In this document: positions 1 to 29,303 of the stretch, piece by piece
How positions within the stretch are numbered: the first letter of the stretch is position 1
How the letters are laid out: each line of letters begins with the position of its first letter
IMG/VR virus record: IMGVR_UViG_3300031269_000067
Coordinates: 1-29,303 of that record
Length of the DNA: 29,303 bases
Source of the DNA: a virus
Strand: one strand, 5' to 3'
Notes under the pieces: generated by a model
Databases searched by the model: none
Told to the model about the DNA's origin: nothing
Seen by the model: the letters and a program-made list of their open reading frames with translations, nothing else
Position numbers and translations under genes: made by a program

Positions 1-599
1 CCTCCCGTAGCGGCGGAACTCCTTTGGATGTTGAAGGTGTTACACAGGCGGCTATTAACGTAGCAGAAGAGATTGAACGACTTCACTTGGGGACATCTTC
101 TGTTTCTAAGGTTGGCGGACTTGATATTTTCGGCCTTACCAACTTCACCAATAACCTCTCCGTGACCACCATAGCTCCCACTGCTGGCGGTTGGACAGGT
201 GCCCAATTGGTGGATGATCTCATCGCCATGAAGGAGGCGCTTCGTGTTAAGTTTCAATACGGTCCTTTTAAGGTGTATTTCTCCCCAGACTGGGACAAGT
301 ACTTGGACGCTGATTACAGCGGTGCTAAGGGTGACAATACGATCCGTGACCGTATTGGCAAGATTAGCAACATCCAATCCGCTGAAACGCTGGATTTCTT
401 ACCCAATGGATTTCACATCTACTTGGTGCAACAAAACATGAGCACTATCCGCACCGTGCAAGGTATGGATGTTACTACACTACGCTGGGAGAGTGAAGGT
501 GGTATGCTGCTTAACTTCAAGGTTATGGGCATCATGGTGCCACAACTGCGCTCTGACTATGAGGGCAACACAGGTATCGCTCATGGCGCACCTGCGTAA
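1..599 (+). CDS. Major capsid protein, C-terminal part (5' end outside window)
   Basis: The frame is open from the first bases of the window, so the N-terminus lies upstream; a TTG at 24 is only an in-frame codon, not the likely start. About 198 residues are visible. The protein would form the icosahedral shell. The segment with GPFKVYFS, then IRDRIGKI, then the end MVPQLRSDYEGNTGIAHG follows the pattern of HK97-fold/encapsulin-like phage capsid proteins, in which a GPY-x-hydrophobic strand and a terminal P-x-x-R-x-D...GI-x-H motif are usual. Position supports this: it is followed by connector, closure, tail completion and tail terminator genes, the order expected just after a capsid gene. 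A strong terminator follows the stop. The family assignment is from recalled pattern, not alignment. Confidence 0.8.
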   Translation, partial: SRSGGTPLDVEGVTQAAINVAEEIERLHLGTSSVSKVGGLDIFGLTNFTNNLSVTTIAPTAGGWTGAQLVDDLIAMKEALRVKFQYGPFKVYFSPDWDKYLDADYSGAKGDNTIRDRIGKISNIQSAETLDFLPNGFHIYLVQQNMSTIRTVQGMDVTTLRWESEGGMLLNFKVMGIMVPQLRSDYEGNTGIAHGAPA

Positions 600-617
600 G
601 TAGTATGAATTAAAATT

Positions 618-655
618 GTGGGCTGGGCTTTAATGGGGCTCAGCCCACTTTTTAA
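618..655 (+). terminator. Intrinsic terminator after major capsid gene
   Basis: GTGGGCTGGGCT (618-629) pairs with the matching arm at 637-648 around a short loop, and TTTTT follows. It lies 18 bases after the capsid stop and would reduce transcription into the next gene. Confidence 0.8.
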
Positions 656-665
656 TCTTTATTTT

Positions 666-684
666 TATAACAATAAAACACACC
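666..684 (+). promoter_or_regulatory. A-rich leader with motifs shared by other late genes
   Basis: TATAACAATAAAA at 666-678 recurs exactly at 7526-7538 before the tailspike gene. AAACACACC at 676-684 recurs twice in tandem at 3707-3724 before the tail chaperone gene. There is no Shine-Dalgarno sequence before the ATG at 691. The element may be a translation leader or part of a late promoter; which one cannot be told from sequence alone. Confidence 0.35.
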
Positions 685-690
685 AATACA

Positions 691-1032
691 ATGAGCAAAA
701 AAACATATATCAATATCGGGGGTAGCCATTTCCAAGATGGCGTAGAATTTCCAACAGGTGCCAAGATTACTACAGAAAAGAATCTTGCCAAAGCCTTTCC
801 AGAAAAGTTCAAAGTCCACTTGACTGAACCTGCTGCAAAAGAAGACAACGAAAAAGATGAAGGCGAAGACCTTACATCTGATTTTCTCCTTGCGGAGGAA
901 AATGGTTTGGTTGTAACAAAAGAAGGTAAATTTTACACCGTAACGGAAGAGGGTGAAATTCTGGAAACAGAAAAGCCACTCACTTCTAAAGCGGCGGTAA
1001 CAGCCTTCATCCAAGAGTACACAGAAGAATAA
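691..1032 (+). CDS. Small acidic protein of the head module, function unknown
   Basis: A 113-residue protein set between the capsid gene and the head-tail connector genes. The N-terminal part has a short pattern (NIGG, then FPTGAKI, then a hydrophobic FPEKF) often seen in small phage proteins encoded directly after the capsid gene. The middle (about residues 48-62) is very rich in Asp, Glu and Lys, and the C-terminal part ends in a helix-like SKAAVTAFIQEY. No enzymatic motif, signal peptide or membrane segment is seen. The gene is bracketed by two intrinsic terminators, so it could be transcribed as a unit of its own or by read-through. A structural or head-completion role is inferred from position only. 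Confidence 0.6.
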   Translation: MSKKTYINIGGSHFQDGVEFPTGAKITTEKNLAKAFPEKFKVHLTEPAAKEDNEKDEGEDLTSDFLLAEENGLVVTKEGKFYTVTEEGEILETEKPLTSKAAVTAFIQEYTEE

Positions 1033-1081
1033 TTTCCCAGTTAGGGGTAATCTGGGTTTCATAAGGATAGTCGATAATTGG

Positions 1082-1114
1082 AGGGGCTAGGTTTTCATAG
1101 CCTAGCCCCTTTTA
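1082..1114 (+). terminator. Intrinsic terminator before the connector genes
   Basis: AGGGGCTAGG (1082-1091) pairs perfectly with CCTAGCCCCT (1101-1110) around a nine-base loop, and TTT follows directly. A weaker five-pair hairpin, CCCAG/CTGGG, lies at 1036-1056. Confidence 0.75.
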
Positions 1115-1132
1115 ATATAAAATAATCAACAT

Positions 1133-1525
1133 ATGTACGCAACAGAGGCACAAGTAAGGGCAGTTCATAAAAGCATCGAAGTTGGCGATGATATCTCCAT
1201 TTACATGGAAACAGCTCACACTGTCATTGAAGATAATTTAGCCTCTTTTGGTTACGTTGCTGGTAAATTGGCTCTAATTGAGGCTTGGCTATCTGCTCAC
1301 TTTTACGCCGTATCTAATAAAGAAACATCCATGGAAACCGTTGGGAGTGCCTCAGAGCAATTTCAATACAAGCTAGGTGTCTACTTAGCTAACACCATGT
1401 ATGGGCAGCAAGCTATGGCTTTAGATAGTAGTGGCACACTTTCACGTTTAAACAAGAGGTTTGAAAAAGGCAGCTCTAACAAAACAGGTATCACTTACCT
1501 AGGATCAGAAAGGGCTGGGGCTTAG
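1133..1525 (+). CDS. Head-tail connector (adaptor) protein
   Basis: A 130-residue, largely helical protein in the place where tailed phages encode the adaptor that docks on the portal ring. The N-terminal ATEAQVRAV followed by acidic helices, a central LIEAWLSAHFYAV helix and a GVYLANTMYGQQAMALD segment match the helical gp6/gp15-type connector pattern: a short N-terminal helix, then a long helix ending near a small loop. The ATG lies in an A-rich leader with no Shine-Dalgarno. The stop is one base before the next start, so the genes 1133-2860 look like one translationally coupled run. The assignment rests mainly on gene order and fold-like features. Confidence 0.6.
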   Translation: MYATEAQVRAVHKSIEVGDDISIYMETAHTVIEDNLASFGYVAGKLALIEAWLSAHFYAVSNKETSMETVGSASEQFQYKLGVYLANTMYGQQAMALDSSGTLSRLNKRFEKGSSNKTGITYLGSERAGA

Positions 1526-1526
1526 T

Positions 1527-1904
1527 ATGGCTAGGAAATTAAAGCTTCTCAAAAAGATGCGCAAAGAGACAGTTGTCTATATTCCGAAAGCGGGAGTAGG
1601 CGAAGACGGCTCCACATCAATTGATGTGTCATTAGCAAGGGAAGTTTTAGTGCGGTGGGAAGACGACCAAATAGAATACTTAAACCCAGACGGAGAAACA
1701 GAGCAATCGAGGTCGGTGGCTTATGTTGGGGAAGACTTTGAAATCAGCAGTTACTTATTTCACGGAACACTTGCTGATTTTGTAGCCCTACCATCCCCAA
1801 AAACAAACAGTGATTTAATGCTTGAAATACGGGGGGCAAAAAAGCTTCCTACACTTAACTACGGTGACTTTCTTCGTATGGTTTATTTAGGACCTTTTAA
1901 TTAG
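1527..1904 (+). CDS. Head closure (head-tail stopper) protein candidate
   Basis: A 125-residue protein, predicted mostly beta, between the connector and the HK97 gp10-like gene. That is the usual place for the stopper protein that plugs the portal channel after packaging. It starts with a basic stretch (ARKLKLLKKMRKE) and then has alternating beta-like segments. The phrase SLAREVLVRWED, followed by a bent acidic loop, is typical of short phage proteins of this slot. No catalytic motif is seen. It is separated by single bases from both neighbours. I do not recognise a named family; the role is inferred from synteny, length and secondary-structure impression. Confidence 0.5.
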   Translation: MARKLKLLKKMRKETVVYIPKAGVGEDGSTSIDVSLAREVLVRWEDDQIEYLNPDGETEQSRSVAYVGEDFEISSYLFHGTLADFVALPSPKTNSDLMLEIRGAKKLPTLNYGDFLRMVYLGPFN

Positions 1905-1905
1905 T

Positions 1906-2358
1906 ATGAGTGTAAAACCAAACATTACTTTGAAAGGAGCGGATGAGGCTATACAGGCTTTGGCTGATAAGCACAGGGCTTCTGGGAAAGCTTTAAAGCT
2001 CGGCCTGTATCAAGCTGGTCTTTACCTACAAAGATTGAGCCAATTAAAAGTTCCTGTAGAGCAAGGTAAATTGAAAGCTAGTGCGTTTACAAGAGATGTT
2101 AGCACAGGAACCACCACAATAGTCCTTGTCGGCTACGGTGCCAACTATGCCCACTATATTCACGAACAAGTTCAAATGAAGTGGAAGGGCAAAAAGCGTA
2201 AAGGCAAGAGAGCTGACGGTTTGCCAAGAAAGGGGCGCTATTGGGACCCAAACGGTAAGGGGCAGGCGAAATTCCTAGAACAGCCATTTAAAAACAATTT
2301 TCCACAAATGCTTAAAATCATAGAGCAGTCTTTAATAAAGGTGATGTCCAATGGGTAA
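1906..2358 (+). CDS. Tail completion protein, HK97 gp10-like
   Basis: A 150-residue protein resembling the HK97 gp10 family, which joins the head connector to the tail. Supporting features are an N-terminal helix (LKGADEAIQALADKH), the VPVEQGKLKASAF segment that corresponds to the family's P-v-d-T-G-x-L+ motif, the hallmark GYGANYAHYIHE (about residues 75-86), and the AKFLEQPF segment near residue 125. A very basic insert (KWKGKKRKGKR, about residues 91-101) is a lineage-specific loop. The stop overlaps the next start by eight bases, consistent with coupled translation of the neck proteins. Confidence 0.75.
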   Translation: MSVKPNITLKGADEAIQALADKHRASGKALKLGLYQAGLYLQRLSQLKVPVEQGKLKASAFTRDVSTGTTTIVLVGYGANYAHYIHEQVQMKWKGKKRKGKRADGLPRKGRYWDPNGKGQAKFLEQPFKNNFPQMLKIIEQSLIKVMSNG

Positions 2359-2860
2359 CGAACCTCCATCAAAAATACTAAGTAAGTTTCTTATAAGAGA
2401 CTTAGTAGTTGGTTCCCACAATGATGATGTGTGGCCTTGTTTTTACGGGTTCATGCCTGATGATGATTCTGTGCCTGATACCTTAGTGACTGTTTATGAC
2501 TTAGAAGGCACTACTGCTGGAAAGCTTATGAGAGGTAACACAGTAATAGATTACCCAATGGTGTCTATTATGTTACGGGCAACCTCTTATGGGGATGGTT
2601 TTAATAAGGGTAATGATATAAAAGATTTAGTAGACAGTTACAGGTATGATTATATGTCTGTAGGGGGGTCTTACTACGCCATTCTTAATGCAAAGCGGAG
2701 TAGCGGTGTCGTTGCCTCTGGGCAAGCCGCTGGAACACGTCGCCGTTACTTATTCACTCTCACTTACGCTCTAACCCTAAAGGGTGCCGATGATGTAGGT
2801 GAGTTTATAGAAGGCGCTGGAGAATTAAACGACTTAGTTCACAATGATCTTAACCTTTAG
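2351..2860 (+). CDS. Tail terminator protein candidate
   Basis: A 169-residue protein directly before the major tail protein, the usual position of the tail terminator that caps the tube and meets the head. The N-terminal half has a helix (SKILSKFLIRDLVV) and a DTLVTVYDLEG strand. The centre has MVSIMLRATSYGDGFNKGNDIKDLVDSY, a strand followed by a helix as in minor capsid/tail terminator proteins. The C-terminal half ends in a RRRYLFTLTYAL strand, the type of final strand seen in this family. It overlaps the gp10-like gene by eight bases. The function is inferred from fold-like pattern and synteny. Confidence 0.6.
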   Translation: MGNEPPSKILSKFLIRDLVVGSHNDDVWPCFYGFMPDDDSVPDTLVTVYDLEGTTAGKLMRGNTVIDYPMVSIMLRATSYGDGFNKGNDIKDLVDSYRYDYMSVGGSYYAILNAKRSSGVVASGQAAGTRRRYLFTLTYALTLKGADDVGEFIEGAGELNDLVHNDLNL

Positions 2861-2906
2861 GCACACTCTTCGTTACACAAATAATCAATAAACATAAGGA
2901 AATACA

Positions 2907-3605
2907 ATGACACAAAGAATGGATGATGGACACGCAACTTACTTCACTTTTGGGGCAAACCCAGCTGTGAAGTTTTGGGAAAAAACAGTAACACCTCCAG
3001 GTGTTGAAGGTGGTGGTGAGAATGACACTACTACAATGCGCAATGCAAATTGGAGAACGAGAGCGCCAAAGAAGCTGAAAACTTTGGCTAATAGTTCTAC
3101 TACAGTGGCGTATGATCCTGCTGTTTATGCGGACGCAGTTGCACTGCTTCAAATCAACCAGCAGATCACAATCACCTTTCCTGATCTCAGTACGGTCACT
3201 TTTTGGGGTTGGTTAGATACATTCTCCCCAGGTGAGCTTACCGAGGGAGAGCAGCCCACAGCTGAAATTACTGTAATCCCATCTAATCAAGATGCCAGTG
3301 GCGCAGAAGTGGGATTGTCGTATGCTGATAATGCACCTGCGATTCCAGCCAATTTGGTATCAGTTGATGGTGATGGCTTTGTTACCCTTGAATGGGATTC
3401 TGTTGCTGGGGCAGATGCTTATAACGTCTATCGTTCAACTACAAGTGGTGCTGGTTACGCCATAGTATCACAAAACAGTGCATCAACCGCATTTGTTGAT
3501 AACTCTGTAACTAATGGCACAACATACCACTATGTTGTACGTGCTATCGAGAATGGCGTGCTATCCGATGCCTCCGACGAGGTCGAGGGAAACCCTAGCG
3601 CATAA
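2907..3605 (+). CDS. Major tail (tube) protein with C-terminal fibronectin III domain
   Basis: A 232-residue protein. Residues 1-140 would form the tube subunit, and residues from about 145 to the end form a fibronectin type III domain, shown by PAIPANL at its start, VTLEWDSV, ADAYNVYRST, and YHYVVRAI near the end. Such Ig-like or FN3 extensions on tube proteins decorate the outside of siphophage tails. Position before the tail chaperones and tape measure supports the call. Unlike most genes here it has a usable Shine-Dalgarno (AAGGA at 2896-2900), fitting a very abundant protein. A perfect-stem terminator follows the stop. The ATG at 2907 is the first in frame and the only well-placed start. 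Confidence 0.8.
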   Translation: MTQRMDDGHATYFTFGANPAVKFWEKTVTPPGVEGGGENDTTTMRNANWRTRAPKKLKTLANSSTTVAYDPAVYADAVALLQINQQITITFPDLSTVTFWGWLDTFSPGELTEGEQPTAEITVIPSNQDASGAEVGLSYADNAPAIPANLVSVDGDGFVTLEWDSVAGADAYNVYRSTTSGAGYAIVSQNSASTAFVDNSVTNGTTYHYVVRAIENGVLSDASDEVEGNPSA

Positions 3606-3633
3606 CGCACTGCACCGCGCAGGCGGCTTTTCT

Positions 3634-3669
3634 TAGGCTGGGGGTAGGTATAGCCCCCAGCCTATTTTT
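3634..3669 (+). terminator. Intrinsic terminator after major tail protein
   Basis: TAGGCTGGGGG (3634-3644) pairs with CCCCCAGCCTA (3654-3664), a GC-rich eleven-pair stem with a nine-base loop, and TTTTT follows. Confidence 0.85.
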
Positions 3670-3677
3670 AAAACGCT

Positions 3678-3724
3678 TTTCTGGCCTATTTCTGGCCAAT
3701 ACAAATAAACACACCAAACACACC
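3678..3724 (+). promoter_or_regulatory. Two tandem repeats in the leader of the tail chaperone gene
   Basis: TTTCTGGCC occurs at 3678-3686 and again at 3689-3697, eleven bases apart, about one helical turn. AAACACACC occurs in exact tandem at 3707-3715 and 3716-3724 and is also present at 676-684. This is a candidate activator site and leader element for the operon running into the tape measure gene. There is no Shine-Dalgarno before the ATG at 3730. Confidence 0.35.
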
Positions 3725-3729
3725 AAAAC

Positions 3730-4095
3730 ATGAAAGAAGTATTACAATTTGAAACTAAACTTAAAACACAAGAAGTCGTAATTGATGGAAACACTTGTGT
3801 TATCACAGAGCTAACTGGGGATGGACGGGATACCTACAATGATTATATTCGTTCTCGTATGGTAGAGACAGGCAAGCTGGACAAAAACGGTGATCCTGAA
3901 ATGAAAGTATCTTCTATGAAGGGGGTCACTGCCAAACTACTATCCCTCAGCATCACAAACAAAAAGGATGGTAAGGGTTTTGCTGAGAGTGTAATCAGCC
4001 AATGGCCATCTTCTGTTCTGGAGAAACTCAGTAAAGTGGTTAGTGGTATTTCAGGACTTTCTGACAGTAACGAAGAAGAATCAAAAAACGGCTAA
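3730..4095 (+). CDS. Tail assembly chaperone, short form (gpG-like)
   Basis: A 121-residue protein directly upstream of the tape measure gene, the position of lambda gpG-type chaperones. The N-terminal half is beta-like (VLQFETKLKTQEVVIDGN) and the C-terminal half helical, ending in an acidic DSNEEESKNG tail. Such chaperones bind the tape measure protein and recruit tube subunits, and are absent from the finished tail. The last codons contain a canonical A AAA AAC slippery heptamer at 4083-4089, in the correct phase, only one sense codon before the TAA. A fraction of ribosomes should therefore shift into the downstream frame and make the longer form. Confidence 0.8.
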   Translation: MKEVLQFETKLKTQEVVIDGNTCVITELTGDGRDTYNDYIRSRMVETGKLDKNGDPEMKVSSMKGVTAKLLSLSITNKKDGKGFAESVISQWPSSVLEKLSKVVSGISGLSDSNEEESKNG

Positions 4096-4457
4096 AGGGC
4101 GAGAGGTTGCTTTGGCATAGACTTGCTGAGCGCCTTAGTATGTCTGTCCAAGAGGCTCAATCCAAAATACCTTCCAGCGAATTTACCGACTGGAAGGTAT
4201 ATTTGGATATGGAGTGGGATAGAGTAGACAAGACAGATTATTACCTCGCCCAATTAACCAGCATACTTGTTCAACTTAAAGTAACCAAACCAGAGAATTA
4301 CGGCATTGATAAATTTTTCTTTAAAAGCAAAAGCAACAAAAGTGATTATGAGAAAAGTAGGTTCGAAGTGGACAACATGCCCAAAGAAGAGGTCACACGG
4401 TTATCTAAGCAAAAATGGTTTGCAATTCTGGACAAACCCACTAATAACGTAAAGTAA
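3730..4457 (+). CDS. Tail assembly chaperone, long form made by -1 frameshift (gpGT-like)
   Basis: After slippage at 4083-4089 the ribosome continues in the -1 frame from the CGG at 4089 without a stop to 4457, giving a fusion of about 242 residues: 120 from the first frame and 122 from the second. The second part has the T-domain look: an ERLLWHRLAERL lead, then SSEFTDWKVYLDMEWDR, an acidic/aromatic segment typical of chaperone T domains. It has no convincing start of its own: the first in-frame start-like codon is a TTG at 4107 and the first ATG is at 4140, neither with a ribosome binding site. Neighbours (tube protein before, tape measure after, four bases to the next ATG) match the lambda G/GT arrangement. 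Confidence 0.8.
4083..4089 (+). promoter_or_regulatory. Programmed -1 ribosomal frameshift site
   Basis: A AAA AAC, read with AAA at 4084 and AAC at 4087 as zero-frame codons, is a canonical X XXY YYZ slippery site. The zero-frame stop is at 4093. Downstream, GGCG (4098-4101) can pair with CGCC (4131-4134), but I see no strong stimulatory stem. Confidence 0.8.
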
Positions 4458-4461
4458 GAAT

Positions 4462-7008
4462 ATGGCAAATGGTGAAAACGTGGGTGACTTAGTAGTTCGG
4501 CTTCGCGCTGAGAACAAAGAACTTCTGTCCGCCCTAAAGGAAAGTGAAAAAGGCGTCAATGGGCTATTAAAGGAGATTGCAAGGTCTAATGGAGAAATAG
4601 AAAAATCCAACGCCAGCATGAATAGCAAAATGCAGAAGCAAATGGATGCTACTGCGAGAAAAGTAAAGACAAAAACTAGGACAATGGCAGACGCTTTTAA
4701 GTCTATGTCAACTATTGCTGGCGGTTTCATACAGGCGCAGTTAATGATGAGATTGGCGGCTGTTCCTGGGCAATTGATTAATAGCACTAAAGAGGCCGTT
4801 TTAGCGTATGATAGAATTCAACTAAGATTGCGTTTTGTTATGAAAAGCGCTGAGGCGGCACAGACAGCTTTCCGTGACTTAGACGCAGTTACAAGGAAGT
4901 ATGGTGTAAGCCTACAAGCTTCGGCACAATTCTATTCATCTTTCTTGGCGGCAACAGATGCCACTAATATCAGCCTTGCCCAAAGTAAAGAGTTGTTCCT
5001 AGGAACAACTCAAGCGGCTGTCGCCCTACAAATGACGACAGATCAGACTAAAGCGTCTTTCCGCGCATTCCAACAAATGGCTTCTAAAGGGCGAGTGGCT
5101 GCGGAAGAGTTGCGGGGGCAGTTGGGTGAAGCTCTTCCTGGTGCGCTTGGTATAGCGGCACGTTCCATGAACATGCCTATTGAGCAATTATCTAAGATAA
5201 TGGAAAAAGGAGAGCTACTTGCTGAAGACCTTTTGCCAGCAATGGGCAGGGAGCTTCAGCGGGTATTTTCTGGCTCTGCCCTAGATGCATCCGAAACACT
5301 ACTTGCCAATTTAAACAGAATTGAAAACTCATCGTTCCAACTACTTGCTGGTTTTGGTAAAGACCATGAAGGTATTTTAACACCAGCACTCAAATACATA
5401 GATGAGTTTTTAGTCAAGTGGCACTTTTGGAGAGCCTCTACAGGTGATATATCTAATAATGTGTTAGGGGATATGCAGGCCATAGCAGTTGCTGCCAAGC
5501 AGCTAGAGGATTCTAGTTGGCAGGCATCTCTCAAAAGAGTAGACCACTCTTTATTTGGTGGCTTTAAAAACACCATAAATAATGCAATAAACCCCGATGA
5601 AAGTTCTGATTCCGTAAAAGCGCAAGAAGAGCTAATGGCTGTTATTTCCAGAGCTTCTATGAAAGAGCTTGCTAGACAACAAAGGTATTTGGCTGGACTA
5701 GACAGTAGGACAAAAGTGGAGCAATTAATTCTTGATACTATCAACGAAGAGTATGATACAAAAATATTCATTCATAATGAGATGCAGAAAGCTTTGGCTT
5801 TGGGGTATAAAATGAATGCCAGCGAAAAAGAAGGTGCTTTGATATGGGCAGGAATTCTTGGTATGCATCAAGAGGTATACAGCCTTATCACTCAAATGGA
5901 AACAGAGTATGCTGATATAGAAAAGCACAATGTAGAGGCTGCCAATGCAGTAGCCCGCATACAAGAAGAGCTTGGAAAAGAGGCTTCGTTTAAACAAATG
6001 AATCAGTTCGAAAGAATAAATTTTCTTACAAAAGAAATAGAAGCCACTGCTAAGAAAATAACCGAAACCAATGCAGACGATTTTGCATCTCTAAGAACAA
6101 AAAGAGAAGCCTTAGCCGCTTTGATCAAGGAATACACTAGGTTGTATAGGCTACGGCAGAGAGAGGCAGACAGAGAGGCTGTAGTAGAAAAATCATCTAC
6201 GTATACAAGCGCGACAGTAGACACTAGCGCAATTGATAATAGAGTACGGCAACAATCGGAGCTTGAAAAACTCCAGGAAGAGTGGACTACAATAGCCGAT
6301 GCCTACCAAGCGTATAGAGATGAAATCAACACCATTTTCAAAGACAGTGAAGCCGAGCGTGAAGCTGAAATGACTCGTATAAATAAGCAGGAGGCGAATG
6401 CTCGTAAAGCATTCCAAATGGCGCAAGCCAGAGTTCAATTACAGACAGCATCTACTTTATTCGGTGACCTTACATCTATAGCCCAAACCTTTGCGGGAGA
6501 GCAAAGCGGAATATACAAATCAATGTTTTTGGCTAGCAAGGCGTTTGCTATAGCTGATGCACTAATCAGCATACAGCAGGGCATGGCTGCAGCACTAAAG
6601 CTAGGCTTTCCCCTAGGGCTTGGCGCAATGGCCTCTGTCGCCGCCGCAGGGGCTAGCATTGCAAGCAATATGCAAAGTATAAGCATGGCTAGCTTCGAGG
6701 GCGGTGGTTTTACAGGAAGAGGGGATAGAGTTGGGGGAATGGACGGTAAAGGCGGAAGAATGGCAATGCTCCACCCAAATGAAAAAGTCACTGATCTTAC
6801 TAGAAATAAAGGCGGTAGCGGTATGACCGTTATTGTAAATAATCTTCCAGGCCAAGACGCCGATACTTTTTCTAGTGTAGATGGCAAAACAATGGAAATC
6901 ACAATAAAAAGAACCAAACAAGAAATTGCTTCTGAAATACAACGAGGCGCGGGCAGTATCAATAAAGCTTTAGACGTGAGAGATCGTAGAACAGGAGCTC
7001 GCAAATAA
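4462..7008 (+). CDS. Tape measure protein
   Basis: An 848-residue, mostly helical protein that sets tail length and is threaded through the tube. Residues about 1-90 form a coiled coil (LRAENKELLSALKESEKG). Residues about 95-285 carry the tape measure domain: VTRKYGVSLQASAQFYSSF, then FRAFQQMASKGRVAAEELRGQ, then LGEALPGALGIAARSM. A hydrophobic stretch near residues 690-735 could be the membrane-active part. The C-terminal GGGFTGRGDRVGGMDGKGG and AMLHPNEKV motifs are common at tape measure ends. At roughly 1.5 angstrom per residue the length suggests a tail near 125 nm. It follows the chaperone fusion by four bases, and the ATG at 4462 begins a plausible coiled-coil N-terminus. Confidence 0.92.
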   Translation: MANGENVGDLVVRLRAENKELLSALKESEKGVNGLLKEIARSNGEIEKSNASMNSKMQKQMDATARKVKTKTRTMADAFKSMSTIAGGFIQAQLMMRLAAVPGQLINSTKEAVLAYDRIQLRLRFVMKSAEAAQTAFRDLDAVTRKYGVSLQASAQFYSSFLAATDATNISLAQSKELFLGTTQAAVALQMTTDQTKASFRAFQQMASKGRVAAEELRGQLGEALPGALGIAARSMNMPIEQLSKIMEKGELLAEDLLPAMGRELQRVFSGSALDASETLLANLNRIENSSFQLLAGFGKDHEGILTPALKYIDEFLVKWHFWRASTGDISNNVLGDMQAIAVAAKQLEDSSWQASLKRVDHSLFGGFKNTINNAINPDESSDSVKAQEELMAVISRASMKELARQQRYLAGLDSRTKVEQLILDTINEEYDTKIFIHNEMQKALALGYKMNASEKEGALIWAGILGMHQEVYSLITQMETEYADIEKHNVEAANAVARIQEELGKEASFKQMNQFERINFLTKEIEATAKKITETNADDFASLRTKREALAALIKEYTRLYRLRQREADREAVVEKSSTYTSATVDTSAIDNRVRQQSELEKLQEEWTTIADAYQAYRDEINTIFKDSEAEREAEMTRINKQEANARKAFQMAQARVQLQTASTLFGDLTSIAQTFAGEQSGIYKSMFLASKAFAIADALISIQQGMAAALKLGFPLGLGAMASVAAAGASIASNMQSISMASFEGGGFTGRGDRVGGMDGKGGRMAMLHPNEKVTDLTRNKGGSGMTVIVNNLPGQDADTFSSVDGKTMEITIKRTKQEIASEIQRGAGSINKALDVRDRRTGARK

Positions 7009-7009
7009 A

Positions 7010-7507
7010 ATGACACAAGCCTATCCAGCTTACGCCTTACCTCTTCCTCGAGAAGTTTACAGCCTAGAGGAAGAAAACAATGTCATACGCACAGCGTTCG
7101 AAGGCGGGCGTTACCGCCAGCGCAATAAGTATGAGCACAATTTAAAAATGCTCAATGTTACTTGGTCTTTCACTTATGAGCAATTCCTAATGTGGCGTGT
7201 TTTCTTGGTGGAGGGCATTGCTAATGGCGCTGACTATTTTACAATGGAGCTGTTGATAGACGATGTGCTAGATATTAAAACTGTCCGTATCGTAGAAGGA
7301 ACTTACAAAGCGCAAAAAAGTGACAACAGGTATGTTGTCACTGCCGCCCTAGAACTAGAAAACCTAGAACTTGGGGCATACCCAGGCCTGTTTTCTATAT
7401 ACGAAGCACTGGCCCCTGACTTTGACGGGGTGGAGGCTTTGGCGCGTATAAGTTTATTACACGAATTAGTTCACACTACATTACCACAATCAGCAACATT
7501 GCCTTAA
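7010..7507 (+). CDS. Minor tail protein (distal tail region), family without firm name
   Basis: A 165-residue protein one base after the tape measure gene. It has the look of a widespread small phage tail protein: an N-terminal proline-rich start (AYPAYALPLPREVY), an arginine-rich strand (TAFEGGRYRQRNKYEH), then VTWSFTYEQFLMWRVFLVEGIANGADYFTM, where a tryptophan strand is followed by a helix and a GAxYF motif, and finally a VVTAALELENL strand. Members sit between the tape measure and tail-tip genes in many siphophages and are expected at the distal end of the tail. The C-terminal 45 residues look like an addition to the core. Function in detail is unknown. Confidence 0.65.
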   Translation: MTQAYPAYALPLPREVYSLEEENNVIRTAFEGGRYRQRNKYEHNLKMLNVTWSFTYEQFLMWRVFLVEGIANGADYFTMELLIDDVLDIKTVRIVEGTYKAQKSDNRYVVTAALELENLELGAYPGLFSIYEALAPDFDGVEALARISLLHELVHTTLPQSATLP

Positions 7508-7525
7508 AATTAAGGCTTGCACAAC

Positions 7526-7538
7526 TATAACAATAAAA
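7526..7538 (+). promoter_or_regulatory. Leader motif TATAACAATAAAA before tailspike gene
   Basis: An exact 13-base copy of the sequence at 666-678. It is followed by an A/T-only stretch and the ATG at 7552 with no Shine-Dalgarno. A short inverted repeat, GCCTTA/TAAGGC, lies at 7501-7516 over the preceding stop codon. Confidence 0.35.
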
Positions 7539-7551
7539 TATATAAAACAAT

Positions 7552-9957
7552 ATGCCAACACTAGGAGAAAGGTTAATAACCGCAGTTCAACAATTAGAAG
7601 TCGATTCTGCACTGTTTAAACAGTTTACTCAAGGGGACGGTAGCGTAACTGTCACAACCGAAGGGGGCAGTTACCCATCACTTCAACGCTACATTGAGCA
7701 GGTGTTTAAATGGCGAGGTTCATACGCTAGTGGCGAAGACTATGTGCTTGGGCAAACTTTCAAGGAAGGCTATGCGGCTTACCGTGTTACAACGAGTTTC
7801 ACATCAACCACTTTCGGGGATGATGCGGCAAACTATGAACTTTGGTTTGATTTCACCAATGTTGTGACCGACGCAGAGGACGCACGCGACGCTTCACAAG
7901 CGGTCCTTGACGAATTTACAACCTTGTATCTTGGCGCTAAAGATACAGACCCCGCACTCGACAACGATGGGGACTCTCTCGCTGATGGCGCTATGTATTG
8001 GAACTCTACTTCCAATGTGCTCAAATTTTACGATCTTGAGAATACCATCTGGGCTGACCCTACTATAGACGGTCAATTGAGTGCTGATGCAGCCGCTGCG
8101 AGTGCAGCGGTAGCCAATGCAGCTACGGCTACCAAGGCGGATAGGGATATGCTAAACGTTGACAACAACAGCATCGGGACAGCTTTGTTGAGTACCCAAG
8201 TGATGGCGTTGCTTAATGCTATCAACACTAGCTCAGGTTACATCCGTGAGGGGCAGTTTGACGCATCGGGTGGTATCTACCCAGTTGATGCCACGGGCGA
8301 CATGTCGAGCTACACAGCTTCACGCTCAGCTTGGTATACGACAGTAGCTGGGGTAGTAGGCGGTCGCTCCCATGCGGTAGGCGATTGGGTCATTTGGAAT
8401 GGGGGCGTTGCAGATGCCATCGGGTCTTGGGATAAAGATGAATCCCCAACTTTGAATATACCAGATAGCACCATAACTAAAGCAATGTTATCCGCTGTGG
8501 TGAAAAACTTAATGCTCGAAGAAGAGCCTTATGCTAATTTTCATAAACTTTGGGAGGTCAACGGTAAAGCTCTGGGTGGAATTAAAACTTCGGGTGAGTG
8601 GTTTATCCCGCACGCAGAGATTGCTGGGGCAAGCGAAACTACTGACAGCAGTTTCGCAAATGTGGTGCTAGCTTATCGGATTGAAGACAAAGTAGTTTTT
8701 TACATCCGCGACAATGGCCAAGTGTTTATCCCACAATTAGTTTTAAATCTAAACATTAATGAGGATTTTAAATTTGTTGAACGGTTAGCGCTGGCTAACT
8801 CGAATTACCCTGATGCTGTGCTTAAAACTGGCGTGACACCTTTTACCATTACAGGCAAATTTCCTGTTGAACCATTGTTTGTTGTGTCATTTCAGGATGA
8901 CGACGCTATCGACAACCCCACTGATTCTGGACACGGCAAAAGTGGTGGTTTTTTCTCACGCGCCCGACCAGTCCTAAAACAGTTTGGGATGACCGCAAGC
9001 GAGGGGGTAATCATGCGGCCACAGTGGGATGACACTCTATCGTCGCAAGCTTCGTATATACAATCTAGAGCTGTCCAGAATGTGGAAGGTTGGGAGCTGA
9101 CTAACCACAGCCGAAACCATACTGTGCCATCAAGTTCAGGCTACGACCCTTACGAGGAGTGGGTGCGGTCGGTGGATGTGGCCAAGTCAGGCGGTATGCA
9201 TTTTAAGAATGCTGTGTATCCTGGAGGCCACTCAAGTCATGAGATGCGTGAGGTGGTGAGGATTCGGCATCGCTGCGGTCAAGGAATCAATGACTTCGGG
9301 ATGCAAAGCTCTTACTTTAACCGATCACCTTTAATCTCCTATAACCTAGTTCGCTACGTTCTGGACGCATCTGGGGGGTTTGGATCCAACCAAGTTGCGC
9401 CCCACGCTGAACGTCAACTAGCTAGCTGGAAGTCCATGATTGATCAAGGGATCGCACTCAAAAACGCTGGGCAACGGGTATGGTTAATCCTAGAATCTCA
9501 CTGGTATAAAGGAGAGTGGACAAACTGGAACACAGCGGGGGCTTTAGCTGACACCTATGCAGGGGGAGCCCTTCCAAGCGACCCGTCAACGTGGGGTGCG
9601 GGTGAAGCCGCTTACGATTCTGATTGGGTTATTCAAACCTTAAAAGACGGATCAGGGAATATCGTAACACCAACTGGCGAACTGACTAAGGCGGATTGTG
9701 CCGTTCCTGATGGTTGGCGTCCGCAGAACGACTGTCGCCTGCACGACCTTTACGAACTGTGTGCATACATGCAGGCCGCGTCAGACGATGTGACGGTCGT
9801 AAACACCGACCGCGCAATGGATTTGATGGCTAACATCGCAGACGTTGGAGATTTTACAAATGGTGGATTAGGTCGAGGTGACCCTGAAGCTGTTTTAAAC
9901 TATCCTCACTACGTAGTGGGAGCAGACGGTAGGTCGTCATTCAACCCTTCACTGTAA
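7552..9957 (+). CDS. Tailspike with NodB-type polysaccharide deacetylase domain
   Basis: An 801-residue protein. The N-terminal 150 residues include SGEDYVLGQTFKEGYAAYRV and the tail-fibre signature YLGAKDTDPALDNDGDSLADGAMYWNS split around residue 130, which attach fibres to phage tails in many lineages. An alanine-rich helical linker follows (about 178-195). From about residue 435 the protein follows the NodB fold: an acidic metal motif SFQDDDA (446-452), the zinc-binding NHSRNH (518-523, matching H-[ST]-x-x-H), an AVYPGG segment (554-559, in the place of the R-x-P-Y-G motif), and a late ESHW (648-651, His650 in the place of the L-x-x-H motif). The expected reaction is removal of acetyl groups from capsule or exopolysaccharide during adsorption. 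The first motif is atypical (QDDD rather than TFDDG), so activity is not assured. Confidence 0.72.
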   Translation: MPTLGERLITAVQQLEVDSALFKQFTQGDGSVTVTTEGGSYPSLQRYIEQVFKWRGSYASGEDYVLGQTFKEGYAAYRVTTSFTSTTFGDDAANYELWFDFTNVVTDAEDARDASQAVLDEFTTLYLGAKDTDPALDNDGDSLADGAMYWNSTSNVLKFYDLENTIWADPTIDGQLSADAAAASAAVANAATATKADRDMLNVDNNSIGTALLSTQVMALLNAINTSSGYIREGQFDASGGIYPVDATGDMSSYTASRSAWYTTVAGVVGGRSHAVGDWVIWNGGVADAIGSWDKDESPTLNIPDSTITKAMLSAVVKNLMLEEEPYANFHKLWEVNGKALGGIKTSGEWFIPHAEIAGASETTDSSFANVVLAYRIEDKVVFYIRDNGQVFIPQLVLNLNINEDFKFVERLALANSNYPDAVLKTGVTPFTITGKFPVEPLFVVSFQDDDAIDNPTDSGHGKSGGFFSRARPVLKQFGMTASEGVIMRPQWDDTLSSQASYIQSRAVQNVEGWELTNHSRNHTVPSSSGYDPYEEWVRSVDVAKSGGMHFKNAVYPGGHSSHEMREVVRIRHRCGQGINDFGMQSSYFNRSPLISYNLVRYVLDASGGFGSNQVAPHAERQLASWKSMIDQGIALKNAGQRVWLILESHWYKGEWTNWNTAGALADTYAGGALPSDPSTWGAGEAAYDSDWVIQTLKDGSGNIVTPTGELTKADCAVPDGWRPQNDCRLHDLYELCAYMQAASDDVTVVNTDRAMDLMANIADVGDFTNGGLGRGDPEAVLNYPHYVVGADGRSSFNPSL

Positions 9958-9976
9958 AACTTAGAGACAATATATT

Positions 9977-10954
9977 ATGGCAAAAGTAATCAAACTATCA
10001 GGTGCGCTCACTGGGAATCTTGCGTTTCCCACAATATCCAAATTTGGTTTTGGGCTAAACGAGGTTGTTCAAAGCTATCTTTCGCGTATGGATGCTGCGG
10101 GCATGGCATGGACAACCGATCAAACCACAGCTTGGAACACGTTTGCCCTTGAAGGTGTGAACAGTGGTTGGCTTAGCAAGCTAATGGCTGTCTACCCCAT
10201 GTTTGGCGATAGCGTAGCAGCGGCGAGGATACCATTTACTAGCCCTCTAAATACAAATGCCATATTGGAGCACCCATCAACCGACCCTACTAGTCTCTAC
10301 CATGCAGCCGCAAATGGTATGTATGAGGGTGTTTTTGGTTTTGCCACCACATCGACAACGACGAATGAGCGTGTCTTGATCGACCTGACTGTTTCCCAGC
10401 AGATTCAAAAATCGGGTGCATTTGCCAACGGTGGAGTAAATGCAGGCGGGTTCCATTTCGTCTGGAACGCTTTTGCAGACTCGGCTAGGCTTCGGGCTGG
10501 ATCATTAGGTCGGCGTGATGGATCGACAGCATCATTTGGAACTAACGCGATTTCTGGGGGTGCGGGAACCCTTAGCTTAATGACTCTTAATGATGGGGCA
10601 AACAGATCGACACCAGCAAGCTACGATGAGTCAAGCGACCGCGTGTTACTAGTTAGTCAAGATGCCCCAACACAGACCGATGGCGACAAAAAAATCCTCG
10701 CAGGTTCTCCCACAAATCTCGTAGCGGCGACAGGAACGACTCTAGGACCCATAACACCCGACGCAGACACGTTGGCGACTAAATTTGGCGTCAACTGTCG
10801 TGCTCAAGCGCTCGGAGCACCTGCTGTGTATGACAGATTAGACCCCGCCGTCCGTGTTAAATGGGTCGGGTTAGACGATGGCTCAATGACAGCAGCGATG
10901 CAGTTATCAATGGCAACTGCCATCTTGGAGCTTAAAGCCTCACTTTACGCTTAA
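9977..10954 (+). CDS. Fibre-like tail protein, partner of the tailspike
   Basis: A 325-residue protein beginning 19 bases after the tailspike stop. Around residues 35-85 it reads as a helical region followed by SGWLSKLMAVYPMFGDS, then AARIPFTSPLN. This pattern (short helix, W-x-K-L-x-x-x-Y-P, then G and N-L) recurs at the base of receptor-binding fibre domains in phages and prophages. The rest is rich in Thr, Ser, Ala and Gly with beta-like strands, such as a lectin-like or jelly-roll domain would show. No signal peptide, membrane segment or catalytic motif is visible. A role in host attachment or as a spike cap is inferred from its neighbour and composition. Confidence 0.5.
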   Translation: MAKVIKLSGALTGNLAFPTISKFGFGLNEVVQSYLSRMDAAGMAWTTDQTTAWNTFALEGVNSGWLSKLMAVYPMFGDSVAAARIPFTSPLNTNAILEHPSTDPTSLYHAAANGMYEGVFGFATTSTTTNERVLIDLTVSQQIQKSGAFANGGVNAGGFHFVWNAFADSARLRAGSLGRRDGSTASFGTNAISGGAGTLSLMTLNDGANRSTPASYDESSDRVLLVSQDAPTQTDGDKKILAGSPTNLVAATGTTLGPITPDADTLATKFGVNCRAQALGAPAVYDRLDPAVRVKWVGLDDGSMTAAMQLSMATAILELKASLYA

Positions 10955-10980
10955 ATACGTGGTCCGGGGTATTAACTAAT

Positions 10981-11139
10981 ATGACAAACATTGACTTATC
11001 TAAATCGTATATACCAACTGTTCTGGTTGTGAGCTTTGCTATTGCCGTCTTAGCTGGGTTGTCCGCTTTTGCAACTTATAATGCCAAGGTCGCAGCCGTC
11101 GAAGCTGCGACCACAGACGAAGGACTGAACGCAATCTAG
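10981..11139 (+). CDS. Small single-span membrane protein, holin candidate
   Basis: A 52-residue frame with ATG at 10981. Residues about 11-31 form one clear membrane segment (IPTVLVVSFAIAVLAG), followed by an alanine-rich and then acidic tail. The stop is two bases before the next gene, which also has one membrane segment. Small one-span proteins at the start of a lysis block can be holins, antiholins or membrane anchors. The call comes from size, topology and neighbours only. Confidence 0.5.
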   Translation: MTNIDLSKSYIPTVLVVSFAIAVLAGLSAFATYNAKVAAVEAATTDEGLNAI

Positions 11140-11141
11140 TT

Positions 11142-11561
11142 ATGACCGAGCCAAACCACGACCACCGAATCACGACTGTAGAGGGCCGCACTAAAACGCT
11201 GGAGGCCAACTTTAACGCGTTTACGGGTCGCTACGAGCAGGACAGAAAAGACGACAAAAACACATCCGATTTGATGTTTACGAAACTCAATGAGATCGCA
11301 AACGACCAGTCACAGCAGGAGGGCAGTCGCGGTAGAATCTCAGGGGCGTTGCTACTCACCGTGATTGCAGTCGTTGTAACCGTCGTTGTGCCTGCCACCG
11401 GACTGCTGGCGTCATTTGTTTGGCAGGTCGTAACTCCCATCGCTCAGATTGTAGAAGAGGAAAAAACAACCCGCACTAAAAACCATGAGCAACTCATAGA
11501 CGTGCGCATCAACCAAGCCCGTATCGACGAGCGGCAGCAATTTATCCTACAAAATCCATGA
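11142..11561 (+). CDS. Coiled-coil protein with one membrane segment, lysis-module candidate
   Basis: A 139-residue protein. Residues 1-60 are polar and helical with a heptad look (RITTVEGRTKTLEANFNAF, then FTKLNEIANDQ). Residues about 67-97 form a strongly hydrophobic membrane segment (GALLLTVIAVVVTVVV). Residues 100-139 are again charged and helical. This layout recalls XhlA-type lysis-associated proteins and membrane-anchored spanin subunits, but no specific family can be claimed. It starts two bases after the preceding small membrane gene and its stop overlaps the next ATG (ATGA), so the three are coupled. Confidence 0.5.
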   Translation: MTEPNHDHRITTVEGRTKTLEANFNAFTGRYEQDRKDDKNTSDLMFTKLNEIANDQSQQEGSRGRISGALLLTVIAVVVTVVVPATGLLASFVWQVVTPIAQIVEEEKTTRTKNHEQLIDVRINQARIDERQQFILQNP

Positions 11562-12031
11562 AAACATTTACTATATCAGAATTTAGGGCAGCGGCACACG
11601 AGGAATACCCAAATGCAGTAATCTCTTTGTTTGATCGTGACAGGCATGTGTTGACAAAAGCAGCTTGGAATAAGCTGCACAGAGATTTTGTGTTCTTACT
11701 ACAAACGGAAGGATTATCCGAATATGGCATCAGCCTGTCGAAAGGTGAGGATCAAAGATTTGAAATCAATGACTGCGATGATTACATGATCCACTTTATG
11801 TCATACGTCAGTAAGCGTCACGCAAAAACTCCAGGAGTTACAAACGCACTTGCCAAACTTTGTATGCTCTATAATGTTGAAGGTGATCCACGAAGAGCAC
11901 ACGCCATCATTGCACCATTTTTTATTGAGCGGGACAACTTAGTTTGCCGCGCACTAGAACCACAACCCAACGGAGGATTATTCAGATGCACATTACCAGA
12001 AAGACACTCTTGTTACTCGCTCTTTGGGTAG
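11558..12031 (+). CDS. Putative transglutaminase-like cysteine peptidase (C93-like), endolysin candidate
   Basis: A 157-residue protein. Motifs in order are INDCDDYM with Cys73, RRAHAIIAPF with His115, and LEPQPNG with Glu134. A Cys in a D-C-[DE]-D-[YF] motif at the start of a helix, a later H-A strand and a downstream acidic residue is the arrangement of bacterial transglutaminase-like cysteine proteinases such as LapG (peptidase C93). I infer a related fold; the substrate is unknown. It sits among small membrane and lipoprotein genes and no classic lysozyme or amidase is visible in this window, so a cell-wall or envelope target is possible. Its C-terminal 46 bases overlap a small lipoprotein gene in another frame. 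Confidence 0.45.
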   Translation: MKTFTISEFRAAAHEEYPNAVISLFDRDRHVLTKAAWNKLHRDFVFLLQTEGLSEYGISLSKGEDQRFEINDCDDYMIHFMSYVSKRHAKTPGVTNALAKLCMLYNVEGDPRRAHAIIAPFFIERDNLVCRALEPQPNGGLFRCTLPERHSCYSLFG

Positions 12032-12102
12032 CTAGCTTCACGGCTGGTTGCTCCACAAGTGATAACGCAATACAACCGATACCAGACTCATATTATGAAT
12101 AA
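11986..12102 (+). CDS. Tiny lipoprotein embedded in the end of the previous gene
   Basis: A 38-residue frame from ATG 11986 to TAA 12102. The N-terminus is basic (MHITRK), followed by a hydrophobic stretch (LLLLALWVAS) and TAGC with Cys22, a plausible lipobox, then a short tail of 16 residues containing two prolines. GGAGG at 11972-11976 is nine bases before the ATG, one of the few good Shine-Dalgarno sites in the window. It overlaps the preceding gene by 46 bases and the next lipoprotein start by eight bases. Nested short lipoproteins are typical of Rz1-type outer membrane spanins, but this tail is shorter than usual, so that role is only a guess. Confidence 0.45.
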   Translation: MHITRKTLLLLALWVASFTAGCSTSDNAIQPIPDSYYE

Positions 12103-12478
12103 AATAATCATGCTATTATTACTATCTTGCTGCCTAGCGGTGACGGGGTGTAACACCATCAATCAATGGACGGAAGATAATCCAACAGAAGCGCAGTATG
12201 CAAAAAATGTTCTCCTGACTGGGCTTTACTTTGTTGCGGCAAACAACCCAAAAGTCAGCGCCTACAAAGAGCAGATCGCAGAGCTCATTAAATCACAAGG
12301 CAACGTGACGCCAGAACGCCTTGCACTGACCCTTCAGCAAGAGCTGGGGCGTTACTTAGACAAAGCGACACAGGACGAACTATACTCTATATGGGTAGAA
12401 GAACTGCAAAATACAAAGTCAAACTTCCCCGCCAATGGCCTTTACTCACTCCAACTAGCTGACTCTCTGGATATATGA
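12095..12478 (+). CDS. Lipoprotein of the lysis-like block
   Basis: A 127-residue protein from ATG 12095. A GTG at 12059 in frame would put twelve polar residues before the signal peptide and is rejected. The signal peptide has a Lys near the start, a leucine-rich core and AVTGC with Cys19 as the lipobox. The mature part is helical (QWTEDNPTEAQYAKNVLL; LALTLQQELGRYLDKAT) without cysteines or catalytic motifs. It should be exported and lipid-anchored, in a Gram-negative host probably in the outer membrane. Overlaps at both ends (eight bases before, ATGA after) make it part of one translational unit. An outer-membrane spanin or adsorption-blocking role is possible. Confidence 0.6.
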   Translation: MNKIIMLLLLSCCLAVTGCNTINQWTEDNPTEAQYAKNVLLTGLYFVAANNPKVSAYKEQIAELIKSQGNVTPERLALTLQQELGRYLDKATQDELYSIWVEELQNTKSNFPANGLYSLQLADSLDI

Positions 12479-12741
12479 AATACTTCCTACTACTAATCTT
12501 ATCTTGTTGTACCTTGGCGGCACAAGAACTCAATCTTACACCAGAACTACTGGAAAAACCATTCTTTGAGTGGGAATGGAACATCACAACCTTACTTGTG
12601 ATCTCCATGTTTGCAGGGCGCGTTATCAACTACGCAAAGGTCAACGGAGGCATCAGAGGCCTTGGCCGAGCTTTGTGGTTTGGTGGCATTGTAGGCGAGA
12701 ATACTCCGAAACAAAAAGATGGCAAGAGCGGCAAAGTTTAA
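12475..12741 (+). CDS. Small exported or membrane protein
   Basis: An 88-residue protein. Residues 1-16 look like a signal peptide (KYFLLLILSCCTLAAQ, with possible cleavage after Ala16), although it could also be a membrane anchor. A second hydrophobic segment lies at about residues 36-50 (NITTLLVISMFAGRV). The C-terminal part has NGGIRGLGRALWFGG, a short pattern I associate with small proteins from marine phage lysis or tail regions, but no function is known to me. The start overlaps the lipoprotein stop (ATGA). A strong terminator begins ten bases after its stop, so it is probably the last gene of the lysis-like transcript. Confidence 0.55.
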   Translation: MKYFLLLILSCCTLAAQELNLTPELLEKPFFEWEWNITTLLVISMFAGRVINYAKVNGGIRGLGRALWFGGIVGENTPKQKDGKSGKV

Positions 12742-12750
12742 GCCTACAGG

Positions 12751-12808
12751 CGAAAAAGAGAACCCAGTGCAAGCATGGTATGATGCCCTTGCACTGGGCT
12801 CTTTTTCG
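12751..12808 (+). terminator. Very strong intrinsic terminator closing the lysis-like block
   Basis: CGAAAAAGAG (12751-12760) and CCCAGTGCAAG (12763-12773) pair perfectly with CTTGCACTGGG (12788-12798) and CTCTTTTTCG (12799-12808). Only the AA at 12761-12762 is unpaired, and the loop is 14 bases. T- and A-tracts flank the GC core, so it could work in both directions. It begins nine bases after the stop at 12741. Confidence 0.8.
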
Positions 12809-12820
12809 GGCAACCCCCCT

Positions 12821-13237
12821 ATGCTCCAATGGATAGGGGCGGACATGTGGCTATTCCACCCAGACAAGGAGTTTCCCTTTACTTTCACCCGTGGTAACGG
12901 TGAATTAATCACGGTAGGCCAGTTTCGCGACAAGATGGTCTCGTTTGGCACCGATGGGGGTTCTATCCCAGATTACATTCGCGGCCTTCCCAACCTCTCT
13001 CGCTGGCACTACGGCGCGGCATATCTTATCCATGATTGGCTGTGGCACATCCATAAACAGGGCTGGGGAGTATACACTTTTCAAGAGACAAATATCATTC
13101 TTTGCGAGGCTGTGAAGACTTTGATCGAAACAGGCTACGTCGGCCATGATACTTTTAAGGGCGATGCAGGCACGACGATGAATATTCATCGTGGCGTTTC
13201 CTCGTTTTTTGGGCATAAGATTTGGAGTAGGGAATAA
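12821..13237 (+). CDS. DUF1353 family phage protein
   Basis: A protein of 138 residues with this start. It shows the DUF1353 pattern: an N-terminal WLFHPDKEFPFTF strand, then SFGTDGGSIPDYIRG (family GF-x-TD-x-x-S-x-P), then RWHYGAAYLIHDWLWH (family A-x-x-x-HD-x-x-Y). Function is not established for the family; the HD pair and TDG suggest a metal site or structural role. The frame is open back to ATG 12719, but those 34 extra codons run straight through the strong terminator hairpin at 12751-12808. I therefore prefer ATG 12821. ATG 12845, preceded by AGGGG at 12835-12839, is a third option. The stop is one base before the next gene. Confidence 0.65.
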   Translation: MLQWIGADMWLFHPDKEFPFTFTRGNGELITVGQFRDKMVSFGTDGGSIPDYIRGLPNLSRWHYGAAYLIHDWLWHIHKQGWGVYTFQETNIILCEAVKTLIETGYVGHDTFKGDAGTTMNIHRGVSSFFGHKIWSRE

Positions 13238-13238
13238 C

Positions 13239-14354
13239 ATGGCGTCTACCGCATATAAACAAGCATACAAAGAGGCACTAGCGGCAGCTAAGAGCAATGT
13301 GGTGATGCTGCACACTCTTGAAATTACCAGCGAGCTAGCTTCTACGGAGGTAAAAGATATTGATGTCTGTTTTGTTGTAGATGATACGAGTTCTATGTCA
13401 AGTGAAATCAATAGCCTGGTGACGGTGCTCCCTGCCGTTGTCACTAGCCTTTCAGAACGTTTTAGAACAGTGCGTGTCGGGCTGACTAGGTTTAAAGATG
13501 AAGACGACACTACGGTAGTCAAAAACCTAACAACAGATGTCGCTTCTGTGCAAGCGGAGATGGCGGCTTTGGTGGCAAGCGGAGGCGGTGATGGTCCAGA
13601 GAATGGTTTCGGTGCTACCGTACAGGCAGCACAATCTATGGTGTGGTCTACCTCTTACAGCACCCGCCGTAACATTGTTTTGATCACCGATGCGGTAAGT
13701 TTTGAGACAGGCGACGAGGGGAATAGCGGCATAAATCATACTGCTGGTGCGACAGAACAGCAGGCCCTGGACGCTTTGACTTCTCGTAATATACGATTTA
13801 TTCTAGGAGCCACATCTTCTTTTTCTAACTACAACTACGGAAACTTGGTAGCTGATACAAATGGGGTAGTGGTGCCTAGATTTCATGTAGATCCACTAGA
13901 AGATTTAGTGGCTGCACTGAAGTTAGTTCTAGTGGTAGACCCTAACCTAGAGCCCATATACATTATACAAGCAAGGCAACCATATGAGCTGACTTTGGAG
14001 AACGGGGAATCCAAAGTATTCGAACCTGTTGCTTTCCGTTTCACACTACCTGGGCAAGATGACCAAGGTTTGCAAGACCTCAACATCACAATCGATAATG
14101 TCGACAAACGTATAGGTGATTGGGTGGAAGCTGCAAGTGCTTATGATGCTCCCGCCTTAGTCCGTTACCGACCTTACCTAAGTACAGATCTGACCACACC
14201 CCAAATGGACCCTCCCTTGACTCTTACTCTCAGTGATATCAAGCGAACCTCTTTTGAGGTATCGGGTCGCGCCAGTGTCGCTGATATTGTCAATTTAAAG
14301 TTCCTCCGCTTGCTTTATTTGCGCAGTCGCTTCCCATCACTCGGCAACACTTAA
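13239..14354 (+). CDS. DUF1833-type tail protein with inserted von Willebrand A domain
   Basis: A 371-residue protein from ATG 13239. The first 32 residues (KEALAAAKSNVVMLHTLEI) and residues from about 238 to the end (EPIYIIQARQPYELTLENGE; VAFRFTLPG; LNITIDNVDKRI; YRPYLSTDLTTPQMDPPLTL; FPSL at the end) together make a complete DUF1833 tail-tip protein of about 170 residues. Between them, residues 33-235 form a vWA domain: the metal-ion-dependent adhesion site DDTSSM (48-53), Thr83 in VGLTRFKD, and Asp151 in VLITDA. vWA domains bind protein ligands through a divalent metal. DUF1833 proteins precede NlpC/P60 and gpJ genes, as here. An insertion displayed at the tail tip would suit receptor contact. 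An upstream in-frame GTG at 13191 lies inside the previous gene and is rejected. Confidence 0.8.
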   Translation: MASTAYKQAYKEALAAAKSNVVMLHTLEITSELASTEVKDIDVCFVVDDTSSMSSEINSLVTVLPAVVTSLSERFRTVRVGLTRFKDEDDTTVVKNLTTDVASVQAEMAALVASGGGDGPENGFGATVQAAQSMVWSTSYSTRRNIVLITDAVSFETGDEGNSGINHTAGATEQQALDALTSRNIRFILGATSSFSNYNYGNLVADTNGVVVPRFHVDPLEDLVAALKLVLVVDPNLEPIYIIQARQPYELTLENGESKVFEPVAFRFTLPGQDDQGLQDLNITIDNVDKRIGDWVEAASAYDAPALVRYRPYLSTDLTTPQMDPPLTLTLSDIKRTSFEVSGRASVADIVNLKFLRLLYLRSRFPSLGNT

Positions 14355-14355
14355 T

Positions 14356-14751
14356 ATGAACAACTTGACACAATACATAGGAAAACCGTATGCCGTGCTT
14401 GGTAGGGGGCCTGATGAGTTTGATTGTTGGGGACTTGTAATGCACTTCTATGAAAAAGAGTGGGGCGTTAAGCTGCCCAACCAACCAGTTGAAGCAAGCG
14501 ACATCATCGAAGTGTTAAAAGCCTTCAAGGTATCAACCGCACATAAAGATTGGATGCCTACTGAAACGCCTGTGCAGGGGTCTGTCGTGGTAGCTGGACG
14601 CAATCGATTCTTTTCACATGCAGGCGTTTACATCGAGGGTGGTCATGTGTTACATACAACCAAAGAAGCAGGCGCTTCGTGTGTGCAATCGATTAAAGGT
14701 TTTCGTAATAGCTACCAGCATACCAGCTTCTTTAACTACCAATCAAAATGA
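14356..14751 (+). CDS. NlpC/P60-family tail-tip peptidase
   Basis: A 131-residue protein of the C40 cysteine peptidase type. FDCWGLVMHFY places the catalytic Cys at residue 24 at the head of a helix, SHAGVYIEGG gives the catalytic His88, and VLHTT gives a possible third residue at His100. Family members in this position (between DUF1833 and gpJ, as in lambda gpK) cut peptidoglycan cross-links during genome entry or help assemble the tail tip. There is no signal peptide, consistent with delivery as part of the virion. It starts one base after the previous stop and overlaps the next start (ATGA). Confidence 0.85.
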   Translation: MNNLTQYIGKPYAVLGRGPDEFDCWGLVMHFYEKEWGVKLPNQPVEASDIIEVLKAFKVSTAHKDWMPTETPVQGSVVVAGRNRFFSHAGVYIEGGHVLHTTKEAGASCVQSIKGFRNSYQHTSFFNYQSK

Positions 14752-17327
14752 TCAACATAGCGATAGTCAAAAATCCATTCAACCCGCTTAAAGACGTTGA
14801 AATATATCGCAGTGATTTGCACACGGTGAATTCCGTTGTCGGTTATTACAATGTGCCGGTTAATGAAATACCTATAATTGCGATACTGAATAACGATCAG
14901 CAAAATCCACTAACCAGAGACCAGTGGGATGATGAACTCCCCGACGAGGCCTACTTGACTTTTATTCCAATAGTCGATGGGGGGTTTTTATCGCTTATTA
15001 TTACGGTGCTATTAACTATCGTGTCAATCGCGATTGCGCTATCGCTCCAAGTCCCTATACCCAACTCGCCTAACATAGCAGAGGCAGACCCCGTTTACTC
15101 ACTTAAAGGGCAGACAAATCAGATTAAGTTGAATGAGCCTATAGAGTCCTTGTACGGAAGCCCCCGCCACTGGCCTTCCTACGCCGCCAAGCCCTACAAT
15201 ATGTATCAGAATAATAATGCCTACCAATACGTCCTGCTTTGTATCGGTCATGGTTCTTATGATGTACACCAGGTTTATATTGAAGACACCCCCATTGAGG
15301 ATTTCCCTGAAGTAGAATTTGAGATAGTAGAACCTAATGGCACTTTTAACCTGTTTCGTGACAACGTGCAGACTTCTGGAGAAATAGGTTCTGTTGAGAT
15401 GTATGGACCTAATGAAGACGACTACGGCAGTGACATAGGCTTTGCTGGTGTGGTTGCAAATGATGCATTTACTACAACAGACAAAATCCAAATCGACCTG
15501 ACACTAGGAAGGGGCTTGTACAGGCAGAATAGTTCAGGGAAATTAAGAAACTATACGGTAAGTGCCGCTTTTGATTATATACAAATTGACAACACCGTTG
15601 AAGCCAACCCAATTGAGGGTGCAGTATGGGCAAACCTAACAACATTCACCAAAACACTTGCAACCATCAACCCGCAGAGGTTCACAATAGAAGCCAATAT
15701 ACCTGCAGGGCGTTACAAAATACGGGGAAGGAGGACAAATAATGCCTCTGATAGCCACAAAGTAGGCGACACGCTCACCTGGGAGGCTTTGCGCTCTTTC
15801 CTGCCCAATGTAGGCACCTACGGAGATGTGACAATGTTGGCAGTAAAGATGAAAGCCACTGCTAATCTAAACGATCAAAGCAAAAGAAAATTCAATGTCA
15901 AAGTGACACGCAAATTACCCATTTATGATAAAGCGACTGGATCATGGTCGGCTCCAACAGCGACGAGGTCTATCGTGTGGGCATTCTGTGATATTTTTAG
16001 ATCAGGTTATGGCGCGTTCTTGCCTGATACTATTTTAGATCTAGACACACTGGCTGACCTAGATGCCGAGTTTAGTGCTTTTGAACATCCCCGCTATTTC
16101 GATTGGGTTTTTGATTCCGAAACAACCGTGTGGGAAGCAGCGCGGACTTGCTGCCGTGTGGGGCGTGCAATACCGATGTTCAACGGTTCGCAGTTGTATA
16201 TGGTTATCGACAAACCCAAATCAATTGTTAGCCAGCTTTTTAATCAAGAAAACATTGTAGCTGATTCCTTCGAAGAAAATATAAAATTGTTTGTACGCGA
16301 AGAATACGATTCTATTGAAATGGAATATACCGATGACAATACGTGGAAGGCTGAAACCGTGCTATGCGCGTTGCCCAATAGCTTTGCGGAACGTCCTGAG
16401 CGTATAATACTTCCAGGTGTGACAGATAGGACACGAGCATACCATGAAGGCATGTACATGCTAGCCCAAAAGAAATTCCAGCGAAGGGAAGTCACTTTCA
16501 CTACCGGCATCGAAGGGCTACTTGCTTCCTACGGTGATTTGATTAAAGTCCAGAAACGTATATTCGGCACTGACGGTTCGGTGGGTGGATACCTAAAAGC
16601 TATTGAAGCTGATAGAAGAACTGTCACGCTATCGCAGAACGTAGAGTTCATTTCAGGTGAAGATTATAGCCTTTTGATTTGTGGACCTTCCGGAATTCCA
16701 TACGGTCCTTATACAGTGGAAGCATCGCCAGCGCCTCACGTCGAAAACATTGTGGTATCTGAAACTGATATAAGCGAAGATATCGAATTTACACCCAATG
16801 CAGAAAGCCCATTATTTATTTTTGGCAGAGCAATAGAATTTGCCCGAGATTGTGTCATTACAGGACTCGCCCCCACGGAGAACGACACCGTAGAAATTAA
16901 AGCGGTCTTATACCGCCCCGAGGTTTATGCGTACGACACAGAAGAAGCCCCAGACCTGTTTAACCCGAGCGTCGGGGTCGTAGATACTGGTTTACCTGTT
17001 GTGACGGGAGTCTTTGTAGCCAATGCCACTGCAAATCTATACCGCATTACGTGGAAAGCTGCCCAAGGTGCTGTGAATTACATTGTGCAAGTATCAGCAG
17101 ATGATTTGGCGGTTGGTGAGAGCGGTAAAGTATGGGACACGATAGGGGAGACCGCATCAACATTTTTCGAGGTGGCATTGCTTACTGACTACACATACAT
17201 CCGCGTCGCTGGCATTAACACAGGGCAAGGTCCTTGGGCTTATCACGAAACAGAACTTTACGACATCCTGGTAGATGACGAAGGCAACAAACTAATAGAC
17301 AGCGACGAAACAATCCTCGTAGGCTAA
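14748..17327 (+). CDS. Tail tip hub / host specificity protein (gpJ-like)
   Basis: An 859-residue protein in the position of lambda gpJ. A hydrophobic stretch near residues 80-105 (FLSLIITVLLTIVSIAIAL) is usual in this family. It is followed by PVYSLKGQTNQIKLNEPIE and VLYGSPRHWPS-like segments, the start of the central hub domain. Around residues 430-470 lies DWVFDSETTVWEAARTCC, with the family's tryptophan-helix motif. The C-terminal part includes a fibronectin III-like domain (YRITWKAAQGAVNYIVQVS, about residues 765-782). It forms the central tip complex that contacts the host and opens the tail. The ATG overlaps the NlpC/P60 stop by four bases. Confidence 0.82.
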   Translation: MINIAIVKNPFNPLKDVEIYRSDLHTVNSVVGYYNVPVNEIPIIAILNNDQQNPLTRDQWDDELPDEAYLTFIPIVDGGFLSLIITVLLTIVSIAIALSLQVPIPNSPNIAEADPVYSLKGQTNQIKLNEPIESLYGSPRHWPSYAAKPYNMYQNNNAYQYVLLCIGHGSYDVHQVYIEDTPIEDFPEVEFEIVEPNGTFNLFRDNVQTSGEIGSVEMYGPNEDDYGSDIGFAGVVANDAFTTTDKIQIDLTLGRGLYRQNSSGKLRNYTVSAAFDYIQIDNTVEANPIEGAVWANLTTFTKTLATINPQRFTIEANIPAGRYKIRGRRTNNASDSHKVGDTLTWEALRSFLPNVGTYGDVTMLAVKMKATANLNDQSKRKFNVKVTRKLPIYDKATGSWSAPTATRSIVWAFCDIFRSGYGAFLPDTILDLDTLADLDAEFSAFEHPRYFDWVFDSETTVWEAARTCCRVGRAIPMFNGSQLYMVIDKPKSIVSQLFNQENIVADSFEENIKLFVREEYDSIEMEYTDDNTWKAETVLCALPNSFAERPERIILPGVTDRTRAYHEGMYMLAQKKFQRREVTFTTGIEGLLASYGDLIKVQKRIFGTDGSVGGYLKAIEADRRTVTLSQNVEFISGEDYSLLICGPSGIPYGPYTVEASPAPHVENIVVSETDISEDIEFTPNAESPLFIFGRAIEFARDCVITGLAPTENDTVEIKAVLYRPEVYAYDTEEAPDLFNPSVGVVDTGLPVVTGVFVANATANLYRITWKAAQGAVNYIVQVSADDLAVGESGKVWDTIGETASTFFEVALLTDYTYIRVAGINTGQGPWAYHETELYDILVDDEGNKLIDSDETILVG

Positions 17328-17348
17328 ACATAAAAGAAAGATAAAATT

Positions 17349-17651
17349 ATGGCACTCACAGCACAAAGACTTATTCGCGTTAAAGGCGTCGCCCCTGGCG
17401 TCGCTGGGCAACCTATGGAAGACCTACCGCTTCTCGCAGCAATACCTGACATAGCTCCTAGCACGTTACCAGCGAACGGTGTAATCGGGGGGCTTGCTTT
17501 CTCAGACCCACCTACGCAAGCTGAATGCCAGGCCTTGCGAGATGAGTGTGAAAATCTAAGGGATGCCTTGAATTCTATTGTTGGGTCTTTCAATGATTTC
17601 AAAACTCAGTTTGAAGTATCTACTGGAGTGCCTATTTTTGAGGACTCTTAG
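17349..17651 (+). CDS. Small protein with C-terminal coiled coil, last late gene
   Basis: A 100-residue protein, 21 bases after the tail hub gene and the last gene before the convergent junction. Residues 1-50 are rich in Pro, Ala and Leu without clear motifs. Residues about 55-90 form a coiled coil (AECQALRDECENLRDALNSIVGSF). Short proteins with a disordered N-terminal half and a final helix of this type are found as fibre-associated or head-fibre proteins in phages, so a trimeric virion accessory is conceivable. No firm family is recognised. The leader is A-rich without a clear Shine-Dalgarno. Confidence 0.5.
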   Translation: MALTAQRLIRVKGVAPGVAGQPMEDLPLLAAIPDIAPSTLPANGVIGGLAFSDPPTQAECQALRDECENLRDALNSIVGSFNDFKTQFEVSTGVPIFEDS

Positions 17652-17657
17652 ACTTTT

Positions 17658-17679
17658 CCCTACCCAGTGGTAGGGGTTT
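17658..17679 (+). terminator. Hairpin after the last late gene
   Basis: CCCTACC (17658-17664) pairs with GGTAGGG (17669-17675) around a CAGT loop, then GTTT. The T-tract is weak. It starts seven bases after the stop codon at 17651. Confidence 0.4.
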
Positions 17680-17689
17680 CGTCGTAAAC

Positions 17690-17724
17690 AGGGCTGACGG
17701 TTTTGGGTGTTACCCGTCAGCCCT
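17690..17724. terminator. Hairpin in the convergent junction, possibly bidirectional
   Basis: AGGGCTGACGG (17690-17700) pairs perfectly with CCGTCAGCCCT (17714-17724), eleven pairs with a 13-base loop. T-tracts are short on both sides, so termination strength is uncertain. The region 17652-17820 holds no gene that I can support; it lies between the + and - transcripts. Confidence 0.5.
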
Positions 17725-17789
17725 TAACGGTGGCGCGAGGTTTACTTGTGCGGGGTTTTGCCTATTAGTGCATACCCTACTGGCTGCGC

Positions 17790-17817
17790 CTATAAATAAA
17801 GCCGCTGTCGGGCTTTA
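17790..17817 (-). terminator. Intrinsic terminator of the leftward replication operon
   Basis: Read on the - strand, TAAAGCC, a seven-base loop and GGCTTTA are followed by TTTATAGG. The stem is at 17797-17803/17811-17817, three bases beyond the stop codon of the SbcC C-terminal gene. Confidence 0.55.
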
Positions 17818-17820
17818 CAG

Positions 17821-18393
17821 CTACAGTCGAATTACATTACCAACTTCAAGTTCTGGGATATGCGTCACCATAATAAACTGAATGCCAAGTTCGCTTGAAA
17901 GTAAATTAAGCATGGAGGCGACTCTTCCCCTGTATGTTTTAGATAGAAACTTAAAGGGCTCATCTAGTATTACTGCTCTCCTTAGCGGTGGTCTAGAAAC
18001 CATTAAGCAAGAAATACGCAAGGCAAAGGCTGCTATATCAACCGCACCACCACCACTCCCCGCCATAGGGTCAACTTCTTCCCCATTACGGATGAAGACA
18101 AGCTTTGCTTCTGTTTTTCCCCGTTTTTGTTCAAAGATAATACTAAACTCGTAAGCTTCTTCCTCAAATATAGTTTGCAGGCATTTAGTGACAATACTAC
18201 TTATCTTCTTATGCGCTTTCTCTTGGACTATGGTGGCAACGGTCTGTGCAATGGCATTAGCATCATCCGCCCACTCTACTTTTAGTGCAGTTTCTTCTAA
18301 GAACTCTTGTTCACGCTTTACATCACGTTTAGCCAACAAAAAGTCTTCATAGAGATTTTCTACAATTTCGCTTATATCAGATACCGAGCTCAT
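17821..18393 (-). CDS. SbcC/Rad50-like ATPase, C-terminal half (separate gene)
   Basis: A 190-residue protein. Residues 1-60 are a short coiled coil (LAKRDVKREQEFLEETALK). Then comes the ATPase C-lobe: signature motif SGGGAVDIAAFALR (113-126), Walker B RRAVILDEPF with Asp144 and Glu145, and the H-loop MVTHIPEL with His178. There is no Walker A and no zinc hook. Both are in the separate gene at 19984-21030, and the two together (538 residues) match the size of a T4 gp46-type protein. They should assemble into one ATP-driven DNA-end processing complex with the SbcD-like nuclease. The ATG overlaps the end of the coiled-coil gene by 17 bases. It is the last gene of the leftward operon. Confidence 0.85.
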   Translation of the reverse strand: MSSVSDISEIVENLYEDFLLAKRDVKREQEFLEETALKVEWADDANAIAQTVATIVQEKAHKKISSIVTKCLQTIFEEEAYEFSIIFEQKRGKTEAKLVFIRNGEEVDPMAGSGGGAVDIAAFALRISCLMVSRPPLRRAVILDEPFKFLSKTYRGRVASMLNLLSSELGIQFIMVTHIPELEVGNVIRL

Positions 18394-18622
18394 CTTTGTA
18401 TTTTTCTTGGAATGCTTGTGATTTTTCGTTAAAGGCCTCTTCTGCCTTGTCCCGCTCTTTTTCTTTTGTTTTTAATAGGGCTTTGGCCTCTTTAGCAGTC
18501 TTAACGCCAAATGTTTTCTTGAGGTCTTGGAGGGCATTGCTGTAAGCCCCTTTAGCGTTGTCAACTTCGGATTGCTTTGTAGCAATTTTTTCTTTTAGTT
18601 TATTGAATTGTTCTATCTTCAT
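18377..18622 (-). CDS. Small coiled-coil protein next to the split SbcC genes
   Basis: An 81-residue protein that is almost entirely charged helix: KLKEKIATKQSEVDNAKGAY, then a break at TFGVKTAKEAKALL, then KEKERDKAEEAFNEKSQAF. This is a two-helix coiled coil with a short turn. It overlaps the DUF3310 stop (ATGA) before it and the SbcC C-terminal gene by 17 bases after it. It could supply part of the returning arm that the short coiled coil of the C-terminal half lacks, or act as an independent partner. That link is inference from place and composition. No catalytic motif, signal or membrane segment is present. Confidence 0.6.
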   Translation of the reverse strand: MKIEQFNKLKEKIATKQSEVDNAKGAYSNALQDLKKTFGVKTAKEAKALLKTKEKERDKAEEAFNEKSQAFQEKYKDELGI

Positions 18623-19059
18623 AATGCTCGTAATAAGTATGTTCTTGCTCTGCGTAAAAATGCTTTTGTTGCCCCGTGCCTATGGCATCTTATAAGGGCA
18701 TGAATCGCTGTTTTGATGTTTTGGTCCTTAAACCCACCAACAATGCTAGAGCAATTATCTTTCAAGAAAAATGCAACCTCTGTTGGCACTTGTATTTGAA
18801 TAACTTGCGCATTCAACATAGGGTATTCTTTTGGCAAACGGCTTCGCTGCCATTCAGCATCTTCATTTAAGTGGCGGTTGATATACCAAATAGCTTTGTT
18901 AATGTCTTGGGTTGCTAGGTCTTTTTTAAGCCCCGCCCTCCATACATATTTAATTGCATTACCAACATTGAAACCAAACCATTGACAAACGTCGATACAT
19001 TCAATTCCGCTCTTGTGCTGGTTGTAGTGTGTGGGGTTACTTACTTGTTCTGTTTTCAT
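18619..19059 (-). CDS. DUF3310 protein
   Basis: A 146-residue protein with the clear DUF3310 pattern in its first 65 residues: NPTHYNQHKSGIECIDVCQ, then GNAIKYVWRAGLKK, then DINKAIWYINRHL. The family is widespread in phages near nucleotide metabolism and replication genes; it is sometimes labelled nucleotide-kinase-like, but no reaction is firmly known to me. Residues 80-146 form a second, basic helical part with no recognised domain (RCHRHGATKAFLRRARTYLL). The ATG overlaps the SbcD stop and its own stop overlaps the next ATG, both as ATGA, placing it inside a tightly coupled SbcD-to-SbcC run. Confidence 0.82.
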   Translation of the reverse strand: MKTEQVSNPTHYNQHKSGIECIDVCQWFGFNVGNAIKYVWRAGLKKDLATQDINKAIWYINRHLNEDAEWQRSRLPKEYPMLNAQVIQIQVPTEVAFFLKDNCSSIVGGFKDQNIKTAIHALIRCHRHGATKAFLRRARTYLLRAL

Positions 19060-19994
19060 TTATTTTCTGTTATGTCTAGTAGTATTTTTTTGACGTGTTT
19101 ATTTACTTTTTTATCTTTGATGTATTTAATTAAAATTTCTACAAAATCTAGGCCGTTGCTTTCTGCACTTTCAAGCTCTTCTATAAAACCGCTAACGTCA
19201 ACACCATCAATCTCCCCTACCATATCGCGCAGGGTGTGTGGGTTGATAAAAACATCCTTTTCGCAGTCTAGGTAAACTCTTTCTATGCTACCATCATTAA
19301 AAAGCAAACCCATTGATGGCGTGGAGTTTATTTCGTCTGATTTGCGCCTCATGAAACCGCCATTGTTCAATATAGTGGTTGCACCGCTTTTTATCAAGAA
19401 GCCTTTGTGGTTATCTCCAAATAAAGCGGCATCGTACCCTTTAAGTTTCTTTTTGTAAGCTACGGCATTTTGTGATTTAGAAGCCCCCGTGTAGGTGTTC
19501 TCTTTGTGCCAGCAGTAAGCGTGAATTACAGCTAAGTGAATTACGCCTTTTGCAAACGCGGAACTTGTTTGAGGCTTTATGGGAAAACCCCATGGAAATC
19601 CATGTAAAACCAATTTACTCTCTTTTACATAAATAGGCTTGTCAGGTTCTACCAGTTTAATGCACCCCCCTTTAACAAGAACTCCAAAGGCACTACCGTC
19701 CATTGCATCATAGTCATGGTATGGTAGGTCGTGCTGCCCAGGAATAGCGTAGTCATCTTTTAAGTAGTCCCATGCCATATTTATTAAGGTGCTGGATTCT
19801 TTTTCTCGTGATTTGTCAAATATGTCACCACCTATAATTCCAGGTATTGAATGCCGTTGTTTGAGATCAGCCCACTGTTGTAGGTAGGACTCTTGCCTAC
19901 CAAGCCAATTTTTTTCATTGCTACGGGCAATGGGGGGAGTGGCTGATAAGTGAATATCACTTACTAGGGATGCAATTGGTTTTTTAGTGCTCAT
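19056..19994 (-). CDS. SbcD/Mre11-like metallophosphoesterase nuclease (gp47-like)
   Basis: A 312-residue protein with the calcineurin-type phosphoesterase motifs in order: VSDIHLS (Asp13, His15), IIGGDIFDK (Asp57), PGQHDLPYH (Gln87, His88, Asp89), VIHAY (His158) and FGDNHKG (Asp194, His196). The usual Asn of GNHD is Gln here. Together with the SbcC-like ATPase it should trim DNA ends and hairpins with manganese, feeding recombination-dependent replication as T4 gp46/gp47 do. It lies between the two SbcC half genes and overlaps the upstream half by eleven bases and DUF3310 by four. The C-terminal part after residue 240 is the region expected to bind the ATPase coiled coil. Confidence 0.88.
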   Translation of the reverse strand: MSTKKPIASLVSDIHLSATPPIARSNEKNWLGRQESYLQQWADLKQRHSIPGIIGGDIFDKSREKESSTLINMAWDYLKDDYAIPGQHDLPYHDYDAMDGSAFGVLVKGGCIKLVEPDKPIYVKESKLVLHGFPWGFPIKPQTSSAFAKGVIHLAVIHAYCWHKENTYTGASKSQNAVAYKKKLKGYDAALFGDNHKGFLIKSGATTILNNGGFMRRKSDEINSTPSMGLLFNDGSIERVYLDCEKDVFINPHTLRDMVGEIDGVDVSGFIEELESAESNGLDFVEILIKYIKDKKVNKHVKKILLDITENK

Positions 19995-21030
19995 GTTCTA
20001 CTTCGCTTCCGCAAAGGGGGCATACTCCCTTTGAATTAAGTTTTAACTCTTCTTTAAGTTCTTCTAGTATTTGTTGTTTTTCTGTGATAGTTTGTTTTAG
20101 GGTTTCACATGATTGTATGCAATCCCCTAGCCTCGCGCACTGTTCTTTACTTTCTTTGTAAGCTATCAACACGTCGCCCAGCAAGGTGCAGCTTTTTTGC
20201 ATCTGCTTTACCACGTCCTCTTGTTTGAGTGTTTCCTGTAAATCATGCAAATCATCGAGCTTTTCTTCTAATTTCAAGCAGGTTTTGTTTAGGGCTACCA
20301 GCCCCTCGCCTAGCTCTACTACAATACCGCCGCCCTGCACTACCGATCCGGCGCGTTTGCCCCTCTCTCGGTGCCTATGTAGCTGCCCTATGCCCTCGGC
20401 TAATTGTAGGGCATCCTGGCGGGTAGTCAACATAACCCCCTCGGCCTCGAGCACTACGTCCCACTTTTCTTTAACAACCTCAATAAAGCTTAAATCATCT
20501 AAAGCTTCCTTTGCTTTTAGTAACCGTCCTTCTGTTACAGCAAATTCACTCTTACGCCTTTTTAGAAGTGAGTGGGTTTCTTTAAGGGTTACATCAATTA
20601 CGCCTAGGTCAATTATTTCGTTCAATTGCCTACTAACCTCCCCCGCACTCTCACCAAACCAATATTCATTGTCATGCTGTTGGTGGATGTTTATTTTATT
20701 GATGCACAAAAAGTCTTGAATGGGATCAGGTACCTTAGCCCCAAAAGCCTCAAATAATTCATCGCCTAGTTGGTATTGGTTTTCTTTGCTACTTTTCTTT
20801 CTTGTTAGGGTTACTTTTTCTGAAAGCCTTATTTTAACCTCTACCTCATCAGTGCCCCATGCCTTGAACCCGATGCCTCCAGGTGTATTTCTCAAGCACC
20901 ATACTAAAGATCTTACAATAGAGGATTTTCCACAATCTGTGGGTCCCACTATTACGTTGACACCTTTAGTAAAAGACAGTTTTAGGTTTTTATGCTTTTG
21001 AAAGTTTTTTATTTTTGCACCTAATATCAT
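19984..21030 (-). CDS. SbcC/Rad50-like ATPase, N-terminal half ending at the zinc hook
   Basis: A 348-residue protein. The ATPase N-lobe has a Walker A motif GPTDCGKSS (29-37) and a Q-loop IHQQHDNEYW (about 115-124). A long coiled coil runs from about 150 to 330. The zinc-hook motif CPLCG has cysteines 337 and 340, and the protein stops seven residues later. In ordinary SbcC, Rad50 or gp46 the hook is in the middle of the chain, followed by the returning coil and C-lobe. Here those are encoded separately at 17821-18393. This is a clean gene split rather than decay: the stop overlaps the SbcD start, and both halves keep all expected motifs. Start and stop codons overlap both neighbours. Confidence 0.87.
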   Translation of the reverse strand: MILGAKIKNFQKHKNLKLSFTKGVNVIVGPTDCGKSSIVRSLVWCLRNTPGGIGFKAWGTDEVEVKIRLSEKVTLTRKKSSKENQYQLGDELFEAFGAKVPDPIQDFLCINKINIHQQHDNEYWFGESAGEVSRQLNEIIDLGVIDVTLKETHSLLKRRKSEFAVTEGRLLKAKEALDDLSFIEVVKEKWDVVLEAEGVMLTTRQDALQLAEGIGQLHRHRERGKRAGSVVQGGGIVVELGEGLVALNKTCLKLEEKLDDLHDLQETLKQEDVVKQMQKSCTLLGDVLIAYKESKEQCARLGDCIQSCETLKQTITEKQQILEELKEELKLNSKGVCPLCGSEVEHEH

Positions 21031-21410
21031 TTTGGTTTACTCCAGATTAAATCATCGTTTTCTTCTTCAAGCGTACTTATATTTTTTCTTATGTATTTGT
21101 GTAGTTTGTCAGTCACTTTGTGTTGTAAATGGCTATGCCATAGCCAATGCAGGTAATCGGCAGGGACGTCTTGTAGCATTTTGCCTTCATACTTTCCAAA
21201 GTCTATTATACTTGTGTCTGTCAAATCCTCGCTTGTAGGGGCTTGTATGAGTTTTTTTCCTAGCTCCGCAAAATCTATTTTTGTGCATAAAGCATTCAAG
21301 CCCATAAGTATGTCTTGGGATACTGTCGAGTCATCTGAAAACACTACAGTGATCCTTTTACGTTTACTGTCTTGCTTATGGGTTTTTACGTATATGTCTT
21401 TAATGTGCAT
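21027..21410 (-). CDS. ExoX C-terminal-like / DUF3820 protein
   Basis: A 127-residue protein. The key segment, about residues 66-92, reads TSIIDFGKYEGKMLQDVPADYLHWLW, split here as IDFGKYEGK and DVPADYLHWLW. It matches the small domain found at the C-terminus of exodeoxyribonuclease X and in DUF3820 proteins. No exonuclease domain (DEDD motif) accompanies it, so it is a stand-alone accessory domain, probably binding nucleic acid or a repair partner. The N-terminal 60 residues are basic and then beta-like (KRKRITVVFSDDSTV). It overlaps the SbcC N-terminal gene by ATGA, suggesting it belongs to the same repair unit. Confidence 0.65.
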   Translation of the reverse strand: MHIKDIYVKTHKQDSKRKRITVVFSDDSTVSQDILMGLNALCTKIDFAELGKKLIQAPTSEDLTDTSIIDFGKYEGKMLQDVPADYLHWLWHSHLQHKVTDKLHKYIRKNISTLEEENDDLIWSKPK

Positions 21411-22104
21411 ATTTTTTAATAAGTTTGAATAGTGTGTGTAGTTTACGAAACTGGTGCCAATCTGGGCTTATTTGAATGGCTTTGGCGCAAGCCCCATATA
21501 AAATGTAGTGTGATATTATTGGGTATTGTTCTATGTAATTGATTATCAAAGGCATTCTAATCCATCCAAAAGCCTTCTCTTGTTTAGCTATATTCCATAA
21601 TAACGGAACTACACTTTTTTCATTTACATGATCTCTGTGTAGTTTGCTGATAGGCACTTTGATTTTTCTAGTGGACTCCTTGAATAGATTTAGTATGCGC
21701 AAGGCCTCTTGGTGTAACTCTACATTTGTGCATAACTTTCTTCCTTTAATGGAATCAAGCACCAGACCAAACTCGTGTTCTCTATCCCACAAGCCCATAT
21801 AAACACTCAGCCTATACCTTCTGCCTAAACCGTGAGTGAAGCCTAAACAGTATATGCAGTTTTTAATTGAAAGCCTTTTTGGCATTTCAACATAAAATAC
21901 ACCAGAAACAACCTCCCCATTTTTTGTAACTGAGAACTCTTCTTTATGGATCAACCAGCCCATGCTACGGATACCATCTTTTATTGTAAGGGCAAGGTCT
22001 CCGTGTGGCGTTATTCTTGCATGGCTTTTAGAGTCTTTTGGGAAATACGTCGGTATGGCATGGAGGGCTTTTAGGGACAAGGGTTTATTTTTGAATTTAA
22101 TCAC
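21400..22104 (-). CDS. Protein of unknown function, faint DUF932-like outline
   Basis: A 234-residue protein starting with GTG at 22104, since no ATG is suitably placed. A middle segment with SGVFYVEMPKRL, LGFTHGLGRRYRLSVYMGL and KLCTNVELH resembles, in outline only, the DUF932 pattern in which a G-F-x-x-S/H-D region is followed by a V-C-x-N motif. The rest is helical and basic. I would not assign a function. It overlaps the preceding gene by eight bases and the next by eleven, so it is co-translated with the repair genes. Confidence 0.45.
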   Translation of the reverse strand: MIKFKNKPLSLKALHAIPTYFPKDSKSHARITPHGDLALTIKDGIRSMGWLIHKEEFSVTKNGEVVSGVFYVEMPKRLSIKNCIYCLGFTHGLGRRYRLSVYMGLWDREHEFGLVLDSIKGRKLCTNVELHQEALRILNLFKESTRKIKVPISKLHRDHVNEKSVVPLLWNIAKQEKAFGWIRMPLIINYIEQYPIISHYILYGACAKAIQISPDWHQFRKLHTLFKLIKKYAH

Positions 22105-22384
22105 TTGGCAACTCCTTCCAAAAAAGTTCCATTTCCTTGCGGCAAGCTACAAACACATTCACGTTTATGGGTCTAGTCAACTCATCTTTAACTTTAAGCA
22201 CCACAAACTCTTTCTTGTCTATTGTATACATCACGTAAGTGGCAGCGCCTCTTGTTTTTGGGCGTTCTGCCCTTACTTTGATTTTTTTAGGCACTTGGCA
22301 GAAAGCCTGGGTTGTTTTGCCGCGTCTATAATGCAAGGTAGCGGGCATGAGGCCTTTGCCGTTATTCTGAAAAAGCTGTATCAT
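22097..22384 (-). CDS. Small basic protein of unknown function
   Basis: A 95-residue, lysine- and arginine-rich protein. Segments such as ATLHYRRGKTTQAF and PKKIKVRAERPKTRGAATYVM are basic and beta-like, and KKEFVVLKVKDELTR suggests a small beta domain. No cysteine pairs, signal peptide or membrane segment is visible. Small basic proteins among replication genes often bind nucleic acid, but nothing here proves it. The ATG at 22384 lies within the last codons of the lipoprotein gene (23 bases overlap). Confidence 0.5.
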   Translation of the reverse strand: MIQLFQNNGKGLMPATLHYRRGKTTQAFCQVPKKIKVRAERPKTRGAATYVMYTIDKKEFVVLKVKDELTRPINVNVFVACRKEMELFWKELPSD

Positions 22385-22634
22385 GTCGTTCTTGGATTAG
22401 TAGTTGTTTTTTTTGGTATTCCCTACGACTGATTTCTTGTTGCCGTAGTTGCTCTTGTTGCCGTAGTTGGATGCTAAGCAGCTTCTGTTGGTGCACAGCC
22501 TCCCTAGCATAGTTTACCTGATCCCCTGTCAACGTGTAGGTGTTGGGAGGGGGTATGGGTATTTCGTTTGTTGTGTAGCACCCTTGCAATAAGAGGGCTA
22601 GTAGTATGATTGTGGTGTTTAGTGTGTGTCGCAT
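22362..22634 (-). CDS. Small lipoprotein in the replication region
   Basis: A 90-residue protein starting at ATG 22634. The frame is open further upstream, but a start there would place 23 residues before the signal peptide and would run through a perfect inverted repeat. The signal peptide has RHTLN, a hydrophobic core and LLLQGC with Cys19, a typical lipobox. The mature N-terminus contains PIPPP, and the C-terminal half is a Gln/Arg-rich helix (QQKLLSIQLRQQEQLRQQE). A lipoprotein made with early genes is out of place for a DNA-metabolism operon. Superinfection exclusion by an envelope protein is one possibility; an o-spanin is another, although no partner is next to it. Confidence 0.6.
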   Translation of the reverse strand: MRHTLNTTIILLALLLQGCYTTNEIPIPPPNTYTLTGDQVNYAREAVHQQKLLSIQLRQQEQLRQQEISRREYQKKQLLIQERHDTAFSE

Positions 22635-22636
22635 AA

Positions 22637-22669
22637 TACTTGTTTGTTTATATGTATTACAAACAAGTA
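22637..22669 (-). promoter_or_regulatory. Perfect inverted repeat just before the lipoprotein start
   Basis: TACTTGTTTGT (22637-22647) is mirrored by ACAAACAAGTA (22659-22669), eleven perfect pairs with an eleven-base loop. It lies two bases upstream of ATG 22634 and in the 59-base gap after the nuclease gene. No T-tract follows, so it is more likely an operator or a hairpin that hides the start than a terminator. Confidence 0.5.
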
Positions 22670-22693
22670 ATCGCACAAATACAACACATTCTA

Positions 22694-23305
22694 TTAAAGA
22701 CACTTTTCGTTATAAACATCAATTATGCACTGTGGATCAAGCAAAAGAAAGTCACTTAATCGCATACACACAATGACCCGTGTCCCGCCTTTATAAGCTC
22801 TGAATGGCGGCAGCTCAATGTTGGCTTTAAAGAAGGGTGTAATGCCCCTAGTATGCCCTGCCCAGCCTTTGGCAGAGCGTAGCAATTTGAACACTTTATA
22901 ATCAAAGTAAACCAAGGTCTGTTTTCGATCCGTTTTGTGAATAAGCATAGGGGATAAGGCGTTGGAGAATACTTGCCCCTCTATAGCCTGTATGAACCAC
23001 TGCGCCCACGGTTTTATGGCCTTGATAGAAAGGCTATTCATAACATCCCAAAAAGTAGCCTCTTTATAGCCCCGTTTAGCCTCGATAGAAAACACCGTTG
23101 TAAGGGGTGTGCCTATGGGATCGGTAGCTTGTATGTCCCCATACTGCCCAAAAGCCGTCTGCCCTACTTTCTGGCGCGTCGTCGCCATTGCCCCGCTACT
23201 AGCTGCCCGCCAGTAAATGTCGTTTCGTTCTTGGCTAGTCCACCACAAGCTCAATTGCTTGCATAATTCACGTTCAAATTCAGACCCTTTACTTGATTTA
23301 GCCAT
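22694..23305 (-). CDS. PD-(D/E)xK nuclease, possible Holliday junction resolvase
   Basis: A 203-residue protein. GSEFERELCKQL (Glu9 or Glu11) is the first helix of a PD-(D/E)xK nuclease, FGQYGDIQATD supplies Asp57, and VFSIEAKRG gives the E-x-K pair Glu75 and Lys77. This is the order used by Hjc-like resolvases and related phage endonucleases that cut branched DNA. An aromatic helix (WFIQAIEG) and a second beta region follow. It belongs with the recombination genes: the exonuclease and recombinase are upstream. The ATG overlaps the previous stop by one base. The substrate cannot be fixed from sequence; a single-strand or flap-specific nuclease is also possible. Confidence 0.65.
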   Translation of the reverse strand: MAKSSKGSEFERELCKQLSLWWTSQERNDIYWRAASSGAMATTRQKVGQTAFGQYGDIQATDPIGTPLTTVFSIEAKRGYKEATFWDVMNSLSIKAIKPWAQWFIQAIEGQVFSNALSPMLIHKTDRKQTLVYFDYKVFKLLRSAKGWAGHTRGITPFFKANIELPPFRAYKGGTRVIVCMRLSDFLLLDPQCIIDVYNEKCL

Positions 23306-23604
23306 TACTTTTTCTTTTTTGGTTTGATTTTCATTAAATGCTTCTTCCCCAGATACATGGCTAGATACTTTACGTGTGCTGGGTAGCTGTCTTTGTCACT
23401 CGAGCCCACGGTAGCCACTGGGCTCTTACTGTCGTATTCATCACTTTCTTTAAAACTTTTTTCAAGTAAGTCATACTGTTGGTCTGTTATTACCGTGAAC
23501 CCCTCCGTGCAGTAGTACATGTAACGGTGAGCCATTATATGGTCTTCTGTTACAGTCCATAGGGCAGGGCTTTTAACCCCTTTCATTGATTTAGGCTTTG
23601 GCAT
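23305..23604 (-). CDS. Small basic protein of unknown function
   Basis: A 99-residue protein from ATG 23604, one base after the exonuclease stop. The longer open frame upstream lies inside the exonuclease gene and is rejected. Residues 1-15 are basic (PKPKSMKGVK), the centre is aromatic (MAHRYMYYCTEGFTVI), and the end is a lysine run (IKPKKKK) that could bind DNA. The DQQYDLLEKSF helix and SYPAHVKYLAMYLGKK are conserved-looking but not recognised. Position between the exonuclease and the nuclease suggests an accessory in DNA processing; that is inference only. Confidence 0.5.
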   Translation of the reverse strand: MPKPKSMKGVKSPALWTVTEDHIMAHRYMYYCTEGFTVITDQQYDLLEKSFKESDEYDSKSPVATVGSSDKDSYPAHVKYLAMYLGKKHLMKIKPKKKK

Positions 23605-23605
23605 A

Positions 23606-24499
23606 CTATATATCCCAGAATGTTTTTGTTTTTCCTTTAATAAGGGTTCCCTGTGTGGGTAGTAGGCTCTTAAAACCAAGCTCCTTACACATAACAGTGA
23701 AGCCTTTTTGGTTGTATGCGTCTTTCTTTATTTTGCAACGCTTGGTTCCCTCTAGGGGCAGCTTTACAATGGGAAGGTTAGTGGCTATGATGCCATTTTT
23801 ATTATCAAGGTCTTGTGTAACATCTAAAAACTTTTTGCCGCTACTTATCTCTCCGCGCAAAAACTTCGCAGCCGTAAGCTCACCGACACCTTTAATGCCT
23901 TTTACCTCATCACTTGAGCACCCAGCTATAGCCTTCACCATAGCCCACTGGGGGGCTTCAATGCCCCACTCATCTTCAAAAGACTCTTCTGTTACAATTT
24001 GGTCTCTTTTATTGGGGTTATAGAAATCAACATTAGGCCGCAAGCATTGATACATGTCCTTGTCCGCCGTAACAATAACCGCCTTATGGTTCTCTGGGAC
24101 ACGGGCAGCTATATCGGCAATCACGTCATCACCCTCGTAGCCTTTTTGGTAGAAGACGTTGCTAAAACCTATCAAGGCCAGCCACTTGTCTCGGAGGCCA
24201 TCTATTTGGTCGTGTAGGGCTTCTCTAAGTAACTGCTTTTCTTCATCCTCATTGGCTTTTTCGTCTTGTCGTTTTTGCTTATAGCCATCATATAATTTAT
24301 AGCGTTTGCCGTAACCATAGTCAAAGCAAAACAACATACGCTTAGTATTGAAACGGTTGCAAAGCTCTTGGCAATCCTTGATAAAGCCGTAAATAACCCC
24401 TGTCGGCTTCCCCCCAAAGGCTAGCCCCTCCATGCTATGGAAAGCCCTATGACAGAGGAAACTTACGTCAATGATTAAGTATGTGTTTTGTTTAGTCAT
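23606..24499 (-). CDS. FEN/PIN-type 5'-3' exonuclease (T4 RNase H-like)
   Basis: A 297-residue protein from ATG 24499; upstream in-frame codons fall inside the recombinase gene. Acidic metal-binding residues appear in family order: Asp11 in IIDVSF, Asp60 in FCFDYG followed by the basic GYKQKR region, GYEGDD (Glu122, Asp124, Asp125), VTADKD (Asp146, Asp148), then the helix-hairpin-helix region CSSDEVKGIKGVGELTAAKF (Asp197). The enzyme would remove RNA primers and 5' flaps, working with the polymerase and SSB encoded upstream. It overlaps the recombinase stop by eight bases. The length is close to that of T4 RNase H and similar phage enzymes. Confidence 0.88.
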   Translation of the reverse strand: MTKQNTYLIIDVSFLCHRAFHSMEGLAFGGKPTGVIYGFIKDCQELCNRFNTKRMLFCFDYGYGKRYKLYDGYKQKRQDEKANEDEEKQLLREALHDQIDGLRDKWLALIGFSNVFYQKGYEGDDVIADIAARVPENHKAVIVTADKDMYQCLRPNVDFYNPNKRDQIVTEESFEDEWGIEAPQWAMVKAIAGCSSDEVKGIKGVGELTAAKFLRGEISSGKKFLDVTQDLDNKNGIIATNLPIVKLPLEGTKRCKIKKDAYNQKGFTVMCKELGFKSLLPTQGTLIKGKTKTFWDI

Positions 24500-25634
24500 A
24501 TTTGCGCTTTCTGTCGGCGAAGTCCTTACCAATAAGTTCTTCAATCTCGTCCCAGCAGTCTTGCACCACTTCACGAAGGTCTGTGTAAAGGTCTTCCTTC
24601 TCAATGTGTGTTATTAGGTCCTTACGGTTGCCCTTGAACTCAAGCTCTTCGGCGTTAATGATTTGCCCAGACTTTTTCCAATACCCCTCCCCCAGGAGGT
24701 AGTCAATACAAGAGCCAATATCATCTATACCAAACTTACGGTATATGGGAATCTCCACAGTACCAGTGTTCCCTGAGTAGCGGTTCTTGGCAAAAACCAC
24801 TCTAGCTATGGTCCCTAGCTTGCGTGATTTCTTTTTAATCTCCTTAGTAAGCATTTTACCCACTGAGATCCAAATCTCTATGTTAGCGTAAAATTTAAGC
24901 GCCTTACCACCGCTTCTTGTTTTCTTAGGATCAAACAAACCACCCCCTACATTATCTCTTGTTTGGGATAGGATGATAAGTATGCACCCATGATCAGCGA
25001 ACTTCTTACAAGCTGCGCGTAAGTTCTCTGAGTGTTTCTTCGCCTTACCATCCCCATAGCTCCCTGTGAATTCTTTTCTCTTAGCCCTAGCCTCTTTTTG
25101 CTCTTTTGCTTTGTCAAGTTCGTAGTCACTTGTAAGACCATTCTCGGAGTCAAGCACGTAAATAAATGGTCTACCATGCCCCTCTACTTTTTTCTTAGTC
25201 GTACCCCCCCGCTCGGTACGGCTCCCCCCTAGCATGTTGATAAAAGCATCGTCCATGTTGTCGTAGAAATCCTCTACCCTATCACTCACCCCATTGTGGG
25301 GGGCAACTATACGGGCGCTGGCTTTCTTACCAAAGAAGAATTTCATATCAAAGTGAGCCCCATCTTCGCTATTATCAAATATAAAGTCGTAGTTATCAAA
25401 GTTGGGGTTTTGGTTGGCCTCTGCTAGGCATGTAAGTGTCAGGATAGTTTTACCAGCACTAGAGTCACCGATGATAAAGTGGTAGCCACCTTTAACGTAG
25501 AAAGCGTCTGTCCTTCCTGTGGCGGTTAAATTCATTAACGTGCAACCAGAGTCTAGTACTGTGTTGTCAGTTATTTTAAGTTTGAACGGTTTATTTTTAG
25601 CCGCTTTAATCAATGCTTCTTTTGTACTTGCCAT
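24492..25634 (-). CDS. RecA/UvsX-like recombinase
   Basis: A 380-residue protein. Walker A is GDSSAGKT (56-63), the Walker B strand is FIYVLDSENGL, and the later IILSQTRDNVGGG followed by SGGKALKFYANIEIW corresponds to the RecA L2 region, where G-G-x-A-L-x-F-Y/H is typical. The protein should form filaments on single-stranded DNA and drive strand exchange. A highly charged insert (KEQKEARAKRKEFTGSYGDGKAKK) lies at the L1/L2 side. The SSB and UvsY-like candidate upstream, and exonuclease and SbcCD downstream, make a full T4-like recombination set. A terminator separates it from the SSB gene, so its level may be set by read-through. Confidence 0.88.
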   Translation of the reverse strand: MASTKEALIKAAKNKPFKLKITDNTVLDSGCTLMNLTATGRTDAFYVKGGYHFIIGDSSAGKTILTLTCLAEANQNPNFDNYDFIFDNSEDGAHFDMKFFFGKKASARIVAPHNGVSDRVEDFYDNMDDAFINMLGGSRTERGGTTKKKVEGHGRPFIYVLDSENGLTSDYELDKAKEQKEARAKRKEFTGSYGDGKAKKHSENLRAACKKFADHGCILIILSQTRDNVGGGLFDPKKTRSGGKALKFYANIEIWISVGKMLTKEIKKKSRKLGTIARVVFAKNRYSGNTGTVEIPIYRKFGIDDIGSCIDYLLGEGYWKKSGQIINAEELEFKGNRKDLITHIEKEDLYTDLREVVQDCWDEIEELIGKDFADRKRKYD

Positions 25635-25686
25635 AGGTGTCTTGTCGTTAGCCTCGAACTTGATAGAGGCAGTTATGTTTTATGTA

Positions 25687-25721
25687 GAAAAAGGAGGCCT
25701 AAAGTTTCCTAAAGGCCTCCT
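25687..25721 (-). terminator. Intrinsic terminator between SSB and recombinase genes
   Basis: On the - strand, AGGAGGCCT (25721-25713) pairs with AGGCCTCCT (25700-25692) and TTTT follows. It lies 34 bases after the SSB stop and 53 bases before the recombinase start. Confidence 0.75.
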
Positions 25722-25755
25722 GTTGTGATTTTCATCTACTTACTGAGTGGAATTG

Positions 25756-26931
25756 CTAGTCCCAGTCCTCATCCTCATCCTCATCCTCATCCTCATCCTC
25801 ATCCTCATCCTCATCCTCATCCTCATCCTCATCCTCATCCTCATCGGGTTCTGGTTCTGGTTCTGGTTTTTTGGCCTTACCCTTACCCTTCTTTTTAGGC
25901 GCAGGCTCTTCCTCTTCCTCTTCCTCTTCTTCACTAGCGGCTGTTACCGCTTTACGAAGCTTTTTGAGGCCGAGTTTATTGTCCTTGAAGTCATCCACGT
26001 CAACATCAAGCTCATTGTCCTCGATGTATTCTTCAAGCTCGTCACGATCCATGTCGTCAACGTCTTTTTCGGATTCTTCCTCCTCTTCGGGCTCTTCCTC
26101 CTCGTCCTCGTCCTCCTCTTCCTCGGGGTCTGGTTTTTTGGCCTTACCCTTCTTTTTAGGCGCAGGCTCTTCCTCTTCCTCTTCCTCCTCTTCCTCGGCA
26201 TTGCCACCGTCGGTTTCAAGGAGTTTGGCTTGCAAGCTCTTGTAGCTCTCAACCTTTAGGAGCTCATCCAAGCAATGCACTTCATCCAAGATAGATTCTT
26301 CATAATCCTCACGGCGTGGCTTGAAGTCAATGCTAACAACCTCGTAGTACTTGAAGCTACCAAAGCTTTTCTCCTCCACACCACACTTGAGGCTAAAACC
26401 ACCATCAAGTTCTGCGAAGCGTTCGTAGCCATCATCCTCATCGCTATCATCAAGGCGTTTGGCAAGAAGCTTGCCAAACAGGTGAAAGCTAATGTCCCAT
26501 ACTTGGATGCCAGCTTCCTTGTCCTTGAGATTGCGCACGTTGAACAATTGGCGTTGCTTTGGCGCAAGGTCTTTGATCAGTTGCTCGTCACCACCATCGG
26601 CGGTAAGTTTAGCGCGATACTCACAGATAGGGCATTTGCCGCCACTTTGCTTCTTAGGGCACACGTAGCTGTCGCTCTCTGCCCCAATACCACGGTGAGC
26701 CCAGTATGTGGTTTCATACCAATAGTCACCATTCTCAGAGTTCTTGTTACCCTTACCCGCTTTAAAGGGTAAGATGTCAATCAAGATGGTTTTGGCATCT
26801 TTAAGCTTGAATTGCTTAACGCCATCGGGGAGAGCCAAGACTGTATCGTCAAAGCCCCCTGCTCCCATCTTTGCTGCTTTTTCCTTTGCGCGGTCCGCAA
26901 GGAGTGATTTCTTTTTTGTTTTCTTAGCCAT
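25756..26931 (-). CDS. gp32-like single-stranded DNA-binding protein with giant acidic tail
   Basis: A 391-residue protein. Residues 1-235 form a T4 gp32-like core: a basic N-terminal arm (AKKTKKKSLLADRAKEKAAKM) for cooperative binding and a zinc site with His79, Cys91, Cys100 and Cys103 (gp32 spacing H-x12-C-x9-C-x2-C; here 11, 8 and 2). Residues 237-391 are an acidic, low-complexity tail, far longer than in gp32. It is built of two copies of a poly-Glu/PAPKKKGKAKKP block (about 246-268 and 334-356), a small SAP-like helical piece between them (about 294-330), three Glu-Pro units and 13 Asp-Glu units. The acidic end of gp32 recruits partner proteins. The C-terminus DWD is strongly acidic with one aromatic residue. 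Confidence 0.85.
   Translation of the reverse strand: MAKKTKKKSLLADRAKEKAAKMGAGGFDDTVLALPDGVKQFKLKDAKTILIDILPFKAGKGNKNSENGDYWYETTYWAHRGIGAESDSYVCPKKQSGGKCPICEYRAKLTADGGDEQLIKDLAPKQRQLFNVRNLKDKEAGIQVWDISFHLFGKLLAKRLDDSDEDDGYERFAELDGGFSLKCGVEEKSFGSFKYYEVVSIDFKPRREDYEESILDEVHCLDELLKVESYKSLQAKLLETDGGNAEEEEEEEEEEPAPKKKGKAKKPDPEEEEDEDEEEEPEEEEESEKDVDDMDRDELEEYIEDNELDVDVDDFKDNKLGLKKLRKAVTAASEEEEEEEEEPAPKKKGKGKAKKPEPEPEPDEDEDEDEDEDEDEDEDEDEDEDEDEDWD
25768..25845 (-). repeat. Hexanucleotide tandem repeat, 13 copies, inside SSB gene
   Basis: Thirteen perfect copies of CTCATC on the + strand (GATGAG on the coding strand) encode alternating Asp and Glu. Copy number can change in steps of one unit without breaking the frame, so length variation by slippage is expected. 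The three TTCTGG units at 25849-25866 next to it encode Glu-Pro. Confidence 0.95.
25862..26190 (-). repeat. Pair of near-identical direct repeats in SSB gene
   Basis: A segment of about 60 bases at 25862-25928 recurs at 26130-26190 with one six-base insertion (ACCCTT, adding Lys/Gly codons) in the first copy. Both encode a Glu run followed by PAPKKKGK and KAKKP. The block between them encodes the acidic and SAP-like parts, so the tail looks like a duplicated module. Confidence 0.85.
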
Positions 26932-27007
26932 ATTGTTCTTTATTTGGTGTTACATTTATAAATGCAATGCTTAATTGCTTGCACCTACCTATCGGTTTGT
27001 CAACGGC

Positions 27008-27460
27008 CTAGCTGCGGCCTCTTCTACTAACTGCTTTGTCTCTCTTAGCCCCAGTGTCTTTAGTTGGTTGGTCGCTATAGTAGGACATAGAGTAAAGACG
27101 TATTTGGCCTGTAATTGCCTCACGCTTTGCGTTAATGGCATTTGAGGCGGCGTAAAGTATATCACACCGCTCCTGCCATATTACTAATTTTTGTTTCAAT
27201 TTAACTAAAGCAGGTTCTCCCTCAACGACTGTTTTGATAGCACCCTCATTGAGGTTACGTATCCCATACTCGTCATGGTCTTCCCTTACCTTAGCTGTGA
27301 TCTCTGCCCTAACAATGTCAATTTGAATTTTAACCTTGTCACGCTCTGCCTTAGCCCTAGCAAAGCCTTTACCATACTTGAAGGTAAGGTTGGCTTGCTT
27401 ACTAACCTCATTCTCGAGGTTATAGGCGTCTAATTCAAAGTCTTTTTCGTTGGCTTTCAT
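27008..27460 (-). CDS. UvsY-like recombination mediator candidate
   Basis: A 150-residue helical protein from ATG 27460; an upstream TTG at 27481 is less likely. Segments LENEVSKQANLTFKYGKGFARAKAERDKVKIQ, broken by short turns, then NEGAIKTVVEG, then ILYAASNAINAKREAITGQIRLYS and YYSDQ near the end. This helical layout with a late A-x-x-x-R-K/E-x-L motif resembles small phage proteins annotated as UvsY-type mediators, which load recombinase on SSB-coated DNA. Position directly upstream of the SSB gene, with the recombinase next, fits. The basic C-terminal tail (DKAVSRRGRS) could contact DNA. The identification is from pattern and context, not from an alignment. Confidence 0.5.
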   Translation of the reverse strand: MKANEKDFELDAYNLENEVSKQANLTFKYGKGFARAKAERDKVKIQIDIVRAEITAKVREDHDEYGIRNLNEGAIKTVVEGEPALVKLKQKLVIWQERCDILYAASNAINAKREAITGQIRLYSMSYYSDQPTKDTGAKRDKAVSRRGRS

Positions 27461-27549
27461 TATAGTTAGGGGCGTCAGCAATAGAATTTACCATTACTAT
27501 CTTTAGTGTATTTGTATTTGGAAACATATTATTTATTTCGGTTTGTGGT

Positions 27550-28503
27550 TTATTCTGCTAGTCCGTTTATTACTTCGTAGCAGGCTGCGGTAAGACCCGC
27601 CTTTTTACTATCATAGAAATTATCTCTAAAGGCTACAATGACACTATAAGCACGGTTGCTCATCTTACCACCTTTGAGCAATAGGCTATTAGCTGCGCCT
27701 AGAACCATGTAGCGGATGCTCTCGGGGTCTTCCTCTATAGAGGACAATACCTTACTAACATCACTCCAACTAGCCCTAGGGTTATAAATCATTACTTTGC
27801 ACAATTCAAAGGCGGCAGCTTTGATGTCATTTTGTGAAATGGCTTTTAATTGCTCGGCCTCTGTGTCAAGCCCAATAATACTATTAAGCACCACCATCAC
27901 TTTTCGGCTACTAGCCAACTTACCACCATCAATAATACTTGCCTCATAGATGGCCTCTGATACATCCTCAGAAATGGTAACGCCCTCTTTCTTTGCCGTG
28001 TCCATTATAAGGGCATCCGCATTTGCTTGGCTAAGTGCTTTTACTTTGATCTCCGTGCAACGGGTCTTAATTGTGGCTAGGAGCTTTTGTGGGTCTGTCG
28101 TGCATAGCATGAAGTAAACATGCTCGGGGGTATCCTCTAGGATTTTAAGGAAACTGTTTTGGGCATCCTTTGTCATGGCATGGCACTCATCCACAAGGTA
28201 GATCCGTACACCACCCGTATTCATAGGGGCAAGCCCCATCGTGTCCTTAATAGAACGCACCATATCAATGCCCCGTGTCTCTGAGGCATTGATCTCTTTA
28301 AAGTCTCCTTTGTGGCACTTTAGCTTCTTTTGTAAGATACGGGCTATGGTCGTTTTACCACACCCCGAGGGTCCTGTGAATAGAAGGCTATGGGGTATGC
28401 CCCCACCTTTACCCATTTTAGCCAATGCCTTTACAGCATCTTCTTGCCCCACTAGGTCTTTGAAAGATTGTGGCCTGTGCCGTTTATATAGTTCTGTGCT
28501 CAT
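27550..28503 (-). CDS. Sliding clamp loader ATPase subunit (gp44/RFC-like)
   Basis: A 317-residue protein from ATG 28503, where the family N-terminus STELYKRHRPQSF begins. ATG 28572 is in frame but would add 23 proline-, glutamine- and lysine-rich residues. AAA+ motifs are GPSGCGKTT (44-52), Walker B LVDECHAM (Asp105, Glu106), sensor 1 in MLCTTDP (about 135), and TRC (147-149) in place of the SRC motif that contacts neighbouring subunits. A sensor 2 region with GGKLASSRK lies near residue 192. The size equals T4 gp44 (319 residues). No zinc finger of the DnaX type is present. It should open and close a sliding clamp for the polymerase encoded directly upstream. Confidence 0.85.
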   Translation of the reverse strand: MSTELYKRHRPQSFKDLVGQEDAVKALAKMGKGGGIPHSLLFTGPSGCGKTTIARILQKKLKCHKGDFKEINASETRGIDMVRSIKDTMGLAPMNTGGVRIYLVDECHAMTKDAQNSFLKILEDTPEHVYFMLCTTDPQKLLATIKTRCTEIKVKALSQANADALIMDTAKKEGVTISEDVSEAIYEASIIDGGKLASSRKVMVVLNSIIGLDTEAEQLKAISQNDIKAAAFELCKVMIYNPRASWSDVSKVLSSIEEDPESIRYMVLGAANSLLLKGGKMSNRAYSVIVAFRDNFYDSKKAGLTAACYEVINGLAE

Positions 28504-28575
28504 TTTTTGTTTATACTGATATTGGTGCTTTATCTTTGGTGGTGCGCTTTTCGGTGGTGCCATTCCTCCCATATT

Positions 28576-29303
28576 TTACCTTTCTTTTTTTAGTGTCAAT
28601 TTGTGGTCTTTTCTCATTCCTTTACATAGGGCTATATGGTTGTCGTAAGTGCACACCTTATTATCGTTTCCACTATAAAAGGAATACTTACCTTGGCATT
28701 GAATCTCGTTTTTGTAGAACCAGCTACTACCATTAGGCGCAATCTCAACCTCAATATCAAGTGGCACAATAAGCCAAGGGGCAAATTTCTTAATATCTTC
28801 CGTCATTATTTGCCTAGCCATAGCAATAACATCGTCCATCTCTAGTATGTTGAAATCGAACACAATAGAGTCATGGATTTGGCCTATAATGACGGTTTTC
28901 ATTTTATTCTTACGCAACCACTCATTCACCCTAATAAGCGACCAAAGGAGGCAATGAAACGCCGCCCCTTGCACGGGGTAATTGATTACATTGTTACGCT
29001 TGAATATACCCCCACAACGGAAGCCTGTGTGCATATCAAAGTAGCCCTTCTTGAGGTATGTTTTAAATAAATCCTTGCGCCATTGCCCGTAAACTTTGAA
29101 ACGCCTATTCCAGAAGTCATCTTCTACCTCTTTGATATGTTTTTCAAACGTATTGCGTTTTGGTTTCTCCCTAGGGCTTAGCTCACCTATACTGTGAATA
29201 CCTTTTGCGCGTAAGTGTTTATCAAGGCTAACCCCTGCGGCATTTGTGAGCTTTTGTTGGTGTATGGCATCCCATAAGTTCCTAGTGACAGAGATGTAAT
29301 AAT
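28576..29303 (-). CDS. Family A DNA polymerase, C-terminal part (5' end outside window)
   Basis: The frame is open to the right edge, giving about 241 visible residues of the C-terminal polymerase domain. NNVINYPVQGAAFHCLLWSL is the conserved N-x-P-x-Q-G helix of the palm, and IGQIHDSIVFDF contains motif C (His-Asp), where Asp is a catalytic metal ligand. The stretch upstream (KVYGQWRKDLFKTY) matches the fingers-to-palm linker in phage PolA enzymes. After the usual end (IAPNGSSWF) there is an extra tail of about 45 residues with several Cys, Tyr and Lys (KYSFYSGNDNKVCTYDNH), which is not typical. The polymerase would replicate the phage genome with the clamp loader and SSB downstream. Confidence 0.9.
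   Translation of the reverse strand, partial: YYISVTRNLWDAIHQQKLTNAAGVSLDKHLRAKGIHSIGELSPREKPKRNTFEKHIKEVEDDFWNRRFKVYGQWRKDLFKTYLKKGYFDMHTGFRCGGIFKRNNVINYPVQGAAFHCLLWSLIRVNEWLRKNKMKTVIIGQIHDSIVFDFNILEMDDVIAMARQIMTEDIKKFAPWLIVPLDIEVEIAPNGSSWFYKNEIQCQGKYSFYSGNDNKVCTYDNHIALCKGMRKDHKLTLKKER

Follow-up and report, generated by a model that had tools for sequence, protein, structure and literature searches.

The phage locus analysed here encodes what we read, with a probability of about 0.85, as an Mre11-Rad50 (SbcCD) complex with a role in resection, in which Rad50 is made as separate chains and a small helical hairpin protein serves as a third subunit. This reading draws directly on the split genes, their motifs and conservation, the position of the zinc hook, the predicted fold of the hairpin protein and the gene context. 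The window, which is the whole stretch of DNA analysed, covers 29,303 nucleotides (positions 1 to 29,303 of IMG/VR record IMGVR_UViG_3300031269_000067). The first-pass annotation had described a Rad50/SbcC ATPase encoded as two genes split at the zinc hook, and both genes were found on the minus strand, with the SbcD gene located between them. The parts of the locus are as follows, in positions of the window.

19984..21030, minus strand: N-lobe half of the Rad50/SbcC-like ATPase, 348 aa, with Walker A, Q-loop, a helical arm of about 190 residues and a C-terminal CxxC
20923..20946, minus strand: Walker A, GPTDCGKS, N-lobe residues 29-36 (from the sequence; G29, G34 and K35 in 71/71 representatives)
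20008..20022, minus strand: half zinc hook, CPLCG, N-lobe residues 337-341, 7 residues from the C-terminus; maps onto the hook of a single-chain Rad50
19056..19994, minus strand: Mre11/SbcD-like nuclease, 312 aa, with motif III GQHD and motif V GDNH; overlaps the N-lobe gene by 11 bases
18377..18622, minus strand: helical hairpin protein (mini-coil), 81 aa, predicted helices 3-38 and 43-74; present in 88/90 contigs
17821..18393, minus strand: C-lobe half, 190 aa, with a coil-like N-terminal segment of about 55 residues, signature, Walker B, D-loop and H-loop
18046..18057, minus strand: variant ABC signature, SGGG, C-lobe residues 113-116; last Gly in 71/71
17941..17970, minus strand: Walker B and variant D-loop, ILDEPFKFLS, C-lobe residues 142-151 (from the sequence and the family alignment)
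17860..17862, minus strand: H-loop histidine, C-lobe residue 178; His in 67/71

The key ATP-site motifs are divided between the two halves, such that neither contains a full site and both together make it complete. The N-lobe protein matched the Pfam family AAA_23 at 4.8e-12 and Rad50_zn_hook at 0.009, which is below the cut-off of that family, and the best match to its profile among solved structures was Rad50. SMC heads ranked close behind Rad50 in a Foldseek search with the N-lobe model; a Pfam scan of the proteins encoded in the window revealed no SMC hinge family, and the arm ends in a CxxC motif instead. The C-lobe protein matched phrog_15167 ("ATPase") at 2.1e-20, and its family profile matched Rad50 chains in PDB across positions 24-203 of its 204 (8.4e-17), with the two-chain Rad50 heads 3qkr A/B, 1ii8 A/B and 1f2t A/B among the top matches.

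The first-pass annotation had called the motifs intact; Walker A, the Q-loop, Walker B and the H-loop are present, and the signature and the D-loop are variant. Like the Walker A residues, Q118 of the Q-loop is invariant in the 71 representatives, as is the Walker B LDEP with its catalytic Glu. Canonical Rad50 and SbcC proteins have the signature SGG(E/Q) and an Asp in the D-loop. The alignment of the C-lobe to Rad50, in which the canonical SGGE and LD are visible, pairs an SGGG-type signature with SGGE, while the position of the D-loop Asp is occupied by Ser in 62 of the 71 representatives and by Asp in only 2. Since these two altered motifs act across the dimer, dimerisation driven by ATP may be weak or take a different form in this family.

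The profile of the SbcD-like family matched Mre11 (3auz) in PDB with an E-value of 3.2e-12. With the canonical metal-ligand residues of Mre11/SbcD motifs I-V as reference, the motifs DxH, GD, HD, H and the final H were present in 70-71 of the 71 representatives. The Asn of motif III, retained in T4 gp47 (GNHD), is replaced by Gln in 51/71, and the first His of motif V by Asp in 69/71. Genes for a UvsX-like recombinase, a UvsY-like mediator, an ssDNA-binding protein, a clamp loader and a DNA polymerase are located in the neighbourhood, and it is the UvsX- and UvsY-like genes that lead us to read the complex as one that may serve recombination-dependent replication.

The family was collected with the C-lobe of the window and the single motif LDEPFK[FH], and the counts describe this family, its share among phage Rad50s being outside their scope. 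The C-lobe was the productive query, as an IMG/VR search with the N-half of the window alone recovered only a near-identical contig. Two IMG/VR scans yielded at least 110 contigs; the second used the best 80 of 204 relatives, of which two were already in the set and 36 of the other 78 were on new contigs. These represent 81 distinct systems, three of which (L066, L075 and L083) are copies whose C-lobe is truncated or disrupted, leaving 78 that are distinct by their N-half. Removal of rows with at least 80% C-lobe identity from the relatives listed gave the 71 representatives, which include none of these three. The alignments excluded 2 short fragments of 57 for the C-lobe and 1 of 54 for the N-lobe, and used 37/53 sequences for SbcD and 50/51 for the mini-coil.

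All 71 representatives contain separate N-lobe, SbcD, hairpin and C-lobe genes on one strand, with 884-3156 bp between the N-lobe stop and the C-lobe start, so that the two halves recur across phage genomes as separate genes in the same four-gene set. Among the 90 contigs with at least 5 kb upstream of the C-lobe, separate N-lobe and SbcD genes were present in 90/90 and the small hairpin gene in 88. No ORF with both lobes was found in the family loci; the one ORF that matched two models (L146) consists of a C-lobe and a weak coil. The DUF3310 gene, which the first-pass annotation had placed between the halves, was rejected as a component of the module, as only 3 ORFs matched it in the first locus set. 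Five GenBank phages (6 records at E 1e-3) also have the split, and in two of them the halves are widely separated: Magritte, and Tunturi_5, where they are more than 100 kb apart on opposite strands.

Chance is ruled out as the source of this arrangement. The conservation also excludes a frameshift, a pseudogene or an assembly error, a frameshift having been rejected in the first-pass annotation as well: the same arrangement, with invariant catalytic residues and SbcD between the halves, recurs in 71 representatives. We give practically no credence to a decayed or misassembled gene, even though the C-lobe of one relative (L075) is encoded in two overlapping frames, since nothing of this kind is seen in the window. 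A programmed frameshift or ribosomal hopping to a fused product is likewise not credible, given the intervening SbcD gene and the distant genes in Tunturi_5 and Magritte. These two phages could also be taken to suggest that the halves work apart, with either half partnering another ATPase such as the host SbcC. We consider this very improbable, because each half lacks motifs found only in the other and because of the close spacing on one strand in 71/71. Moreover, the C profile matched one place and the N profile one gene in 28/28 phage records, Tunturi_5 and Magritte included (LR745208 has one extra weak N-profile coil match away from its N-lobe gene), and in these records a single-chain SbcC profile matched little beyond the split pieces and no extra phage-coded full-length SbcC, which disfavours a phage-coded form of the full-length partner that the first-pass annotation had raised. 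A mirror-tree test of coevolution was uninformative, as all genes of the module correlate; the distance correlation of N with C (r 0.70) is not above that of C with SbcD (0.75), and linkage alone can therefore explain it.

The N-lobe gene of the window ends 7 residues after CPLCG, as the first-pass annotation had noted. A CxxC hook is present in 70/71 representatives, most commonly as CPLCG (25), and is followed by 2-20 residues (median 6). Two of the most diverged members depart from this pattern: the hook of locus L038 is CxxxxCxC, and the N-half of Magritte has no CxxC. Tails of fewer than 4 residues after the hook are rare, with a single exception of 2. Position +1 after the hook is Gly in 43/70 tails, and 69 tails are long enough to include position +4, which is L, I, M or V in 51 of them; the corresponding residues in Pyrococcus furiosus Rad50 are given as Gly448 and Leu451, and 14-residue hook peptides from this protein are described as pairing through zinc unaided (PMC5093744). 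Judged from these sequences, the tails are rarely shorter than the zinc hairpin of the hook, and the hairpin appears to be kept nearly to the last residue needed.

The arm falls into three separate length classes with means of 144, 187 and 238 residues among 70 sequences (L038 was left out, as it has no CxxC), with no arms of 150-175 or 196-228 residues. The classes switch repeatedly on a quick tree in which 28 of 67 inner branches are unresolved. The top lags in the hydrophobic autocorrelation of the arm include 47 and 44, along with 10, 7 and 17; no lag near 47 stood out clearly when the profile was compared to itself (z 1.5, short class only), and we therefore claim only length classes for the arm, not a proven sequence repeat.

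The view of a Rad50 with its two lobes split at the zinc hook is supported, but needs two corrections. A plain cut at the hook should leave the C-half with a return arm, most of which has no gene here, and the 81-aa hairpin protein adds a third conserved component. In a Thermoplasmata Rad50 (an 896-aa frame, 610 aa of it within the locus), the best stretch of the N-lobe model ends at 167, just after the hook CPTCGRPL at 158-165, and the C-lobe model starts at 403. By this alignment, the split point corresponds to the zinc hook of this single-chain archaeal Rad50. Two weaker coil stretches of the N-lobe model also match within 174-453. The approximately 235 residues between the two models have no gene in the split family, and most of the return strand thus appears to lack a coding gene. 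The module almost always includes the hairpin protein as a third piece (about 82 residues, near-constant in length), and AlphaFold2 predicts a helical hairpin for it (pLDDT 97.2). A fold search with this model gave nothing with E <0.001, and PHROG scans of 50 members gave scattered weak matches only. It is likely that this small unannotated protein is part of the enzyme.

How the pieces form an arm can be read in several ways. The mini-coil and the N-terminal coil of the C-lobe might lie end to end as the return strand, along an extended arm that carries the hook at its apex; their summed length (83 + 56 residues) is close to the mean of the short-arm class (144 residues, n 15), and the two coils align weakly (hhalign E 3e-4, probability 39%). 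However, the mini-coil is confidently predicted as a hairpin and not as one long helix, their combined length falls far short of the arm in 55 of 70 sequences, and neither the mini-coil (r 0.01) nor the C-coil (r 0.10) varies in length with the arm (n 70). The hairpin is therefore not simply the severed return strand, and we regard the end-to-end arrangement as quite unlikely. Somewhat doubtful, though less so, is a folded-back N-arm with the CxxC part-way down, where it would clamp something other than a second apex. AlphaFold2 places a low-confidence break at 269-277 between helices 182-268 and 278-333 of the window N-chain, and Pro and Gly peaks in the two shorter arm classes (mid and short) indicate joints some 37 and 86 residues outward of the head and 56-61 residues short of the hook; yet the pTM of the model is only 0.46, and a turn at each joint would be expected to make the hook alternate between a proximal and a distal position with every added module. 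It is also conceivable, although unlikely, that the covalent return arm was given up for a modular N-arm, along which several copies of the hairpin protein tile in place of the missing strand, with the number of modules setting arm length and the arms meeting at zinc-linked free C-termini.

In the preferred reading, a phage SbcCD with Rad50 in separate chains, the N-lobe chain would supply Walker A, the Q-loop and the outgoing arm and would end in a zinc-hook hairpin at its free C-terminus, and the C-lobe chain would supply the signature, Walker B and the H-loop. The lobes would pair without a covalent link into one ABC half-site, probably held together by SbcD and by the N-terminal coil of the C-lobe against the base of the N-arm. 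Two heads would dimerise on ATP, two N-chain tails may share one zinc ion, and the hairpin protein would pack on the arm as a third structural subunit. Resection of DNA ends by this complex would then feed recombination-dependent replication of the UvsX type. The data also indicate that phrog_16465 ("exonuclease") and phrog_15167, which are annotated apart, are halves of one enzyme.

This family of tailed phages offers a natural test of whether the return arm of Rad50 must be one continuous chain. It also bears on the way in which ATP-dependent events are passed from the head to the hook, normally along two antiparallel strands of one chain, as it naturally lacks the covalent turn and most of the second strand while retaining the hook hairpin. 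Head, arm and hook are genetically separate, which normally needs engineering, and the four proteins (348, 312, 81 and 190 aa) are small enough for structural work.

We compared the split family to known systems. Archaeal Rad50 with Mre11 (P. furiosus, Methanocaldococcus jannaschii) has the same lobe motifs and gave the best PDB profile matches, and shares the hook CPxCG with a hydrophobic +4 residue and an Mre11-type partner; unlike the split family it is a single chain with a return arm, and its signature and D-loop also differ. T4 gp46/gp47 is likewise a phage-coded Rad50/Mre11 pair, but gp46 is one chain of 560 residues whose hook, CPTC, is at position 288. In two-protein searches with all filters off, gp46 matched the N-lobe model weakly (1.2e-7) and the C-lobe model not significantly, and close kinship to the T4 subfamily in both lobes was rejected. 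T4-type relatives were found in 3,283 of 50,697 phage records (E 1e-5), as compared to 6 records for the split family (E 1e-3). The N- and C-lobes are also separate polypeptides (chains A and B) in the crystal heads 1f2t/1f2u, 1ii8 and 3qkr, which we take to be engineered co-expression constructs; these have little or no arm, whereas the phage split is natural and comes with an arm segment and hook. Mimivirus R555 and its relatives, described as Mre11/Rad50 fusion proteins (PMC3175470), are another non-canonical viral architecture of the same complex, fusion being the opposite of Rad50 fission. Precedent for phage enzymes in pieces comes from jumbo phages, in which PolIII alpha and RNAP beta/beta' are reported in pieces, some from distant genes; SbcC and SbcD are listed there as conserved, with no mention of a split SbcC in the part of the source on which we draw (PMC7824862). 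Consistent with the first-pass annotation, no description of a split Rad50/SbcC was found among the literature matches listed, judged mostly by titles and abstract openings. The split family thus departs from Rad50/SbcC in the SGG(E/Q) signature, the D-loop Asp and the single chain with an antiparallel return arm, and shares with it Walker A, the Q-loop, Walker B, the H-loop and the CxxC hook.

In the window, a virus record of 29,303 bases in which phage tail genes are present, the two halves of a Rad50/SbcC-like ATPase (N-lobe and C-lobe) are encoded on the minus strand, in the downstream order N-lobe, SbcD-like, DUF3310, 81-aa gene and C-lobe:

19984-21030, minus strand: N-lobe gene, 348 aa, with Walker A at residues 29-36, Q118 and CPLCG at 337-341 of 348
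19056-19994, minus strand: SbcD-like gene, 312 aa, with an 11-base overlap with the N-lobe gene
minus strand, between the SbcD-like and 81-aa genes: DUF3310 gene, 146 aa
18377-18622, minus strand: 81-aa (coil) gene, directly before the C-lobe gene in reading order
17821-18393, minus strand: C-lobe gene, 190 aa, with a short coil, SGGG, ILDEPFKFLS and H-loop histidine 178

The first-pass annotation had proposed that such an ATPase is made here from two genes, and this was borne out: the motifs are present in separate genes in the window, and the same split occurs in relatives. The N- and C-lobe proteins of a second IMG/VR contig are 100% identical to those of the window. A 127-aa protein encoded directly upstream of the N-lobe gene (21027-21410, minus) has weak ExoX C-terminal-like and QSregVF_b matches.

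The split arrangement is conserved to a degree that is more than chance. An IMG/VR scan with the C-lobe yielded 74 loci, and a second scan with a C-lobe alignment, from which the best 80 of 204 relatives were taken, yielded 78 new loci, of which only 36 were on contigs absent from the first set (counted from the listings). The order N-SbcD-coil-C was observed in 65 of the 74 loci, with one further locus in which the C frame was in two pieces and eight without upstream members (three C only, three SbcD-coil-C, two coil-C). No ORF in these 74 loci matched two of the profile models. The second set showed the same order in 65/78 loci, lacked upstream members in 9/78, and contained an extra or displaced coil match in L146 and L156; one ORF in L146 matched the C model plus, weakly, the coil model (3.1e-5). 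With each contig counted once, all four genes were present in 94/110, and among the 90 contigs in which the C-lobe is preceded by 5 kb or more of sequence, N and SbcD were found in 90/90 and the coil gene in 88/90. In L142 and L143, both from the second set, the system is split but no mini-coil gene could be recognised, and only 148 bases separate SbcD and the C-lobe in L143. The loci represent 81 distinct systems (78 by N), three of which are cut or broken copies; L075, from the first set, is a broken copy with the C-lobe in two overlapping frames. Later counts use the 71 systems with less than 80% identity in the C-lobe, unless stated.

A tblastn search of 50,697 GenBank phage records with five N- or C-lobe queries recovered relatives in six records, corresponding to five phages: Bacillus phage vB_BboS-125, Microcystis phage Mvi-JY20, Microbacterium phage Magritte, Tunturiibacter phage Tunturi_5 and uncultured phage LR745208. 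The only other match was a marginal one of 55 residues between the Magritte N-half and a RecF-like protein of Escherichia phage RCS47 (2 records). In all five phages each lobe has its own gene; the two are genes 2 (C) and 155 (N), far apart, in Magritte, while the C-lobe is located at 19.3 kb (plus) and the N-lobe at 127.9 kb (minus), near SbcD, in Tunturi_5. The N-half of Magritte is without any CxxC, and its C-lobe gene is annotated as "exonuclease". A single scan of 84,980 bacterial and archaeal genomes, with one motif, identified three relatives, and all three genomes also carry longer frames (896, 688 and 481 aa) with weak C-model matches. One relative, QMSR01000001.1, is binned in a Thermoplasmata genome and is probably a virus contig, since its size, 36,312 bases, is that of IMG/VR 3300013103_000031.

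The best solved-structure matches were 3qkr_B, 1ii8_B and other archaeal Rad50 chains for the C profile, a Rad50 (3aux, which we take to be from M. jannaschii) for the N profile, and Mre11 for the SbcD profile. In Foldseek, the top match of the N model was Rad50 1f2u_A (E 2.0e-6), and SMC heads ranked only slightly lower. None of the 71 representatives departs from the key residues of Walker A, Walker B and the Q-loop. The signature and the D-loop are motifs that act across the dimer; in the alignment to solved Rad50 chains the former reads SGGG where Rad50 has SGGE, and the D-loop Asp is replaced by Ser in 62/71. In the SbcD partner (window 19056-19994 and the 71 representatives), GQHD is found in 51/71 and GDxH in 69/71, where the canonical metal-site forms are GNHD and GHxH, and these predicted metal-site changes are family-specific.

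The break had also been placed exactly at the zinc hook, which agrees with our data in that 70/71 representatives have CxxC at a distance of 2-20 residues from the C-terminus (median 6; 80/81 systems), and in that the N-model match ends at the hook of a single-chain Rad50. In the latter, from a Thermoplasmata genome (896-aa frame, of which the locus covers 610 aa), the strongest N-model match extends to residue 167, just beyond CPTCGRPL, and the C model begins at 403, with two further, weaker N-model coil stretches between 174 and 453. Only one representative has fewer than four residues after CxxC (2 residues); Gly occurs at +1 in 43/70, and L, I, M or V at +4 in 51/69 tails reaching that position. 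In P. furiosus Rad50 the equivalent residues, Gly448 and Leu451, are part of the hairpin that folds around zinc, and hook peptides of 14 residues are long enough to give the Zn(peptide)2 complex (PMC5093744). The tail length and these residues thus suggest that the N-lobe tail retains the elements required for a zinc dimer and, as a rule, not much beyond them. Judged from these sequences, the split point of the family is the hook. In L038 and L145, from the same contig, the N-lobe C-terminus has CPIHKCVCPIEG replacing the hook, with cysteines retained at a different spacing.

Arm length, counted in 70 representatives between the alignment position of D146 and the hook, falls into three discontinuous classes of 139-149 (n=15), 176-195 (n=48) and 229-248 residues (n=7). 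On a quick tree of C-lobe plus SbcD the classes need 16 changes, as compared to a shuffled mean of 20.4 (as low in 2/200), so that they are mildly clustered yet switch frequently; L052 (236) is placed beside L144 (189), and L013 (141) beside L119 (182). In the short and mid classes, joints are marked by Pro/Gly peaks at distances of about 37 and 86 residues from the head and of 56-61 residues from the hook; the long arms, too few at seven, have no clear peaks. The AlphaFold2 model of the window N-half (pLDDT 84.9, pTM 0.46) has breaks at 180-181 and 269-277, and profile self-comparison did not show a direct sequence repeat in the arm. We read the arm as helical segments, gaining or losing one module at a time.

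The split family lacks most of the return arm, and in every arm-length class the C-lobe carries just some 56 residues ahead of its conserved Gln. The 81-aa protein is predicted by AlphaFold2 to be a helical hairpin (mean pLDDT 97.2; helices 3-38 and 43-74). Its gene shares a strand with the other three genes in 71/71, and its stop lies at most 60 bases from the C-lobe start in 54/71. Profile comparison shows a weak relationship of this protein to the C-lobe coil (hhalign E 3e-4, probability 39%), and a weaker one still to the N-arm (probability 11%). When five proteins were searched with all filters off, small coil genes before the C-lobe scored weakly in vB_BboS-125 (gp34, 4.2e-5) and Mvi-JY20 (2.8e-5), and the gene preceding the C-lobe in Magritte had no match to the coil model.

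Alternatively, the N-half might act with a different full-length protein. Across 28 phage or virus records, which are possibly fragments, no such further phage-encoded Rad50/SbcC partner was seen with the N, C and phrog_77 profiles. The C profile matched one place and the N profile one gene (once or more along it) in 28/28 records, with an extra weak N-coil match (3.2e-4) in a different frame of 1,127 aa in LR745208. The single-chain SbcC profile phrog_77 matched in 26/28 records, mostly at the N or C genes; elsewhere (W01 at 7.8 and 45.0 kb, G003 at 53.8 kb) the coil part of the profile gave weak matches.

The neighbourhood of the two-gene ATPase (window 23606-29301, minus) encodes a 5'-3' exonuclease, a UvsX-like recombinase, an SSB-like single-strand binding protein, a UvsY-like mediator, the end of a DNA polymerase and a clamp loader; this recombination/replication set is T4-like, in a phage whose tail genes are lambda-like. 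An overview of 224 jumbo phages describes polymerases encoded in pieces, and its available part lists SbcC with no mention of a split; a term search of the main text of the vB_BboS-125 genome paper gave no mention of SbcC or Rad50. Judged by title and abstract opening, no published split Rad50/SbcC was found among the matches listed, in a search that left most subscription papers and bioRxiv preprints outside; the split form would thus be a variant, with no published description among those matches, of the known Rad50/SbcC kind. The T4 record ties gp46/gp47 to recombination and host-DNA degradation, and by analogy the split complex would most likely resect DNA ends for recombination-dependent replication. 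Relatives of the T4 type are present in 3,283 phage records, as compared to six for the split family.

Follow-up and report, generated by a model that had tools for sequence, protein, structure and literature searches.

A T4 gp32-type single-stranded DNA-binding protein with an elaborate, fast-changing acidic tail in viral DNA

The window, that is the whole stretch of 29,303 nucleotides analysed here (IMG/VR virus record IMGVR_UViG_3300031269_000067), carries on its minus strand an ssb gene (25756..26931) encoding a 391-residue single-stranded DNA-binding protein (SSB) of the T4 gp32 type, identified by Pfam and PHROG matches and by a model of its core. The gp32-type core is of a known kind; what is new is an unusually elaborate and fast-changing version of a known regulatory tail. 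SSB tails act as a switch between the covering of ssDNA and the handover to partners. The reading that we favour, with moderate confidence and by analogy with studied SSBs, is that the acidic tail of the window protein would be autoinhibitory and partner-recruiting, and would have been enlarged by slippage of codon repeats together with the duplication of a block.

The window SSB scored 30.0 bits against the Pfam gp32 family (PF08804), above the gathering cut-off of 26.8, and matched PHROG 1192 (ssDNA-binding) with an E value of 6.7e-10. An AlphaFold2 model of the core (residues about 30-236), built from 18 family sequences, reached a pLDDT of 87.7. This model was matched to RB69 gp32 by Foldseek (E 3e-7, probability 1.00) and by VIA (Z 14.5 over 185 residues), and to T4 gp32 by VIA (Z 14.3), whereas the best unrelated structure gave only Z 4.8. 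The alignment and the model place within the OB-fold core (26224..26844, minus strand) the zinc-ligand pattern H79-x11-C91-x8-C100-x2-C103, H79, C91 and C100 being fully conserved and C103 almost fully; the pattern occurs in similar form in 191 of 197 family cores. As read from this sequence pattern, the core would hold a putative His-Cys3 metal site. Furthermore, the first 25 residues (26857..26931, minus strand) form a basic arm of net charge +7 at the position equivalent to the B domain of gp32, and in 167 of 170 members of the family this segment has a net positive charge. By its charge the arm is a candidate counterpart of the gp32 arm for cooperative ssDNA binding, and cooperativity of the window SSB is putative. 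A search of PDB sequences with the core profile gave no match, so that the family placement rests on Pfam, PHROG and the fold. The Pfam match, the zinc pattern and the model agree in placing the core among the T4 gp32-type SSBs. The antisense ORFs across the repeat (25747-26259, plus strand, and others) are mirror images of the repeat and were rejected as genes.

The ssb gene sits in an operon of clamp loader, UvsY-like, ssb and UvsX genes, all read from the minus strand. The clamp loader subunit (27550..28572; PHROG 5846, E 1.3e-56) was found upstream of ssb in 150 of 158 relatives, and the UvsX/RecA-like recombinase (24492..25634; PHROG 97, E 3.3e-28) downstream of it in 142 of the 147 relatives with room for the gene. 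A gene with detectable similarity to the UvsY-like recombination mediator of the window (27008..27481; Pfam UvsY, E 9.1e-5; PHROG 231, E 7.7e-8) lies upstream of ssb in 79 of 186. Just 3′ of the ssb stop, between ssb and the uvsX-like gene, a hairpin with a U run (25692..25721, minus strand; -21.4 kcal/mol, z -4.6) is a probable intrinsic terminator; a simple consensus terminator scan missed this hairpin. Elsewhere in the window, a minor tail protein (13191-14354, plus strand) bears DUF1833/phrog_396 in the C-terminal half and, at the N terminus, a von Willebrand factor A domain (VWA_4, E 1.9e-10) containing a DxSxS-like motif. Separate ORFs make up a Rad50/SbcC-like protein (17821-21030, minus strand): the Walker A half (19984-21030) ends in a zinc-hook-like CPLC, the ATPase half lies at 17821-18393, and an SbcD-like phosphoesterase (19056-19994) stands between the two.

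The C-terminal tail (residues 237-391; 25759..26223, minus strand) comprises 155 residues, including 86 D/E, 21 K/R and 11 P, with a net charge of -63. Read towards the C terminus, it consists of a Glu10-PAPKKKGKAKKP block (residues 247-267; 26129..26193), a second acidic tract EEEEDEDEEEEPEEEEE (26068..26127), a 46-residue SAP/Rho_N-like module, predicted to be helical (residues 288-333; 25933..26070; HMM and AlphaFold2), a Glu9-PAPKKKGKGKAKKP block (residues 334-356; 25862..25932), PEPEPEP, an (Asp-Glu)13 array (residues 363-388; 25768..25845) and DWD, the end of an acidic-Trp tip (DEDWD; 25759..25767), all on the minus strand. The earlier note, made from the letters alone, had counted 13 perfect Asp-Glu hexamers, and the array indeed holds exactly 13 GATGAG units, all perfect (Tandem Repeats Finder score 160). 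The internal duplication that it had proposed for the poly-Glu/PAPKKKGK block is equally clear, for of 65 aligned bases the two copies share 64, and the second copy additionally carries an insertion of 6 nt. This near-identity in DNA indicates a recent duplication at the DNA level rather than a convergent composition. Likewise, its figure of a few dozen residues for T4 gp32 agrees with the 48 residues (254-301) of the acidic C-domain of that protein (PMC5892887). The description of the tail as about 155 residues of acidic low-complexity sequence stood for the acidity but only in part for the low complexity.

The module was detected in the window at E 9.5e-7 by an HMM built from the tails of other phages only, and 200 shuffled versions of the window tail yielded no score near that. 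AlphaFold2 on the 46 residues, with the Edwardsiella module row left out, predicted helices at 9-18, 25-28 and 31-45 with a pLDDT of 89, the two longer ones being connected by a linker that contains the short one. Since a recurrent 46-residue module is predicted to be helical, the window tail is not uniformly of low complexity, and about 46 of its 155 residues are probably folded. The SAP-like piece noticed earlier between the duplicated blocks thus recurs in other tails of the family (E about 1e-6). A Pfam scan of the window piece gave no match, two of 11 module members show a weak Rho_N match (best E 0.0039), and Foldseek and VIA searches with the module found no PDB structure of note. From the predicted topology and the weak Rho_N match, we describe the module as SAP/Rho_N-like and not as a proven member, and DNA binding by it is putative. 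The top PDB sequence match of the module profile was a designed TIM barrel (5.7e-5), which we discounted as probably due to composition: no stretch passes alone, and the remaining PDB sequence matches have E 0.04 or worse. A search of the open-access literature brought up no description of SAP domains in the tails of phage SSBs. One tail (L180) carries the module in two copies. A protein of Edwardsiella phage vB_EpM_ZHS annotated as hypothetical (OM621816.1, 35716-37086) is a member of the SSB family, and its Arg/Asp-rich tail also contains the module.

The length of the tail changes between near-identical phages. A second IMG/VR contig (L002) differs from the window over 4681 bp by two substitutions, each of which lies in polA or close to it, and by two in-frame indels, deletions of 6 nt and 3 nt, both in Glu tracts of the tail. 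The 6-nt difference lies in the Glu run of the copy 1 block and the 3-nt difference in the second acidic tract, while the hexamer count is 13 in both contigs. The anticipated variation of repeat number between isolates was therefore found for poly-Glu, in L002 and in six further lineages, but not for the (Asp-Glu)13 array, which is constant in L002. The rate was estimated from 19 near-identical pairs, one per lineage: 13 indels fell in 6.6 kb of tail sequence and 3 in 95 kb of flanking DNA, which makes indels about 62 times as frequent in the tails (Fisher p 2e-13). In length, 12 of the 13 tail indels were multiples of three. Two pairs with cores more than 99.5% identical show larger changes, of 36 and 33 nt (L041/L043) and of 9, 30 and 30 nt (L070/L072). 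In the pair L164/L181 (99.9% identical), a 1-nt indel frameshifts the remainder of the tail; the tail of L142 is apparently frameshifted, and that of L152 is cut by a stop with an acidic ORF next to it. Such frameshifts may reflect genuine variation or errors of assembly.

Searches of viral contigs and of bacterial MAG contigs gave 197 ORFs of the family and 146 distinct complete tails; among 50,697 phage records the family is almost absent, with one good match (Edwardsiella phage ZHS) and a few weak ones. The tails have a median length of 133 residues (range 43-243) and are 38% acidic and 19% basic. A long tail is thus common in the family and not a peculiarity of this gene; that of the window is the 58th longest of the 146, and its net charge is the third most negative. 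The earlier note had held that relatives with short, fully functional tails would speak against its reading. Short tails, of 43-59 residues, are present, and tail length itself is therefore dispensable in the family. Five of them (L003, L166, L171, L173 and L178; 43-55 residues), which belong to the clade of the window, are 60-72% acidic and 0-7% basic and retain a terminal Trp or Phe, as expected if acidity plus the tip is the core function. The acidic-aromatic end looks like the minimal tail of this clade, and the lysine blocks and modules like additions. The tails of several relatives (L022, L024, L025) end in a basic run or are nearly neutral, unlike what a simple acidic clamp predicts.

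Gains and losses of modules were counted on a FastTree tree of the cores with motif patterns that are crude. The SAP/Rho_N-like module is present in 14 of the 144 tails on this tree, with at least 9 changes of state. The corresponding values are 89 tails and at least 15 changes for the C-terminal Cys motif CPxGxxFGxD...CxxCxxWxxC, 23 and at least 12 for a DnaJ-like CxxCxGxG element, and 11 (by pattern) and at least 7 for a Tudor/SH3-like domain. Tudor/SH3-like domains occur once or twice per tail (L120, L123, L127, L131, L133-L135, L137, L138, L148), and Pfam matches to Tudor, Myosin_N and RimP SH3 were mostly weak in the three tails scanned. The tips fall into classes: DDIPF/EDDIPY ends like the bacterial SSB-Ct (5 tails), acidic ends with a near-terminal Trp (the window type), and basic runs. 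Of the 57 tails without the Cys motif, 13 bear a Trp among the seven C-terminal residues, where 3.1 would be expected (p 1e-5, ignoring relatedness), a statistic that bears on the acidic-Trp tip of the window. The window ends in DEDEDWD and has no SSB-Ct-type I-P-F ending; DDIPF-type tips occur only in relatives. Copies of the bacterial SSB-Ct (DDIPF, EDDIPY or DDVPF) are terminal in L007, L013, L028, L029 and L059, and internal in the tails of L113, L130, L131 and L133-L135. Judged by these short motifs, SSB-Ct copies in gp32-type tails suggest the recruitment of host SSB-interacting proteins.

The order of the parts in the window protein (arm, core, acidic tracts, module and tip) matches that of gp32 on a larger scale, and from this we infer autoinhibition and recruitment; the mechanism is drawn from gp32, T7 gp2.5 and the Enc34 SSB. 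The C-domain of T4 gp32 occupies the ssDNA site until it is displaced, and a deletion of five residues there alters the binding kinetics (PMC5892887). The gp32 tail has two parts: a helical segment recruits Dda, and the acidic end behind it acts on ssDNA binding (PMC11551737). The Enc34 SSB binds dsDNA once its tail has been eliminated by removal of 21 residues (PMC5686142), and the length of D/E repeats has an optimum for the autoinhibition that speeds target search (PMC10250230). By analogy, the Glu and Asp-Glu tracts of the window protein off DNA would cover the cationic ssDNA groove of the core and the basic N-terminal arm; the covered SSB would be kept off dsDNA, and unproductive binding would be slowed. 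On ssDNA the tracts would be displaced and the tails would project from the filament, where module and tip may dock partners of replication and recombination, for example UvsX, UvsY or the polymerase. The lysine blocks between the acidic tracts may limit the net repulsion of neighbouring tails, and the repeat number would set the strength with which the tail competes with DNA. On grounds of homology, the suggestions of the earlier note that the alternating blocks could pack intramolecularly, drive condensation or recruit many partners are all plausible. The window tail is, however, far larger than gp32 requires for autoinhibition, which counts against this simple reading. It is doubtful that the tail goes further and constitutes a contingency-like length locus, in which slippage of Glu, Asp-Glu and lysine repeats would supply, in phage populations, standing tail-length variants tuning DNA competition or condensation, and in which the embedded modules, binding either DNA or protein, would be exchanged for one another as recruitment heads.

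The alternation of acidic and lysine blocks raises another explanation, in which the blocks of neighbouring SSBs would pair in trans and bring recombination proteins together with SSB and ssDNA in a replication body, its stability being set by the repeat number. Charge blockiness exceeds what composition predicts: z is 9.5 against shuffles for the window tail, the median is 6.2 with 73 of the first 83 tails examined above z 2, and the acidic/basic alternations average 5.0 versus 2.6 in shuffled tails. The blockiness may be partly a by-product of repeat expansion. The SSB of E. coli condenses, its disordered linker setting the propensity (PMC12143593; PMC11947617), and the phase separation of Ki-67 is reported to be regulated by charge blockiness (PMC9106583). 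However, the condensation of E. coli SSB requires Gly-rich linker regions (PMC12143593) and tetramers, the charge imbalance of the window tail favours repulsion over self-coacervation, and the short tails of several close relatives are nearly devoid of basic residues. The imbalance and these lysine-poor short tails make condensation less likely as the primary function, and we consider it unlikely.

The rapid change of the tail could also mean that function resides solely in the gp32-like core together with the extreme tip or the folded modules, the slippage tracts being tolerated and any soluble acidic linker being sufficient. The indel rate, the range of tail lengths and the many changes of state of the modules on the core tree fit such near-neutrality, as does the interchangeability of D with E and of K with R: the units of the acidic blocks differ by lineage (poly-E, poly-D, DE, DDT, DEA and others), and the D share runs from 0.10 to 0.94. 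Neutral slippage, however, should make tracts in other proteins and of other residues too. Strongly acidic stretches of 40 residues (60% D/E) are present in 62 of the 146 family tails. Across loci that add up to 1.31 Mb, with overlapping ones counted, just two other ORFs have a comparable stretch, and one of these two lies directly downstream of a truncated ssb. The near absence of acidic tracts from other ORFs shows that the acidity is specific to the SSB and argues for selection, and acidity is maintained by a wide variety of repeat units; we hold a near-neutral linker to be quite unlikely. Genome-wide slippage was rejected as the source of the acidity on the same count of two ORFs. That tail length is an assembly artefact, with copy numbers collapsed or inflated, is highly improbable: the contigs are metagenome-derived, frameshifted tails exist and single cases may be assembly errors, but the 78-bp (GATGAG)13 array is identical in the second contig, the differences between these two contigs over 4.7 kb are so few, the 30-36 nt indels exceed one-unit changes and nearly all indels are in frame, so that assembly error leaves the whole pattern of variation unexplained.

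Well over 100 natural variants of one gp32-type core are available, varying in the length, the charge pattern and the embedded modules of the tail, and near-isogenic pairs that differ essentially in tail repeats only provide a natural experiment on length versus charge pattern versus tip as the carrier of the regulation. The fast change of the tail makes the tuning of DNA binding by tail length testable.

Compared with known systems, the window SSB resembles T4 and RB69 gp32 in its OB-fold core (Z 14), its His-Cys3 zinc pattern, its basic N-terminal arm and its acidic C-terminal domain, and in having UvsX and UvsY genes alongside. It differs in the length of the tail (155 residues against 48), in a core identity of about 16% over the aligned part, and in the lysine blocks, the embedded helical module (as predicted), the perfect hexamers and the acidic-Trp tip. 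Bacterial SSB shares with it an acidic-aromatic tip at the end of a long disordered linker, and the relatives L007, L013, L028 and L029 come closest to the bacterial SSB-Ct by ending in DDIPF/EDDIPY; bacterial SSB belongs to another OB-fold family, whereas the window protein has a putative zinc site, a highly charged linker and a DEDWD tip. The SSBs T7 gp2.5 and Enc34 ORF6 also have an acidic C-terminal tail, which in their case regulates DNA binding, but they are SSBs of a different class, which cannot be sensibly aligned with gp32 in structure (PMC5686142). Eukaryotic D/E-repeat proteins of the HMGB1 type likewise carry a poly D/E tail beside a DNA-binding domain, and we count the length-dependent autoinhibition by that tail as a likeness to what is proposed for the window SSB; HMGB1 itself has an unrelated fold, binds dsDNA or distorted DNA, and bears a 30-residue tail without alternating lysine blocks.
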